From assembly GCF_015476335.1 (NCBI RefSeq), contig NZ_JADAQY010000003.1, forward strand, positions 64,062-128,061: 64,000 nucleotides of DNA, given 5' to 3'. Of the stretch, positions 1 through 64,000 are shown piece by piece; position 1 is the first letter of the stretch, and the number at the start of each line of letters is the position of its first letter. The position numbers and the translations under genes are program-made. This DNA is from Rickettsia endosymbiont of Cardiosporidium cionae. GTDB lineage: Bacteria; Pseudomonadota; Alphaproteobacteria; Rickettsiales; Rickettsiaceae. Below the pieces are notes generated by a model that saw only the letters and a list, made by a program, of their open reading frames with translations, did no database searches and was not told where the DNA came from.

Positions 1-14
1 CTAAGTGCTAGCTA

Positions 15-806
15 ATGATTTTTAAAATATTAAACTGGAATATAAATTCCATCAGAGTAAGATCTGATCAATTACTGAATTTAATTGCAATATATAATCC
101 AGATATCATATGTCTACAAGAACTAAAATGTACAGAAGAATCATTCCCTTATAATGAGTTCCAAGATCTAGCATATAATATCTATATAAATGGACAAAAA
201 AGCTATAATGGAGTAGCTATTTTATCTAAATTTACCGCTGAAGACATTAAAATAGATTTTTGTGATAATCCTTGTGTCAAAGAAGCAAGATTCATCAAAA
301 TAATAGTGAATACTCCCATAGGATTTATAAATATCATTTCATTATATGCTCCAAACGGAGGAGAAATAAACAGTAATAAATTTCAGTTAAAGATTCAATT
401 TTTTGAATCTTTAATAAAATACCTAAACAATTTTGATATGCTAGAGGAAAAAACACTTCTCTGTGGAGATCTAAATATAGCACCCTTTAATATAGATGTA
501 TATGACGCAAATGCACTAAAAAATACTACATGCTTTACTTTAACAGAAAAACAGCAAATGAGAAGCATCTTAAATATGGGTTTTATAGACAATTTTCGCC
601 TGAATTACCCTAAAGCACAAGAATTCTCATGGTGGGATTACAGAAAATCTCATTTCAAAAAAAATTTAGGCTATAGGATAGACTTTATATTGTCATCAGC
701 TAACCTAGTAGAATATTTCAGAGACATAGTAATAGAACATAATACAAGAAAATTGCTGCAAGCATCAGATCATGCGCCTTTAATATCTACTTGGGAATCA
801 AAATAA
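15..806 (+). CDS. xthA: Exodeoxyribonuclease III family AP endonuclease (paralogue 1)
   Basis: This 263-residue protein belongs to the exonuclease III / AP endonuclease family, which cuts DNA at abasic sites in base-excision repair. The N-terminal NWNINSIR motif is at residues 7-14, the metal-binding Glu is E36 in LQELK, the GDLN motif gives D152 and N154, RIDFIL lies near residue 225, and the catalytic SDH ends in D252-H253. The full length is typical of the family. A second member lies at 60786-61580. This copy differs in the middle segment (LYAPNGGEIN around 111-119, where the other has FYVPAGGDIP). The ATG at 15 fits the family start. Only 14 bases precede it, so its promoter is outside the window. 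Family is certain; division of labour between the two copies is not known. Confidence 0.93.
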   Translation: MIFKILNWNINSIRVRSDQLLNLIAIYNPDIICLQELKCTEESFPYNEFQDLAYNIYINGQKSYNGVAILSKFTAEDIKIDFCDNPCVKEARFIKIIVNTPIGFINIISLYAPNGGEINSNKFQLKIQFFESLIKYLNNFDMLEEKTLLCGDLNIAPFNIDVYDANALKNTTCFTLTEKQQMRSILNMGFIDNFRLNYPKAQEFSWWDYRKSHFKKNLGYRIDFILSSANLVEYFRDIVIEHNTRKLLQASDHAPLISTWESK

Positions 807-881
807 TCATCAACTAGGTATCTTAAAATAATCCCTTTGCAGAATATAAGTAATTGTATGAGATTATCAGTTATATAATAA

Positions 882-2291
882 CTAAAAATTGATGGCTATA
901 TTATCTGATGCAAGAGCTGCCTCTTTGATTGCCTCATTAAGCGTAGGATGTGCATGACAAGTCATCGCTATATCTTGTACAGACCCTCCAAACTCCATAT
1001 AAGCCACTACCTCAGCTATTAATGTACCAGCTTCCGGACCTATAATCTGCGCTCCTAAGATTTTACCTGTCTTCATCTCTGAGAATATCTTAACTAATCC
1101 TTCAGGATGTAGCATAGTGTTTGCTCTACTATTAGCTAAAAATGGAAATTTCCCTACTTTATATGAAATAGCTTTTTCTTTTAAAGATTTTTCACTGTCC
1201 CCAACGGTAGCGATCTCTGGAGAAGTATATACTACACTAGGTATAAGTGCATAATTAACTTCTGAAAATTGATTATTCATAAATTCTACAGCTGCGACCG
1301 CCTCTTTTTCTGCTTTATGTGCTAACATTGGGCCAGAAATAACGTCTCCTACTGCATAAATATTATGCATACTAGTCTGATATTTTTCATTCACTACTAT
1401 ATTGCCAGTATTATCAATTTTAATATTTAATTTTTCAATACCTAGATCCTTCATATAACTTTTTCTTCCTACTGAAATCAATGCTATATCACTTACTAAT
1501 TCAACAGTATTTTTATCCTTAAGATCTTCAAGAACTAAGCTTACTTGATTATTATTATCTTTTGTAACAGATTTTATTTCACTATTACACATAATTTTTA
1601 TTCCTTGCTTAGTTAGTGATTTATGCAGAATATTAGTCAAATCTTTATCTAAAGCCGGAAGTATATTAGCAGAATATTCTATTATAGTGACTTGAGAACC
1701 CAACCTATTCCATACTGAACCTAACTCTAAACCTATATAACCTGCACCCACTACAGAAATAGATTGAGGAATTTTAGGCAAAGATAAAGCCTCACTAGAA
1801 GTGATAATAATCTCATTATCGAATTCCACTTTATTAAATTCTTTAACAACAGACCCAGTAGCTATTAATATGTTATTGGTAGTAATTTTTTGAATACTCT
1901 CCCCATTGTCAGAACTTACTAAGACAGTATTACTATCTTTTATAGTAGCAACACCAGTAAATCTTTGTACTTTATTTTTTATAAACAAACTACTGATCCC
2001 AGTAGAAAGATTACTGACTACAGAATCCTTAGCACTCATCATTTTAGCTATATCCAATTTGACTTCAGCATTAATACCAATATCAGAAAATAAGTTACGC
2101 GCCTCATAATATTTTTTAGTGAAGTTCAATAAAGCTTTCGATGGAATACACCCTACATTTAAGCAAGTACCTCCTAACCTTTGATTTTTTTCTATACACC
2201 CTACCTTCATCCCAAGTTGGGCTGCCCTTATAGCAGCGGTATAGCCTGCGGGGCCTGAACCTATAACAATTAAATCAAACTCAATATCCAT
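882..2291 (-). CDS. lpdA: Dihydrolipoamide dehydrogenase (E3)
   Basis: This is the FAD-dependent E3 component of 2-oxoacid dehydrogenase complexes; it reoxidises dihydrolipoamide and makes NADH. The FAD-binding GSGPAG is at residues 11-16, the redox disulfide C43/C48 sits in GGTCLNVGC, the NAD-binding GAGYIGLELG lies mid-protein, and the catalytic His-Glu pair is H448 and E453 in HPTLNE near the C-terminus. Length (469) is typical. The E1 and E2 partners are not in the window, so whether it serves pyruvate or 2-oxoglutarate dehydrogenase cannot be told. It follows the LppC-like gene on the same strand after 46 bp and may be cotranscribed with it. Confidence 0.95.
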   Translation of the reverse strand: MDIEFDLIVIGSGPAGYTAAIRAAQLGMKVGCIEKNQRLGGTCLNVGCIPSKALLNFTKKYYEARNLFSDIGINAEVKLDIAKMMSAKDSVVSNLSTGISSLFIKNKVQRFTGVATIKDSNTVLVSSDNGESIQKITTNNILIATGSVVKEFNKVEFDNEIIITSSEALSLPKIPQSISVVGAGYIGLELGSVWNRLGSQVTIIEYSANILPALDKDLTNILHKSLTKQGIKIMCNSEIKSVTKDNNNQVSLVLEDLKDKNTVELVSDIALISVGRKSYMKDLGIEKLNIKIDNTGNIVVNEKYQTSMHNIYAVGDVISGPMLAHKAEKEAVAAVEFMNNQFSEVNYALIPSVVYTSPEIATVGDSEKSLKEKAISYKVGKFPFLANSRANTMLHPEGLVKIFSEMKTGKILGAQIIGPEAGTLIAEVVAYMEFGGSVQDIAMTCHAHPTLNEAIKEAALASDNIAINF

Positions 2292-2337
2292 ATAATTAAC
2301 ACCAATATTTACTTAGTTATACTGCAAGATAATTGCC

Positions 2338-3471
2338 CTAATCTAGTACATGTTGCCCCTGATTAGCAGTTCTAATTATTAAGAATTCCCTTTTAGCAAT
2401 AAAATCTTCAAAAGATATCTTACCGGAAGAACCATTAAACTCTTTATTATGTATACTACTAACAAAACTATCAGGATTTTGCAACTCAGTAACATTTTCA
2501 GACAAAATCTTCCCTATATCATAGAATAATTTATGTTTGAATAGAATTCTTTTGACACCAATATCTGAAGCTTTTTGGTCCAAATTATCAGAAATTGCTC
2601 CTGGATATGTTATAGAAAAATTTTTAATAGAATTAATATTAGCATCATGGTATGTTGCCATAATGGATTTTTTATCTAAACTAAAAAACTTTGATGTATT
2701 AAATATCTTATACGCATCATTAATATTGTCATAAACTATTAATATCGGTTTATTTAAATTATCATCCATTTCATTAATATCGTCTACAGTGAGTGATATA
2801 GCTTTAACATGTTTATTCAGATCTTCAATGGAATAAAACTCGCATTTGACAACCTTAGCCCCTTTAGCTCTAATAATTTCTGATAAGCCATCTTTTAGCC
2901 TAAAAGAATTAGGAGATTTTACCATCAGCATTAAATAATTATCATAATCCTTATTTAAATAGTATTGCACTACTGATGCAAGTGACTCCAAGGGGTTAAT
3001 ACCAAGTACAAAAACTCCCCTGGATGCTAAATTACTATCATTAGATACCGTCATAATAACAGATTGATAATGTTGTAGCTGTTCTATTACCTGTTGATTG
3101 ATATAACTATTTTCAGTTCCTATCACTACAATATTGACCTTATTTACTATTATTTTGTTAATTGCATCTATTAAGAACTGGTCAGTACTACAATCATACG
3201 AAACAAAATCTATAGACTCAGTACTAACATCCTGTATTCCAAGCTTTAGCATACTACTATATTCTAAAGGCATAGATTCAGAGGACTCCGACTTGTCAAT
3301 TAAAAGTGCTATTTTAGGTATTTGAGATTTTTTATTATAAACAGCATCTTTAGATGTGTCATTAATAATATTATCTGAAGATATTTGAGACTGCACAGAA
3401 AATAAATGACAGCCATTCAATAATGATAAAAATAGTATCATTATAAAACTCAGTACACTCTCCTTATACAT
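2338..3471 (-). CDS. LppC-like lipoprotein, periplasmic binding-protein fold
   Basis: This 377-residue protein has a lipoprotein signal: a hydrophobic stretch ending in the lipobox LLNGC, with C21 as the lipidated residue. The mature part reads like the LppC / penicillin-binding protein activator family, a type 1 periplasmic-binding fold. It has an initial KIALLIDKS strand around residue 54, a segment with VVIGT near 115, and VSNDSNLASRGVFVLGINP around 142-160, which matches the family's conserved SND..LA..GVF region. Such proteins are outer-membrane lipoproteins thought to help peptidoglycan synthases. Similarity is judged by eye and the C-terminal part is divergent. It sits between tRNA-Ala and lpdA on the minus strand. 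Confidence 0.7.
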   Translation of the reverse strand: MYKESVLSFIMILFLSLLNGCHLFSVQSQISSDNIINDTSKDAVYNKKSQIPKIALLIDKSESSESMPLEYSSMLKLGIQDVSTESIDFVSYDCSTDQFLIDAINKIIVNKVNIVVIGTENSYINQQVIEQLQHYQSVIMTVSNDSNLASRGVFVLGINPLESLASVVQYYLNKDYDNYLMLMVKSPNSFRLKDGLSEIIRAKGAKVVKCEFYSIEDLNKHVKAISLTVDDINEMDDNLNKPILIVYDNINDAYKIFNTSKFFSLDKKSIMATYHDANINSIKNFSITYPGAISDNLDQKASDIGVKRILFKHKLFYDIGKILSENVTELQNPDSFVSSIHNKEFNGSSGKISFEDFIAKREFLIIRTANQGQHVLD

Positions 3472-3666
3472 ATTTATATTTATTTATTTTAATCCAGATT
3501 TAAAAAATATACGCAGAAATGATACAGCTTAAACATTGTTTTTATCAAACAAAAAACTATAAAACAACATATAAAAGTGATAGCAAGTGTATACTTACCA
3601 ATAATTATCTAAAATCATCATAGCAAATATAACCATAAACCATAATCAGGCATTTTTACTAGAATG

Positions 3667-3739
3667 TGGAGCTAAGCGGGATCGAACCGCTGACCTTTTG
3701 AATGCCATTCAAACGTTCTACCTACTGAACTATAACCCC
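3667..3739 (-). tRNA. tRNA-Ala(GGC)
   Basis: The minus strand folds as a complete cloverleaf of 73 nt. The acceptor stem GGGGTTA pairs with TAGCTCC and contains the G3-U70 wobble that identifies alanine tRNAs. The D stem is GTTC/GAAC, the anticodon stem TTTGA/TCAAA encloses ATGGCAT with anticodon GGC, and the T loop is TTCGATC. The discriminator base is A. CCA is not encoded (CAT follows), so it must be added after transcription. It lies 22 bp downstream of lspA on the same strand. Confidence 0.97.
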
Positions 3740-3761
3740 GTATATACCACAACATGTAATT

Positions 3762-4244
3762 TTATTTTTCACTATGCTTTACGTAAGTATAAAACCAGAT
3801 CAAACCCCCTACAGTAATACAAGCATCAGCTATATTAAATGCAGGAAAATAAAAACCCTTATAATGCAAAGATATAAAATCAAAAACAGCTCCATAGAAA
3901 ACCCTATCTATAAGATTACTAATACCTCCACCAACAATAAAACTTAATGATAAAACTAATACTGAACCAGTATATGCTTTAAAAAGCATAAGAACAAAAT
4001 ATACTATTATAATAAAGTTGACAAGAAAAAATACAATATTAATGTTCTGAACGCCTTGAAAAAGTCCAAAACTAATACCATGATTCCATACATAAACTAT
4101 ATCAAAAATTGCCGTAACTCTTAATTGATTAGTAAATATTTGAGAATTTTGAAAAAAACTAATAAAGAAATATTTTACTAACTGATCTAATAATACTAAA
4201 CATAGTACTAATATTAAATATCCTCTATATCGTTTAAAATCCAT
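3762..4244 (-). CDS. lspA: Lipoprotein signal peptidase (signal peptidase II)
   Basis: This 160-residue inner-membrane aspartyl protease removes signal peptides from diacylglyceryl-modified prolipoproteins. Four hydrophobic segments are visible. The conserved WNHGISFGLF is at residues 53-62, GGISNLIDR at 106-114, the first catalytic aspartate D122 in FDFI, and the second D140 in FNIADACITVG. The length is standard. It follows the M23 peptidase gene by 27 bp on the same strand, with tRNA-Ala just after it. Its presence fits the several predicted lipoproteins in this window (LppC-like, BON, RlpA). Confidence 0.96.
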   Translation of the reverse strand: MDFKRYRGYLILVLCLVLLDQLVKYFFISFFQNSQIFTNQLRVTAIFDIVYVWNHGISFGLFQGVQNINIVFFLVNFIIIVYFVLMLFKAYTGSVLVLSLSFIVGGGISNLIDRVFYGAVFDFISLHYKGFYFPAFNIADACITVGGLIWFYTYVKHSEK

Positions 4245-4271
4245 AATATATACTGGTACAGTAATTGGGCA

Positions 4272-5624
4272 CTAGTTAAGCATTGTACCAATTCTGGTAT
4301 CAACCTCTGCTATTTCTGCTTGATAATCCAAATGCTTACTTAATTGTGCAATATCTTTTTTAAATTTATTAAACTTCTCAAGAGATTTACCTGAAAGATA
4401 GATTGTAGGTATATGTTTTATATTTAAAGGATTAACTGCTCTACCATTAATTCTCACTTCATAATGCAGATGGGGTCCTGTAGATTTACCTGTACTTCCA
4501 ACATAAGCTATCAAATCTCCCTGTTTGATACGGCTACCTTTAGTAAGGTTTTTAGCAAATTTTGATGCATGTCCGTAAACGGTAGTTAAATTATTACTAT
4601 GAGCTAGCATGACAAAATTTCCATACTTAGCATGGTAACCCATGGCTTCTACTACAGCATTTGCTGAAGCATATATAGGGGTACCCTTAGGAGCGGCTAA
4701 ATCTACTCCTTTATGCATTCTAACACTTCTAAATATAGGATCCTTCCTATAACCGAAGCGTGATGTAATTCTATAAAACTTAAGAGGCATAGCGAAAGAT
4801 CTGCTTTTTATAGCTCTACCATTACTATCAAAAAATTGATAGTGTTTTTTACTACTAGTAAAATATCTATATATTTTGTGATGATTATTTTTAGTACTTA
4901 TGCTAGCGTATAATATATTACCATAGTGCGACACCTTATTATCTTTTGTAATAAATTTTTCAGCAATTACTGTAACTTTATTACCTGGATGAATAGACTT
5001 TTTAAAATCTATTTCGTTTCTAAATTCAGAAATTAAATCTGATATGATACGATTAGGTACCCCAGATTTCTTTAATGAATTTATAATATTTGTAGATATA
5101 ATAACGTTGTATTTTATTAATTTTTTTGTTAATTCGACTACATTATGCTGTATATCAAAATTTCCATTCTTTAGCTTATAAAATACAAAAGAGTCATTAG
5201 CGCCTTGTGATACTACTAATCTAATTAAACTGTTTTTATTAAGGTCAGCCCTATTACTTTTAGTTTTAGAAGTATATTCAATTGAAACATCTTGTCCTAT
5301 ATTAAGACTAAATTTAGGATTAATTTTTCGATTAACCAATTTTGTAATTTCTGTAATATCACTTTGGTTAATATATTCTTTGTGCAAGATTTTATATAGA
5401 CTATCTCCTGGCTTAGTATTCACTATTTTTAGCTTGCTTGTAGTGTTATTATTATCTACAACTTTTTGAGGGCTAACAATAGAGCGTACATTTGTATCTA
5501 AATTTTTAGCAAATAAAAACACACCAGTAATTATTAATAATAAATTAATAAATATGCGATGAAAAAATAATTTAAACACTAATCTAAAGAAGGCAAAAAT
5601 GGAACATATCATAATGGTTAACAC
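4272..5624 (-). CDS. M23 family metallopeptidase with LysM-like domain
   Basis: This 450-residue envelope protein is a predicted peptidoglycan endopeptidase. It starts with a membrane anchor at about residues 23-40. A LysM-like segment (KPGDSLYKIL at 71-80, then NIGQDV near 109-114) suggests peptidoglycan binding. The C-terminal M23/LytM domain holds both zinc motifs: HKGVDLAAPKGTPI with its H and D ligands, and GPHLHYEVR with the catalytic HxH. The frame opens with a GTG; an in-frame ATG four codons later (5612) is an equally good start and neither has a clear ribosome binding site. It heads a minus-strand run with lspA and tRNA-Ala. It resembles the MepM/NlpD group; the exact orthologue is uncertain. 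Confidence 0.88.
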   Translation of the reverse strand: MLTIMICSIFAFFRLVFKLFFHRIFINLLLIITGVFLFAKNLDTNVRSIVSPQKVVDNNNTTSKLKIVNTKPGDSLYKILHKEYINQSDITEITKLVNRKINPKFSLNIGQDVSIEYTSKTKSNRADLNKNSLIRLVVSQGANDSFVFYKLKNGNFDIQHNVVELTKKLIKYNVIISTNIINSLKKSGVPNRIISDLISEFRNEIDFKKSIHPGNKVTVIAEKFITKDNKVSHYGNILYASISTKNNHHKIYRYFTSSKKHYQFFDSNGRAIKSRSFAMPLKFYRITSRFGYRKDPIFRSVRMHKGVDLAAPKGTPIYASANAVVEAMGYHAKYGNFVMLAHSNNLTTVYGHASKFAKNLTKGSRIKQGDLIAYVGSTGKSTGPHLHYEVRINGRAVNPLNIKHIPTIYLSGKSLEKFNKFKKDIAQLSKHLDYQAEIAEVDTRIGTMLN

Positions 5625-6161
5625 ATAAACATAGCTAGAAAAATCTTTGAAAATTTAGTAAATCAACAACGATATAAAGCAGAAAACAACCACTAAAACA
5701 CCACAGACCCATTATAATGCTAAAACAGAAAAACCACAAACTAATTAATAACAATCTCAAAACATCTAGTAAGTCTATAGAAGAGCAAATATATAAATGA
5801 AATACTTATTAATAGAAACGACCATCTCTACAAAACACTATGACTGCTTAGCTTTAAATCTTTTATTTACCTTATTAATGACTAACAACCTCCCTTTTCT
5901 TCTAATTAAACGACAATTCTTATCTCTTTTCTTCAAAGACTTCAGCGAACTAACTATTTTCATATATTTATTCTATAATACAAAAGACAATATTAATAAA
6001 TCAAAAAACTTAAATCCGGATTAAGCAAGATATAAATCTGTATCAGATATAAGTATGACAAAGTATGTATAAACTATAAAACACATTCTAATACATATAA
6101 ACAAAAAAAATTAGCATATCAAATACTTAATCCAAAGCTAAAACAGCTTAACAAAATAATT
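5625..6161. other. Long intergenic gap with no supported gene
   Basis: This 537-bp stretch lies between the end of the PAS-sensor gene and the start of the M23 peptidase gene, both on the minus strand. It holds one open frame on the plus strand (5797-6024, 75 codons) rich in Phe, Leu and Thr, with no good ribosome binding site and no recognisable motif, so I do not call it a gene. No tRNA, strong hairpin or long repeat was seen. No remnant of a histidine-kinase domain is readable downstream of the PAS gene. Confidence 0.5.
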
Positions 6162-7154
6162 CTAAAATTTGTACTGAAAAAATAACAAAAACCCCCCAGA
6201 ATTTTGAGGTATAATATCTAATTGTAAACGCTGGCCAGTATTAAGCAACACTACATCTTGGTGCTGCACACACGAATTATCATTAATAACACTTAATCTT
6301 TTATCTTTAAATGATTCAAAATCCTGTACTCGACATAATTTTTGTTCCAGATATACATAACGTATTAGAGACTCATAATATGGGTTACTATCTAGATACT
6401 CCTGACTAATGCCAAAAATATCTAAAACAGGATAGCTATAAAAAATGAGTCTCTTACTAAGACTAAATAACATCACGGCATGCCCAGTATCTGCTAAAAA
6501 TCTTGACAATACTGTAATAATTTCTAAAGCATCATAGTTTGTGACATATTTTGTTATATCGAATGCTACAGAAGATATTTGCTGATTACCTTTAAGCAAT
6601 CTGTCACTAATACTATATATGTAGTCTGTACCCTTAACAAAAATCACTCTGTTAGAATCATAACTCTTAATATTTTCTAAAAACATTTCTTTTGCTATAT
6701 GTCTAGATCTATCATCAATTTCAAAATACATGCTATCTACGGATGCAGCAGTATCACTACTTGCTACAACTAACCTAGTAAATTCTGGATTGCAATATAG
6801 TATCTGCAAAGACGAATCTCTTATGCAGACTGCACAACTCATACTATCAAGTGCCCCCTTAAGTACATCACTAATTTTAGTTAATGAATCAAATTTTTTC
6901 TTTAAAATTGTATATTTCGATATATATGAACGAACCTTAGAATAAAGCCTAATATTAAGAACTACCAATAGCGCAAGCGTAATACATAAAACAGCACCAT
7001 ATAGTGAGATTTTAAGAGAGGTATAATAAAGTACACAGCACACTAGCAAATTGACACCTAAAACACTAGATATAAAACCATAACTCAAAATAAATTTTAA
7101 CTTTGTCATTACATAACATACTGCAATTAATACATAAACAATGATAAACAACAC
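6162..7154 (-). CDS. Membrane PAS-domain sensor protein lacking a kinase domain
   Basis: This 330-residue protein has two hydrophobic segments near the N-terminus (about 15-40 and 50-70). A short linker with coiled-coil character (SKVRSYISKYTILKKK) follows, then two PAS-like sensory domains. The first begins near residue 97 with MSCAVCIRDSSLQILYCNPEF. The second, near 220, has the run HAVMLFSLSKRLIFYSYPVL. The protein stops right after the last PAS strand (GGFLLFFQYKF). Alphaproteobacterial sensor kinases of this layout normally continue into dimerisation and ATPase domains; none are present and no remnant is seen downstream. The start codon is GTG. It is either a reduced sensor acting by protein contact or a decayed kinase. 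No ligand is suggested by the sequence. Confidence 0.65.
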   Translation of the reverse strand: MLFIIVYVLIAVCYVMTKLKFILSYGFISSVLGVNLLVCCVLYYTSLKISLYGAVLCITLALLVVLNIRLYSKVRSYISKYTILKKKFDSLTKISDVLKGALDSMSCAVCIRDSSLQILYCNPEFTRLVVASSDTAASVDSMYFEIDDRSRHIAKEMFLENIKSYDSNRVIFVKGTDYIYSISDRLLKGNQQISSVAFDITKYVTNYDALEIITVLSRFLADTGHAVMLFSLSKRLIFYSYPVLDIFGISQEYLDSNPYYESLIRYVYLEQKLCRVQDFESFKDKRLSVINDNSCVQHQDVVLLNTGQRLQLDIIPQNSGGFLLFFQYKF

Positions 7155-7282
7155 GTCATTTCCCTGTACAATTTCAGTACAATGAGATAATATCGTACTA
7201 TATCAATTTGACTAAAAACACCCATACCACTACGATGAATCTACTCCACAAACTCTTAATATAACAATGCAAAGAATTCCGG

Positions 7283-7311
7283 TTGATTATATAATATTTT
7301 TAAAATAAAAT
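7283..7311 (+). promoter_or_regulatory. Candidate sigma-70 promoter for idi2-aspS
   Basis: TTGATT at 7283-7288 and TAAAAT at 7306-7311 are separated by 17 bp, each one or two bases from consensus. It lies about 77 bp upstream of the idi2 start. The surrounding sequence is AT-rich, so a chance match is possible. Confidence 0.35.
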
Positions 7312-7387
7312 AAAGGACATTTTTTATTTCTCAGATTATCTTGCTATTACTAAAGAAAATCATATCATTAAATAAGACATTAATATA

Positions 7388-8434
7388 ATGCCCAGTATAT
7401 TTGATAAAAAAAAACTTGAGCACGTAAGCATTGTAAATAATAACAATAATATTGATAAATGTTGTAACTATTTTGATCATATCAGGCTCATACATAGAGC
7501 ATTACCAGAGTTATCGTTAAAAGAAATAGATCCATCAGTATCTTTTTTGGGTTATAAGTTAAGTTTTCCTTTAATTATTTCTCCTATCACAGGTGGTAGT
7601 AGTAGCAGTTTAAAAAAAATTAATTACAATTTGGCTAAAGCAGCAAGCATAACACAAATAGCAATGTCTGTAGGGTCACAAAGAATTATGTTTCATGATA
7701 CCCTAGCAACAGAGAGTTTTGATCTTAGAAAATTAGCTCCTAATATTCCATTAATTTCGAATATAGGAGCAGTACAGTTAAATTACGAGCTAGAAAAAAA
7801 GCATATATCTAAGGCAATAGATTTGTTGAAAGCGGATGCTATTTACCTACATTTAAACCCATTGCAAGAAGCAATACAAGAAGAAGGAAACACAAATTTT
7901 AGTAATTTAGCATCTAAAATTGGTGAGGTAGTAAGTTCATTAGCTGTACCTGTGATACTAAAAGAAGTAGGTTCAGGCATGTCTAATACTGATATAGAAA
8001 TAGGATTAAATCATGGAATAAAATATTTTGATATTGCAGGCTCTGGGGGCACATCTTGGAGCCGTGTTGAACATGAAAGAATCTCTATAAAAGAAAAAGT
8101 AAAAAATAATATATCTGATATCGGAATAACATTTGAAAATTGGGGTATACCCACTTATATTGCACTAAAAAATTGCAGTATATACCACGATAAAGCAGTA
8201 TTCATATCTAGTGGAGGTATTAGAAATGGTATAGATATAGCAAAATCAATAATATTAGGAGCGTCACTATGTGGAATAGCTAATGTTTTTTTAAAAAAAG
8301 CTATGATTTCAGTGGATGCAGTGGTAAAAGAAATAGAGAAAATAAAGCAAGAATTTGTACTCGCAATGTTTCTGTTAGGTATTAAAAATGTTAATTCATT
8401 ATTTTTAAACAAATCTTTAATTTTATCCAGTTAG
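7388..8434 (+). CDS. idi: Type 2 isopentenyl-diphosphate isomerase (FMN-dependent)
   Basis: This 348-residue enzyme interconverts isopentenyl and dimethylallyl diphosphate using reduced FMN. Family signatures are present in order: HIRLIHRALPELSL near the N-terminus, PLIISPITGG around residues 59-68, SVGSQR, NIGAVQL near 120, LHLNPLQEAIQEEGNTNF, KEVGSG, GSGGTSWSRVEHER, and SSGGIRNGIDIAKS for phosphate binding of FMN. No MEP or mevalonate pathway gene lies in the window. In Rickettsia this enzyme is known to persist without its pathway, which has been linked to import of host isoprenoid precursors. aspS follows 32 bp downstream and the two are probably cotranscribed. Confidence 0.95.
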   Translation: MPSIFDKKKLEHVSIVNNNNNIDKCCNYFDHIRLIHRALPELSLKEIDPSVSFLGYKLSFPLIISPITGGSSSSLKKINYNLAKAASITQIAMSVGSQRIMFHDTLATESFDLRKLAPNIPLISNIGAVQLNYELEKKHISKAIDLLKADAIYLHLNPLQEAIQEEGNTNFSNLASKIGEVVSSLAVPVILKEVGSGMSNTDIEIGLNHGIKYFDIAGSGGTSWSRVEHERISIKEKVKNNISDIGITFENWGIPTYIALKNCSIYHDKAVFISSGGIRNGIDIAKSIILGASLCGIANVFLKKAMISVDAVVKEIEKIKQEFVLAMFLLGIKNVNSLFLNKSLILSS

Positions 8435-8466
8435 CTAATTAATCAAATAATTAAAAATTAAATAAA

Positions 8467-10248
8467 ATGCATAAATATAGAACACATCACTGTGATGAGC
8501 TAAGAGTTGCTGATATTAATAAAAAAGTAAGATTATCTGGGTGGGTATATAGAAAACGAGATCATAGCAATCTATTATTTATTGATTTAAAGGACCATTA
8601 CGGTATTACACAAATTGTATTCAAAGATGAAATATTAAAAGAAAAAGCTAAATATATAAAATATGAATCAGTCATCACTATAACAGGGATAGTAATAAAA
8701 CGAAGTCAAAAAAATACAAACACATCAGTAAATACAGGAGAAATTGAAATATTTGCTGAAGATTATAATTTAGAATCAGAATCAGAATCATTGCCTTTTA
8801 CTATCAACTCCGATCAGAAAATACCAGAAGATTTAAGACTACAGTATAGATTTTTAGATCTCAGAAGGGATGTAATGCATAAAAACATAGTGATGAGAGC
8901 CAAAATTATCTCTACTATAAGAGAATTAATGGAACAACAAGGTTTTATTGAAATACAAACCCCTATCCTTACATCTAGCTCTCCAGAAGGAGCAAAAGAT
9001 TTTTTAGTACCAAGCAGTACAAATAAAGGTAAATTTTATGCACTACCACAGGCTCCTCAACAATTTAAACAATTATTAATGATTTCAGGATTTGATAAAT
9101 ATTTTCAAATAGCCCCGTGCTTCCGTGATGAAGCAGCTAGAGCTGATAGATCCCCCGGAGAATTTTATCAACTAGATATAGAAATGTCCTTCGTAACACA
9201 AGAAGATATTTTTAATAATATTGAACCAATTCTATTTAATCTATTTTCAAAGTTTTCTGATAAAAAGATATCGAGTAGGCCTTTTAAAAGAATTAAATAC
9301 GAAGATGCAATCAACAAATATGGTACTGATAAACCAGATTTAAGAAATCCAATTATCATTACAGATAGCACACATCTATTCAAAGATACAGAGTATACAT
9401 TATTTAATAATATGATTAAAGATGGTGCAGTAGTCCTAGCAATTCCAGCTCCTGAAAGTAGTAATAAAAAATCACGAAAATTCTTTGATGATATCTTAGA
9501 ATTTTCTGTATCTCAGGGAGCAAAAGCTTTTAGTTATTTAAGACTTTCTGCTACAGGAGAAATAAAAGGACCATTAGCAAAATTTATTAAAACACATCAA
9601 ATAACAGAATTTAAGAAAATATTATCCATTTCTAATGGAGATTCAGTATTTTTTATATGCGATTTTAAAGATCAAACATTGAAAATAGCTGCAAGCATAA
9701 GAACAGAGTTAGGAAATAAATTAGATCTAATTAATAATCAAGAATTTATCTTCTGTTGGATAACAGATTTTCCACTATACCAAATTAATAAGGATACCAA
9801 AAAATTAGAATTTTCACATAATCCATTTTCTATGCCACAATGTACAATAAAAGAATTTGATTCTATTGATAATACTGAAGAAATACTAAAAATTAAATCT
9901 TACCAATATGATATAGTATGCAACGGAATAGAATTATCAAGTGGAGCAATACGTAATCACAATCTAGAATTTATGTATAAAATCTTTAATATCATTGGAT
10001 ATGATCAACAACATGTTAATAGTATCTTTTCTGGTATGACTAAGGCTTTAAAATATGGAGCTCCTCCACATGGAGGTATAGCACCAGGCATAGAACGCAT
10101 TGTAATGCTTCTCAGTGATGCACCTAATATCCGTGAAGTCACTGCATTTAGTATGAATCAACAGGCAGAAGATATGCTAATGAATGCCCCTAGTGAAATT
10201 GAAGAAAAAAGACTAGAAGAACTCAATATTAAGGTAATTCGAGACTAA
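8467..10248 (+). CDS. aspS: Aspartyl-tRNA synthetase
   Basis: This 593-residue class IIb synthetase charges tRNA-Asp. It has the N-terminal OB-fold anticodon-binding domain (about 1-110, with VRLSGWVYRKRDH), then motif 1, motif 2 (CFRDEAARADRSPGEFYQLD), a bacterial insertion domain, and motif 3 (GGIAPGIERIVMLL) near residues 537-550. The length is the full bacterial type. Many alphaproteobacteria use a non-discriminating AspRS with GatCAB; that cannot be settled from this window. Its 3' end converges on the O-methyltransferase gene with 58 bp between them. Confidence 0.97.
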   Translation: MHKYRTHHCDELRVADINKKVRLSGWVYRKRDHSNLLFIDLKDHYGITQIVFKDEILKEKAKYIKYESVITITGIVIKRSQKNTNTSVNTGEIEIFAEDYNLESESESLPFTINSDQKIPEDLRLQYRFLDLRRDVMHKNIVMRAKIISTIRELMEQQGFIEIQTPILTSSSPEGAKDFLVPSSTNKGKFYALPQAPQQFKQLLMISGFDKYFQIAPCFRDEAARADRSPGEFYQLDIEMSFVTQEDIFNNIEPILFNLFSKFSDKKISSRPFKRIKYEDAINKYGTDKPDLRNPIIITDSTHLFKDTEYTLFNNMIKDGAVVLAIPAPESSNKKSRKFFDDILEFSVSQGAKAFSYLRLSATGEIKGPLAKFIKTHQITEFKKILSISNGDSVFFICDFKDQTLKIAASIRTELGNKLDLINNQEFIFCWITDFPLYQINKDTKKLEFSHNPFSMPQCTIKEFDSIDNTEEILKIKSYQYDIVCNGIELSSGAIRNHNLEFMYKIFNIIGYDQQHVNSIFSGMTKALKYGAPPHGGIAPGIERIVMLLSDAPNIREVTAFSMNQQAEDMLMNAPSEIEEKRLEELNIKVIRD

Positions 10249-10306
10249 ATAAATGGTACATAAATACATAAATTACAACTTGAATAATGATATAATACAC
10301 CTATGT

Positions 10307-11332
10307 TCATGATTTTTTAGCTACGATAATCCCCCAATCATTTATTGATCCACTATAATTTACTTGAGTAAAACCTATTGTATATAATATTTGAGTTATC
10401 TCTGATTTTGAATACTGTCTGCCAGATGAAAAAATATTCATACTCATATTGCATCTGACAGCATTTAACGGACCGGTTCCTAGATCATTCAAAAAAATTT
10501 CATGAATAATAATTAATCCATCCTGATGCAAAGACTGAAAAACTTTTGATAAAACTTGTCGACAGATATCTATAGGCCAATCATGCAAAATATCTGCAAG
10601 AAAATATACATCAGCAGAGAATAAATCATCTACAAGAAAATTTACAGACTCAGTGCGAATTCTATCTCCTAATTTTTCATTTTCTATATATTGCTGAGCA
10701 ATCTTTGTTACCGAAGGCATATCCAAAATTATTGCATTCAATTTTCTGTATCGTTTACACACAGCAACAGAATGGGTACCAAGCCCCCCTCCTAAATCTA
10801 CAAATAACTTTTTATTCTCTAAATCAACAAATTCCGGCCAATAATCGGATGTAAATAGGCTTTTGGCATGCATTGCATAAGTGAATTTTTTCACAATTGC
10901 TTCATCTTCATAATACTGTTTTGAAAATAGCAAACCACCTAAAGGGACTGTCTTATTGTGTAATATTGCTTCTTTGATTTTATTATAACTCCTTGATTCA
11001 TCACAATCCATATAAAGATATCTAACAAAATCACCATAGTAATATTTACTAGAGCTACATAAAAATTTATTTGATGCCTCCGTATTTCTATAATTAAATT
11101 GATCATCGCATAACAACAACCCTTCTGCATAACATAATAACGTCAAGCTCTGTGCCTTTTGATAATCTAAACTAAATTTAGCAGAAATATTTTTAATATT
11201 TTTATAACCATCCTGTAAATAATCAAATAACCCTATATCAATTGCTACAAACACAGCTTTTGATGAGGTTACACGATAACATATATCCCGAATTTTTTGC
11301 TCTTCAGCATTTTGTATATTTTTACCTGACAT
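10307..11332 (-). CDS. SAM-dependent O-methyltransferase, acetylserotonin/hydroxyneurosporene type
   Basis: This 341-residue protein has the two-domain layout of the small-molecule O-methyltransferase family (Methyltransf_2). An N-terminal winged-helix dimerisation part (about 1-100, with AIDIGLFDYL) precedes a Rossmann SAM-binding domain. SAM motif I is VDLGGGLGTH around residue 178, the acidic end of strand 2 is ILDMPSV, and LADILHDW carries the usual catalytic His near residue 243. Family members methylate hydroxyl groups of indoles, flavonoids, polyketides or carotenoid and quinone precursors. No biosynthetic cluster surrounds it, and such an enzyme is unusual in Rickettsiales as far as I know. 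It is a single gene convergent with aspS. Substrate unknown. Confidence 0.85.
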   Translation of the reverse strand: MSGKNIQNAEEQKIRDICYRVTSSKAVFVAIDIGLFDYLQDGYKNIKNISAKFSLDYQKAQSLTLLCYAEGLLLCDDQFNYRNTEASNKFLCSSSKYYYGDFVRYLYMDCDESRSYNKIKEAILHNKTVPLGGLLFSKQYYEDEAIVKKFTYAMHAKSLFTSDYWPEFVDLENKKLFVDLGGGLGTHSVAVCKRYRKLNAIILDMPSVTKIAQQYIENEKLGDRIRTESVNFLVDDLFSADVYFLADILHDWPIDICRQVLSKVFQSLHQDGLIIIHEIFLNDLGTGPLNAVRCNMSMNIFSSGRQYSKSEITQILYTIGFTQVNYSGSINDWGIIVAKKS

Positions 11333-11588
11333 ATCCCTTATACAATTTATTGTTTATAGCCTATTTAATATAGATGTAATTAACAAACTATAAATATTTT
11401 TATATTAAAATATTATACTAACAGTTTTAAAACAATTCACAACAGCTTACAATCAAAATCGCAAATCTGTATAATCGATACAACTAAAAATAACGAAGAT
11501 AATTATCGACTTCTTAATAATCGTATGAAAATTACAGACATTATTTAAATATGAACGAGCATAGCTATAATATAACACTCATTATTAA

Positions 11589-13130
11589 CTAGGCAGGATT
11601 CTTTTTAAGGGCATCTGATAATCTAAGTTGATATTGTTTACTTATACTACACACCGCATAGACCCATAAAATAGCATTCAATAAAAATACTGACAATAAA
11701 ATTGGTGATATACCTTCGTGAGTAGCAGTAGGGAACAGAGTAAAAGTGATAAATTGCACCCCAGCTCCACAAAATTTACCAACTTTGCCTCCCATAATAT
11801 CCACTGCAGCTTTGCCCTTAGCTTTTAATTCTTTATCTAGCGGTATATATAACATCTCTTTACTTGCATCAAAAAATGAATATTTTGTACTTTTTCCTAA
11901 GATATTCTGTATAGCTCCTGCAATCACTATAAGTATTATTGGTTGTATAGCAAAAACCGTTACAAATATCGAGGTTATATGAGTTTCCAATATAACTCCA
12001 ATCAAAAAAAATGCTCCTACAGTTGTAATCATTAAAGGTGTAGCTAAAGCTGCAAAAAACCAGCCTATTTTCCTCACTACAACACCACCAAATATAGAAA
12101 ATACTAAAGTCATGATTCCAGTCCAAAACAGTACCTTAGCCTGATAATTCATAAAATCTGCAGTATTAGGATATAATGCTTTAGTCCTAGACATCCATAC
12201 ACCTTCTATTAAATTTACTGAAACAGAATATGTTGCTACCAATATAAAAATCATTAGAAGATATTTAGAATTAAATATCATTTTTGTACTTTCCTTAAAA
12301 TTTAAAGCCAGCACATCTATCTTAACATTATGCATCTGATTCAACTGCTTAACATAAATCACATCTATTACCTTATGCAATATAAGACATATAGTAGCGG
12401 ATACAATAACTAATATTGTTATAATCTTTAACAAAACTATATTGTCAGTATCTACAGACATAGGAAAAAAGATCTGAGATAAAAATTTTTTATGTTTGAT
12501 AATCCAAGATATTACTTGACCTGATAATAACAAATTAGATTGTCCAAAAATACTAAACAAAAAATAAAATCTTTTTGATTCATTAACCGATGTAATCTTA
12601 TTGATTAATTGCCAAAACATTAATGAAAAAACAACCATTGGCCATAATTCTCCCATAATGTAAAAAGTAACACACCCCCAATGGCCTACCATAACTATAA
12701 ACCATTTTAGGTATGGAAACAAAGAGACATAATATAGTATTGTATCTTCTTTAAGATGTAGATATGAATAATATGGATAAATTAAAAAAGCAAATATAGT
12801 AAAAAAAGATATAAAAAAAACTACAACAACTCTAAATATCTTCTCAGTGCTCATAACATTACATAACTTGGTATAGACCACTACAAATAGTATACCTACA
12901 GGAAACTCCCCCCATAATTTTATAAAACTTATAATCTCTGTGCCTATGAGGGTCACTACAAAGCTATCTTTTAAATTACGTATTAAATTCTGATTAAACA
13001 GTATAAAAAACATCAATGATGCTATAGAAAAAAATTTAATTTTTTCTCCACGAACAACAGGAAAAATGATAAACTCCAACTTTTTATAGTAAGCTATCAT
13101 ATACCGCAGATTAATAATAATTTTTTCCAT
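11589..13130 (-). CDS. NTT-family nucleotide translocase, divergent from Tlc1
   Basis: This 513-residue inner-membrane protein has about twelve hydrophobic segments and the NTT (ADP/ATP carrier of Rickettsia, Chlamydia and plastids) signature regions. These are RNLKDSFVV near residue 51, GELWP near 161, FWQLINKIT, and SFFDASKEMLYIPLDKEL followed by KGKAAVDIMGGKVGK near 430-458. Where the other copy (49125-50639) has GGRLGKSGGG, this one has GGKVGKFCGA, and its GTEIISFIKLWGE loop differs from the Tlc1 pattern. It may therefore be a nucleotide importer of another specificity rather than the ATP/ADP exchanger. Family certain, substrate inferred. It follows a 433-bp gap and stands alone on the minus strand. 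Confidence 0.93.
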   Translation of the reverse strand: MEKIIINLRYMIAYYKKLEFIIFPVVRGEKIKFFSIASLMFFILFNQNLIRNLKDSFVVTLIGTEIISFIKLWGEFPVGILFVVVYTKLCNVMSTEKIFRVVVVFFISFFTIFAFLIYPYYSYLHLKEDTILYYVSLFPYLKWFIVMVGHWGCVTFYIMGELWPMVVFSLMFWQLINKITSVNESKRFYFLFSIFGQSNLLLSGQVISWIIKHKKFLSQIFFPMSVDTDNIVLLKIITILVIVSATICLILHKVIDVIYVKQLNQMHNVKIDVLALNFKESTKMIFNSKYLLMIFILVATYSVSVNLIEGVWMSRTKALYPNTADFMNYQAKVLFWTGIMTLVFSIFGGVVVRKIGWFFAALATPLMITTVGAFFLIGVILETHITSIFVTVFAIQPIILIVIAGAIQNILGKSTKYSFFDASKEMLYIPLDKELKAKGKAAVDIMGGKVGKFCGAGVQFITFTLFPTATHEGISPILLSVFLLNAILWVYAVCSISKQYQLRLSDALKKNPA

Positions 13131-13563
13131 ATATATAATTTTTCCTCTCTCTTTTAGCTCAATACTACTTTAATAGTGCAGCATCTTCAAATAAAAAATC
13201 TAATGTTGTAATAGCAGTACAACTGATAATACTATAAAAGTATAAACCACTTGATAACTGACTATAAAAAATACTGTCAATTTTTATTTAATGGATTCCA
13301 TGATAAGAAAAAACTTGAAATAGCGTACAAAATGACTTGGTTATGAATATTGAATCTATTTCAAAAATATTTAAATAGTATAAACACTAGCTAATTGTTA
13401 AAATATACAAACACTAAAAAATTCGCTATTAAAAAATACAAAAATCAGCACCACTTTAGAATTGATTTTATGTAGCATAAAGCAAAACGAAACTAGAATT
13501 CTAAAACAAAGTTTAATTTTTATAAATTAATCAGTATAATTTTTGATATAAAAAACTTTTGTA
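13131..13563. other. Intergenic gap between NTT gene and surface-protein gene
   Basis: This 433-bp AT-rich stretch carries no coding frame worth calling and no tRNA. A possible minus-strand promoter for the NTT gene lies at 13250-13279. The part just downstream of the surface-protein stop (13500-13563) has runs of T on the minus strand but no stable GC-rich hairpin. Confidence 0.45.
13250..13279 (-). promoter_or_regulatory. Candidate promoter for the NTT gene
   Basis: On the minus strand a perfect TTGACA is followed after 18 bp by TATCAA, which matches four of six -10 positions. It would start RNA about 110 nt upstream of the NTT start codon at 13130. The -35 is strong and the -10 weak. Confidence 0.35.
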
Positions 13564-16500
13564 TTAAATATTGAGTGTAATTTTCAAATAGGGTTTATGT
13601 ATTGTATATCTGGTATGATTCATATCAATTCCATACCCAATAGATCCAATAAAATTATAGTAATTAATATTCAAAGCTGCATCTAAGTTATAATTTAATG
13701 TATTGTTCAAGGCTTTATTCTGTATGATAGATAATTGAGAAATATCTTTTGGCTGCGTTATACTGTCCTGACTATTATGGATTTGGTACATAACTAAACC
13801 CTTTAAATAAAAACTATAAAATAAGTTATCTGCCACTTCAATTGCACGAGAGTTAATAATAGATCCCAATACCAAAGAACAACTACTTAAACCATCCTGA
13901 TCAGTCAATAAATCTTTATCCGATCTTTTATAACTAGTAGGATTTAAATTAGTGTATTGGATGCCGCATATCGGGCTCAGTATACAATATTCAGAAAGAT
14001 ATTCATATCCGAGTAAGGCAGACAGTGAGTAAATTTTACGATTGTTATAACAATAATTCACTTCATCTATTAAATTTTGTACTTCTAATTTATCCACGCT
14101 AAATAGCCCAAAAGAATTAGTAATTTCTATAAAATTTCTATTTTTAGTGTAATATCTACCAAATATTGAAAATAATGTATCATTAATAGTAATTTTATTA
14201 TCTTCTATGGCACTCTGATATCTTATTTTTTTTATAGAACGGTTAATAGATGTACATAAACAATAACTATGATGCATTATATGATCAATGACAATCTTTA
14301 CATTATGAATATCAACATCATATAAGGTATTTTTATTAAAAGGTTTTTGTTTTATATTATCATGTAATTGTTTTAAATATACACCTCGAGAAAACAATTT
14401 AGTATCGACGAAATTAACATTAGCAGATTCTATATTATTGTATAAGTTAGAATATCTGTGGTTAAGATATTGAGACAAGAAATCACTATGTTCATTAACA
14501 TCTTTTAAGATTTCTACCTCTTCTACAGCATAAAACAATTTTTTTTGATTATTTGGTAATGTAGGATTAGCATCTTCATTCAATTTTTTCTTTGAGTCAT
14601 TTCTTTCAATATCACCTAAGCCATCCTCAATCAATTCATTTTCACTTCTTTCACTATCACTTAGATCATCCTTAATCAAGCCACCTGCGCTCTTTTCACT
14701 ATCACTTAATTCAATACCAGATAATGCACCTTCATTCCCAGTAACATCACTATCTCTATCACTATCTCTATCACTATCAGTATATATATTATATACTTTA
14801 AGAGCAGGAGACGCAATAATATCATGAAAATTAAATGATACAGGAAAAAAAATCCTGGTAACTTTTATTGAATAATCACTATCTCTATGGCTATCAGTAT
14901 ATAAAATATGTAATTTAGAAGCAGAAAGCAATTTTCTATTAATAGAATTATGAATGATTTTTCTTTTAAAGTTCAGGAGCTTTTTTTTACTATGACGAGC
15001 TATATATTTTCTATTAGTAAGAATTTTAACAATTTTCTTAACATCATTAGTATTAGCAGTATTTTTGAGAGGTTGTTCTAATCCATCATTCACTCCTACA
15101 GACTTTACACCCGGCTCTGTACTGAAAGTTTTTGCATTATGAATGATTTTTCTTTTAAAATTCAGGAGCTTTTTGTTATCATGATGAGCTACATGTTTTT
15201 TATTAGTAGATTTTTTATTGTGATTTTTATTAATCAGCTGATTATGAATTTTAACAAATTTCTTACTACCAGTAGTGTTAGCAGTATTTTTGAGAGGTTG
15301 TTCTAATCCATCATTCACTCCTACAGACTTTACACCTGGCTCTGTACTGAAAGTTTTTGCATTATGAATGATTTTTCTTTTAAAGTTCAGGAGCTTTTTG
15401 TTATCATGATGAGCTACATGTTTTTTATTAGTAGATTTTTTATTGTGACTTTTATTAATCAGCTGATTATGAATTTTAACAATTTTCTTAACATCATTAG
15501 TATTAGTACTACATCTTGAGGTAGATCTTTTAGCACTATCAAATGTTCTATGTGACATTTCGCTACTATTCTTTCTATCATTAGCATTTTTTACTCTCTT
15601 ATTACTTACAAAACTGCTATCTATAAGACTTTTATCTTCAATATTATTACCTTTATAAAAACGATAGTTCAAAAAATTCTGATCATATTCTGCTTTAATC
15701 TTATTTTTCAAGTTTATCAACTCTGATATAATTGCATTACATTCTCCAGAGTTATTAACAATAAAATATTTAATAGATGAATAATCTTTATTAAGGACCT
15801 TTATTAAATTATTTATAGCTTCAGTATACTCGCCATCTGCTATAGTGAATCTGCTATTCAATGCTATAAAATCACTATTATTATCAATATTATCTTTGTC
15901 TAAAGTTACCTTTTGTAAATTATATTCTAATTTTATAATTTTTATTAAATATTCTTTCATACCTTTTATTACACTGCTTTCAGATAATAGACTTTTAGGA
16001 GTATTGACATATAGTTGAGACATAGGATATACAGATTCTATAGATTCTGAAGAGGAAGTATTTTGTATACTTCCAGAATTTATTAACTCCATAGTAGACT
16101 CACTAAATACTGTATTAAATGTTTCAGCAAATAATTTAAATCCATTAGAATTAGTTACAACATTATGCAATTCATTGTTACCACTATTCTTATGATTCTC
16201 ATTCTTATTATTTATGACTGTGTCCTGTATAGTAGAGCGTTTCTTCTTAAAGCGCTTTAAATCTAACACTAATTTGGATATTGGTAATGAATTATTAATA
16301 TCCAATTTTTGAATATTAGAGGAGTGTTCATTAAGAAACCCAACAATATTATCTATAGCTTTATCATACTCAAGCAGCTCTGTTTTATGACTATTGGTAC
16401 TTTTACCTGAACTCATTTCTGATAAGTTATTTTCTAGCAAAAGCAAATCTTCTGAGTATTTCTGCATATTATTAATAATAATAGAAATACCCTCAGAAGA

Positions 16501-16752
16501 TGGACTACGATGATTTATTCTAGAAGCAGATTGTGACAATGCTGACTTATATAAGCCACATCTAGAATTTATCAACTCAAATGTAGATTTACTAAATATT
16601 GTCTGGAACTTTTTAATAAATAATTCAAATTCATTAGAACCATATGAGATATTAAATGTTAGTATTACAATGATTAATGCAATAAATACATAAAACCTGC
16701 TAGCTATACCATTAAAACTATTTCTAAAAAGCATCCGATACAGTAACTTCAC
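13564..16752 (-). CDS. Large repeat-containing surface protein, autotransporter-like
   Basis: I do not recognise an orthologue for this 1062-residue protein. It has a long signal sequence with a hydrophobic core at about 20-37 ending near ISYGS, as in autotransporters. Two related helical domains follow (42-174 and 204-355), each opening with F.LF...F.T.FS.ST.ELINS. Next is a very basic Lys/His/Asn-rich tract with two nearly identical 75-residue repeats (418-492 and 493-567) and a decayed third. Acidic Ser-Asp tracts follow (YTDSDRDSDRDSD and LSDSE..). The last 280 or so residues alternate polar and hydrophobic residues like a beta-barrel, with LLGYEYLSEY and CGIQYTNLNPTSY resembling autotransporter barrels. 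It ends in LNI rather than the usual aromatic residue. Most likely a secreted surface protein of Sca type; function unknown. Confidence 0.7.
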   Translation of the reverse strand: MKLLYRMLFRNSFNGIASRFYVFIALIIVILTFNISYGSNEFELFIKKFQTIFSKSTFELINSRCGLYKSALSQSASRINHRSPSSEGISIIINNMQKYSEDLLLLENNLSEMSSGKSTNSHKTELLEYDKAIDNIVGFLNEHSSNIQKLDINNSLPISKLVLDLKRFKKKRSTIQDTVINNKNENHKNSGNNELHNVVTNSNGFKLFAETFNTVFSESTMELINSGSIQNTSSSESIESVYPMSQLYVNTPKSLLSESSVIKGMKEYLIKIIKLEYNLQKVTLDKDNIDNNSDFIALNSRFTIADGEYTEAINNLIKVLNKDYSSIKYFIVNNSGECNAIISELINLKNKIKAEYDQNFLNYRFYKGNNIEDKSLIDSSFVSNKRVKNANDRKNSSEMSHRTFDSAKRSTSRCSTNTNDVKKIVKIHNQLINKSHNKKSTNKKHVAHHDNKKLLNFKRKIIHNAKTFSTEPGVKSVGVNDGLEQPLKNTANTTGSKKFVKIHNQLINKNHNKKSTNKKHVAHHDNKKLLNFKRKIIHNAKTFSTEPGVKSVGVNDGLEQPLKNTANTNDVKKIVKILTNRKYIARHSKKKLLNFKRKIIHNSINRKLLSASKLHILYTDSHRDSDYSIKVTRIFFPVSFNFHDIIASPALKVYNIYTDSDRDSDRDSDVTGNEGALSGIELSDSEKSAGGLIKDDLSDSERSENELIEDGLGDIERNDSKKKLNEDANPTLPNNQKKLFYAVEEVEILKDVNEHSDFLSQYLNHRYSNLYNNIESANVNFVDTKLFSRGVYLKQLHDNIKQKPFNKNTLYDVDIHNVKIVIDHIMHHSYCLCTSINRSIKKIRYQSAIEDNKITINDTLFSIFGRYYTKNRNFIEITNSFGLFSVDKLEVQNLIDEVNYCYNNRKIYSLSALLGYEYLSEYCILSPICGIQYTNLNPTSYKRSDKDLLTDQDGLSSCSLVLGSIINSRAIEVADNLFYSFYLKGLVMYQIHNSQDSITQPKDISQLSIIQNKALNNTLNYNLDAALNINYYNFIGSIGYGIDMNHTRYTIHKPYLKITLNI
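14747..14782 (-). repeat. 12-bp in-frame microsatellite (Asp-Ser-Asp-Arg units)
   Basis: Three head-to-tail copies of the 12-mer tcactatctcta (plus-strand view; the last ends in agta) code for repeated D-S-D-R. Because the unit is a multiple of three, copy-number change would alter protein length without breaking the frame. A related sequence (tcactatctcta followed by tggctatcagta) recurs near 14876-14901, giving YTDSHRDSD. Confidence 0.9.
15052..15501 (-). repeat. Two tandem 225-bp coding repeats
   Basis: Two copies (15277-15501 and 15052-15276) are nearly identical and lie head to tail in frame, each coding 75 residues. A third, diverged and internally deleted copy continues at about 14925-15051; it keeps the KKLLNFKRKIIHN segment but lacks the TFSTEPGVKSVGVNDG part. 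Within the first two copies only a handful of bases differ, the clearest being TNDVKKIV against TTGSKKFV at the start of each unit. This points to a recent duplication. Confidence 0.95.
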
Positions 16753-17253
16753 TTCTAGTAATTATCAATATTATATTAATAACCTTTAATATTTGATTAT
16801 ACACTAAAAGTATCATAATTGTACTTTTATTATCTAATGGCATTTATTTATACAAAAAATTCATTGTACTAATTAAATAAGATCTGGAGTTGTATTTTAT
16901 TACATAAAAAGCTAATATAACGCTATATAAACAAAATCTGAAATAGATAGTCGAAACTGTAATTCTCATCAGCTTAAGTGGATCAATACTGCTCACATAG
17001 CTAGCTGATAACTTTTAGCACCACTCAGTACCTAGAAGCTTTTAATTTGACTTAAATAAAAATTCGCTGTATAACCTCACCTGAAGCTGCAAACACGTAT
17101 ATCACTAATTGAGTAGTCAAAGATAAATTTTAAGTATAACTGGAATATAGTAATATGTTGTATAGTGATTGGCTGATATATTTCAATAGTTATACCATTA
17201 CAATTAGTAACTCTTAACCAGTTATCGTAGAAATTATTTGTTATTATCGTAAT
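16753..17253. other. Divergent intergenic region upstream of surface protein and hisS
   Basis: This 501-bp gap separates the divergently transcribed surface-protein gene and hisS. Base composition is slightly less AT-rich between about 16970 and 17110. It carries a good plus-strand promoter candidate (17047-17075) and an 8-bp inverted repeat in the presumed hisS leader (17136-17143 and 17218-17225). No tRNA, known small RNA or coding frame was recognised. Confidence 0.5.
17047..17075 (+). promoter_or_regulatory. Candidate sigma-70 promoter upstream of hisS
   Basis: TTGACT at 17047-17052 and TATAAC at 17070-17075 are spaced by 17 bp, each one base from consensus. Transcription would begin near 17082 and leave a leader of about 170 nt before the hisS start codon. 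Confidence 0.5.
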
Positions 17254-18537
17254 ATGACAGAATTCTATTCTAGCAAACAGCCCTTAAGAGGTATGTATGA
17301 TTTACTACCTGAAGAGTATACAATTCACGATTATATAATAAAAGAATCACTGTCTATTGCAAATGTGTACAATTACCAGCAGATCAGTACACCCATACTA
17401 GAATATACAGCAGTATTTGATAGAACCTTAGGTATTACTTCAGACGTGGTGAGCAAAGAAATATATAATTTTAAAGATAAGAATAGTAAAAATATATGCC
17501 TCAGACCTGAATTCACTGCAGGTATTGTGAGATCGATTATTAGTAATAAATTATTACAAAAAATTCCTATTAGATATTTTACCACAGGGCCAATATTCAG
17601 ATATGATAGACCACAAGCAGGTAGGAACAGGCAATTTCATCAAATAAATTTTGAACATATAGGATATAATAATTTATATTTCGATGCAGAGCTCATAAAA
17701 TTAGCTTCAAATATATTGAATAAACTTAATATATTGTGTGATACTAGCCTGGAAATTAATTCTTTAGGATTCAACGGAGCCAGAGACAAATATAAGATAA
17801 TTCTAGAAGAATATTTTATGAAATATTACTTTGATTTATCTGCGTATAGCCAAAATAAAATTAAAAAAAATCCTATCAGGATATTAGATTCTAAAAATCC
17901 ACAAGATGAAGAAATAATAGCAAATGCTCCAACTATTGAAAAATGCTATGACCAAGAAGAAATAGTTTATTTTGAACAAATCAAAAAATATTTAGATTTA
18001 TTAGATGTTAACTATAAGGTGAATCCATATCTTGTAAGGGGGCTTGACTATTATTCACATGTTATTTTTGAGTTTATAACAACAAAACTAGGAACGCAAA
18101 ATACTATTATAGCAGGTGGAAGATATGACAAATTAATAGAAATTATGGGATATAAATCTATACCCTCCATAGGGTTCGCAGGAGGGGTAGAAAGAATAGC
18201 TATGATACTCAATGAAAATAGCTTAAATACCACTACTAAAGATACTTGCCCTATAGCATACCTGATATGTATTGAAAATGAAGCGTTTGATCATACGATA
18301 CTTTTGCTAGAAATGTTAAGATCTAAAAACATTAGAGCATTAATAGGTACAAAGTCACATATCAATGATAATCTTAGTGAAGCTTATAAAAAGAAATGTA
18401 AATATGCTATATTTGTAGGAGAAAATGAAAAAAACACCAATAGTTATTCGTTAAGGATATTAAGCAATAATCAACAAAAAAATGTTCAATATCAAGAGTT
18501 GATATCAATAATTAGCAGTCATTGTGAACAGGGTTAG
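17254..18537 (+). CDS. hisS: Histidyl-tRNA synthetase
   Basis: This 427-residue class II synthetase charges tRNA-His. It shows RGMYDLLPEE at the N-terminus and LRPEFTAGIVRSI. Motif 2 contains FRYDRPQAGRNRQFHQINFE. The HisRS-specific block VRGLDYYSHVIFEF is followed by AGGRYDKLIE, and motif 3 is GFAGGVERIAMIL. The C-terminal anticodon-binding domain runs from about residue 330 and contains CKYAIFVGENE. The intact catalytic motifs and C-terminal domain argue against HisZ. The gene ends inside the 3' end of rpe on the opposite strand, with a 26-bp overlap. Confidence 0.97.
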   Translation: MTEFYSSKQPLRGMYDLLPEEYTIHDYIIKESLSIANVYNYQQISTPILEYTAVFDRTLGITSDVVSKEIYNFKDKNSKNICLRPEFTAGIVRSIISNKLLQKIPIRYFTTGPIFRYDRPQAGRNRQFHQINFEHIGYNNLYFDAELIKLASNILNKLNILCDTSLEINSLGFNGARDKYKIILEEYFMKYYFDLSAYSQNKIKKNPIRILDSKNPQDEEIIANAPTIEKCYDQEEIVYFEQIKKYLDLLDVNYKVNPYLVRGLDYYSHVIFEFITTKLGTQNTIIAGGRYDKLIEIMGYKSIPSIGFAGGVERIAMILNENSLNTTTKDTCPIAYLICIENEAFDHTILLLEMLRSKNIRALIGTKSHINDNLSEAYKKKCKYAIFVGENEKNTNSYSLRILSNNQQKNVQYQELISIISSHCEQG

Positions 18538-19192
18538 CAGATTGCTTTAATCTAGTAATCCTTTCTTTATAATTTCCTCCAAATATATAACTAGCAGATA
18601 CTAAAATATTAGCACCATGCTGAACTGCAATTGGAGCATTGAAATTATTTATACCTCCATCTACCGAAAACTGTATTTTCGGAATATTTTGAATATTACC
18701 TTTAATTTTTTGCATTAGTTGTTTCATTCTGAACAAATTATCTACTATAAAATTCTGCCCTGCAAATCCTGGTTGTACAGTCATGAATAAACAAATATCA
18801 ATTTTATCTATTAAATCATAAATTATACCCAGATCTGTACCACTAGTGATAGCTACTCCAAATTTAATTTTATGAATTTTCACTTGTTGTATAACATCTA
18901 TTAGTGCTACTGACAACGCCTCCGGATGTATTGTAATGATATCCGCACCGGCACTCACATAATCTTCTATATAATTTTCCGGATTAGTAATCATAAGATG
19001 TACGTCAAATTCGAGCTTGGTGTATCTTCTTATAGATTTTATTATCTGTGGACCAAAAGTCAAATTCGGTACAAAATGCCCATCCATTACATCTATATGA
19101 ATCATATCAGTACCAGATAATTCTAATAATCTTATCTCCTTCTCTAAGTTAGCTAAATCAGCTGAGAGTATAGAACTAGATATCTTAACCAT
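18512..19192 (-). CDS. rpe: Ribulose-phosphate 3-epimerase
   Basis: This 226-residue TIM-barrel enzyme interconverts ribulose 5-phosphate and xylulose 5-phosphate. The metal-binding and catalytic residues are visible: SSSILSAD at the N-terminus, H32 and D34 in HIDVMDG, H65 in DVHLM, MTVQPGFAGQ near residue 138, and the second catalytic Asp in SVDGGIN near 175. Length is typical. It is convergent with hisS and overlaps it by 26 bp. No other pentose-phosphate enzyme is in the window, so its metabolic partners must lie elsewhere. Confidence 0.95.
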   Translation of the reverse strand: MVKISSSILSADLANLEKEIRLLELSGTDMIHIDVMDGHFVPNLTFGPQIIKSIRRYTKLEFDVHLMITNPENYIEDYVSAGADIITIHPEALSVALIDVIQQVKIHKIKFGVAITSGTDLGIIYDLIDKIDICLFMTVQPGFAGQNFIVDNLFRMKQLMQKIKGNIQNIPKIQFSVDGGINNFNAPIAVQHGANILVSASYIFGGNYKERITRLKQSANPVHNDC

Positions 19193-19232
19193 ATTGAACT
19201 CAGAATATTGAACTAATTATATTTAAGTAAAA

Positions 19233-19261
19233 TTGACAAAAATACATATTTACAATATAAA
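19233..19261 (+). promoter_or_regulatory. Candidate sigma-70 promoter for the mrpE-mrpF-ubiH run
   Basis: A perfect TTGACA (19233-19238) and TATAAA (19256-19261) are separated by 17 bp. RNA would start near 19268 and leave a leader of about 108 nt before mrpE. It is among the best promoter matches in the window. Confidence 0.55.
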
Positions 19262-19376
19262 AAACTATAAATGATAAAAATTTCATATTAATAATTAATA
19301 CTAGCATAAAGAATAGCTGTATTATATGATATAAGATCACGGATAGATATCATTTAAAACCAGCAATTAAGCAGTT

Positions 19377-19862
19377 ATGGCAATCAAGATAGCATCAGCA
19401 ATCAGTTTTGTAATAATTCTATCGGAATTAATGGGATACTCAAAGGGTATGTTTCAATGGACAATAATATTGATAGCGTCTGCCATTACTTATGCTATAA
19501 GCAATTATTTTAAAATATTGCCCAAATTCAACTACTTTAATTACAGATCTATATTATATATATTATGGTTACTAAAGGAAATATACTCATCTGCACTTTA
19601 TGTAGTGAGATTAGCATGGAGAAAAAATATTCAAATAACCCCTCAAATCATTGAAATAGATGCAATAAAAGATTGTGAAGTAGGTACAGTGATTTATGCA
19701 AATTCAATTACGTTAACTCCTGGCACTATAACCTTAAATACAACAGATGATATGATCACGGTACATGCTCTGGATTCAACACTAGCAGTAGATCTATTGA
19801 AAGGAGATATGAAACAACGAATAAATAAAATAATTAATACAGTACCTACTATACCAAATTAA
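19377..19862 (+). CDS. mrpE: Mrp-type Na+/H+ antiporter subunit E
   Basis: This 161-residue membrane protein matches the MrpE/MnhE family of multisubunit cation/proton antiporters. Two or three hydrophobic segments fill the first 75 residues. The conserved C-terminal soluble part has VGTVIYANSITLTPGTITLN around 101-120 and ITVHALDS near 128-135, both MnhE hallmarks. mrpF follows 24 bp later. Subunits A-D and G are not in the window; in Rickettsia-like genomes the Mrp genes can be dispersed. The complex would export Na+ using the proton gradient at the inner membrane. Confidence 0.9.
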   Translation: MAIKIASAISFVIILSELMGYSKGMFQWTIILIASAITYAISNYFKILPKFNYFNYRSILYILWLLKEIYSSALYVVRLAWRKNIQITPQIIEIDAIKDCEVGTVIYANSITLTPGTITLNTTDDMITVHALDSTLAVDLLKGDMKQRINKIINTVPTIPN

Positions 19863-19886
19863 ATCTATCGGAATCAGGTAAAACTT

Positions 19887-20138
19887 ATGATAACAATATG
19901 TTTAGTAATATCTGTGTTATGCTCTGTAATATTATTTTTTAAATCATTGTTTAGTAAAAATATTTTTAGCAAAATTGTATTCTTGAATGTAGGCAGTAAT
20001 CTAATATCTTTATCAATCTGCTTTTTAGGATCATTCAAAACGAATCAAAGCTACGTGGATATAGCATTAATTTATACACTATTATCAGGGATAACAGCCA
20101 TAGCATATGGTAAATATTTCTTATTAAATAAATCTTAA
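19887..20138 (+). CDS. mrpF: Mrp-type Na+/H+ antiporter subunit F
   Basis: This 83-residue protein has three hydrophobic segments, the layout of MrpF/MnhF. The region YVDIALIYTLLSGITAIAYG near the C-terminus fits the family's conserved DIAL.Y.LL..... pattern. It follows mrpE directly, as in complete mrp operons, and is followed 23 bp later by ubiH, so the three are probably cotranscribed. Small membrane proteins are hard to place alone; the context with mrpE makes the call firm. Confidence 0.88.
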   Translation: MITICLVISVLCSVILFFKSLFSKNIFSKIVFLNVGSNLISLSICFLGSFKTNQSYVDIALIYTLLSGITAIAYGKYFLLNKS

Positions 20139-20161
20139 AAATCTGTTAAATATTTTGTGAT

Positions 20162-21328
20162 ATGAGCATCAAAAAACAAATTACAGTATTAGGATGTGGT
20201 ATATCCGGTATGATAACTGCTATATATTTAGCAGAAAAAGGATTTAAAGTAATAATATTAGAGTCACAACCATATATTAAAAATTATTTGCAAGAAGATA
20301 TCAGATCTCTTGCTATAACAAATTATAGTAAAGAGCTGTTTGAAGAAATTGGTATCTGGGGCGAGCTAACAATAAATGCTAGAGGTATTAAAAATGTCTA
20401 TGTAGTTGATAATAAAGCTGATGAAATAATAAATTTCAATGATAATAATAAAGAATTTATAGGGTATATAATAGAATCCAAAAATCTGAGGAATACACTA
20501 CTAAATCATATACAGAACAATATTATTGATATACAAATCATATACGATACACAATATAAATGCATCAGCAATGATATCAAAGGAAATGTAATCAGCATCA
20601 GTTCAGAGAGTGGTCATTATGATCTAATCAGGTCTGACCTTACAATATTGTGCGATAGCAAAGAATCTAAAATAAATAAACAGTATTTCTCTCCTATGTT
20701 AGATGAAAGTTATCACCAAACAGCTATAACATTTGTTGTAGAACACGATATAGCTCATGAGGGCGATGCAATAGAACATTTTTTGCCTTCAGGGCCGTTT
20801 GCAATATTACCATTAGTATCAGATCACCTATCTTCAGTAGTGTGGAGTTTAAAGGAAGAGTACGCAAAATGCTTAATGTTACTAGAAAAACATGAAATAG
20901 AATATATTGTACAGAAAAATTTTGGATCTTTTTTAGGGAATATAAAAATTACTACCAATATACAAGAGTTTCCTCTAAAAAAATACTTAAGTAAGACTTA
21001 TTACAACAAAAGCTTAATACTAGTGGGGGATTCGGCTCATACAATTCATCCACTTGCAGGGCAGGGTTTGAATCAGGGAATAAAAGATATAAAATTATTA
21101 GGTGATATAATTAATAATCAAGATATAAATACTGAAACACTGGAATTATATCAAAAATATCGCATGCAGGATAATCTTGATTTATTTTATTTAACAGACA
21201 GTCTAAATAAGATATTTACTAATAATTCTGTGATATTACATAAGTTAAGACAATTAGGATTCAAAATAATTAACACTTCACCAAATATTAAATCACTAAT
21301 AACAAGATACGCAATGGGTTATAGATAA
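20162..21328 (+). CDS. ubiH: UbiH/UbiF/COQ6-family FAD monooxygenase (ubiquinone ring hydroxylase)
   Basis: This 388-residue flavoprotein belongs to the aromatic-ring hydroxylases of ubiquinone synthesis. The N-terminal dinucleotide motif GCGISG is at about residues 12-17. The second FAD motif GDSAHTIHPLAGQGLNQG lies around 294-311 and is diagnostic for the family. Which ring carbon it hydroxylates (UbiH, UbiF, UbiI or UbiL) cannot be told from sequence alone, so the symbol is a family label. It follows mrpF by 23 bp. Other ubiquinone genes in the window are ubiB and ubiE near 61.7-63.9 kb. Confidence 0.87.
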   Translation: MSIKKQITVLGCGISGMITAIYLAEKGFKVIILESQPYIKNYLQEDIRSLAITNYSKELFEEIGIWGELTINARGIKNVYVVDNKADEIINFNDNNKEFIGYIIESKNLRNTLLNHIQNNIIDIQIIYDTQYKCISNDIKGNVISISSESGHYDLIRSDLTILCDSKESKINKQYFSPMLDESYHQTAITFVVEHDIAHEGDAIEHFLPSGPFAILPLVSDHLSSVVWSLKEEYAKCLMLLEKHEIEYIVQKNFGSFLGNIKITTNIQEFPLKKYLSKTYYNKSLILVGDSAHTIHPLAGQGLNQGIKDIKLLGDIINNQDINTETLELYQKYRMQDNLDLFYLTDSLNKIFTNNSVILHKLRQLGFKIINTSPNIKSLITRYAMGYR

Positions 21329-21428
21329 CAAGATACCTAAGATATAAAAACCATCTATTACAATATAATTATAATATTGAATTCTGCTATGATATAGAGT
21401 AATATCCCCTAGATTCTTGTCATAATGA

Positions 21429-21995
21429 ATGGTTCAGTTACAAAATAAAATTAGTAAAGATATTATGTATAAATTAGTTGTAATTTTTCTGATCAGTATT
21501 TTCAGTAACAGTTACTGTTGTATAGCATCAGCTAATCAAAACATGCTTGAAGATCAGCAACACAAAAATGATAATATAAGTTACAAGAAAAGCGAAAATA
21601 CAACTCAACAAAGTCAATTGCTAGATATCTCATTATTGAAAATCACTGATATCTGGGGTAGAATTACTATACCACCTAATAATAATTCTGCTGTATATTT
21701 TAAAATACACAACCCTACTCAATTTGATTATACAATAGTGGATGCTACTTCTGAAAGTATATCACAAGATGTAGAACTGCATAAAAGTTTTGTAGATGAA
21801 AAGGGTATAAGTAGGATGGTCCATATGGATAAAATAATAATCCCTGCAAATTCTGATGTAGAGTTCACTCCAGGAGGATTACATGTGATGTTACTAAATG
21901 TTACTCGGGACTTAAAACCACAAGATACATTTGATATGTTACTATTTTTTGAAAATAATCCCAATCCGTTAAAAATAAAAGTCAATATTAGATAG
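21429..21995 (+). CDS. PCuAC-type periplasmic copper chaperone
   Basis: This 188-residue protein has an N-terminal signal sequence (hydrophobic core about residues 15-33) and a C-terminal PCuAC domain of cupredoxin-like fold, which delivers Cu(I) to the CuA site of cytochrome oxidase. Potential ligands are the His in VELHKS, the Met and His of RMVHMDK, and the His-x-Met in GGLHVMLLN, matching the family's H..M..H.M arrangement. An internal ATG at codon 13 (21465) would give a more usual signal peptide length. bioY begins 3 bp after its stop codon, so they are translationally close although functionally unrelated. Confidence 0.87.
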   Translation: MVQLQNKISKDIMYKLVVIFLISIFSNSYCCIASANQNMLEDQQHKNDNISYKKSENTTQQSQLLDISLLKITDIWGRITIPPNNNSAVYFKIHNPTQFDYTIVDATSESISQDVELHKSFVDEKGISRMVHMDKIIIPANSDVEFTPGGLHVMLLNVTRDLKPQDTFDMLLFFENNPNPLKIKVNIR

Positions 21996-21998
21996 TAT

Positions 21999-22556
21999 AT
22001 GATCAATAAACCTACAAAATATCTAATAAAAAATACTACTCAAATACTACAAAGCCTTTCAGGCACAATATTGCTTGCAATTGCAGCCCAGTTAAGTATC
22101 AAGCTTTGGATAATACCAATAACTTTGCAAACAGTTGCACTAATCATTATCTCTTCACTTTATAATACAACTCAAGCAAGGTACAGTGTATTACTTTATA
22201 CATTTCTAGGAGCTATTGGATTCCCTGTATTTACTAATTTTAATGGAGGTATAGGGGCATTATTCGGACCTACAGGAGGATATATATGGGGTTTTATAGC
22301 ATGTGTTTATTGCATTACATATCTAAGAAGTATTAGCGAGATAAATAGCCGTAGCCAATTTATAAAATATACTATTATAGGACTGAGTTTGTGCTATATT
22401 TGTGGTGTAATACAATTGTCGTTTTTTGTAGGATTCAAAAGTGCAGTTGAATTAGGTTTAACTAAATTCATTTTTTCAGGTATAATAAAAATTATAATAC
22501 TAGCTCTGATATTGCCTAGCTGTAGAAAATACATTACGAATAAGAAATCTACCTAA
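21999..22556 (+). CDS. bioY: BioY family biotin transporter (ECF S component)
   Basis: This 185-residue membrane protein has about six hydrophobic segments and the BioY signature FTNFNGGIGALFGPTGGYIWGF around residues 74-95. BioY binds biotin with high affinity and works alone or with an ECF energising module. No ecfA or ecfT and no biotin synthesis genes are in the window, so the organism probably imports biotin from its host. It follows the PCuAC gene after 3 bp and precedes pheS by 66 bp on the same strand. Confidence 0.93.
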   Translation: MINKPTKYLIKNTTQILQSLSGTILLAIAAQLSIKLWIIPITLQTVALIIISSLYNTTQARYSVLLYTFLGAIGFPVFTNFNGGIGALFGPTGGYIWGFIACVYCITYLRSISEINSRSQFIKYTIIGLSLCYICGVIQLSFFVGFKSAVELGLTKFIFSGIIKIIILALILPSCRKYITNKKST

Positions 22557-22622
22557 ATGAAAGACCCAATGGCTATTGTTAAATAGCTGATACCTAGATT
22601 CATTAAATTTACCAATATATGC

Positions 22623-23660
22623 ATGCAAATCATGAAATTAATTGAAAAGATACTTACTGAAGCTAAGGTTAATATTAAAAAGATCAAAAATCAGTCTGAC
22701 CTAGGTAAGTTAAAATCAGATTTATTAGGTAAAAATGGTCAATTAGCAGGTGAAATGAAGAAGCTATCTTCTATGGATGAGTTAGTACGTAAAACACAGG
22801 GCAAAAAATTAAATGATATTAAAATCGAAATAGAGAAATTGATACTAGAACGTAGAGAAATACTTGAACGAGAAAAATTGTCTGAAACATTATCGAAACA
22901 AAAATTAGATTTAACAATACCAGAAAAAGAATATAACATAGGTAATCTACACCCCCTGACTAAAACCATGGAAGAAGTATCAGTTTTTTTTCAGCAAAAT
23001 GGTTTTGTATTAAAAGATGGACCAAATATAGAAAATAACTGGTACAATTTTTCTGCGCTTAATATGTCAGATACTCACCCTGCTCGCCAAACTCATGATA
23101 GCTTTTATTTAAATACATCTGATATTAATAGTGACAAGGCAAAACTTTTAAGGACACATACCTCACCTGTACAAATACGCACCATGGAACAATCTGATCC
23201 ACCATATAGATTTATCTCAATAGGCAAGACTTATAGGGCAGACTCAGATAAAACCCATACTCCTATGTTTCATCAAATAGAAGGAGTAGTAGTTGACTCT
23301 AACATTAATATGGGACATCTAAAAAATCTGATGTTAGAATTCATTAAATACTTCTTTAATAAGAATGATATTGATATCAGATTGAGACCTAGTTTTTTTC
23401 CATTTACAGAACCATCTGCAGAAATTGATATTAAAATCAACAAATCTGAAGAATGGTTAGAAATTTTAGGTTGCGGTATGATACATACTACTGTATTAAA
23501 AAATGTTAATGTTAACCCTTTGCAATACAGAGGTTTTGCCTTTGGTATGGGATTAGAACGCATAACAATGATCAAATATAATATAGATGATTTACGCGAA
23601 TTCTTTAATGGTGATATAAGATGGATAAAACATTATGGTGTATCTCCATTCCAAATTTAG
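22623..23660 (+). CDS. pheS: Phenylalanyl-tRNA synthetase alpha subunit
   Basis: This 345-residue protein is the catalytic alpha chain of the heterotetrameric PheRS. A coiled-coil N-terminus (about 1-95) precedes the class II core. Visible are THPARQTHDSFYL, LRTHTSPVQIRTME (motif 2 region), FHQIEGVVVD, PSFFPFTEPSAEIDI, and GFAFGMGLERITMI (motif 3). A second ATG three codons downstream is possible. In most bacteria pheT lies directly after pheS; here trcR follows instead and no pheT is present in the window. Confidence 0.96.
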   Translation: MQIMKLIEKILTEAKVNIKKIKNQSDLGKLKSDLLGKNGQLAGEMKKLSSMDELVRKTQGKKLNDIKIEIEKLILERREILEREKLSETLSKQKLDLTIPEKEYNIGNLHPLTKTMEEVSVFFQQNGFVLKDGPNIENNWYNFSALNMSDTHPARQTHDSFYLNTSDINSDKAKLLRTHTSPVQIRTMEQSDPPYRFISIGKTYRADSDKTHTPMFHQIEGVVVDSNINMGHLKNLMLEFIKYFFNKNDIDIRLRPSFFPFTEPSAEIDIKINKSEEWLEILGCGMIHTTVLKNVNVNPLQYRGFAFGMGLERITMIKYNIDDLREFFNGDIRWIKHYGVSPFQI

Positions 23661-23662
23661 GG

Positions 23663-23702
23663 ACAAAATATTGTTGAATAATCAACTAGCTAATAATTTT
23701 GT
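23663..23702 (+). terminator. Nested hairpin after pheS
   Basis: Directly after the pheS stop codon acaaaat (23663-23669) can pair with attttgt (23696-23702), enclosing a perfect gttga/tcaac stem (23673-23677 with 23682-23686) with a 4-nt loop. It could stop or stabilise the pheS transcript, but there is no clear U-tract after it. Confidence 0.35.
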
Positions 23703-23776
23703 ATCACACTACTATTGAATAATTTGGTGTAATATATTATTATTGAATTGAAATAAAATAAATATTTTAGTGTAAT

Positions 23777-24358
23777 ATGATAAATGAACGTTTTCCGTTA
23801 ATGCCTAAGGCCACAGCGATGTGGATGTTAGAAAACACCGGCCTTAGTTTTAAACAAATTGCAAATTTTTGTAAAATGCATGAATTAGAAATTAGATCTA
23901 TGGCAGATGGGGAGCTATACTCCGGTATCGTGGGGATTAACCCTATTGAATTAGGGCAATTAACAGAAGAAGAAATAAACAAATGCACTAAAGACCCTAG
24001 TAGGGAGCTACAGCATAAAGAAAATGAATATTTTGACAAAACATCTAAAGCACAAGGTAGAAAATATAGATATACTCCTGTAGCAAGAAGACAAGATAAA
24101 CCAGATGCCATTTACTGGCTAATAAAAAATCTTCTGGAAATTACAGATGTAGAGATAGTAAAATTGATAGGTACAACTAAAAATATGATTATGTCTATTA
24201 GAAAGAATGAACATTGGAATATACAAAATATTCGTGCTCGCGATCCAGTAATATTAGGTTTGTGTACTCAATCTGAGCTGGATAAACTAATAAATAAAGA
24301 CGCTGCTATTTCAAAAAAATTAGACATTGAACAAAAAAATAAACCAAGTAACAACTAA
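23777..24358 (+). CDS. trcR: DUF1013 / TrcR-type alphaproteobacterial transcriptional regulator
   Basis: This 193-residue protein matches the DUF1013 family, now named after the cell-cycle regulator TrcR and restricted essentially to alphaproteobacteria. The start LMPKATAMWMLENTGLSFKQIA (residues 8-29) contains a helix-turn-helix-like segment, followed by GIVGINPIELGQLTEEEI around 55-72. A second conserved part, RQDKPDAIYWLIKN and a repeat-like AIYWLIKNLLEITDVEIVKLIGTTKN, forms a second helix-turn-helix-like unit at about 114-145. The C-terminal tail is charged. It stands 116 bp after pheS. Family call is firm; target genes here are unknown. Confidence 0.9.
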   Translation: MINERFPLMPKATAMWMLENTGLSFKQIANFCKMHELEIRSMADGELYSGIVGINPIELGQLTEEEINKCTKDPSRELQHKENEYFDKTSKAQGRKYRYTPVARRQDKPDAIYWLIKNLLEITDVEIVKLIGTTKNMIMSIRKNEHWNIQNIRARDPVILGLCTQSELDKLINKDAAISKKLDIEQKNKPSNN

Positions 24359-24476
24359 CTAATGGAAGCTTAGGTGTATACAGCCACTGTAGTAAAACCT
24401 CAGTTAATAGATTGATTTCAATATCTTTCTTACTGTATTACCGGTGTCTTTGATACATATCTCGCGTGCACTGGAG

Positions 24477-24938
24477 TTATTCTGTATTGATATTCATTTT
24501 ATTAAATCTGGAACATATCAATATATTACCTTCTACCCTGAGAATAAATAATTTATCACCAGGAATTGCAATACAATCTGGATCTATTAATTTAGCATTC
24601 ATCACAACCCCTGACCACTGAACTTCTCCTAATATTCCACATTTAATTGGGTTACCATATACTAGTACCTCCTTACCAATCATATCATCATACTTAGTTT
24701 TACGAGTTTGTTTTACTATTATTGGTAATAAAATAATTAACCAAACTAATGATAGAATAGAAAAAATAACTATTTGGTAAATATAACATATAGAAAAATA
24801 TTCAGATATAATTGCAATAGAAAGTGATCCAAATCCTAAAAACAACAACCCTACAGACTGTATAACAAAAAATTCTAAAATAATAAATATTACTCCAATA
24901 ATTAACCAAATTTTTGGACTCATACTCAATTCTAACAT
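24477..24938 (-). CDS. NfeD-like membrane protein
   Basis: This 153-residue protein has two closely spaced hydrophobic blocks (about 10-48 and 52-74) and a C-terminal OB-fold domain of NfeD type, recognisable in MIGKEVLVYGNPIKCGILGEVQWSGVVMNAK and a final RVEGNILIC strand. This is the short NfeD1b form. NfeD proteins usually work with an SPFH/stomatin partner encoded next door, but no such gene is adjacent here. It is convergent with trcR. Confidence 0.85.
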   Translation of the reverse strand: MLELSMSPKIWLIIGVIFIILEFFVIQSVGLLFLGFGSLSIAIISEYFSICYIYQIVIFSILSLVWLIILLPIIVKQTRKTKYDDMIGKEVLVYGNPIKCGILGEVQWSGVVMNAKLIDPDCIAIPGDKLFILRVEGNILICSRFNKMNINTE

Positions 24939-25348
24939 CTACAACCTTAAACTAAACCTTAAATTCTAAACTAATCAGTCTTATACAAAATTACTTGATA
25001 AAGCACTATCAAATATCTATAATAGCAGTCGTTGTTGCTATAAAGATTTTACCAATACAATATTGTGCTAATATCTTAATAACTATGAATATAACACTAT
25101 TCTAATATTAATACTATAATGAATTAGTAATTAAATCTGAATTAGTTAATCATACAACTATATCTTATCACATACTATAACAAATGATGGGACGTCGTGA
25201 TGTATTTATATAAAATTAGATACAACAAATCACAAAAATATGAATCAACGTTGAGCATCACGATATTATAGAATAGAAATGTCACAGGTAAATGTTATTG
25301 TTATAGAAATATCTAAAAAATTTTAACTATCCTATATAAATTAAATTT
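24939..25348. other. Divergent intergenic region with a long-spaced inverted repeat
   Basis: This 410-bp gap lies between divergent nfeD-like and BON genes. The only notable structure is a perfect 8-bp inverted repeat, tcgtgatg at 25195-25202 with catcacga at 25256-25263. The 53 bases between them are very AT-rich, except for a short tcaacgttga palindrome (25245-25254). No tRNA, ORF or known RNA was recognised. Confidence 0.5.
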
Positions 25349-25942
25349 ATGAAGATTATTGCTATAGTATGTACTTTAATTTTACCATTTTTATGTATAT
25401 CTTGCACTCCACTTATAATAGGGGGGGCAATAGCTACAGGAGTAGTAATGAAAAAAGATACTAGCTGCAAAGAATCAGTCGGCGATATATACATTGAATC
25501 CAAGATCAAAATGGCATTTATCCAAAATCGCTATACAAATTTATATTCAAAAATCAAAGTACAGGTATCCCGTGGAGTAGTGGTATGTATAGGTTCTGTA
25601 TCAAATAATGAAGAAATCGTAAAAGCACTGAAAATTATATGGAATATTAAAGGAGTAAAAAAAGTAATTAATGAACTACAAATTACTAAGTCTGGTAATA
25701 AACTAAAATTAGAGCAATATACTAAAGATAGTTTTGTCACATCACAAATTTTATCGAGAGCTATACTGAATAAAAAAATTTCAGTAGTAAATTACTCAAT
25801 AATTACTAATAACAGTATAGTATACATCATGGGTATTAAAAGATCTGAAGAAGAATTAAATGAATTACTTAGCATCGCTTCAAAAATATACTCTGTAAAA
25901 AAAGTGATAAATCATACACAAGACTTAAATCAAAGTAATTGA
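25349..25942 (+). CDS. BON-domain lipoprotein
   Basis: This 197-residue protein has a lipoprotein signal peptide ending in the lipobox LCISC (Cys at residue 19). Two BON domains follow. The first, about 47-112, has DIYIESKIKMAF, VSRGVVVCIGSV and IKGVKKVINELQI, the usual D..I...I...., V..G.V.L.G.V and ..V..V.N pattern. The second, about 125-190, is more diverged. BON proteins such as OsmY and DolP bind phospholipid membranes and guard envelope integrity. The dual-BON lipoprotein layout resembles DolP, but orthology is not proven by eye. Confidence 0.83.
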   Translation: MKIIAIVCTLILPFLCISCTPLIIGGAIATGVVMKKDTSCKESVGDIYIESKIKMAFIQNRYTNLYSKIKVQVSRGVVVCIGSVSNNEEIVKALKIIWNIKGVKKVINELQITKSGNKLKLEQYTKDSFVTSQILSRAILNKKISVVNYSIITNNSIVYIMGIKRSEEELNELLSIASKIYSVKKVINHTQDLNQSN

Positions 25943-26040
25943 CACTTTAACTATAGTAAAATATTAGTATAATGCGATAATAATGTAAAACCTTTATTTA
26001 GATCACATGCATAATATCAACTCAATATAATCAAAACAGA

Positions 26041-26667
26041 ATGAAATTTATAAGTTATCTAATAGTAATATTACTAATCTCTTGCAGCAATAAAGATTCA
26101 TTTATACAAAAAGAGGCTTACAGTAAATTTTTAGGTGATGATCAATATCATATAACATATAAAGGTTATTATAAAATAGGAAAGCAATACAGAATTAAAA
26201 ATAAAACATATAAACCAAAATTATACAGCAATTGGCAGCAAACGGGTTATGCCTCTTGGTATGGAGATAAAGAAAACGGCAATAAAACTGCTAACGGAGA
26301 CATATTTAATAAAAAACTTTTGACAGCAGCACATACTACATTGCCTATGCCTTCAATAGTAAAAGTTACAAATTTAGAAAATAATAGATCCATAATACTT
26401 ATGGTAAATGATAGGGGACCATATGCAAAAAACAGAATAATAGATGTATCAGAAAAGGCTGCTATGATATTAGGATTTCATAAACAAGGGATATCAAAAG
26501 TACATGTAAAATACTTACCAAATGCAACAAATACATTCCTTAAAAAAACTGGTATTACACAAGAAACAAAGAATAAACAAAAGCATGTAACGCATAAAAT
26601 ATGTAGCGCTAATGACTATATCAAATTATTAAACCTGAAATACAAAACAAATAGCAAATTAGATTAA
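26041..26667 (+). CDS. rlpA: RlpA-family septal lytic transglycosylase-like lipoprotein
   Basis: This 208-residue protein opens with a short lipoprotein signal (lipobox LLISC, Cys at residue 15). The double-psi beta-barrel of RlpA spans about 72-160, with YASWYG, KTANGDIFNK, LTAAHTTLPMPS, VKVTNLENNRSI, VNDRGPYAKNRIIDVSEKAA and a G..GI..V closing strand. The predicted catalytic Asp lies in the NDRGP motif. There is no C-terminal SPOR domain, which many RlpA proteins use to reach the septum; a separate SPOR protein is encoded at 42428-43165. tyrS starts 17 bp later on the same strand. Confidence 0.9.
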   Translation: MKFISYLIVILLISCSNKDSFIQKEAYSKFLGDDQYHITYKGYYKIGKQYRIKNKTYKPKLYSNWQQTGYASWYGDKENGNKTANGDIFNKKLLTAAHTTLPMPSIVKVTNLENNRSIILMVNDRGPYAKNRIIDVSEKAAMILGFHKQGISKVHVKYLPNATNTFLKKTGITQETKNKQKHVTHKICSANDYIKLLNLKYKTNSKLD

Positions 26668-26684
26668 CAAAAATACCAATTATT

Positions 26685-27920
26685 ATGGAATGTTTTGAAT
26701 ACATCAAAAATAAAGGATATATTTATCAATCTACAGAGCAAAAAATCCTGAGAGAAAGACTCAATAAAAATAAAATCACATTTTATGTTGGATTCGACTG
26801 TACTGCCCCATCCTTACATATAGGCAATTTAATGCAAATAATGCTTGTAAGAGCTCTACAAAAATATGGACATACACCTATTATACTGATAGGCGAAGCT
26901 ACTACCAAAATAGGAGATCCTACAGGTAAAACTGAAACACGAAAAATGTTAAATGATCAAGAAATTGAACAAAATATTGTAGGTATCAAACATTCATTAT
27001 CAAAATTCATTGATTTTGAGGATAAAAACAATAAAGCAATAATAGTAAGTAATAAATATTGGTTGGATAGCATAAAATATCTTGATTTTCTACGAGAATT
27101 CGGGAGAGTGATTTCTATCAATAGAATGCTTAACACAGATTATGTGCAATCTAGGCTCAACAACACACAAGCCTTAACTTTTCTTGAATTTAACTACATG
27201 ATATTACAAGCTTATGACTTTTATTATTTAAATAAAATATATAACTGTGAACTACAAATAGGAGGCAGTGATCAATGGGGCAATATAATCGCTGGAATAG
27301 AGCTAATAAAAAAAACTTACAAAAATACAGCACAAGCTTTAACTACTCCATTAGTTACAAATGCTGCCGGCCAGAAAATGGGCAAATCTATTAATGGAGC
27401 TATCTGGTTAAATAAAAATATGTGCACCCCCTACGATTATTATCAATATTGGAGAAATATTGATGATAATGATGCAATGAAATTTGCACAATTCTATTGT
27501 GAATTTTCAGATTCAGAAATAGAAGAAATAAAAAATATTGCAATAAATAATATTAATCTAGTAAAACAAAAAATAGCATACCAAGCTACAAAATTATGCC
27601 ACGGTAAAGACTTAGCAGATAAAGCACTCAAAACATCTATAAATATATTTGAAAAGAAATTAATGGATGATGATTTACCAACTATAAAATTAGAAAAAAA
27701 AATTATATGTGATGGTATTGTTATCCATAAATTAATTAAAGCTATAGGATATACTATTTCTAGTAATGAATCTAGAAAATTGATACGAAGTAAAGCAATT
27801 AAAATTAATAATAAAATTATTACAGATGAAACCTATATAATTAATAATTGTAATTTGCAAGATGGTAAAATAGAAGTATCATGCGGTAAAAAGAAAAAAC
27901 TACTAGTCAAGGTTGAATAA
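26685..27920 (+). CDS. tyrS: Tyrosyl-tRNA synthetase
   Basis: This 411-residue class I synthetase charges tRNA-Tyr. The ATP-binding HIGH motif appears as HIGN in PSLHIGNL near residues 44-51, the tyrosine pocket includes FLEFNYMILQAYDF near 162-175 and GGSDQWGN near 195-202, and the KMSKS loop is KMGKS near 231-235. A C-terminal S4 RNA-binding domain begins around residue 345. It follows rlpA by 17 bp and converges on atpD, separated by 221 bp. Confidence 0.97.
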   Translation: MECFEYIKNKGYIYQSTEQKILRERLNKNKITFYVGFDCTAPSLHIGNLMQIMLVRALQKYGHTPIILIGEATTKIGDPTGKTETRKMLNDQEIEQNIVGIKHSLSKFIDFEDKNNKAIIVSNKYWLDSIKYLDFLREFGRVISINRMLNTDYVQSRLNNTQALTFLEFNYMILQAYDFYYLNKIYNCELQIGGSDQWGNIIAGIELIKKTYKNTAQALTTPLVTNAAGQKMGKSINGAIWLNKNMCTPYDYYQYWRNIDDNDAMKFAQFYCEFSDSEIEEIKNIAINNINLVKQKIAYQATKLCHGKDLADKALKTSINIFEKKLMDDDLPTIKLEKKIICDGIVIHKLIKAIGYTISSNESRKLIRSKAIKINNKIITDETYIINNCNLQDGKIEVSCGKKKKLLVKVE

Positions 27921-27959
27921 TTCTAGCCAATAGAAATGGATGAAAGTAAAAAAATAGTA

Positions 27960-28037
27960 TTCCAGTAAAATTATTAATTGAGTTATAAGATCATTTAATA
28001 CTATCCAGCACAATAAGTGATTTGTGAATTACTGGAA
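27960..28037. other. Inverted repeat in the tyrS/atpD convergent gap
   Basis: A perfect 9-bp inverted repeat, ttccagtaa at 27960-27968 and ttactggaa at 28029-28037, brackets 60 bases that contain an inner cacaa/ttgtg stem. It may act as a transcription stop for both converging genes. There is no clear U-tract next to it. Confidence 0.35.
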
Positions 28038-28141
28038 ATTATTACAATATAGTTATTAGTTTCAGTAACATACAATCAAATAAAACGAGAAGAGAATATT
28101 GACTCAATTCATCACTAACTAACAATAAAACAATGATAGCA

Positions 28142-29599
<1,458 letters not shown>

Positions 29600-29645
29600 T
29601 TATCCTATTTAAATTTAATCATTTTCTATAAATTAAGGGATTAAT

Positions 29646-30548
29646 CTATAAAGATTCAAATCCAGATACTACCTCTATTAATTCTTTTGTAATCAAATAT
29701 TGCCTTTTTCTGTTTAGCTCTAAAGTAAAATCTTTTATTAACTCTCTAGCGTTAGTACTAGCATTTTCCATAGTTACCCTTCTCATTGCTTCTTCACTAG
29801 CAATATTTTCTAATAATCCGTAATATGACTCTGATAATAAATATAAATATACAAGAGCCCCTAACAAATCATCCCCTTCATACTCTGTCGTGTTATATCT
29901 ATAGTCCATAACATTTTGACTAGATAATTGATTATCTGTTCTAACAGGAAATATAGATTTTTTAACAATTTTTTGTTTTAATACATTTATAAACTGATAA
30001 TAATAAAAATCACATGGCCCAGAAACCCCTTCCAAAACTAGTGACTTAATTCTATTAGCTAAATATTTTGCTATCAACTCAAAATTCTTTTCATGAATTG
30101 GATGGTACTCCAATATTATTTCAGTATAATTCATACATAGAGCTTCATAACCCTTAGTACCAAAAATTATTAATTTTACTTTTTTATTACGATGTTTTAA
30201 TAGCTCAATATCTGATTGTACAGCATTAATGATAGCTGAATTAAAATTACCACACAAACCTCTATCTGAAGTGAAAATTATTAATAAATGAGTTTTATTA
30301 ATTAAATTACGCTCAAAAAAAACAGAATCGATTTTATTAGATATGACATTAAAATTTGGTATATAGTCATGTGAATGAATAATACCATATATTAAATCAG
30401 ACAAAATCTGATTAGATTTGTTAAATTTCTTTGCAAGTTTTTCTATTTTTTTTAGCTTAGCAGATGCTACCAATTCCATTGCTTTAGTAATTCTTTGAGT
30501 AGCAGATACAGATTTGATTTTATTTTTTATATCCTTTAAAGATGCCAT
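29646..30548 (-). CDS. atpG: F1-ATPase gamma subunit
   Basis: This 300-residue chain is the central rotor stalk of F1. Both conserved ends are present: MASLKDIKNKIKSVSATQRITKAMELVASAKLKK at the N-terminus and the closing block SEEAMRRVTMENASTNA with LNRKRQYLITKELIEVVSG at the C-terminus. The conserved SDRGLCGNFN sits near residues 94-103. It lies 14 bp after atpA and 52 bp before atpD on the same strand. Confidence 0.97.
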   Translation of the reverse strand: MASLKDIKNKIKSVSATQRITKAMELVASAKLKKIEKLAKKFNKSNQILSDLIYGIIHSHDYIPNFNVISNKIDSVFFERNLINKTHLLIIFTSDRGLCGNFNSAIINAVQSDIELLKHRNKKVKLIIFGTKGYEALCMNYTEIILEYHPIHEKNFELIAKYLANRIKSLVLEGVSGPCDFYYYQFINVLKQKIVKKSIFPVRTDNQLSSQNVMDYRYNTTEYEGDDLLGALVYLYLLSESYYGLLENIASEEAMRRVTMENASTNARELIKDFTLELNRKRQYLITKELIEVVSGFESL

Positions 30549-30562
30549 AACCTATTTATATA

Positions 30563-32107
30563 CTAAGTCACTTTAGAAGTTGACCATACTTCCTCTATAA
30601 ACCGATTGATAACTATCATGATTTTCTCTTCTAGTAATTCACTTAACTTATGCTCTATTTCAATTGATTGCAATATTTCTAAATTTTCCGTTCTAATATT
30701 ATGCATTAAATTTTGTATAAATTTCTGTATATCAGACATTTCTATATTTCTAAGATAACCATTTTTTGCTAAATACAAGATAATAACCTGCTCAGATAAT
30801 GAAATAGGCTGGTAATTTTCTTGCTTCAATAATTCAGTTAATTTCAACCCATATTCTATAATATTTTTTGCTGATTGATCTAGACTGCTACTAAATTGTA
30901 CGAAATTTTCTAATTCTCTAAACTGAGCTAAATCTAACTTCATAGATCCAGATAACTGTTTGATAGCATACACCTGAGCGGCAGAACCAACTCTACTTAC
31001 AGATAACCCAACATTAACCGCAGGTCTAATACCTCTATGAAATAATTCACTTTCTAAAAAAATCTGACCATCTGTTATAGAGATTATATTAGTAGGTATA
31101 TAAGAAGAGACATCTCCGGCCTGGGTTTCAACAATTGGTAATGCTGTTAAAGATCCTCCTCCAAAATTCTCAGATAGTTTGGCTGACCTCTCTAACAGCC
31201 TAGAATGTAAATAAAATATATCACCAGGATACGCTTCCCTACCAGGAGGTCTTCTCAATAAAAGAGAAATCTGCCTATATGCCACTGCATGTTTGCTTAA
31301 GTCATCATATATCACAAGAGCATGTTGTCCATTATCTCTAAAATATTCTCCTATACTACACCCAGCATAAGGAGCAAGAAATTGCATAGCTACAGGGTCA
31401 GAAGCTGTTACAGAAACTATAGTAGTATAATCCATAGCTCCCGCATCCAATAATTTCTGGTGAATACCTGCAATAGTAGAACTTTTTTGACCAATAGCAA
31501 CATAAACACAAAACAACTTAGCATCACTATTGTGATCATGATATCTTTTTTGATTAATAATACTATCTATAGCGATGGATGTTTTACCTGTTTGCCTATC
31601 ACCTATAATAAGCTCTCTTTGTCCAAGACCTATCGGTATAAGGGCATCAATCACTTTAATACCTGTCTGCATTGGCTGGTACACCGACTGTCTTGATATA
31701 ATAGAAGGAGCAAAAGCTTCTATATTCCTATATTCAGATTTTTTTATCTCAGACTTATCATCTACAGGATTTCCAAATGCATCTACCACCCTACCAAGCA
31801 ATTTCTTTCCAACTGCAGTCTGAAATGGTACTTTACAGCGCTTTACCTGAGCCCCTTGTCTTACTTTGCTTTCATCTCCAACAATAATAATCCCTACAGA
31901 ATCTAATTCAAGATTGATAATCATACCGTATACTTGATCTCCCAATATTACTTTCTCTCCTATTTGGGCATTATCTAACCCATGTACTTTCGCTACTCCA
32001 TCACCTACCTTAGTGATATAACCAACTTCACTTATATCTATAAAATTGCTAACATCAGCAACTATTTTACCTAATTCTTCTGGTAATTTTTGGTAATTTA
32101 GATTCAT
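30563..32107 (-). CDS. atpA: F1-ATPase alpha subunit
   Basis: This 514-residue non-catalytic alpha chain has the Walker A motif GDRQTGKT at residues 169-176. The conserved [11 protein letters not shown] lies at 34-44, [12 protein letters not shown] around the Walker B region, and the alpha signature [17 protein letters not shown] near 362-378. Length is standard. It starts 68 bp after atpH and precedes atpG on the same strand. Confidence 0.97.
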
Positions 32108-32175
32108 TGTTCTATATTTTTTATAATAATATAATTAGAGTAATCACATTTTATGTGCCTACACTAAAACCACAC

Positions 32176-32739
32176 TCAAATAAACAACATATTTTTTTGT
32201 ACTTCTAGGAATGACATAGCTATTTTATCCAACATAGAAATTATAGAATAATTTATTACAAAATTATCGTACTGTATTACCATACCTCCTAGTAATGAAG
32301 AATCTATAGTTACATTAAATATCAATTGTTTATTGAGTTTATTCTCCAATAAATTCTTAATTATGTCTATACTTACTTGATCTAACTCAACTACAGACCT
32401 AATATTTATCAATTTAATATTCTTCATTTCTAGTAAAATAGAGTTATACTCTTCAATAATTGAAGAAAGTAAATTTAGAGATCTATTTTTAACTAGAAAT
32501 AATAAGTAATTTCGTAGCTGATGATGTACACCCACTTCTTCACACACAAGATCTACAGTTTTCACCTTATGTAAGTAATATATAACTGGAGAATTCAGCA
32601 GTTTAAATAATATAGGATAATTGTCTAAAAATTTTATGAATCCTGTAATTTGTAAAGAATACTGATCCTTAATATCAATATTATCCGATAAGCCTAAAAT
32701 CTTTAATGCATAACTACGCGCGCTATATGACTGATACAT
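32176..32739 (-). CDS. atpH: ATP synthase delta subunit (OSCP)
   Basis: This 187-residue protein fits the delta/OSCP subunit that links F1 to the peripheral stalk. The N-terminal SYSARSYALKILGL matches the usual A..YA.AL. start, and VTIDSSLLGGMVIQYDNFVINYSI near residues 144-167 matches the conserved C-terminal V..D..L.GG..I..G..V.D.S block. The sequence is otherwise divergent, as usual for this subunit. Its place just ahead of atpA confirms the call. It lies 167 bp downstream of ftsH on the same strand. Confidence 0.93.
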   Translation of the reverse strand: MYQSYSARSYALKILGLSDNIDIKDQYSLQITGFIKFLDNYPILFKLLNSPVIYYLHKVKTVDLVCEEVGVHHQLRNYLLFLVKNRSLNLLSSIIEEYNSILLEMKNIKLINIRSVVELDQVSIDIIKNLLENKLNKQLIFNVTIDSSLLGGMVIQYDNFVINYSIISMLDKIAMSFLEVQKNMLFI

Positions 32740-32906
32740 CTAACTGCCTATAAATACAACAAAATTAATAACGATAAAAGCTAGCCCATGTTAGAGATAA
32801 AAAAATACTGCTATTAAATAATCATTGTACTAAAAATGATAATAAAAATATATCATAAAAAAATACAAATTCACAAAAAAATAAGTTATGAAATATCCAG
32901 CATATA

Positions 32907-34952
32907 CTAATTATCGGGCTGATTCTTGATTTTCTTCTTTACTATACTCTTCAGTTTTTTCTTATTAGGCTCTATAGTAGATTGATTTTTAGTATTTTTA
33001 TTATTAGCAAGTGATTTTTTATTTGAAGCCTGATTATTTTTCTGCTCATTTATAATAACAGTATCACTAAAAATAATTGAACTGTCTTTAGCATTATACT
33101 TTACATCAAAATTCACAAAGGATTTAGGAAATTCAGGATTGGCATCAGTATTTAAATCATTACCAAGTAATATATGCTTAATCTGTTTACCAGACAATGT
33201 TTCATGAGTTATCAATGCATCTGATAACTCATGCAATTGTGCTATATTTTCAGTTAATATATCTTTAGCGACGCAATAACAGCTATCCAGAATATTTTTA
33301 ACTTCACGATCAATTACTTCTGCAGTATGATTAGAGGTCTGATTCTTTGATGTTCCTCCTCCTGAATACATATCCTCATTATCTCTTCCATGAAATACAG
33401 GGCCTATTTTATCACTAAACCCCCATTCAGCTACCATAGAATATGCAATTTTTGTAGCCATTTTTATATCTGAAGACGCACCAGAGGTAACTTTTGCTGT
33501 ACCAAAAATTATCTCTTCTGCTACTCTACCAGCCATCGCAACCGTAATATCTGCTTGCATTTTTTCGAAAGATACAGAAAATCTATCATTTTCAGGCAAG
33601 CGCATTACCATACCAAGAGCCCTCCCTCTAGGTATAATAGTAGCTTTATGAATAGGGTCTGAAGCTTTACAATAAAGCCCTACAAGTGCATGCCCCCCTT
33701 CATGATATGCAGTTAATTTTTTTTCATTATCAGATATAGCCATAGACTTCCTTTCCACCCCCATTAAGACCTTATCTTTTGCTTCTTCCATTTCACTCAT
33801 TTCTACTATTTTTTTACCATATCTTGCAGCCAAAAGTGCAGCTTCATTTATAATATTTTGTAAATCTGCACCTGAAAAACCAGGAGTCCCTCTTGCTATT
33901 ATTCTAGGATCCACTTCATCAGAATACTTAATTTTTTTCAAATGCACTTTAAGTATTTGTTCACGCCCATTGATATCAGGGTTAGATATAGTAATTTGCC
34001 TATCAAATCTTCCAGGCCTTAAAAGTGCAGGGTCAAGCACGTCAGGCCTATTAGTTGCTGCGATAATTATTACTCCTTCATTAGATTCAAACCCATCCAT
34101 TTCTACTAATAATTGGTTTAAAGTTTGCTCTCTTTCATCATTACCACCTCCTAAGCCTATACCTCTATGCCTACCAACTGCATCTATTTCATCTATAAAT
34201 ATTATACACGGAGCATTTTTTTTACCTTGTTCAAACATATCCCTTACTCTGCTAGCCCCTACTCCAACAAACATCTCTACAAAATCCGAACCAGAGATAC
34301 TAAAAAAAGGAACATTTGCCTCTCCCGCGATAGCTTTGGCTAATAAAGTTTTACCAGTCCCTGGAGGTCCAATCAACAAACAACCTTTCGGAATTTTACC
34401 TCCTAATTTCTGAAATTTACTCGGATTACGTAAAAAATCTACTATTTCTCCTAATTCTTCTTTGGCTTCATCAATACCTGCAACATCAACAAAAGTTACC
34501 TTAGGCCCTTTATCTGACATCAACTTAGCTTTAGATTTGCCAAATCCCATACCTTTACTACCTCCTTGGATCTGTCTCATAAAAAACACCCAAACCCCTA
34601 TCAGAAGCAACATAGGGAACCATGAAACAAATATATTAAATATGGAATGTATTTTAGTATCAGGAGGTACTATATCAAAAAATATTCCATTTTTATTTAA
34701 TACATCAACTAAGTTGGTGTATTCGCCTGCATAAGTACTAAAGGCCGTACCATTAGATAATAAACCTTCTATGTTCCTTCCTGTAATTTGAACAGAATTA
34801 ACTTCTTTTGTGTGTACCTTATTCAAAAAATCTGAAAACGCTAATCTTTTACTACTAGTACCAAATCCATCCCAATTAAATGCATTAAATACCACGACCA
34901 ATAACACAAAGATCATTATCCAAACTAGAACTTGCTTACCCTGATTATTCAT
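32907..34952 (-). CDS. ftsH: ATP-dependent zinc metalloprotease FtsH
   Basis: This 681-residue inner-membrane AAA protease has two membrane segments (about 8-25 and 105-125) flanking a periplasmic domain. The AAA module carries Walker A GPPGTGKT at 195-202, Walker [12 protein letters not shown], and the second region of homology [17 protein letters not shown]. The zinc site HEGGH is at 417-421. The C-terminal 100 residues are Lys/Asn/Ser-rich and low in complexity, longer than the E. coli tail. It starts 4 bp after the tilS stop codon, the tilS-ftsH order common in alphaproteobacteria. Confidence 0.97.
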
Positions 34953-34956
34953 TATG

Positions 34957-36318
34957 CTATATACCTAAAAAATGTGTAAACCGAAAAATAAAATTAGGTT
35001 GAAAAGTGATATCAAAACACCCTTTCTCCCAACTAATATCACAATAATTAATATGTGGAATAATAATATTTTTGCTGGAATCTCTTATGACAGGGATAGT
35101 AAATAAAATAGATCTAAAATCCTTATAGTTAAAAGATACAATTTTTTTGAAATCAACATTATCCTTAACTCTTAAATACTCCTCATGCAAAAGGATACCA
35201 ACACATAACTGATCTAATATCTGATGTTCAACATTTGCACTATAAGACAATAAAAAACTCCTATCCCAAATAATCTGATTATTCACAAATAAATCATTAA
35301 GCTTCATCTCAGGACAATTTATATCTGATTGTTCTTTATATATCAAGATTTTTTGATATTCTTTTTTAATAATACAACCATGCAATGTTTTATACACTAT
35401 ATTTACTTTAGTATTAAAAATTTGCTCGATAATATTTTTGATATTTCTATACCTAGGTGAGGTCTTTTTGCGGCTAATGGTAGAGACTATATAAATCATA
35501 GTTTGAGTTATAATATCATGGTGATATTGCCTTAATTTATCAAAATTAACAATGGCAAATCCCAAATTATTTATTTTAACAGTTTCAGCTACAGCTTCTA
35601 TTAAAAGATTATTTAAAATATTTGCTTTAGTATTTACACATGAAATTTCATCTAAAATTTTACTTTTGATAGCATGACTAGTAGTATGTTTATCAATAGA
35701 ATGCCTGATTCTGTTTCTTTGAAACCGCATAGAGTAGTTAGAAGCATCTGTAAAGAAATGTACATGTTTCTCTAAAAGATACTGCACTAATTCAGATTTA
35801 TTAAAACTAAACATAGGACGCAATATCCTAACATTATTGTAAAAATTTATATAATGCGTACTTAATCCCAATACACTGCTTTTACGTAATTTCCTGATTA
35901 AAAAATTTTCTATTATGTCATCCTGATGATGTCCTGTTAACAATTCTCTTATATTCAGTTTATTACATTCTGATGTAATGAGATCATATCTTCCAAGCCT
36001 AGCCCTTGCCTGCAAGTTAGAATATTTCCCATAACAATTCCACTGCATACTATAAAAACTAAAATTCAATTGATCAGATAAATCTTTAATATACTCCACT
36101 TCTTCTATAGTACCACTTCTTAAATTATGATCTACAATGAATACAGTGATATCAATATCAATTTTGTATATATTAATTATATCATGTATTAATATCATCA
36201 TTGCAGTTGAATCAGGGCCAGATGAAACTGCTAGACCTATATTCTTTACCACACTAAAATCATCCCTTATCAACGAGGTAAGATTTTTATAAAATTCGTT
36301 TTGTAAATCAGATAACAT
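34957..36318 (-). CDS. tilS: tRNA(Ile)-lysidine synthase
   Basis: This 453-residue enzyme converts the wobble cytidine of tRNA-Ile(CAU) to lysidine. The PP-loop ATP site is AVSSGPDSTAM at residues 30-40; the family consensus SGGxDS has its first Gly replaced by Ser33 here. Further conserved elements are VDHNLR near 77-82, RARLGRYDL, LLTGHHQDDIIENFLIR and the RNRIRHSI motif. C-terminal substrate-binding domains are present but diverged. It lies 4 bp ahead of ftsH. The call is firm from motif order and context. Confidence 0.93.
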   Translation of the reverse strand: MLSDLQNEFYKNLTSLIRDDFSVVKNIGLAVSSGPDSTAMMILIHDIINIYKIDIDITVFIVDHNLRSGTIEEVEYIKDLSDQLNFSFYSMQWNCYGKYSNLQARARLGRYDLITSECNKLNIRELLTGHHQDDIIENFLIRKLRKSSVLGLSTHYINFYNNVRILRPMFSFNKSELVQYLLEKHVHFFTDASNYSMRFQRNRIRHSIDKHTTSHAIKSKILDEISCVNTKANILNNLLIEAVAETVKINNLGFAIVNFDKLRQYHHDIITQTMIYIVSTISRKKTSPRYRNIKNIIEQIFNTKVNIVYKTLHGCIIKKEYQKILIYKEQSDINCPEMKLNDLFVNNQIIWDRSFLLSYSANVEHQILDQLCVGILLHEEYLRVKDNVDFKKIVSFNYKDFRSILFTIPVIRDSSKNIIIPHINYCDISWEKGCFDITFQPNFIFRFTHFLGI

Positions 36319-36862
36319 CTCACCAATAAACTATAAGATCACTTTTTTCACTCCTAACCACCAGATAGCATAATAAAATTATTACAGCTTGCTTTATACT
36401 ACTAACAACTTGTTATACACACTGATATTACCTCATGGTCAATTATATATAAAAAGATATTAAAAAAATAATATAAATTAAAAATTAGTTCAATAATAAG
36501 ATCTAACTACCCTGAAGGCAGTAGTCTAGTTAATATCACTAAATATAGAATTTAAATTCTACTTAAATTAGACTATTAAAAGAAAATTATTAAATACATA
36601 AATTTAATGAAACTATATTGCATAGCAAGTTTATGAGATATAGTATAATACTAAAGAGAAATTTTACTACGGATATAAAAATTCATAAGATAGTTAACTT
36701 TTTTCTAGCTTGATAAAGAAGGGAAATGTCGATATATAATGTAAGTTATTAATTTAAATTCTTCCAATAAAATAAATCAATAATCGAAGTAATGACTAAC
36801 ATCTATAAATCAATATATAGTATATGTTCGAAAAAAACATACTACATTTATAGTTTTTGTTG

Positions 36863-36890
36863 TTGATATTAATATTATATCAATTACAAT
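36863..36890 (+). promoter_or_regulatory. Candidate sigma-70 promoter for nrdAB
   Basis: TTGATA at 36863-36868 and TACAAT at 36885-36890 are separated by 16 bp, each one base from consensus. RNA would start near 36897, about 96 nt before the nrdA start codon and inside the adjacent palindrome. Confidence 0.5.
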
Positions 36891-36892
36891 TG

Positions 36893-36913
36893 AAATATGT
36901 GATACACATATTT
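36893..36913. promoter_or_regulatory. Perfect 21-bp palindrome at the nrdA start site (candidate operator)
   Basis: aaatatgtg (36893-36901), the spacer ata, and cacatattt (36905-36913) form a perfect 9-bp inverted repeat. It begins 2 bp after the predicted -10 element, so a dimeric regulator bound here would cover the transcription start. Alternatively it forms a short hairpin at the 5' end of the mRNA. It does not match the NrdR box I know (acaCwATATwGtgt) in spacing, nor LexA. Confidence 0.5.
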
Positions 36914-36992
36914 AGTTTGCATAGCAGTGTTAAATAACAAATGGCTGACGCCGGTGTGTATTAGTAAAATACAATAATTTTTAAATTATCAA

Positions 36993-38813
36993 ATGCTAAT
37001 GTCAAATAATAAATATGAAGTAAATATTGATCCTAATCGTAACGACTTATTGAGCGATATGGGGAAAGCAATCCTAAAAGATAGATATCTTTTATTAGGG
37101 GAAGATTACCAAGATCTGTTCGCAAGAGTCGCAACTCACTACGCAGATAGCCAAGAACATGCCCAACGCCTATACGAATATATTAGTAATCTGTGGGTTA
37201 TGCCTGCCACTCCTATATTAAGCAACGGAGGTACTAAAAGAGGGTTGCCTATATCATGTTTTATAAATGAAACCAATGATAGTCTAGAAGGAATACTCAA
37301 TTTATGGACAGAAAACGTTTGGCTTGCTTCTAAAGGAGGAGGTATAGGTAGCTATTGGGGTAATATACGTTCTATAAATGAAATAGTAGGAAAAAACGGT
37401 AAAACATCTGGTATTATACCATTTATTAAAGTACAAGACTCCATGACTTTAGCTATTTCACAAGGATCTTTAAGGAGAGGTAGTGCTGCAATATATTTAC
37501 CAATACATCATCCAGAAATTGCAGAATTTATCGAAATTCGTAGACCTACCGGTGGCGATACAAACCGTAGAGCGTTAAATATTCATCACTCTGTAGTGAT
37601 CACAGATGATTTTATGTTAGCAGTAGAAAATAATGAAGATTGGAATTTAATTAGCCCGCTAAATGAAGAAATAGTAGAAACTGTCAAGGCTAGGGATATA
37701 TGGATAAGACTACTTACAGCAAGGATAGAAACAGGTGAACCATATATATTATTCACAGATAGCGTAAATCGTAATATACCAGAGCATCACAAAAAATTAG
37801 GACTCAAAGTTAAAACTTCAAATTTATGTAGTGAAATAACATTACCTACTGGTACTGATCACTTAGGTAACGAAAGAACAGCTGTTTGCTGTTTATCATC
37901 TCTTAATCTTGAACATTACGAGCTATGGAAAAATAATAAAAATTTCATTATAGACATTATGAGATTCTTAGATAATGTAATTGAAGATTTTATACAAAAT
38001 GCACCTGATACTATGCATAAAGCAAAATATTCAGCTATGCGAGAACGAAGTATCGGGCTTGGAGTAATGGGTCTACATTCTTTATTACAATCACAAAACA
38101 TACCTATAGAATCTGTTATGGCAAAAATATGGAATCAAAAAATTTTTTCATTTATTCATAGTGAAACAAATAAAGCCTCCATATTACTAGGTAAAGAAAG
38201 AGGTGCATGCCCTGATGCAAAAGAAGCAGGAGCGCAAGATAGATTTAGCAATAAAACGGCTATAGCACCTACGGCTTCTATATCAACAATATGCAATAAT
38301 ACCTCTCCAGGTATTGAACCCTACGCAGCTAATAGCTTTGTACAAAAAAATCTGACAGGTTCATTCCCTATAAAGAATAAAAATTTACAGATACTTCTCA
38401 AAAAGAAAGGGTATGATACAGATCAAATATGGTCCTCAATTGCTATGAATGAAGGCTCAGTACAACATTTGACATTTTTATCAGAACACGAAAAATTAGT
38501 ATATAAAACAGCGTATGAAATAGAACAAAATTGGTTAATAGAACTAGCAGCTGACCGTACACCATATATATCACAATCACAATCTCTTAACATATTTCTG
38601 CTTGGGAATGTTGAAAAACAATATCTTCATGATATACATTTTAACGGGTGGAAAAAAGGTATAAAAAGTTTCTATTACTTAAGATCTACTTCAATACAAA
38701 GAGCAGATAAAATACCAAATCAAATTAAACAAGCAACACAGGATAATCATACAATGCACAATCCTAATAATTCTCAAAATGATGCATTAGATGAATGTCT
38801 TTCGTGCCAATAA
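36993..38813 (+). CDS. nrdA: Class I ribonucleotide reductase alpha subunit
   Basis: This 606-residue catalytic chain reduces ribonucleoside diphosphates. The first redox cysteine is in LPISCFIN near residue 90, the NLCSEI motif with the active-site Asn, Cys and Glu lies near 277-282, the second redox cysteine is in AVCCLSSLN, and the C-terminal relay pair is in ECLSCQ at the very end. The N-terminal ATP-cone domain of about 90 residues found in E. coli NrdA is absent, so the dATP off-switch is probably missing. nrdB follows after 66 bp. An internal ATG two codons in is an alternative start. Confidence 0.96.
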   Translation: MLMSNNKYEVNIDPNRNDLLSDMGKAILKDRYLLLGEDYQDLFARVATHYADSQEHAQRLYEYISNLWVMPATPILSNGGTKRGLPISCFINETNDSLEGILNLWTENVWLASKGGGIGSYWGNIRSINEIVGKNGKTSGIIPFIKVQDSMTLAISQGSLRRGSAAIYLPIHHPEIAEFIEIRRPTGGDTNRRALNIHHSVVITDDFMLAVENNEDWNLISPLNEEIVETVKARDIWIRLLTARIETGEPYILFTDSVNRNIPEHHKKLGLKVKTSNLCSEITLPTGTDHLGNERTAVCCLSSLNLEHYELWKNNKNFIIDIMRFLDNVIEDFIQNAPDTMHKAKYSAMRERSIGLGVMGLHSLLQSQNIPIESVMAKIWNQKIFSFIHSETNKASILLGKERGACPDAKEAGAQDRFSNKTAIAPTASISTICNNTSPGIEPYAANSFVQKNLTGSFPIKNKNLQILLKKKGYDTDQIWSSIAMNEGSVQHLTFLSEHEKLVYKTAYEIEQNWLIELAADRTPYISQSQSLNIFLLGNVEKQYLHDIHFNGWKKGIKSFYYLRSTSIQRADKIPNQIKQATQDNHTMHNPNNSQNDALDECLSCQ

Positions 38814-38879
38814 TGTTTAACCAAATTATCAATAAAATTCTATATCACTCTATTATTTAATTTAATTTTAAGGTTCTAT

Positions 38880-39863
38880 ATGTCTCTACTGAAAGCAAAA
38901 CCTATATATAAGCCATTCTCATATCCTTGGGCGTATGAAGCTTGGCATACACAACAAAAAATACACTGGTTGCCAGAGGAGGTACCTCTTGCAGAAGACG
39001 TGAAAGACTGGAAATATAATATATCTGAAGGAGAACGGCATTTACTAACACAAATTTTTAGATTTTTTACACAAGCAGATATAGAAGTCAATAATTGCTA
39101 TATGAAACATTATTCTCAAGTATTTCAGCCAATAGAAGTACAAATGATGTTATCTGCATTCTCTAATATAGAAACAGTACATATTGCGGCCTATTCACAC
39201 TTGCTTGATACCGTAGGAATGGATGAAATTGAATACCAAGCTTTTCTTAAATATAAAGAAATGAAAGATAAATATGACTATATGCAAAAATTTGGTATAG
39301 CAACAAAAGAAGATATAGCAACAACCTTAGCAGTGTTCGGAGCATTCACTGAAGGGCTACAATTATTTGCGTCTTTTGCCATATTGCTAAATTTCCCTAG
39401 ACTTAATAAAATGAAAGGTATGGGACAAATTATAACATGGTCAGTTAGAGATGAAACTCTACATACTAATTCTATTATTACTTTATTTAAAACATTTATA
39501 CATGAAAATCCTGAAATATGGACCGAAACTCTCAGAGGTAGATTATACGAAGCATGTACTACAATAGTACATTTCGAAGATGCTTTTATAGATTTAGCAT
39601 TTGAAGTTGGAGGAATAGAAAAACTAAATGCTAGAGATGTCAAACAATATATCAGGTACATCGCAGATTGTAGATTAATGCAGTTAGGATTGAAAGAGAT
39701 ATACCTAATGAATCATAACCCATTGCCATGGTTAGATGAAATACTTAACTCCGTAGAACACACAAATTTCTTTGAAAACAGGGTAACAGAATACTCTAAG
39801 TCATCCACTACAGGAAGCTGGGAAGAAGTGTTTAACAAAGTCGACCAAGATAAAAAAAAATAA
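38880..39863 (+). CDS. nrdB: Class I ribonucleotide reductase beta subunit
   Basis: This 327-residue chain holds the diiron site and the tyrosyl radical. Ligands visible are D67 in TQADIEV, E98 and H101 in NIETVHIAAY, with the radical tyrosine at Y105 spaced as in E. coli NrdB (E, +3 H, +7 Y). Later ligands are the Glu in FTEGLQLF and the Glu-His pair in VRDETLHTNS. All key residues are intact, so it is a radical-forming class Ia type. It follows nrdA and converges on rpoZ, 41 bp away. Confidence 0.97.
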   Translation: MSLLKAKPIYKPFSYPWAYEAWHTQQKIHWLPEEVPLAEDVKDWKYNISEGERHLLTQIFRFFTQADIEVNNCYMKHYSQVFQPIEVQMMLSAFSNIETVHIAAYSHLLDTVGMDEIEYQAFLKYKEMKDKYDYMQKFGIATKEDIATTLAVFGAFTEGLQLFASFAILLNFPRLNKMKGMGQIITWSVRDETLHTNSIITLFKTFIHENPEIWTETLRGRLYEACTTIVHFEDAFIDLAFEVGGIEKLNARDVKQYIRYIADCRLMQLGLKEIYLMNHNPLPWLDEILNSVEHTNFFENRVTEYSKSSTTGSWEEVFNKVDQDKKK

Positions 39864-39872
39864 ATTAGAGAA

Positions 39873-39924
39873 AGGATGGTAATCTTAATATAAGTAATCT
39901 TATATTATTCAGAACTCCCATCCT
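39873..39924. terminator. Nested hairpin at the nrdB/rpoZ junction
   Basis: An outer stem aggatgg (39873-39879) with ccatcct (39918-39924) encloses a perfect inner stem aatataag (39887-39894) with cttatatt (39899-39906) and a 4-nt loop. It lies between the converging nrdB and rpoZ genes and includes the last 20 bases of rpoZ. It could terminate transcription from both sides, though it lacks a good U-tract. Confidence 0.45.
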
Positions 39925-40297
39925 CACTAACATCTTCATCATCACTGACTAATGGTTCAGTACCACCTCCTAAAGAATCAAAGAATGTATTAGTAGCAGA
40001 AGAAATGTCATCAGATACCAAATTACCTGAAGTCTCTGAACCAATATGATCATCAGGAGCTTTATCAATTAAATTACTGTGACAATTAGTATTAATCAAT
40101 TTTTCTTTTAAAACATCTGGTTTTACATTACCCTTAGCAATTTCTCTTAATGCAATGATAATATTTTTATCATTGTTTCTTTCTAACGTTATTTCTGCAC
40201 CAGCATATATCTCTTTTGCACGCTGTACAGTAATTGCAGCTAATTCAAACCTATTAGGTACTACCTTAATACAATCTTCTACAGTTACTCTAGCCAT
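39905..40297 (-). CDS. rpoZ: RNA polymerase omega subunit
   Basis: This 130-residue protein has the omega fold at its N-terminus: MARVTVEDCIKVVPNRFEL, the helix ITVQRAKEIYAGAE, and KNIIIALREIAKGNV (about 46-60). The first 70 residues are conserved; the remaining 60 are acidic and Ser/Asp-rich (SDDEDVSEDGSSE at the end) as in other alphaproteobacterial omegas. It lies 115 bp downstream of rpsO on the same strand. Confidence 0.95.
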   Translation of the reverse strand: MARVTVEDCIKVVPNRFELAAITVQRAKEIYAGAEITLERNNDKNIIIALREIAKGNVKPDVLKEKLINTNCHSNLIDKAPDDHIGSETSGNLVSDDISSATNTFFDSLGGGTEPLVSDDEDVSEDGSSE

Positions 40298-40412
40298 AAC
40301 CCACCTCTTGAAATTAAATCAACGATTAAAAAAACATCTAAAATAACAATGAAAAAACACGAAATAAACCAAACAGTAAATAAAAAATAACCCCCTACCA
40401 ATTTGAAGAAGA

Positions 40413-40682
40413 TTATTTTCTAATGCCTAACTTTGTAATTAAATCACGATATTGATTCATACTTGTACGTTGCAGATACTTAAGTAACTTACGTCTTGCG
40501 GCTACAATCATTAGCAAACCTCTTTTAGATGAAAAATCCTTTTTATTCAACTTTAAATGCTCTGTTAACACATTGATTCTTTCTGAACACAAAGCACACT
40601 GTACCTGAATTGAACCTGTATCTCCTTCTTTGTTAGAAAATTTTTTAATTATTTCTAACTTTCTTTCACTCGCTATTGGCAT
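40413..40682 (-). CDS. rpsO: 30S ribosomal protein S15
   Basis: This 89-residue protein matches S15, which binds the central domain of 16S rRNA early in assembly. Conserved blocks are DTGSIQVQCALCSERINVLTEHLK (residues 20-43), KKDFSSKRGLL (47-57) and RRKLLKYLQ (63-71). truB lies 20 bp upstream on the same strand, the usual truB-rpsO pair. Confidence 0.98.
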   Translation of the reverse strand: MPIASERKLEIIKKFSNKEGDTGSIQVQCALCSERINVLTEHLKLNKKDFSSKRGLLMIVAARRKLLKYLQRTSMNQYRDLITKLGIRK

Positions 40683-40702
40683 TTTTTATAAACATTAACT
40701 AA

Positions 40703-41590
40703 TTAATAATTATTAAAGACTCTAGAGCTACTGAACACTCCATCACGGATATTACCAATTGCAATTACTTGGTCTCCATACCTAGCCCACACAGTATCAC
40801 AATTTTGCTTAATATCAAAATAACATTTTTGACCAAATCTAATTTTTTGTACAAAATCCTGACTAATATCTATTACAGGAATATTATATAATATCTTTTC
40901 AATACTAATCAGACTATCACATAGAAATTTTTTAGCGCTCACAGTATCTAATTTCATTAGTTTAGAATAATCTATAATATTATACAAACTAAAAATACTA
41001 ACTTTTATACGTTGCAATTCACTAACGAATCCTAAACTCAACATTGAAGATGCCATATCTTCACATAAACTTCTAACATATGTACCTTTAGAACATTCTA
41101 CATAATACACCACAGTCTTCATATTAGCATCATATTTCATCACCCTAATCTGGTAGATATTCACATTTCTTATATTATGTTCTACAACTTTATTTGCCCT
41201 TGCTAATTTATAAGATCTGATACCAGATAATTTAATTGCGGAATAACTATGAGGTCTCTGCTCTATAACTCCAATATAACTACTACAAATACTTTTACAA
41301 TTTTTTAACGAAGGAACGAAGTCAAGTTTTGCTAATACCTCTCCACTAGCATCGGCCGTGGATGTTTTAATACCAAGAGATATTTTATATATATATTGTT
41401 TTCTAGAATTAATAACTATATTTACCAATTTTGTAGCCTCACCACAAGCCAGAGGCAAAACCCCTTCTGCTTCTACATCCAACGTGCCAGTATGCCCAAT
41501 CTTATTAACATCTAGCATGTTTTTAATTACAGCAACCAGTTTAGCAGAGCTAATACCTCTAGGCTTATATATGTTTAACCACCCATGCAT
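40703..41590 (-). CDS. truB: tRNA pseudouridine(55) synthase
   Basis: This 295-residue enzyme makes pseudouridine at position 55 of tRNA T loops. The catalytic aspartate is D38 in HTGTLDVEAEGVLPLACGEATKL. Other conserved blocks are KPRGISS at 9-15, PHSYSAIKLSG, and CSKGTYVRSLCEDM near 174-187. A C-terminal PUA-like part is present. It stands 18 bp after the aldolase gene and 20 bp before rpsO. One tRNA in this window (Gly) has C instead of U at position 55 and could not be a substrate there. Confidence 0.96.
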   Translation of the reverse strand: MHGWLNIYKPRGISSAKLVAVIKNMLDVNKIGHTGTLDVEAEGVLPLACGEATKLVNIVINSRKQYIYKISLGIKTSTADASGEVLAKLDFVPSLKNCKSICSSYIGVIEQRPHSYSAIKLSGIRSYKLARANKVVEHNIRNVNIYQIRVMKYDANMKTVVYYVECSKGTYVRSLCEDMASSMLSLGFVSELQRIKVSIFSLYNIIDYSKLMKLDTVSAKKFLCDSLISIEKILYNIPVIDISQDFVQKIRFGQKCYFDIKQNCDTVWARYGDQVIAIGNIRDGVFSSSRVFNNY

Positions 41591-41608
41591 GAATAATCCT
41601 ATATTTTA

Positions 41609-42325
41609 CTAAAGTCTATTTTGTAAATATTTATTATCTACCATTCTGACCCATGCCTCCCAATCTCTTCTACCTAAGTCTTTTTCAAAATTCAACATGT
41701 CACTACAAGCTTTTTGACGAATTTCATGACTTGGCACTACCAATTTTTGATTTTGCCCCAAGGTATAACACTGAGCTTTTGCTGCTTGCTCCAAAAGATA
41801 TGTATAAAACATAGCCTCCTGCACTGTCTTTCCACATGCTATAAACCCATGATTCCGTAAGATCATAACATATTTATCTTCTAAATCTGCGCTTAAATCT
41901 TTTCCTTGTTCAGATTCATCTAATGCCAACGAATTATATTCGTGATAGGCAAGTTTTTCGTAAAATACCAATGCCCACTGACTAATTGGTAATAACCCAT
42001 CTTTTAATGCTGAAACTGCTACTGTAGAGATAGTGTGTAGATGAAATACAGATGTTATATCCGGGCGCTGTTTATATATAGATCCATGTATTACATATGC
42101 AGTTTTATTATATTGGTATTCACTACCTTCAAGTATATTACCAGTAAAATCAATCTTAATTAAATTTTGAACATTCACCTCAGCAAATCTTACTCCAAAG
42201 GGTTGTATATAGTAACACTCTGGGTTATCAGGATCTCTAGCTGAAAGGTGAGTATAGGTATGATCATCCATACCTAGCATTGACAAAATACGATAAGCAT
42301 ATACTAGCTTTTGTTTAATATCCAT
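41609..42325 (-). CDS. Class II aldolase/adducin family protein
   Basis: This 238-residue protein has the zinc-dependent class II aldolase fold shared by fuculose-phosphate aldolases and adducin head domains. It shows DDHTYTHLSARDP at about 20-32, HLHTISTVAVSALKDGLLP with the HxH zinc ligands near 97-99, and RNHGFIACGKTVQEAM with the third His near 158. Members without a sugar pathway around them are common in Rickettsiales and have no established substrate. It sits between the SPOR protein gene and truB. Confidence 0.88.
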   Translation of the reverse strand: MDIKQKLVYAYRILSMLGMDDHTYTHLSARDPDNPECYYIQPFGVRFAEVNVQNLIKIDFTGNILEGSEYQYNKTAYVIHGSIYKQRPDITSVFHLHTISTVAVSALKDGLLPISQWALVFYEKLAYHEYNSLALDESEQGKDLSADLEDKYVMILRNHGFIACGKTVQEAMFYTYLLEQAAKAQCYTLGQNQKLVVPSHEIRQKACSDMLNFEKDLGRRDWEAWVRMVDNKYLQNRL

Positions 42326-42427
42326 AATTTACCTATATCTAATTTAATATTTTATACTTTAAGTATTTACATAATATCAAATTTCAATTTTAAAAAATAC
42401 AATAATTAATAATATATAAATATCTCT

Positions 42428-43165
42428 TTATTGAAATCTTACTACAACACAATACTGGTTATTAGAAGATAGCACCTTGCATAAGGAAGAAGCCTTTTGA
42501 AAAGAATGATATAGACCCAATTTCAAAATAAAAAAATACTTACCATTTTGTGTATATTTTTTTTCAATGCTATGGCCAACATCCTTCTTAAAGAGATCAC
42601 CATAGCATTTTTGTATATTATGCCATTGGATATTAGCATCTTCAATAGAATTTACAACTGCAAGTTCAATCATATACCGAGTAAGTTGTATTTTATCATA
42701 TGCTACCATATTAAATTGATGCCTAATATCATTAGATTTAATAATTTTTATATCATCTATTTTCAATTCAAATAAACCTTCTTTATTTTTTTCTACCTCG
42801 TTATGCTGTGATGAGCTGTGGTAAAGAATTTTGTCTAAAATTCTATCTATAGAATTTCCAAAAGACTTTTCATTAACAAAATTATGAATCCAACTAGCGG
42901 GTTTCTCTGGTTTAGATAGAACCAACACAACATCCTTTTTGTGATTGGGATTCACTCTATTATAAATCATACTATCTGAATTTAAAATTTTGGTGCCTCC
43001 AGGAAATTTAGGTTTTCTTTTATATTCCTCATCAACTGGTGTAACTATTGCTGGATCCTGTGGCAAAACTAAATTCAATATATTCACTCTTTGATTTATA
43101 AAATAAACAACAATAATAAATAATAATAGTAAAATTATTATTTTTAGTATATTACTGGTACGCAT
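42428..43165 (-). CDS. Membrane-anchored SPOR-domain protein
   Basis: This 245-residue protein has one N-terminal membrane segment (about 8-26) with a short cytoplasmic head. A Pro/Lys-rich linker follows, and the C-terminal domain (about 165-245) resembles a SPOR domain: YMIELAVVNSIEDANIQWHNI, then KYFFILKLGLYHSFQKASSLCKVL and a closing YCVVVRF strand. SPOR domains bind denuded peptidoglycan at the septum. It follows argS by 44 bp; the dgt-argS-SPOR order is conserved in many alphaproteobacteria, which supports the call despite low sequence conservation. Confidence 0.83.
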   Translation of the reverse strand: MRTSNILKIIILLLLFIIVVYFINQRVNILNLVLPQDPAIVTPVDEEYKRKPKFPGGTKILNSDSMIYNRVNPNHKKDVVLVLSKPEKPASWIHNFVNEKSFGNSIDRILDKILYHSSSQHNEVEKNKEGLFELKIDDIKIIKSNDIRHQFNMVAYDKIQLTRYMIELAVVNSIEDANIQWHNIQKCYGDLFKKDVGHSIEKKYTQNGKYFFILKLGLYHSFQKASSLCKVLSSNNQYCVVVRFQ

Positions 43166-43209
43166 AACGATTCTATTTAGTATAGAATAAGATACATCTT
43201 ATTATTAAA

Positions 43210-44943
43210 CTACATTTTATCTATAGGTTTAATACCTATAATAGATAAGGCATTCACCATAACAAGTTTAATAGATTGTACAAATGCTAATCTTGCAGCG
43301 GTTAATTCAACATTATCCGATACGACAAATAAATAATTACTTTTTGATTTTCCTAAATTCCAGATAGTATGAAATTTGGAAGCAATTTCTATCAAGTAGT
43401 AAGCTATTCTGTGAGGTTCATGATATTTTGCTGCATTTATCAATATTTTTGGCCATATTGCTAATAATTTTATCAACTGTATCTCTTCTTCAGTAGACAA
43501 AAGAGAAAGATCAAATTGATTATTAATAAATTTATCATATGCATCTGCTACTGATATCTTAACTCTGGATATAATAGAACAAATTCTAACATGAGCATAT
43601 TGCACATAAAACACAGGATTATCCTGTGATTGTTCTTTAAATTTATCGAGATCAAACTCTAAAACCATATCGCTTTTACGAGTTAGCATAATGAAACGAA
43701 TTATATCTTTATCCAAATTTTTCATTATACTACTTATACTTACAAAATTACCATTACGCTTTGACATCTTGATTGGAACAGACTGATTAGCAAAATTTAC
43801 TAACTGAACAATTTTTATATCACTCTTGACTTTATTATCAGATAATGCTGATACTATTGCGCTAATCCTACTTACATAACCGCTATGATCTGCTCCAAGT
43901 ATAAAAATTAAATTTTGAAAACCTCTATCTATTTTATTTTTAGCGTAGGCCAAGTCAGAAGCAAAATATGACCAAGAACCATCCTGCTTTTGTATTGACC
44001 TATCTTGAGCGTCACCAAAACTGCTAGATCTAAATAACATATGCTCTACCTTTTTCCAATTAGGGTTTAACTTCCCTTTAGGAGCAGGTAAAACACCTTG
44101 ATATATCAGACCTTTTTCTTGCATGATTTCTACAACCTGATCTATCTTTTTTTCTGAATGTAAAGAAGATTCAAAAAAAAATTTATCATATTCCACTCCA
44201 AGTAAAGATAGATCCCGTTTGATAAGATTCATCATTTCCGTGATAGTAATTTTTTTGATTATATCCTTCATATATATTTCTTCTTTATCAAGCAAACTAC
44301 TACCATATTTATCGTATATTACTCTGGCTAACTCCTTCAAATACCCACCTGGATACAAACCTTCTGGTATTACTATTGGCTTATTTGTTATAACTTCTTT
44401 ATAGCGTAATATTACACTATCAATCAAAATGTCAATTTGTGAGCCTGAGTCATTTACATAATATTCTTTAACTACATTATACCCAGATTTTGATAAAATA
44501 TTGGCTAATACATCACCATATACAGCTACCCTTGCGTGTCCCATATGTATAGGGCCTGTAGGGTTAGCGGATACGTATTCAATATTCACTAATTCTCCAT
44601 TTCCTACATTTACATTCCAAAAATTTGAATTATTTGATAATATTTGTTGTATATAATCATGCCATTTACTAGCTTTTATAGTAAAATTTATAAACCCAGG
44701 ACCTGCAACTTCTATATGCGCTAGATAGTTAATTTTTTTAAAAGTATCCTTAAATCTAAGTGCCACCTCTTTAGGGTTTTGATGCTTTATAGAGGCAGTT
44801 AGCATAGCTATATTGGTTGATATATCACCGTTAAGATGATCTTTAGGGATTTCTACTGAATACTGATCCCAGATATTTGATTCTGGGTATAAATAATAAG
44901 CAGATTCTTTCAAATCCTTTTGTAATTCTTCAAAAATATTCAT
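43210..44943 (-). CDS. argS: Arginyl-tRNA synthetase
   Basis: This 577-residue class I synthetase charges tRNA-Arg. An N-terminal Add-1 tRNA-recognition domain (about 1-110) precedes the HIGH site in SANPTGPIHMGHARVAV. The KMSKS loop appears as KMSKRNGNF, and the ArgRS-specific YVNDSGSQ lies just after the HIGH region. The C-terminal DALR anticodon-binding domain begins near residue 455 with FYVQYAHVRICSI. It lies between dgt and the SPOR gene on the minus strand. Confidence 0.97.
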   Translation of the reverse strand: MNIFEELQKDLKESAYYLYPESNIWDQYSVEIPKDHLNGDISTNIAMLTASIKHQNPKEVALRFKDTFKKINYLAHIEVAGPGFINFTIKASKWHDYIQQILSNNSNFWNVNVGNGELVNIEYVSANPTGPIHMGHARVAVYGDVLANILSKSGYNVVKEYYVNDSGSQIDILIDSVILRYKEVITNKPIVIPEGLYPGGYLKELARVIYDKYGSSLLDKEEIYMKDIIKKITITEMMNLIKRDLSLLGVEYDKFFFESSLHSEKKIDQVVEIMQEKGLIYQGVLPAPKGKLNPNWKKVEHMLFRSSSFGDAQDRSIQKQDGSWSYFASDLAYAKNKIDRGFQNLIFILGADHSGYVSRISAIVSALSDNKVKSDIKIVQLVNFANQSVPIKMSKRNGNFVSISSIMKNLDKDIIRFIMLTRKSDMVLEFDLDKFKEQSQDNPVFYVQYAHVRICSIISRVKISVADAYDKFINNQFDLSLLSTEEEIQLIKLLAIWPKILINAAKYHEPHRIAYYLIEIASKFHTIWNLGKSKSNYLFVVSDNVELTAARLAFVQSIKLVMVNALSIIGIKPIDKM

Positions 44944-45006
44944 AATTTACCAAAAATTCGGATAGCAAGTATATTTCATAAGAAATACTTAACCATTTAT
45001 TTTAAG

Positions 45007-46179
45007 TTACAAATTCAAATCTTTAATATCTAATTTAAAAAATTTTCTGTATTCATTAACTGCAAAACGATCAGTCATACCTGCTATATAATCTGATATA
45101 ACAGACATGATACAAGATAAATCATCTATATCCTTCATTTTCATTTTCCATTTAACTGGCAATAAAGTCAAATCACTTGAATAAATTTGAAACAGAGATT
45201 CTATAATATTATTACATTCTGCAGTGACTCTTACCAATCTAGGATTATTATATACATTATCAAATAAAAAATCTTTAATTAACTTAATATTATTTAGGGA
45301 TTCTTGTTCCATACCGACCAATGATCTACCCAGATGCCTTATATCATAAACTGTTTCTACTTTATAAAATTCTATATTATACTTAGTGTAAGAAACTAGG
45401 CTACAAATCATATCACGCATGAATTTACGACCTACTTCATATATCAATCTTCCTTTTGGTATCTCTGTACTTATAGTTTGCTTAATCAAATATATATAAT
45501 CTCTTATAGAATTTATTTCACATAGCTGCTCTATAGTTATTAAATTAGCGTTTATTGAATCTTCTATATCATGAAAAACATAAGCTATATCATCAGATAA
45601 TGAAGCAACCTGAGCTTCTGCAGAAGAATACAGACTTAACCCCATATCATGAGCATTATGATATTCTAATATGTATTGAGGAAGTATTGCTTCATCTAAT
45701 ATTGGTCCATTATGCTTTAACAAACCTTCTAAAGTTTCCCAGGTTAAGTTGAGACCATTATAGCTTGCATATCTTTCTTCCAATTCTGTTACAATTTTAA
45801 ATGCATGGTAATTATGAGAAAACCCCCCATATTTTTTCATACAGTTATTTAAAGTTAATTCACCAGTATGGCCAAAAGCTGTATGCCCCAAATCATGAGA
45901 TAGGGATATAGCTTCTGCCAGATCACTTGAAATCCCAAGCAAATTGCAAATGCTCCTTGCTATAGAGGCCACTTCTATCGAATGGGTTAATCTGTTACGA
46001 TAATGATCTCCCTCGTGATTTATAAAAACCTGTGTTTTATACTGTAATCTTCTAAATGCACTAGATCTAATAATCCTATTACGATCTCTTTCAAACTCAT
46101 TATGGTAATAATGAGTACTTGTATCATCATATGACCTACCCTTTGTATCTTTAGGATCACATGCATATGACTTCAACAT
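45007..46179 (-). CDS. dgt: dGTP triphosphohydrolase-like HD-domain protein
   Basis: This 390-residue protein matches the dGTPase family (HD superfamily), which hydrolyses dNTPs to nucleosides and triphosphate. The metal site is seen as HSIEVASIARSI near residue 66, then SHDLGHTAFGHTGE near 93-106 with the HD pair, and a later LSDDIAYVFHDIEDS with Asp near 194. The start RDRNRIIRSSAFRRLQYKTQV is characteristic. It is the first of dgt-argS-SPOR and follows polA by 53 bp. Confidence 0.93.
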   Translation of the reverse strand: MLKSYACDPKDTKGRSYDDTSTHYYHNEFERDRNRIIRSSAFRRLQYKTQVFINHEGDHYRNRLTHSIEVASIARSICNLLGISSDLAEAISLSHDLGHTAFGHTGELTLNNCMKKYGGFSHNYHAFKIVTELEERYASYNGLNLTWETLEGLLKHNGPILDEAILPQYILEYHNAHDMGLSLYSSAEAQVASLSDDIAYVFHDIEDSINANLITIEQLCEINSIRDYIYLIKQTISTEIPKGRLIYEVGRKFMRDMICSLVSYTKYNIEFYKVETVYDIRHLGRSLVGMEQESLNNIKLIKDFLFDNVYNNPRLVRVTAECNNIIESLFQIYSSDLTLLPVKWKMKMKDIDDLSCIMSVISDYIAGMTDRFAVNEYRKFFKLDIKDLNL

Positions 46180-46232
46180 AAAATACCACTATAATGATGA
46201 ATACTCAATTTGGTTATTATTAAATTCTAACT

Positions 46233-48950
46233 TCAATGTAAAAATGACATTGCCTTCAAATTTTCACCATATTTTATACCTATTTTCATAGGTATATCAA
46301 GTATTAATATATTTTCCATAATTTGTTTCAATAAATTCACCATTATTTCTAACTCAGATGATGGTACTTCAAAAACTAATTCGTCATGAATTTGTAAAAT
46401 CATTTTAGTGCTTAATGACAATGCATTAATTTTTTGATGAATTTTTATCATAGCAATTTTTACAATATCAGAAGCTAAACTCTGTATAGGAGCATTGATT
46501 GCAGCTCTTTTTCCAAAAGCGCGTACTGTATGGTTCTTATCATTTATAGAGGGAATATAAATTTTCCTTCCTAGAATATTTTTTACATACCCATTATCTT
46601 CAGCAAATTTGACTGTATAATCCATATAATTCTTAATTTCCGGATATTGAATAAAATACTTATCAATATAATTTTGAGCATCTTGAACGTTAATATTTAA
46701 TCTCTGCGATAAACCGAATGCACTTATGCCATAAATAATGCTAAAATTTATAGTTTTGGCCTTGTATCTCAATTCTGTATTGACTGATTCCTCTGGTACG
46801 GAAAAGATCTGGCTAGCGGTGATAGTATGTATATCTTTGTTGTTAATAAAAGAACGCTTGAGATCCAATACATTTGCTACATGACTCAATATTCTGAGTT
46901 CTATCTGGGAGTAGTCTGCTGATAATAATACATGCATATTCTTGGCAACAAATGCTGCACGGATATTAAATCCTTCTTCTGTTTTTATTGGAATATTTTG
47001 TAGATTCGGATTATGTGAAGTTAACCTCCCTGTAGAAGTAGTATTTTGTAAAAATGTAGTATGAATTCTTTGAGTGCTAGGGTTGACTTGCTTAGGTAAA
47101 GCATCAGTATATGTATTCTTTAATTTAGAAAAATGCCTATACTGCAATAATAAGTCTGCTATTTGATATCCATCAAATTTCAATTTCTCTAAAATATCTA
47201 CAGCTGTAGAATAATTCTTAGATTTACTTTTAGCATTAGTTTTATATGGCAATTGCATTTTAGTGAATAAGATTTCTGATAATTGCTTAGGAGAAGATAT
47301 ATTAAAATTTTCTCCAGCTAATTGAAATATTTTCTGTTCTAAAGCAGAAATTTCTAAAGCATATATCTCTGATAATTGAGATAAATATTCTATATTTATT
47401 GCAATTCCTGAACTCTCCATTTGATTGACAACCTCAGCCAGTGGTAAATCTATATTAAAATACAAACTCAGAACTTTATTTTTATATAATTTTTGTTCTA
47501 AAATCCTGTATAGTTCAACAAAATATATGGAATAAATTCCTGGCATTTCTAAATGTTGAATGATTGATCGATCCAAATAACATTCCACTAGTTCTGGTAA
47601 AGTTTTAGTTTTATTACCTGCACTCAAAAGATAATCCATCAATTCTAGGCTTACATAAGACTTAACTGGTTGATTAAAGAGTTTCAGTAAAATTTTTACA
47701 TCAAAAAATATTTTTTTTATTGAGGTATCACTTAAAAATTGATAGAACTTCTGTAATAGTCTTTCATCTTCAGGCGTGATATAAATATAATTTTTTATGT
47801 AGCTATCTTCACTAATATCCAATGATTCTTTGGATATCACATGAATCTTCATAATATATATCAATGAAACTAATTCAGTATCATCAGCTGCTACAAAAGT
47901 AATATCAATTACCTGATCAGTTTTCAATATATCTATACCAACTGCTCCAGAGATATTTACTTGTTCTAACATTTTATTAAATATATCAATACTAGTAATA
48001 TTGTTTATATCAACTTTCCTATCCATATCCTTCGAAGCACTCTCAATAAGGCAAATTTCTTTAGAAATATCGATATTAAAAAGATCTTCTACCCTTTTAT
48101 ATAAAGATTTGAACCCGAATCTATATAAAAAGTCAGAAATAACACCTATAGATGGGGGAGACCAAACAAAATTTTTATCTAGTAATTCGATATCAACATT
48201 ACTATCTAAACCGGCTAACTTCCAAGATGTCAATGCCAATTCTTTATATTGTAAAATTAATTCTTTATGTTTTGAATTAGGAATATCATCTATAGAATTT
48301 AATAAATGATTCAAACTACCAAAATGATTTATCAATTTAGCAGCAGTTTTCGAACCTATGCCCTTAACTCCTGGTATATTATCAGATCTGTCGCCCATCA
48401 AAGATTGTACATCCCTCACTTTATCAGGGGCTACACCAAATTTTTCTAATACATCAGATTCATCAATATATCTAGACTTTACAGGATCATATATCTTAAC
48501 GCGTTCATTCATTAATTGAACTAAATCTTTATCAGAAGATATAATAATAACATTTTGATCCATTAAGCTATATTTATTAGCTATAGTTGCTATAATATCA
48601 TCAGCTTCAAAGCCAATTTTTTCTAGACTACAAAAATTCAACGCAGTTGCTACTTCTGTTAACAATTCAAGTTGGACAACTAATTCTTGATCTAATATAG
48701 GGCGATTAGATTTATACTCTGGATAAATATCATGACGAAAATTCTTATCTTTATGATCCAATACTATAACAGCTCGCTGAGGACGAAAATCTTGAAGTAT
48801 CTTTAGTAACATACTAGTAAATCCATAAATTGCCCCAACAGGCTGCTTATTAGGCGATGTCAAATGTGGATGAGTATGATATGCACGAAATACGAATCCA
48901 TAACCATCAATCACTACAAATTGAGCAGAGTGATCAAACATAAAATCCAT
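46233..48950 (-). CDS. polA: DNA polymerase I with degenerate proofreading domain
   Basis: This 905-residue protein has three parts. The 5'-3' exonuclease (about 1-290) is intact, with DGYGFVFRAY, FEADDIIAT, SSDKDLVQL and MGDRSDNIPGVKGIGSKTA. The middle 3'-5' exonuclease-like domain (about 310-500) lacks its metal-binding motifs: motif I is GIDILKTD, with Leu where DxE needs Glu, and motif II is IFFDVKILLK rather than a N..FD pattern. The polymerase domain (about 510-905) is intact, with motif A SADYSQIELR, motif B RYKAKTINFSIIYGISAFGL, and motif C QIHDELVFEV. It should fill gaps and remove RNA primers but not proofread. Confidence 0.95.
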   Translation of the reverse strand: MDFMFDHSAQFVVIDGYGFVFRAYHTHPHLTSPNKQPVGAIYGFTSMLLKILQDFRPQRAVIVLDHKDKNFRHDIYPEYKSNRPILDQELVVQLELLTEVATALNFCSLEKIGFEADDIIATIANKYSLMDQNVIIISSDKDLVQLMNERVKIYDPVKSRYIDESDVLEKFGVAPDKVRDVQSLMGDRSDNIPGVKGIGSKTAAKLINHFGSLNHLLNSIDDIPNSKHKELILQYKELALTSWKLAGLDSNVDIELLDKNFVWSPPSIGVISDFLYRFGFKSLYKRVEDLFNIDISKEICLIESASKDMDRKVDINNITSIDIFNKMLEQVNISGAVGIDILKTDQVIDITFVAADDTELVSLIYIMKIHVISKESLDISEDSYIKNYIYITPEDERLLQKFYQFLSDTSIKKIFFDVKILLKLFNQPVKSYVSLELMDYLLSAGNKTKTLPELVECYLDRSIIQHLEMPGIYSIYFVELYRILEQKLYKNKVLSLYFNIDLPLAEVVNQMESSGIAINIEYLSQLSEIYALEISALEQKIFQLAGENFNISSPKQLSEILFTKMQLPYKTNAKSKSKNYSTAVDILEKLKFDGYQIADLLLQYRHFSKLKNTYTDALPKQVNPSTQRIHTTFLQNTTSTGRLTSHNPNLQNIPIKTEEGFNIRAAFVAKNMHVLLSADYSQIELRILSHVANVLDLKRSFINNKDIHTITASQIFSVPEESVNTELRYKAKTINFSIIYGISAFGLSQRLNINVQDAQNYIDKYFIQYPEIKNYMDYTVKFAEDNGYVKNILGRKIYIPSINDKNHTVRAFGKRAAINAPIQSLASDIVKIAMIKIHQKINALSLSTKMILQIHDELVFEVPSSELEIMVNLLKQIMENILILDIPMKIGIKYGENLKAMSFLH

Positions 48951-49124
48951 AAATTAAAAACCAATATATATGATTATGATAAAGATATCATAGAATATCA
49001 ATTCATAAAATACTCATAAATAGATGGTAAAATATGCTTACAAAATACTGCTATATTATTGTGATATGAAATTTTTATACAGAAGTAAAATACTAATAAC
49101 CTCTATAACAAACCTTGTAATATC

Positions 49125-50639
49125 TTATAATATCTCAGATAATTTATTATTATACTCAATACTAATAGTATTTACTGCTAATATCCAAACTATAACAATA
49201 CAAGTAAAAATTAATGCAAAATATGGTGAAGCATCTAAAAAAGTGAAATTAGGAAATAATATAAAGAAAGTTGATTGAATCATGCCCCCACCAGATTTAC
49301 CTAATCTGCCTCCTACTACATCTACTGCAGCTTTACCTTTAGTACGCAACTCTTCAGATAAAGGAATATATGCCATCTCTTTTGTTGAATCAAATAATGA
49401 ATATTTTGTAGATTTACTAAAAACATTCTGAACAGTACCTATAATTGCAGCCAGCATTAAAGGAGAAGTAGTAAAAAATGCTGCAACATATAATCCTAAA
49501 CTATCATCGAAAATTATTAGAAGAAAAAATAGCCCGCCTGTAATTAATATCACTATAGGAGTCAAAATAGCAGAAATCTTCCAAGATACCTTTCTTAAAA
49601 TATTACTACCTATAATCATAAAAATAATAGTCGTAATACCCTGATAAGCCTGAAAATTTCCCATAAACATTGTATACGACTCTTTGGTGGTATATATTTC
49701 ACTAAGTTTTGATTTCCACATAGCTTCGACTAAATTGATAGAAACCCCATAAGATACTACTAAGATTGTTAGCAATCCCAAGTATTTTGACCTAAATAAT
49801 GTAGACAAGCTATCCTTCAAAGATAATTTAACTTTTTTCTTCTTTGCTTGTGGAGATAATATATTAGAGTTATTGACTTTTGTTTCTTCCAATATATATG
49901 AGTTAATTAACTTATATAAAAATAATATACATATCACGCTAAATATTAATATAATAAATACAGGAATATACTTAATATCACAATTAACTATAGTAACATC
50001 ATCACGCAATAACATCAGAACGATACTAGCAGTAGGTAATGAAAAATTGCCTAATAAACCAAACATAGGATAAAAACGCTTTGCTTCTTTAGTATCAGTG
50101 ATTTTATTTGCAAATTGCCAAAATAATAGACTCAACATCACGCTTCCCCACAATTCTGCTATTACATAAAAAGAAGCATAGCTCCAATAGCCAGAGATCT
50201 TTATAAACCACTGCAATCGAGGAAATTGTTCTACTAAGTAATTTATTTTATAGGGGGAAGGGTGAAAAAATGCAGGGTTAGGATATAATATAAAGGTAAA
50301 ACATATAATATAAATTAGAAAAAATACAGTGATAATATAAAATATTCTAGATTGACTAGTGATATTACATAATTTGCTATAGACCAACATAGCTGCAACT
50401 GCTGCTGGTAAGACTAGATATAACTTTAAAAAACCTAATGCTTCAGCTCCGACAGAGTTTATAATAAACCCATCTTTAATAGAACGTAATACTGAGTAAT
50501 TTAATAAAATACAAAACATCAACATTGTCATAGCGATGAATTTTTTAGACTCGTGTGGCTCAATTGGCCAAAATACTTTTCTATATTTTATTAATTTTTC
50601 TATAAATAATCTCATAAAAGATTTAATTATTAAGCTCAT
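49125..50639 (-). CDS. tlcA: ADP/ATP translocase (NTT family, Tlc1-like)
   Basis: This 504-residue inner-membrane carrier with about twelve membrane segments is very like Rickettsia Tlc1, which exchanges bacterial ADP for host ATP. Shared features are KVFWPIEPHE near residue 20, LNYSVLRSIKDGFIIN near 43-58, ASFYVIAELWGS, SLLFWQFANKIT, AKRFYPMFGLLGN, YGVSINLVE, and STKYSLFDSTKEMAYIPL with KGKAAVDVVGGRLGKSGGG near the C-terminus. It lies between tRNA-Val and polA on the minus strand. It is clearly distinct from the second NTT at 11589-13130. Confidence 0.96.
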   Translation of the reverse strand: MSLIIKSFMRLFIEKLIKYRKVFWPIEPHESKKFIAMTMLMFCILLNYSVLRSIKDGFIINSVGAEALGFLKLYLVLPAAVAAMLVYSKLCNITSQSRIFYIITVFFLIYIICFTFILYPNPAFFHPSPYKINYLVEQFPRLQWFIKISGYWSYASFYVIAELWGSVMLSLLFWQFANKITDTKEAKRFYPMFGLLGNFSLPTASIVLMLLRDDVTIVNCDIKYIPVFIILIFSVICILFLYKLINSYILEETKVNNSNILSPQAKKKKVKLSLKDSLSTLFRSKYLGLLTILVVSYGVSINLVEAMWKSKLSEIYTTKESYTMFMGNFQAYQGITTIIFMIIGSNILRKVSWKISAILTPIVILITGGLFFLLIIFDDSLGLYVAAFFTTSPLMLAAIIGTVQNVFSKSTKYSLFDSTKEMAYIPLSEELRTKGKAAVDVVGGRLGKSGGGMIQSTFFILFPNFTFLDASPYFALIFTCIVIVWILAVNTISIEYNNKLSEIL

Positions 50640-50735
50640 ATCAATTATCCATATTAACTAAATACATAAAAAACAACAAAACCTATAATAAAAACCAGTG
50701 TTTAGAGCATATTTGATATAAAAAATCACAATGAT

Positions 50736-50811
50736 TGGTGGGCAATAACAGGCTCGAACTGCTGACTTTCTCGGTGTAAACGAGACGCTCTACCATCTGA
50801 GCTAATCGCCC
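50736..50811 (-). tRNA. tRNA-Val(UAC)
   Basis: The minus strand forms a 76-nt cloverleaf with encoded CCA. The acceptor GGGCGAT pairs with ATTGCCC, the D stem is GCTC/GAGC, and the anticodon stem TCTCG/CGAGA encloses TTTACAC with anticodon UAC. The T loop is TTCGAGC. It lies 61 bp downstream of rpsU and 96 bp upstream of the Tlc1-like gene. Confidence 0.97.
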
Positions 50812-50872
50812 ATAAGAAACAAATAGCAACACACTCCTAAGTAAAAACACGATAGCAATAAACTATCAATAC

Positions 50873-51079
50873 TCAATAACCTTGCGCTCTTCTACTGCTT
50901 ATAGATTTCCTAACACGCTTTTGAGTCTCTTGCTTTTTACGTACCCTTTTAACAGAAGGGGGCTCATAAAAACGTGACATCTTCATCAATCTGAAAATTA
51001 ACTCACGCTGCATCTTACGCTTTAGATCTTTTAGACCTTTTTCGAAATTCCCTCCATGTATATTTACTTGTATTGCCAC
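50873..51079 (-). CDS. rpsU: 30S ribosomal protein S21
   Basis: This 68-residue basic protein matches S21. It begins MAIQVNIHGGNFEKGLKDLK, has LIFRLMKMSRFYEPPSVKRVRKK in the middle, and ends in an Arg/Ser-rich tail. A good promoter lies upstream on the same strand at 51206-51235. tRNA-Val follows downstream and may share the transcript. Confidence 0.97.
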   Translation of the reverse strand: MAIQVNIHGGNFEKGLKDLKRKMQRELIFRLMKMSRFYEPPSVKRVRKKQETQKRVRKSISSRRAQGY

Positions 51080-51205
51080 TAAATCTTTAATATTTATTGA
51101 TAAACTATGATTATAACATTTTCTAAGCCAATAATAAAAGATAACATATAATTGTTAAATTCTGACCTTTATACAAGCATTATTGAATGTTTACAATGAG
51201 AATCC

Positions 51206-51235
51206 ATTATCCTATATAATAAGATATTTTGTCAA
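51206..51235 (-). promoter_or_regulatory. Sigma-70 promoter for rpsU and tRNA-Val
   Basis: On the minus strand a perfect TTGACA (51230-51235) and GATAAT (51206-51211) are spaced by 18 bp. RNA would start near 51199 and leave a leader of about 120 nt before rpsU. Confidence 0.6.
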
Positions 51236-51331
51236 GCATAAATAATAAAAATAAGTAAAGCTTTTATCTAAAATAAAAATCAATTAGTATTAACTTTAGA
51301 AATCAACATACTAGTAGTAAAAAGAGAATTT

Positions 51332-52291
51332 ATGACCAATGTTTTTATTAAAAAAGGTGCAGCTCTAATAAAGTTAGGTGATATTGTATCCTTTCCTACT
51401 GAAACCGTTCAAGGTATCGGAGCAAATGCACTAGATGATATCGCTTGCGAAAAAATCTTTAGGATAAAAAATAGACCAAAAAATAATCCTTTAATTATAC
51501 ATGTACAAGACATAAATCATGCTAAAGAAATTGTACATTTTAACAAAGACGCTGAATATTTAGCTGAATCACTCTGGCCAGGACCTTTAACATTAATATT
51601 ATTCAAAAAAGATAATAGTAATATATCAAATATAGCAACCTCCTCTCTAAGTACAATCGCTATCAGAGTTCCATCACATCCTATAGCATCGAAGCTAATC
51701 CAATTTAGCGGATGTCCTATAGCTGCTCCTAGTGCTAATAAATCTGGCATGTTAAGCGCGACTCATTCAGATCACGTAAAAGATTTCTTCATAAATGATA
51801 AGTTATATATTATTCCATCTAAAGAAAAAAGTAGATATGGATTAGAATCTACAATAATTGATTGTACGTCTGATATACCTAATATACTAAGGCATGGATG
51901 CATAACACATACTAGAATCAATCACATACTAAAAAAGGAGGCTTCATTAACAGAACCAAATAAAAATAATATTAAATCACCTGGTACATGCTATAAACAT
52001 TATGCACCACAACATCAAATAAGGCTAAACGCTACTTACCTAAAAAAGGGGGAAGTAGGACTAAATTTTGGTACAGCAGTGTGTTTTGACAATGAATATT
52101 CGCTAAATCTCAGTACTAAAGGTGATTTATATGAAGCAGCACACAATCTTTTCGATCATTTATATAAGTTGGATCAATATATCAAAAAATATAAGCTAGC
52201 ATCAATAGCAATTGCCCCCATCCCAAAACATGACATAGGCATAACAATTAATGATAGACTATCAAGAGCATGTGATACCACAAAACAATAA
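51332..52291 (+). CDS. tsaC: Threonylcarbamoyl-AMP synthase (Sua5/TsaC type)
   Basis: This 319-residue enzyme makes threonylcarbamoyl-AMP for the t6A modification at tRNA position 37. The YrdC domain (about 5-195) shows SFPTETVQGIGANA, IKNRPKNNPLIIHV, LWPGPLTLIL, IRVPSHPIA, APSANKSG and LESTIIDC. The C-terminal part, linked by SPGTCYKHYAP near 223-233, is the Sua5 extension, so this is the long Sua5 form. Its start is divergent from rpsU with 252 bp between; it converges on tRNA-Leu. Confidence 0.95.
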   Translation: MTNVFIKKGAALIKLGDIVSFPTETVQGIGANALDDIACEKIFRIKNRPKNNPLIIHVQDINHAKEIVHFNKDAEYLAESLWPGPLTLILFKKDNSNISNIATSSLSTIAIRVPSHPIASKLIQFSGCPIAAPSANKSGMLSATHSDHVKDFFINDKLYIIPSKEKSRYGLESTIIDCTSDIPNILRHGCITHTRINHILKKEASLTEPNKNNIKSPGTCYKHYAPQHQIRLNATYLKKGEVGLNFGTAVCFDNEYSLNLSTKGDLYEAAHNLFDHLYKLDQYIKKYKLASIAIAPIPKHDIGITINDRLSRACDTTKQ

Positions 52292-52303
52292 TGAGATACA
52301 TTT

Positions 52304-52389
52304 TGGTGCCCTTGGCCGGACTCGAACCGGCAACGCTATAAAGCAACAGATTTTGAGTCTGTCGTGTATACCAATTTCACCACAAAGGC
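52304..52389 (-). tRNA. tRNA-Leu(CAA)
   Basis: The minus strand forms an 86-nt class II tRNA with encoded CCA. The acceptor GCCTTTG pairs with CAAGGGC, the anticodon stem ACAGA/TCTGT encloses CTCAAAA with anticodon CAA, and the variable arm is built around TGCTTTATAGCG. The T loop is TTCGAGT. It lies 85 bp downstream of the desaturase gene on the same strand. Confidence 0.96.
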
Positions 52390-52474
52390 AAGGACCTTAG
52401 CACAGATAAGAAAAAAGCAGATCCATCAAGATATAAAATATTAAATATGTGTTATATAAGCTATAATAAAATCT

Positions 52475-53662
52475 TCAAGCAAAATTACTAATTTTATCAA
52501 TCTCTTGATATAATTCTTTCATGGTAATTTCTATAGAGGTTAACCTCCTAGATAAATTATCTATAATCCGTTCGGAAGGATAATCCATAAATTTAAGATC
52601 ATTTTTCATTTTATACAATTTATACTTTAATGTATCAAATGATTGTAAGATTTTTAACGTTAATGAAGAACCATTGCTAATTGAATCTAATTTTCCATAT
52701 GCCAACTGTAACTTTTTAACCAATTCATTAACCTGCTGTTTAAGATTTACTATAGTTTCTGTGCTAGTTACCTTAGATTGCTCTAATAACTGTACTTCTT
52801 TTAACTTTATTCTTTGTTTAGGAGTAACCTTCAGATCCCATGCTAGGCCTACTTTACTCATACAATATATTATCCATTTATGCACATCCATTTGATACCA
52901 TTTTGCTCCGTTTCTATAATCATTGGGAAAGGCATGATGAAAATTATGCCAATTTTCTCCAAGCAATACTATAAACAACCACCAAATATCTCCTGCAGTA
53001 CCTTTCGTATACCTCTGGGTACCCAAAAAATGGCACAATGAATTTACAAAAAATGTTAACTCTTGTTGTATAGCTCTACCTATACCTATAAATAAAAATG
53101 CAGTATAGGCAGAAAAGATAGATCCGCCAAATACAAACCCTATAATCATCGGCAAAAATAGATTCATAAATAAAGCAATTTGCCAGTAATATTTTAGCTG
53201 AAATCTTAGTAACTTATTTTTACCCAATTTTTTAATTGTAACACGATTAATTAGTTTATAGCTACCTATCCCTACCAACATCCAGCCTATGTGAGCCCAT
53301 AGAAAACCTAGAAAACGATTATGAAATTTTAATGGTGTGTGAGGGTCACGATCAGTATCAGTAAAGCTATGATGATCAACGTGATTAGATACCCAAGATA
53401 ATGCAGGGCCTTGCAACGTTGCAGCAGAAAACATCATCAAAATAAATTCTACATATTTGTTAGTCTTATATGAACCATGAGACCATAACCTATGCAACCC
53501 TATACCTACTACAATGTTTGATCCATAATAACCCAAAATAACAAACAGAATTTCTGTAAAACCTATACTATAATTTATAGCATAACTCACTACTAAAAGG
53601 ATTAATAATAAAGGATATATTATTAAAACAAGACATGAAGCTATATTAACATTTTTTATCAT
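52475..53662 (-). CDS. Membrane acyl-lipid/acyl-CoA desaturase with coiled-coil tail
   Basis: This 395-residue membrane enzyme belongs to the delta-9 stearoyl-CoA desaturase family, which puts a cis double bond into acyl chains. The three histidine boxes are complete: HRLWSH at 57-62, HVDHH at 94-98, and HNFHH at 239-243. Four hydrophobic segments are arranged in two pairs. The last 110 residues (about 285-395) are Lys/Leu/Glu-rich and predicted coiled coil. The gene sits between tRNA-Gly and tRNA-Leu on the same strand, suggesting processing of a mixed transcript. It would adjust membrane fluidity. Confidence 0.92.
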   Translation of the reverse strand: MIKNVNIASCLVLIIYPLLLILLVVSYAINYSIGFTEILFVILGYYGSNIVVGIGLHRLWSHGSYKTNKYVEFILMMFSAATLQGPALSWVSNHVDHHSFTDTDRDPHTPLKFHNRFLGFLWAHIGWMLVGIGSYKLINRVTIKKLGKNKLLRFQLKYYWQIALFMNLFLPMIIGFVFGGSIFSAYTAFLFIGIGRAIQQELTFFVNSLCHFLGTQRYTKGTAGDIWWLFIVLLGENWHNFHHAFPNDYRNGAKWYQMDVHKWIIYCMSKVGLAWDLKVTPKQRIKLKEVQLLEQSKVTSTETIVNLKQQVNELVKKLQLAYGKLDSISNGSSLTLKILQSFDTLKYKLYKMKNDLKFMDYPSERIIDNLSRRLTSIEITMKELYQEIDKISNFA

Positions 53663-53688
53663 TGGAATAGACCAATTAAAAATTTACA

Positions 53689-53763
53689 TGGAGCGGGTGA
53701 AGGGAATCGGACCCTCGACTTCGACCTTGGCAAGGTAGCGCTCTACCACTGAGCTACACCCGC
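53689..53763 (-). tRNA. tRNA-Gly(GCC) with unusual T loop
   Basis: The minus strand forms a 75-nt tRNA with encoded CCA. The acceptor GCGGGTG pairs with CACCCGC and the discriminator is T. The D stem is GCTC/GAGC and the anticodon loop TTGCCAA gives GCC. Two oddities are visible: the T loop is TCCGATT, with C in place of the nearly universal U55, and the anticodon stem CTACC/GGTCG has one U-C mismatch. The other three tRNAs here have the normal TTCGA loop. Confidence 0.93.
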
Positions 53764-54122
53764 TAATTACTTAACTTTTCTACTAATCATCAAATTACTT
53801 TACTAATCTAATACTAGCTATATTATTTGTTTAGCTACAAACAACAAAACACACCACACAGTTGTACTGCAAATTAACATTTTTAAGTATACAGAGCCCA
53901 GTATAGAGACATCAAAACTACAAGTCAACTGATAGCAGGATAATAACTATCCCTCCAGCAATAATATCATACATCCCCATAAATAATCAACTATCAACTA
54001 GTAAAATGGATATACCAAAACTTAATTAAACTTCATTATCTAATAATATAAATCCAAGCTAAGCAAAACTAATTAATACTCATTACATATTAATATATCT
54101 AAGTAATAATATATAATATATA
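53764..54122. other. Intergenic gap without recognised features
   Basis: This 359-bp AT-rich gap lies between the amino acid permease stop and tRNA-Gly, both on the minus strand. It has no ORF of note, no further tRNA and no stable hairpin that I can see. It should contain the promoter of tRNA-Gly and the desaturase; no clear match stood out. Confidence 0.45.
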
Positions 54123-55523
54123 TTATAATTTTATTTTGTTATTATATGCAATATAATATATAAGAGCAGCAGATATAATACACGTAAACAATATCCAAGC
54201 GTTGTTGGAGATTAGCGATTTTTTATCATATATTTGTTGTAAAAGCAAATACCCAGCAGATAAAAAACCTATAGGGGCAACTATAAACAAGATAGGACAT
54301 TTAAACACTCTTTTATAATCAGCTTTCACAATTCTAAGTAATATAACAATAATCATAACTACCATATCATTGAATAGACTAAACATACCAGATAGCTGAC
54401 CAAAGAATTTACAAGGCATAATAGCAGAAATCAACATAGTAAATGATACTACAATATATAAAGCAACATAAGGAGTATGATATTTACAGTGTACAAAACT
54501 TATAATTTTAGGTAATAACCCATCTCTAGATACAACATATAAGATACGTGATACAGCATAAATATTCACCAATATCCCTGTAATCATACCAATTATCACC
54601 CCGAATGATATAACAGAAGATGCTACTCTACTACCTTTAACTTTTAATACTGAAGCCAATGCTTCTGAAGCATTAAGATTCTCATAGTGAGTAATACCAG
54701 TTAATAACCCCCCTACCACCACATATATCATAATAGATATAACAACTGCTCCAACAATTCCAACACTAATATTAATATTAGGATTTTTACACTCTTCCGC
54801 AGTACTAGCTAACAATCCATAACCATTAAATGATAAAAATAGTACAGCACTCCCTCTAATAACATTATCGATGCCAAATGGCATAAAATTACTACTCCAA
54901 TATTCAATATTGAAATATTTTGAGGATACTACCACAAATATTAAGATAGTCCCCAATTTTATAAATACCAAAACTAAATTGATTTTCTTGCTGCTCTTAA
55001 TACCAAAAAACAATATACTTCCTAATAACAAAACAATAAGCAGCGCAAAAACGTCACATACTCCTCCTTCTAGTGGTCCATAAGCAATAGAATGAGGAAG
55101 ATACATCCCATATACTGATAAGATATTCTTAAAATAACCAGACCAACCAGTTGCAATTGAAGCAGCAGCAAAAGTAAATTCTAAAAATACAGAACAAGCC
55201 ATCACCCAAGCAATCAACTCTCCTAATACTAAATAACTATAACTATACAACCCTCCAGAGGTAGGGATCATAGTAGCAAGTTCTGTATAAGCTAATGCAA
55301 TAAAGATCGCTGTAATGCCTGCGAGCAAATAAGATATCATAACAGCCGGTCCAGCATATTCAGCAGCAACTAATCCTGTGAATACAAATAAACCAGATCC
55401 TATAATACTTCCTAACCCGAGTAACAGTACATCAACGCTGCCCAGATTTCTTACTAACCCAGAAGCTTTAGTTTTGACAGTTAAAGAATCAAAAGACTTT
55501 TTTTGGAAACAAGAACCCAACAT
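54123..55523 (-). CDS. APC-family amino acid permease
   Basis: This 466-residue inner-membrane protein has about twelve hydrophobic segments. Its first helix contains GLGSIIGSGLFVFTG at about 36-50, the substrate-binding unwound GSG motif of the APC superfamily. Further family marks are AYTELATMIPTSGGLYSYSY near 97-116, AELTELGE-like regions and FLSFNGYGLLASTAEECKNP around 228-247, typical of the cationic amino acid/YfnA branch. The exact substrate cannot be read from sequence. An import role fits a host-dependent organism. Confidence 0.9.
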   Translation of the reverse strand: MLGSCFQKKSFDSLTVKTKASGLVRNLGSVDVLLLGLGSIIGSGLFVFTGLVAAEYAGPAVMISYLLAGITAIFIALAYTELATMIPTSGGLYSYSYLVLGELIAWVMACSVFLEFTFAAASIATGWSGYFKNILSVYGMYLPHSIAYGPLEGGVCDVFALLIVLLLGSILFFGIKSSKKINLVLVFIKLGTILIFVVVSSKYFNIEYWSSNFMPFGIDNVIRGSAVLFLSFNGYGLLASTAEECKNPNINISVGIVGAVVISIMIYVVVGGLLTGITHYENLNASEALASVLKVKGSRVASSVISFGVIIGMITGILVNIYAVSRILYVVSRDGLLPKIISFVHCKYHTPYVALYIVVSFTMLISAIMPCKFFGQLSGMFSLFNDMVVMIIVILLRIVKADYKRVFKCPILFIVAPIGFLSAGYLLLQQIYDKKSLISNNAWILFTCIISAALIYYIAYNNKIKL

Positions 55524-55579
55524 TAATCCTCTATGTAAACACTAAAAATCAAATTATAAAACACAATAAAATTACATTA

Positions 55580-55906
55580 TTATAGAATGGAGTTGTTCTT
55601 AAACAATTTATCTAGCGTACCATTGCGATGCATCTCTAACACAATATCACATCCACCAATAAACTCTCCTTTTACATATAATTGAGGAATAGTTAACCAA
55701 TCTGAAAACTGTTTAATACCTTGCCTTAATGCTTCATCCTGTAATACATCATGGTCTACAAAATCCACGCCTAAATTTTTTAAAATATGCACAACCTTTG
55801 CAGAAAACCCACACTGAGGCAATTTCTTAGACCCCTTCATAAACAACACTACACTATTTTTATCGATCTCATCTTTTATATACTGAAACATTTTATTATT
55901 TGACAT
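55580..55906 (-). CDS. grxD: Monothiol glutaredoxin (CGFS type)
   Basis: This 108-residue Grx4-type protein has the CGFS active site at residues 32-35 in KLPQCGFSAKVV. The glutathione-binding elements WLTIPQLYVKGEFIGGCDIV lie near 69-88. CGFS glutaredoxins carry 2Fe-2S clusters and take part in iron-sulfur delivery. It is 56 bp downstream of nothing on its own strand and 141 bp from the divergent nth gene, whose product needs an iron-sulfur cluster. Confidence 0.96.
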   Translation of the reverse strand: MSNNKMFQYIKDEIDKNSVVLFMKGSKKLPQCGFSAKVVHILKNLGVDFVDHDVLQDEALRQGIKQFSDWLTIPQLYVKGEFIGGCDIVLEMHRNGTLDKLFKNNSIL

Positions 55907-56047
55907 AATCCACTAAAACAATATTTAATTATCAATATTTAATTATAAATAATTTATTTTTACTATAAAATCCGTACAAGAATTTTGCTATTGTAACAGC
56001 TATCAAATCAATTTAATATAACAATCTATCATATAACAAAAGTATAA

Positions 56048-56728
56048 ATGAATTTTAGTAATAAAATAAACCAAATTTTTCAGATTTTCTATAATAATAA
56101 CCCAAATCCGAAAACAGAACTATATTTCAACAACAAATTCACATTAGCTATAGCGGTTCTACTTTCTGCACAATCAACAGATATATCAGTTAATAAAGTT
56201 ACTCAGAACTTATTTAAGGAATATAATTCTCCTTCAAAAATACTTCAATTAGGAGAAACAAAACTAAAAAATTATATAAAAACTATAGGTTTGTATAACA
56301 CAAAAACTAAGAATATCATAGCTCTTTCAGAAAAATTAATAGAAAAATATAATTCAGAATTACCTTCTGAATTTACAGAGTTGATATCACTACCAGGTAT
56401 AGGTAGAAAATCTGCAAATGTGATATTAAGTACGGCGTTTAACCAAAATAGAATAGCCGTGGATACTCATGTTTTTAGGGTGTCTCGAAGATTAGGAATA
56501 TCTAGTGCAAATAATCCTCACAAAGTAGAAACAGATTTAGTAAAGTTAATAGACATAAAATGGATAAAAAATGCACATAATTGGCTGGTTCTCCATGGTA
56601 GGTATGTGTGTAAAGCAAGGAATCCACTATGCCCTGAGTGCTGCGTGAATAAGTATTGTAAATACTTTAGTGAAATCAAAAAGGTAAAAAGTAAACAAAA
56701 AACTCCTTCAATTAATAATGATATATAG
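56048..56728 (+). CDS. nth: Endonuclease III (DNA glycosylase/AP lyase)
   Basis: This 226-residue enzyme removes oxidised pyrimidines. The helix-hairpin-helix LPGIGRKSA carries the catalytic Lys at K121, and the Asp is D139 in AVDTHVFRV. The C-terminal 4Fe-4S cluster is bound by C188, C195, C198 and C204 with the exact C-x6-C-x2-C-x5-C spacing. An extra Cys (199) follows the third ligand. dapE starts 6 bp after its stop codon, so they are cotranscribed. Confidence 0.97.
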   Translation: MNFSNKINQIFQIFYNNNPNPKTELYFNNKFTLAIAVLLSAQSTDISVNKVTQNLFKEYNSPSKILQLGETKLKNYIKTIGLYNTKTKNIIALSEKLIEKYNSELPSEFTELISLPGIGRKSANVILSTAFNQNRIAVDTHVFRVSRRLGISSANNPHKVETDLVKLIDIKWIKNAHNWLVLHGRYVCKARNPLCPECCVNKYCKYFSEIKKVKSKQKTPSINNDI

Positions 56729-56734
56729 AGAGAA

Positions 56735-57898
56735 ATGATGCAAAATAAACATAATACCGATATTATGGATCTACTAAAAAATTTAATATATTTTAAATCA
56801 GTAAATGCAAATTCACATGATATTATACAATACGTAGCAGATATACTAAAAAATGCAGGATTTACATGTGATATCAAAATATTTGGAAATGAAAATACCA
56901 ATGAATATCCAGTCTCAAACCTATATGCAGTATATGGCAATACTTCTCCTAATATATGTTTTGCAGGGCACTTAGACGTAGTACCAGCTGAAAATGAAGA
57001 ATCATGGATCGCCAACCCATTTACGCTAAACATTATAAAAGATAAGATATACGGTAGAGGAATAGTGGATATGAAAGGCAGCATAGCTTGTTCAATAATT
57101 GCCGTAATAAAATTTCTAAAAATTTATAGGTTAAAACAAGGAAGTATAAGTTTTTTAATTACAGGAGATGAAGAGGGTAAAGCAATAAATGGAACAGCAA
57201 AAATGCTACACTACATAAGCGACAAATATCCGAAAATAAATTTTTGTATATTAGGAGAACCAACAAGTCACTTATATGTAGGAGATACCATAAAAATAGG
57301 TAGACGCGGTAGTGTTAATTATCACCTTAAAATTATAGGAAAAGCAGGCCACACAGCTTATCCTGAATACGCTATTAACCCTATTAATATTCTGACTAAA
57401 ATTAGCACCGCATTAATTAATATAACAATTGATTCAGGATCCAATTTTTTTGATCCTTCAAAACTAACAATCAGTGCTATACATACAAAAAATAATGCGT
57501 ATAACGTTATTCCGGAATATATTGAATTACTATTCAATATCAGATTTAATGACTCACAAAATATAGAAAGATTAACAGAAAAAGTTGAATCTATTATTAA
57601 ACAATATTCTAATCGATATGAATTAAAATATTCATCCAATGCGGATGCATTTTTACAACCAATTTCAAACAATGTCCAAAAATTTCTAGATATACTACAA
57701 AAAATCACAGGTAAAAAACCCAGCATTAGCACTTCAGGAGGCACATCTGATGCAAGATTTATACATAAATTTACTGAAGTAGTAGAATTAGGTCTATTCT
57801 TCAATCAAGCCCATCAAACAAACGAATCTTGTTATATAAAGGACTTAGAAGAATTATATATGATATATTTTAAATACCTTGAATACATATTTAACTGA
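56735..57898 (+). CDS. dapE: Succinyl-diaminopimelate desuccinylase
   Basis: This 387-residue dizinc M20 peptidase-family enzyme acts in the lysine/diaminopimelate pathway, giving LL-diaminopimelate for peptidoglycan. Ligands are H79 in FAGHLD, D112 in GRGIVDMKG, the catalytic E146 and ligand E147 in GDEEG, E175 in GEPT, and a C-terminal His in NQAHQTNES. GGTSDARF near 330 matches DapE. Cotranscribed with nth after 6 bp. Its presence indicates diaminopimelate-containing cell wall. Confidence 0.94.
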   Translation: MMQNKHNTDIMDLLKNLIYFKSVNANSHDIIQYVADILKNAGFTCDIKIFGNENTNEYPVSNLYAVYGNTSPNICFAGHLDVVPAENEESWIANPFTLNIIKDKIYGRGIVDMKGSIACSIIAVIKFLKIYRLKQGSISFLITGDEEGKAINGTAKMLHYISDKYPKINFCILGEPTSHLYVGDTIKIGRRGSVNYHLKIIGKAGHTAYPEYAINPINILTKISTALINITIDSGSNFFDPSKLTISAIHTKNNAYNVIPEYIELLFNIRFNDSQNIERLTEKVESIIKQYSNRYELKYSSNADAFLQPISNNVQKFLDILQKITGKKPSISTSGGTSDARFIHKFTEVVELGLFFNQAHQTNESCYIKDLEELYMIYFKYLEYIFN

Positions 57899-57930
57899 AC
57901 ATTGATATCCTTGCTGTATTTATAGTTCAG
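57895..57930 (+). other. Short inverted repeat after dapE
   Basis: ctgaac (57895-57900) and gttcag (57925-57930) form a 6-bp stem around a 24-nt loop in the gap between the converging dapE and MlaC-like genes. It overlaps the dapE stop codon. Too weak for a firm terminator call. Confidence 0.25.
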
Positions 57931-58037
57931 AGATGATAAGATCAAAGATGGCAGGTGATATACGGTTGGAAACAATATTTATAGACCACTGGCAGACAGT
58001 ACGACACTCAAAGGTAAACTCATTATAAATTTAAATT

Positions 58038-58670
58038 CTATTGATACAGATTTTGTCTCTTCACTATCCTTTTTGTCAGATCATTTATTAAAAAATCAAT
58101 ACCTTTATCAAATATTACATGATTGAATTCAGCTCGGTGAGAATTAATAATACTAACGCCATCCGTTACTACATCTATTATCTTATAGGTATTTGTACCA
58201 CTTATTTGGTGTACAATATAGTTAACTCCAATATTAGCAGGGGAAGAAGCTTGACGCCTAGGTTTAAATAACTCAGTAACTACACTAAATACATTGTCAC
58301 CTATTTTAATAACTTTTTTCATATTCATCATTTCTCCGCTATAGTAAGAGCCAAGTTCTGTATAAACTATCACCATAAATTTCTTATATATATCTAAAAA
58401 CTCCCGAACTTTATCATCAGATAACTCTCTTTTATGTGCTCCGAGGACATAAATACCTATCCACTCAGTATCTAAATTTTCAGTTACTAAATCCTTAATA
58501 GCCAAAATTAATTCCTGATCAGTAAGCTGCTTATTATTAAACAGTACATACCCTCTCTTAATCAAATTTTCTACATAAGATGTGATCTCTGAATCATTCG
58601 CATTAGCAACACTCCATGCAAAAAACATTACTAAAAAAGGCTTCAAAATAATTTTTATGTAATGCACCAT
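58038..58670 (-). CDS. MlaC/Ttg2 family periplasmic lipid carrier
   Basis: The 210-residue product matches the MlaC (toluene tolerance Ttg2D) family, periplasmic proteins that shuttle phospholipids. A signal peptide with cleavage after ANA near residue 24 is followed by the conserved C-terminal block YKIIDVVTDGVSIINSHRAEFNHVI and ending DLTKRIVK. The open frame reaches further upstream to a TTG at 58760, but the ATG at 58670 is preferred: it gives a proper signal peptide and has an AAGG ribosome binding site seven bases ahead. The other Mla genes are not in the window. Confidence 0.87.
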   Translation of the reverse strand: MVHYIKIILKPFLVMFFAWSVANANDSEITSYVENLIKRGYVLFNNKQLTDQELILAIKDLVTENLDTEWIGIYVLGAHKRELSDDKVREFLDIYKKFMVIVYTELGSYYSGEMMNMKKVIKIGDNVFSVVTELFKPRRQASSPANIGVNYIVHQISGTNTYKIIDVVTDGVSIINSHRAEFNHVIFDKGIDFLINDLTKRIVKRQNLYQ

Positions 58671-58820
58671 AACAAGCCTTATTTGATAATTTAATACAAA
58701 ATACATATTTAAAATAACACAACCATACAGCATTATAATATAAAAATTACTAACTAACAATGCGTATGTTCAATCAATCGATATATCGGATTAGAATTAA
58801 ACTGACTATGTTACAAATAT

Positions 58821-59744
58821 CTAACTATATTTTTTTCTATCAGCTTGAAGTATCATGAATGTAGCTGGCATAATAATCAATATACCATAAATGGTAGATA
58901 AATTTGGTATCTCATTTAATACAAAATAAGCAATCACTGCAGATATAAATAGCTCAATATATCTATAAGGTGCAAGAGCACTTACATCTGTTTTAGTAAA
59001 TGCCTTAAACATACAAAAAATCATTAAATTAGAATTAATCCCTAAAAGAAAAAAAGATACAATATCATAGATGTTAGGGGGTGCCCAATGAACTAAAGCA
59101 AAAGGAAAAGAAACTAAACTAGGGAATAAAGAAGAATAAAAAATTACAGTAATAAAAGAATCCATTAAGATAAATTTTTTATTGATTATATCTAACATAG
59201 CAAAAGATGCCGCAGATAAAACAAAAACAACAATAATCAGCTGAAATTTAGCGCTTCCTGGTTCAAGAGTAACTATTAGCCCTAAAAACACTACGCATGT
59301 CATAATCAATCTTGTATATGATATCTTTTCTTTCAATACGAAAAAGCTGAAGACTAAAGTGAAAATGGGTATGGTAAAACTAATAGAAGTAGCAGTACTA
59401 ACTTTGATTATAGAAATGGCATAATTCCAACTAAAAATCCCAATTGCAAGTAATCCGGATCTTAATATATGTATATGCATAACATTAGTTTTTAAAATTC
59501 CCATTCCATTATAGAGAATGAATGGAGCCAAAGTTATAGCACAGAATAAAAACCTAAAAAATGTCATCTGGGAAGTATGGAAATATGAAGCAATATGCTT
59601 AGACAAAACATCATTGACCGCACTTAAAAATATACTAAAAACAAACCACACAACTCCTAATAAATATGGATTAGTTGGTACAAATTTCTTCTCTAATATA
59701 AATGTTGGTATAAATTTTTTCATTAACATAAACAATGCGCGCAA
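58821..59744 (-). CDS. EamA-family (DMT) metabolite transporter
   Basis: This 307-residue inner-membrane protein has ten hydrophobic segments in two homologous EamA halves. The first half has FFRFLFCAITL and the region WNYAISIIKVSTATSISFTIPIFTL near 106-130; the second has YRYIELFISAVIAYFVLNEIPN near 263-284. The Rickettsia S-adenosylmethionine importer Sam is a DMT protein of this size, so SAM import is a candidate role, but the sequence does not decide it. The frame opens with TTG at 59744, preceded by an AGAAGG box; ATGs at 59729 and 59723 are alternatives. Confidence 0.82.
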   Translation of the reverse strand: MRALFMLMKKFIPTFILEKKFVPTNPYLLGVVWFVFSIFLSAVNDVLSKHIASYFHTSQMTFFRFLFCAITLAPFILYNGMGILKTNVMHIHILRSGLLAIGIFSWNYAISIIKVSTATSISFTIPIFTLVFSFFVLKEKISYTRLIMTCVVFLGLIVTLEPGSAKFQLIIVVFVLSAASFAMLDIINKKFILMDSFITVIFYSSLFPSLVSFPFALVHWAPPNIYDIVSFFLLGINSNLMIFCMFKAFTKTDVSALAPYRYIELFISAVIAYFVLNEIPNLSTIYGILIIMPATFMILQADRKKYS

Positions 59745-60052
59745 TTAACCTTCTAAATTTAAATATAATAATACAGAGCAAATTTTTCGAACCACCTATT
59801 CTATATTCCAATAGGTAATAAAACAAACCACAAAACCGCTCTAAGACCCAGAAATAGATAGCACGTACAGATAAACAAGGCGCAATAAAAGGAATAAAAT
59901 AACACATACAGATAGATCCACCCGACCATGAAGTTTACAATACTTTATTATTGTAATCAAGTAATTTCTGTCCATAAATAAATGCAAGAAAACATAGAAT
60001 GATTAATTACTACAATCCAGCAACATATATAATAACAGTTACTATACCAATA
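59745..60052. other. Intergenic gap with possible gene remnant
   Basis: This 308-bp gap separates the EamA and ExoD genes, both on the minus strand. A minus-strand stretch at 59777-59907 reads like a short piece of an acyltransferase N-terminus and is listed separately. Nothing else was recognised. Confidence 0.4.
59777..59907 (-). pseudogene. Possible remnant of a PlsC-like acyltransferase N-terminus
   Basis: On the minus strand the stretch reads VRAIYFWVLERFCGLFYYLL followed by EYRIGGSKNL. It resembles the region of 1-acylglycerol-3-phosphate acyltransferases where a membrane helix leads to the ..Y.I.G.ENLP segment. The frame is blocked upstream by a stop and the similarity ends after about 45 residues, running into the EamA start. 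The resemblance is weak and judged by eye. Confidence 0.2.
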
Positions 60053-60685
60053 CTACCACAATATATTTAACAAATGTTTGATCCCGAAATAATATACCAA
60101 AAGGAAAAATATTGCAACTATTATTCCAATAATAGTAATCAAAATACCAATAATAATAGCTATACCATCGCGATTAATCAATCCTATAGATATTACAGCC
60201 ACTCCCAACGCCGGTATAGCATTAGTAAATGGCAATGGTATAGCAATAGATAAAGAAGCAATAAAGCATAAAATGCCAGATATTTTTTGACAATATGGAG
60301 AATTTGGATACCGCATCCTAGGTTTTATGTAACGCTCTATAAACTTAATTATAGGGATAATCTTATTGCATATAGTGATAAGAGTGGAGTTTTTAATTTT
60401 ATACTTACTAAGTATACCAGGCAATTTTATTGTTTTACTCCCAATTATCATTTGATAGGATAAAAACAATAGTGGAATACCGACTACAGTAGTAAAACCC
60501 GGCGGGTAAGGAAGAGGTATCCCTATAGGGAGTGAAAATAAAATTAGCGGTAATAATATGCTATTATCACTTAAGCTTTCTATCAATTCATACACAAATG
60601 TAGTAGCATTTGGGTCTTTTGCTGTTAACTCAGACAAGCTAGCTGAAGCCTTACTGATGTACTTATTACTATCTTGGTATAACAT
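60053..60685 (-). CDS. ExoD-family membrane protein
   Basis: This 210-residue protein matches the ExoD family, named for a Sinorhizobium gene involved in exopolysaccharide synthesis and alkali tolerance. It has an N-terminal soluble region (about 1-45), then several hydrophobic segments. FSLPIGIPLPYPPGFTTVVGIPLLFLSYQM near 53-82 and SLSIAIPLPFTNAIPALGVAVISIGLINRDG near 144-174 are the two Pro/Gly-rich repeats typical of ExoD. The molecular role is not established. It stands 100 bp from xthA2 on the same strand. Confidence 0.86.
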   Translation of the reverse strand: MLYQDSNKYISKASASLSELTAKDPNATTFVYELIESLSDNSILLPLILFSLPIGIPLPYPPGFTTVVGIPLLFLSYQMIIGSKTIKLPGILSKYKIKNSTLITICNKIIPIIKFIERYIKPRMRYPNSPYCQKISGILCFIASLSIAIPLPFTNAIPALGVAVISIGLINRDGIAIIIGILITIIGIIVAIFFLLVYYFGIKHLLNILW

Positions 60686-60785
60686 TATAAATCTATTATA
60701 AGCTGAGAACAGGAAACATTATCTAGTAGAAAATGCATAAAATCAATATAAAAATTCAATTTAATTAATCAACCATTAATAACAG

Positions 60786-61580
60786 CTAACTAAAAATATT
60801 CAGGTCTAATATACAAGGGACATGATCTGAGGGTCTCTCCCAATCTCTTGCCTCACACAATATTTCCATATTTTGTATAGAATTTTTTAAAGAATGACTA
60901 ACCCATATATGATCTAATCTTCTTCCTCTATCAGATTTTTTCCAATCACGATTCCTATAACTCCACCAACTATATAACTTATTGTTATAATCTACGAAAT
61001 GCCTTGCTGTATCTAAAAATCCGCACAAATTTTGCAACCGAATTAACATATCTCTTTCAACATCGGTATGGCTTACCACAAATTTTAATGCTTTACTAGA
61101 CCATACATCCTGAGCATAAGGAGCGATATTTAAATCACCTAACAATATTATTTTATTATTACTAAATCTATTACGAATAAACCAATCCATCATTAACGTA
61201 ATAAATGATAATTTATGATCAAATTTAGTATTAATTGCAGCATCAGGTATATCACCACCAGCTGGGACGTAGAAATTAAATATTTCTATATCCTCTATTG
61301 TTGCTGAAATATGCCTTGCATCTTGATTATAAAAAGTTAATGAAAAAACATTTGTAAGGGGGTATTTAGAGGCAATAGCGACTCCGTTATAAGATTTCTC
61401 TCCTTTAAACACAACATATTTGTATCCCATGGCCTGAATTTCTGCTAATGGAAATAAAGGATCCACTACTTTAGTTTCTTGCAAACAAATTACATCGGGC
61501 GATCTAAGCTTGATAAATTTATGCAATAATTTAATCCTAGCATGTATTGAATTAATATTCCAAGTAGCAATTTTAAGCAT
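60786..61580 (-). CDS. xthA: Exodeoxyribonuclease III (paralogue 2)
   Basis: This 264-residue AP endonuclease has the full set of family motifs: ATWNINSIH at 5-13, metal-binding Glu in LQETKV near 36, SYNGVAIASK, FYVPAGGDIPD, GDLNIAP near 148-154, RGRRLDHIWVS near 228, and the catalytic SDH in SDHVP near the end. It is closer to the usual bacterial ExoIII pattern than the paralogue at 15-806. Catalytic residues are intact in both. It lies 83 bp downstream of ubiB on the same strand. Confidence 0.95.
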   Translation of the reverse strand: MLKIATWNINSIHARIKLLHKFIKLRSPDVICLQETKVVDPLFPLAEIQAMGYKYVVFKGEKSYNGVAIASKYPLTNVFSLTFYNQDARHISATIEDIEIFNFYVPAGGDIPDAAINTKFDHKLSFITLMMDWFIRNRFSNNKIILLGDLNIAPYAQDVWSSKALKFVVSHTDVERDMLIRLQNLCGFLDTARHFVDYNNKLYSWWSYRNRDWKKSDRGRRLDHIWVSHSLKNSIQNMEILCEARDWERPSDHVPCILDLNIFS

Positions 61581-61663
61581 TATAAGTAATTAATATCTAA
61601 TATTTCTAAAATATTTAATTTATACTACACAAGAAAGTTATTCTTGAAAAGAAACTGATAACA

Positions 61664-63049
61664 CTAGTATCTCTGTAATAAATTATCAAAAATTTTTTTT
61701 GCAAAGCGCAATAATTTTGCTTCTGGAGTTAAATTTTTTATTGCCCATTTATTAATCCAAGGCTCTGCTGTTTGCCAAATATTCATTTTTGGATCTAAAA
61801 TCTTTCCTATACCTTCAACCACTAACATAGTTTTTTGTAACATTAACAATTTTGGCTGAGTTTCCATACCAAATTCTTCTGTAATTTGAAATAACTGAGT
61901 CAATAACATACCAACAGAAATATTACAAATTTGCTTTGACACTACAGGTTCTGCTATTGCTCTACAACTTTGAGCGAACAGTACAAGGCTAGTATTATAG
62001 GGTATATAACCTAATTTATGGTGTATTTTAGCTACTAGTAGATAATCCCTGCGTAAAAATGCGTATAAAATCTCTGCTACTGCTATCCTATCTTTATCAT
62101 CTAAGACACCAATAATACCGAAATCTACAAGAATAATGCGACCTTCATATGAAACAATAATATTCCCTGGGTGCAGATCTGCATGAAAAAACCCATCTCT
62201 ATATGCCTGATTTAAAAATATTACTGCAATTTTTAGAGCTATTTCTGAAGGATCAATCTTATGTTTTAACATAAGCGATCTATCATAAATAGAAATACCA
62301 TCAACCCATTCCATTACCAAAATATTGGATTTAGTAAACTCCCAGTATATCTTAGGTATATAAATACTAGTATCATCTTTAAAATTTTCATCTAATTTAG
62401 ATGCAGATGCAGCTTCTATCCTTAAATCTAGTTCTGATTTCATAATATGACGAAATAACTTAATCACTTCAACTAACTTTAATCTTTTAGATTTTGAAAC
62501 TAATTTTGTAATAATACAGGCTAAATATTCCAAAAAAGATAAATCTCTCTCATACAATAACAAAATGTTAGGACGTAATACTTTAATAGCTACATTCTCT
62601 CCATTAATTAATATTGCTTTATGTACTTGCGCAATTGAAGCAGATGCAACTGGTTCATCATAAAACTTAGAAAATAGCAAATCAATTTTTGATCCTAAGC
62701 CCATTTCTATCATAGATCTAGCAACTTCACTACTAAATGCAGGCAAGCTATCTTGTAAAGATCTCAGTGCTTCCGCGATATGCTCACCTATCAAATCTGG
62801 TCTAGTAGATAAGGTTTGACCAAACTTTATATAAATTGGGCCAAGAGATGTTATAAATGAGTGTAATCTATGTACAAAATCTTGCTTTGGCTTAGTAAAA
62901 AAATTTGTTGGATAACAAAATATTAGAAAGAAAAATCTTAAAAATCTTAAATATCTAGGTAAAATATGATGTTTATCAAATAAAATATGATGTTTTTCTG
63001 CAAAAAAACATATCTTAAACAAGAGTAATATATTATGGAAATGGCTCAT
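61664..63049 (-). CDS. ubiB: UbiB-family atypical kinase/ATPase for ubiquinone synthesis
   Basis: This 461-residue protein belongs to the UbiB/ADCK family, whose ATPase activity supports ubiquinone synthesis at the membrane. The defining KxGQ motif is in YIKFGQTLSTRPDL near residue 72-85. ASIAQVHKA and VAIKVLRP (with the nucleotide-binding Lys) follow, then a catalytic region GFFHADLHPGNIIV and IILVDFGIIG. E. coli UbiB ends with two membrane helices; here the C-terminus is shorter, with no strong membrane segment. It lies 157 bp downstream of ubiE, the common ubiE-ubiB order. Confidence 0.94.
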   Translation of the reverse strand: MSHFHNILLLFKICFFAEKHHILFDKHHILPRYLRFLRFFFLIFCYPTNFFTKPKQDFVHRLHSFITSLGPIYIKFGQTLSTRPDLIGEHIAEALRSLQDSLPAFSSEVARSMIEMGLGSKIDLLFSKFYDEPVASASIAQVHKAILINGENVAIKVLRPNILLLYERDLSFLEYLACIITKLVSKSKRLKLVEVIKLFRHIMKSELDLRIEAASASKLDENFKDDTSIYIPKIYWEFTKSNILVMEWVDGISIYDRSLMLKHKIDPSEIALKIAVIFLNQAYRDGFFHADLHPGNIIVSYEGRIILVDFGIIGVLDDKDRIAVAEILYAFLRRDYLLVAKIHHKLGYIPYNTSLVLFAQSCRAIAEPVVSKQICNISVGMLLTQLFQITEEFGMETQPKLLMLQKTMLVVEGIGKILDPKMNIWQTAEPWINKWAIKNLTPEAKLLRFAKKIFDNLLQRY

Positions 63050-63206
63050 AATAGACTATCTAAAAAAATCATAAAACTAAAACGCTATACTAGCATATGT
63101 GTGTGGTACAGAAGAAATGTAATATTTTGTAATAAATCTAAAAATAAACTGATATAATTATCGTGATACCTCTATTCATTAACATCAGTTATAAATATCA
63201 GTCAAT

Positions 63207-63953
63207 CTATAATTTATAGCCGTAATATATACTAGCAATACCAAATGTTAAAGATAAATAATTGATATTAGAAAATCCTGCATTATGTACTAAAGTTTTA
63301 AATTCCTCTTGAGAATAAAAAGACTGAATAGTTTCAGCAAGATAAGTATATGCCGCCTCATTGTTTGCGATACATTTTCCCATTTTAGGTATTACATTAA
63401 GTAAATATCGATTATATATTTTACTGATATAGTCTTCATTATCAACTCTATTAAATTCTAAACACAAAAACTTACCAGTAGGTTTTAGTACTCTGTAAGC
63501 CTCATTTAATGCATCTGTCACTGAAGCCATATTACGAATGCCAAATACTATTAAGTAATAATCAAAACTATTATCTTCAAATGGCAATTTTTCTCCATCT
63601 GCCAGTATAATATTAAAATCACTCAATATATTTTTATCTATAGCTCTATTTCTGCAAATATCCAGCATATTATCATTAATATCGCACAAGGTGATAGAGG
63701 GTTTTTGTTTAAGCTTTTTGGCTAAATTGTGGATACGAAACGCTATATCTCCTGTACCTGCGGCTACTTCTATTATGGTATGATTAAAATTCGGTATCAT
63801 AGATACAAATTTATATTTCCAAAATCTATGCATACCAAAACTCATAATATCATTCATCAAATCGTATTTATTTGATATATCAGAGAAAATGTTATAAGTC
63901 AGATTTTTCCTTTCTTTATCAATAATCCCTGCAGAATTAGAGTCATTCACCAT
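63207..63953 (-). CDS. ubiE: Ubiquinone/menaquinone C-methyltransferase UbiE
   Basis: This 248-residue SAM-dependent methyltransferase methylates the quinone ring. Visible are FSDISNKYDLMNDIMSFGMHRFWK at 19-42, SAM motif I EVAAGTGDIAFRI near 62-74, ADGEKLPFEDNSFDYYLIVFGIRN near 115-138, and ALNEAYRVLKPTGKFLCLEFNR near 144-165, all UbiE signatures. With UbiH and UbiB here it supports ubiquinone for aerobic respiration. Its promoter would lie beyond or near the window edge. Confidence 0.96.
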   Translation of the reverse strand: MVNDSNSAGIIDKERKNLTYNIFSDISNKYDLMNDIMSFGMHRFWKYKFVSMIPNFNHTIIEVAAGTGDIAFRIHNLAKKLKQKPSITLCDINDNMLDICRNRAIDKNILSDFNIILADGEKLPFEDNSFDYYLIVFGIRNMASVTDALNEAYRVLKPTGKFLCLEFNRVDNEDYISKIYNRYLLNVIPKMGKCIANNEAAYTYLAETIQSFYSQEEFKTLVHNAGFSNINYLSLTFGIASIYYGYKL

Positions 63954-64000
63954 ACCACCCCAATATAAATTAATTGTTATACAATCTAATTATGTAATAA

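Follow-up and report, generated by a model that had tools for sequence, protein, structure and literature searches.

A gene on the minus strand of the 64,000-nucleotide stretch analysed here (hereafter the window), from the Rickettsia endosymbiont of Cardiosporidium cionae, probably encodes a working, lineage-specific, Sca-like classical autotransporter (type V secretion) with a helical, duplicated passenger, a reading to which we assign a probability of about two in three. For rickettsial Sca proteins type V secretion is established, i.e. export, insertion of a barrel and presentation of the passenger on the surface (PMC10414592, PMC1388218). In the present case, export of the protein would depend on a Sec signal sequence, and its last 280 residues would form an outer-membrane beta-barrel. 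The passenger displayed by this barrel would be the module of residues 42-355, duplicated and probably alpha-helical, carried by a stalk that is at first basic and repeat-rich and then acidic. The gene would most likely have originated as a duplicate of a canonical autotransporter gene that the genome still contains. After this duplication the passenger may have been replaced or may have diverged beyond recognition, and the barrel would have evolved several times faster with its membrane-compatible pattern kept.

The frame is opened by a GTG at position 16752 and comprises 1062 codons in the reverse complement of 13564-16752, with the stop at 13564-13566; translation could equally well begin at an in-frame ATG at residue 7 (16734). 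On the plus strand the same interval contains 67 stops, and the 1062-residue open frame of the original prediction, which gave no strand, is real and lies on the minus strand. The gene stands alone, about 500 bp from the divergent hisS (46-50% identity to its nearest named relatives in Rickettsia and other Rickettsiaceae) and about 430 bp from the next gene on the same strand, which encodes a TLC-family ATP/ADP translocase. Shuffled sequences contain as many promoter-like sites as this region does. The genome assembly from which the window derives measures 1.05 Mb in 29 contigs and is 95% complete.

By hydropathy only, residues 1-38 (16639..16752, minus strand) resemble a signal peptide with a basic start and a hydrophobic stretch at residues 22-36, which is the sole strongly hydrophobic stretch of the protein and lies at the position expected of a signal peptide. 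It is followed by two copies of an N-terminal module, copy 1 at residues 42-174 (16231..16629, minus strand) and copy 2 at residues 204-355 (15688..16143, minus strand). The motifs that had been quoted for them (FELFIKKFQTIFSKSTFELINS and FKLFAETFNTVFSESTMELINS; AIDNIVGFLNEHSSNIQKLDINN and AINNLIKVLNKDYSSIKYFIVNN) match the letters exactly. BLASTP aligns the two copies along their length with 29% identity (E 5e-12), and their Smith-Waterman score is 145, whereas 10,000 composition-preserving shuffles average 38.9 (sd 6.9) with 75 as their highest value; the highest block shuffle gives 92. When the opening motif is left out, the two copies still score 94, and no shuffle exceeds 76. At the DNA level the opening motif is 77% identical between the copies over 82 nt, and a two-copy profile run against the genome finds exactly two places, both inside this gene. 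Because the alignment exceeds all shuffles, the opening motif is so similar in DNA and the profile returns two places, we regard the N-terminal duplication as real.

The composition of the protein is indeed biased (N 11.7%, S 10.9%, K 10.1%), and such a bias might let two Asn/Ser/Lys-rich segments resemble each other by coincidence. This explanation of the doubled module is, however, ruled out by the shuffles, as the score is out of reach of all 10,000 shuffles, full or block, whether or not the opening motif is removed, and the 77% identity of the opening motif's DNA likewise speaks against it; we consider its probability negligible. The ancient domain duplication that had been proposed is therefore upheld by the BLASTP alignment, the shuffles and the DNA of the opening motif, while the 'basic end' ascribed to both copies is clear in the first repeat but weak in the second. 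The module is probably alpha-helical, to judge from the hydropathy of the N-terminal half, in which the power at the helical angle lies above shuffles (z 2.25) and that at the strand angle below them (z -1.8). An AlphaFold2 model of residues 35-374 alone was all helix, but its pLDDT of 39.7 is too poor to interpret.

Comparison of residues 7-374 with 85 Rickettsiaceae genomes revealed no convincing relative, only scattered weak matches of chance size. Across 344 Rickettsiales genomes the two-copy profile likewise found nothing convincing, the scattered, chance-sized matches having a best E of 3e-4 per genome. The module is thus an orphan at the search sensitivity used. A PDB sequence search with the N-terminal half returned nothing useful, and scans of IMG/VR found no relatives. 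With no match to Pfam or NCBIfam and no convincing relative of the N-terminal part in either genome set, the protein merits the term 'unrecognised' under which it was first described.

Between the module and the C-terminal domain lie the repeats and acidic tracts that had also been described. Two tandem, strongly basic repeats of 225 nt (75 codons), 96% identical to each other, occupy residues 429-578 (15018..15467, minus strand), and a further degenerate partial copy is found at 14947-15028, so that the 225-nt unit is present in about 2.2 copies of 94-96% identity. One replacement and three silent changes separate the two repeat copies over their first 64 codons, too few for a conclusion. An acidic, Ser/Asp-rich linker of low complexity extends over about residues 655-720 (14593..14790, minus strand).

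Residues 783-1062 (13567..14406, minus strand) constitute a highly divergent autotransporter beta-domain. Within the same genome, residues 783-1061 match a gene on contig C2 over the full length of the domain (27% identity, E 4.7e-26), and the same region is also matched by proteins of several other Rickettsiaceae; the Rickettsiaceae relatives that were tested match PF03797 directly (E 1e-21 to 3e-41). A Rickettsiaceae barrel profile, built without the window protein and without both of its genome-mates, matches residues 788-1061 with 79.8 bits over model positions 23-299 of 300, compared with 6.1 bits for the best of 200 shuffles and 4.1 for the reversed sequence. An hhalign comparison of the domain with the family, using a profile that includes the C2 paralogue, gave a probability of 98.9 (E 1e-17), and a wider family profile reaches the solved autotransporters NalP, EstA and EspP. 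A PDB sequence search with the barrel itself returned nothing useful, and an AlphaFold2 model of residues 759-1062 with one relative (two rows) had a mean pLDDT of 30.3 and is uninterpretable.

Despite this homology, Pfam yields zero matches for the whole protein or for the C-terminal 278 residues, which stay below the curated cut-off of 26 bits for PF03797, and NCBIfam yields zero matches up to E 1, with the OmpA, OmpB and Sca2 models included. Judged from its sequence, the domain is homologous to the PF03797 family, yet outside it by Pfam's own rule. The autotransporter layout suggested by the original prediction is supported by this full-domain homology to PF03797-type beta-domains, and its remark that no known Sca or OmpA name fits agrees with the lack of a matching NCBIfam model.

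Pfam finds two autotransporter barrels in the assembly, both of which had been missed by the original prediction, and the window protein is the third. The autotransporter at the end of contig C2 (G000:C2 end, L075:4523-6385, minus strand) has its frame cut by the contig end, with 621 residues present, and matches PF03797 (E 1.4e-21) as well as the OmpB and OmpA models in their barrel part. Its beta-domain is the nearest relative of that of the window protein and is homologous to it over the full length, with a shared insertion NNRK(I/L)YS and a shared end HKPYLK. However, the passenger part present consists of Ser/Asn/Asp-rich repeats that have no similarity to the window passenger, and the C2 barrel is canonical and matches PF03797, whereas the window barrel does not. 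Contig C5 opens with an exact copy of the last 127 nt of the C2 autotransporter (L076:1-127) and then continues with different DNA; this is likely either a second copy of the 3' end or an assembly-graph overlap. The autotransporter on contig C11 (G000:C11, L111:4833-8450, plus strand) is intact, with 1200 aa from ATG, and combines a long, coiled-coil-like passenger rich in Lys, Glu and Gln with a divergent barrel (PF03797 2e-18, only positions 1-198).

The putative barrel of the window protein is, in comparisons of sequence, exceptionally divergent, a finding that is new here. The ten other members of the family are invariant at 22 columns, of which the window protein retains 12; if the comparison is repeated with each of the ten left out in turn, that member keeps 22 of 22-24. 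The ten changed columns comprise a tryptophan (to tyrosine), five glycines, one proline, one tyrosine and two lysines. With the C11 autotransporter added to the comparison, the window protein keeps 8 of 15. Maximum-likelihood trees, whose placement of long branches is uncertain, pair the window protein with the C2 paralogue at support values of 97/93 to 100/99. The terminal branch of the window protein measures 2.4-2.6 changes per column and that of the paralogue 0.44-0.59, a ratio of about 4-6. The C11 autotransporter likewise sits on a long branch (2.34), and the window gene is therefore not alone in having a fast barrel; even so, the C11 barrel is still recognised by PF03797. The 'barrel-like' C-terminus of the original prediction is hence sustained as regards homology to autotransporter barrels, but the extent of the divergence had escaped it.

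Nevertheless, the hydrophobic pattern of the family is preserved. Hydropathy along the domain correlates with that of the family (r 0.55), while shuffles reach at most 0.20 and circular shifts at most 0.15, and the window protein has a hydrophobic residue at 84% of the family-hydrophobic columns. Residues private to the window protein are themselves preferentially hydrophobic at these columns (odds ratio 4.0, p 0.0026), with odds ratios of 2.1-5.3 in canonical members. Membrane-facing columns thus stay hydrophobic despite private substitutions, which argues for a maintained barrel over decay. Other properties count against the barrel reading: alternation at the strand period is at shuffle level (z -0.2, compared with 1.1-4.6 in relatives), glycine makes up 3.9% of the domain versus 6.7-13.1% in relatives, and the domain contains six cysteines and no tryptophan. 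The non-aromatic last residue, Ile, is a weak counterpoint, as two accepted relatives end in Leu.

The long branch relative to that of the paralogue, the loss of family-invariant residues and the weak strand alternation could also be signs of a decaying autotransporter, i.e. of a copy that lost its function after the duplication and is drifting towards a pseudogene, with a frame left open by chance or because the relaxation is recent. Indeed, sca genes in Rickettsia commonly decay into split genes and pseudogenes (PMC1388218). Yet the frame runs through 1062 codons without a stop in DNA of 27% GC, its codon-position composition (0.333/0.286/0.188) falls in the order seen in neighbouring genes, and the alignment of the beta-domain is free of frameshifts or stops throughout. 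Together with private substitutions that at membrane-facing columns are hydrophobic as in canonical members, these observations render decay unlikely in our view, though worth keeping in mind. Changed family-invariant positions and a barrel with low glycine and six cysteines might also be expected of an outer-membrane protein that has been repurposed, in which the barrel folds but translocates no passenger and the N-terminal half stays in the periplasm. We consider such a change of role improbable, since the parts of the protein follow one another as in autotransporters (signal-like start, passenger, stalk, C-terminal domain) and no sequence feature favours periplasmic retention.

A working, lineage-specific autotransporter would have known counterparts in the Rickettsia Sca family (OmpA, OmpB, Sca1, Sca2), with which the window protein shares the layout and a homologous C-terminal domain, and in which lineage-variable passengers are typical (PMC1388218). 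The cleaved beta-fragment of rOmpB begins with GDE (PMC10414592). Several relatives carry AAGD(E) before the barrel; this motif is absent in the window protein and in the C2 paralogue, so the window passenger may stay attached. Conservation in Sca1 resides in the barrel, whereas in the window protein the barrel too is fast. The short, helical coiled-coil passenger of Orientia tsutsugamushi ScaC recruits a host motor adaptor (PMC12229497), and ScaC, like the putative window autotransporter, belongs to the Rickettsiaceae; its passenger is alpha-helical, as is probable for the window passenger, and the analogy is only one of how the proteins may work. In contrast to the window passenger, which has no convincing sequence relative in the 85 Rickettsiaceae genomes, that of ScaC comprises 191 residues, forms a dimeric coiled coil and binds BICD1/2 (PMC12229497). 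By this analogy the displayed module would most likely bind a host protein, and a role as host-interaction factor is plausible from the example of the Sca proteins. A bolder proposal, about which we are more doubtful than hopeful, is that the module represents a new helical fold or a new host-binding domain invented by this lineage, carried on a rapidly, perhaps adaptively, evolving barrel; if true, it would contrast with the conserved barrels of known Sca proteins.

PF03797 matches occur in 79 of the 85 Rickettsiaceae genomes. The available genome of the same genus, whose assembly is 91% complete, has no PF03797 match; it does not preserve the gene order seen here near hisS and the ATP/ADP translocases, and it contains no orthologue. 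No close orthologue of the window gene was found among the genomes compared, and as far as these genomes show (one per species, including the same-genus assembly), the gene is species- or lineage-specific among them. Since automatic annotation misses it entirely, counts of autotransporters in reduced Rickettsiaceae genomes that are based on PF03797 can be too low. Moreover, the barrel, usually the conserved part, has strongly diverged here and may offer a test case for drift that is compatible with function.

The Rickettsia endosymbiont of Bradysia coprophila has a gene with an autotransporter barrel (L020:11318-13312, minus strand) that directly adjoins hisS on the opposite strand and whose frame contains a long low-complexity run of LLSLQI repeats. 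Elsewhere in the window, a gene at 10307-11332 (minus strand) that adjoins a TLC nucleotide translocase encodes a PF00891 O-methyltransferase with a dimerisation domain. Finally, the frames at 15-806 (plus strand) and 60786-61580 (minus strand) both appear by eye to be exonuclease III/AP endonuclease-like, in a genome that is reduced.
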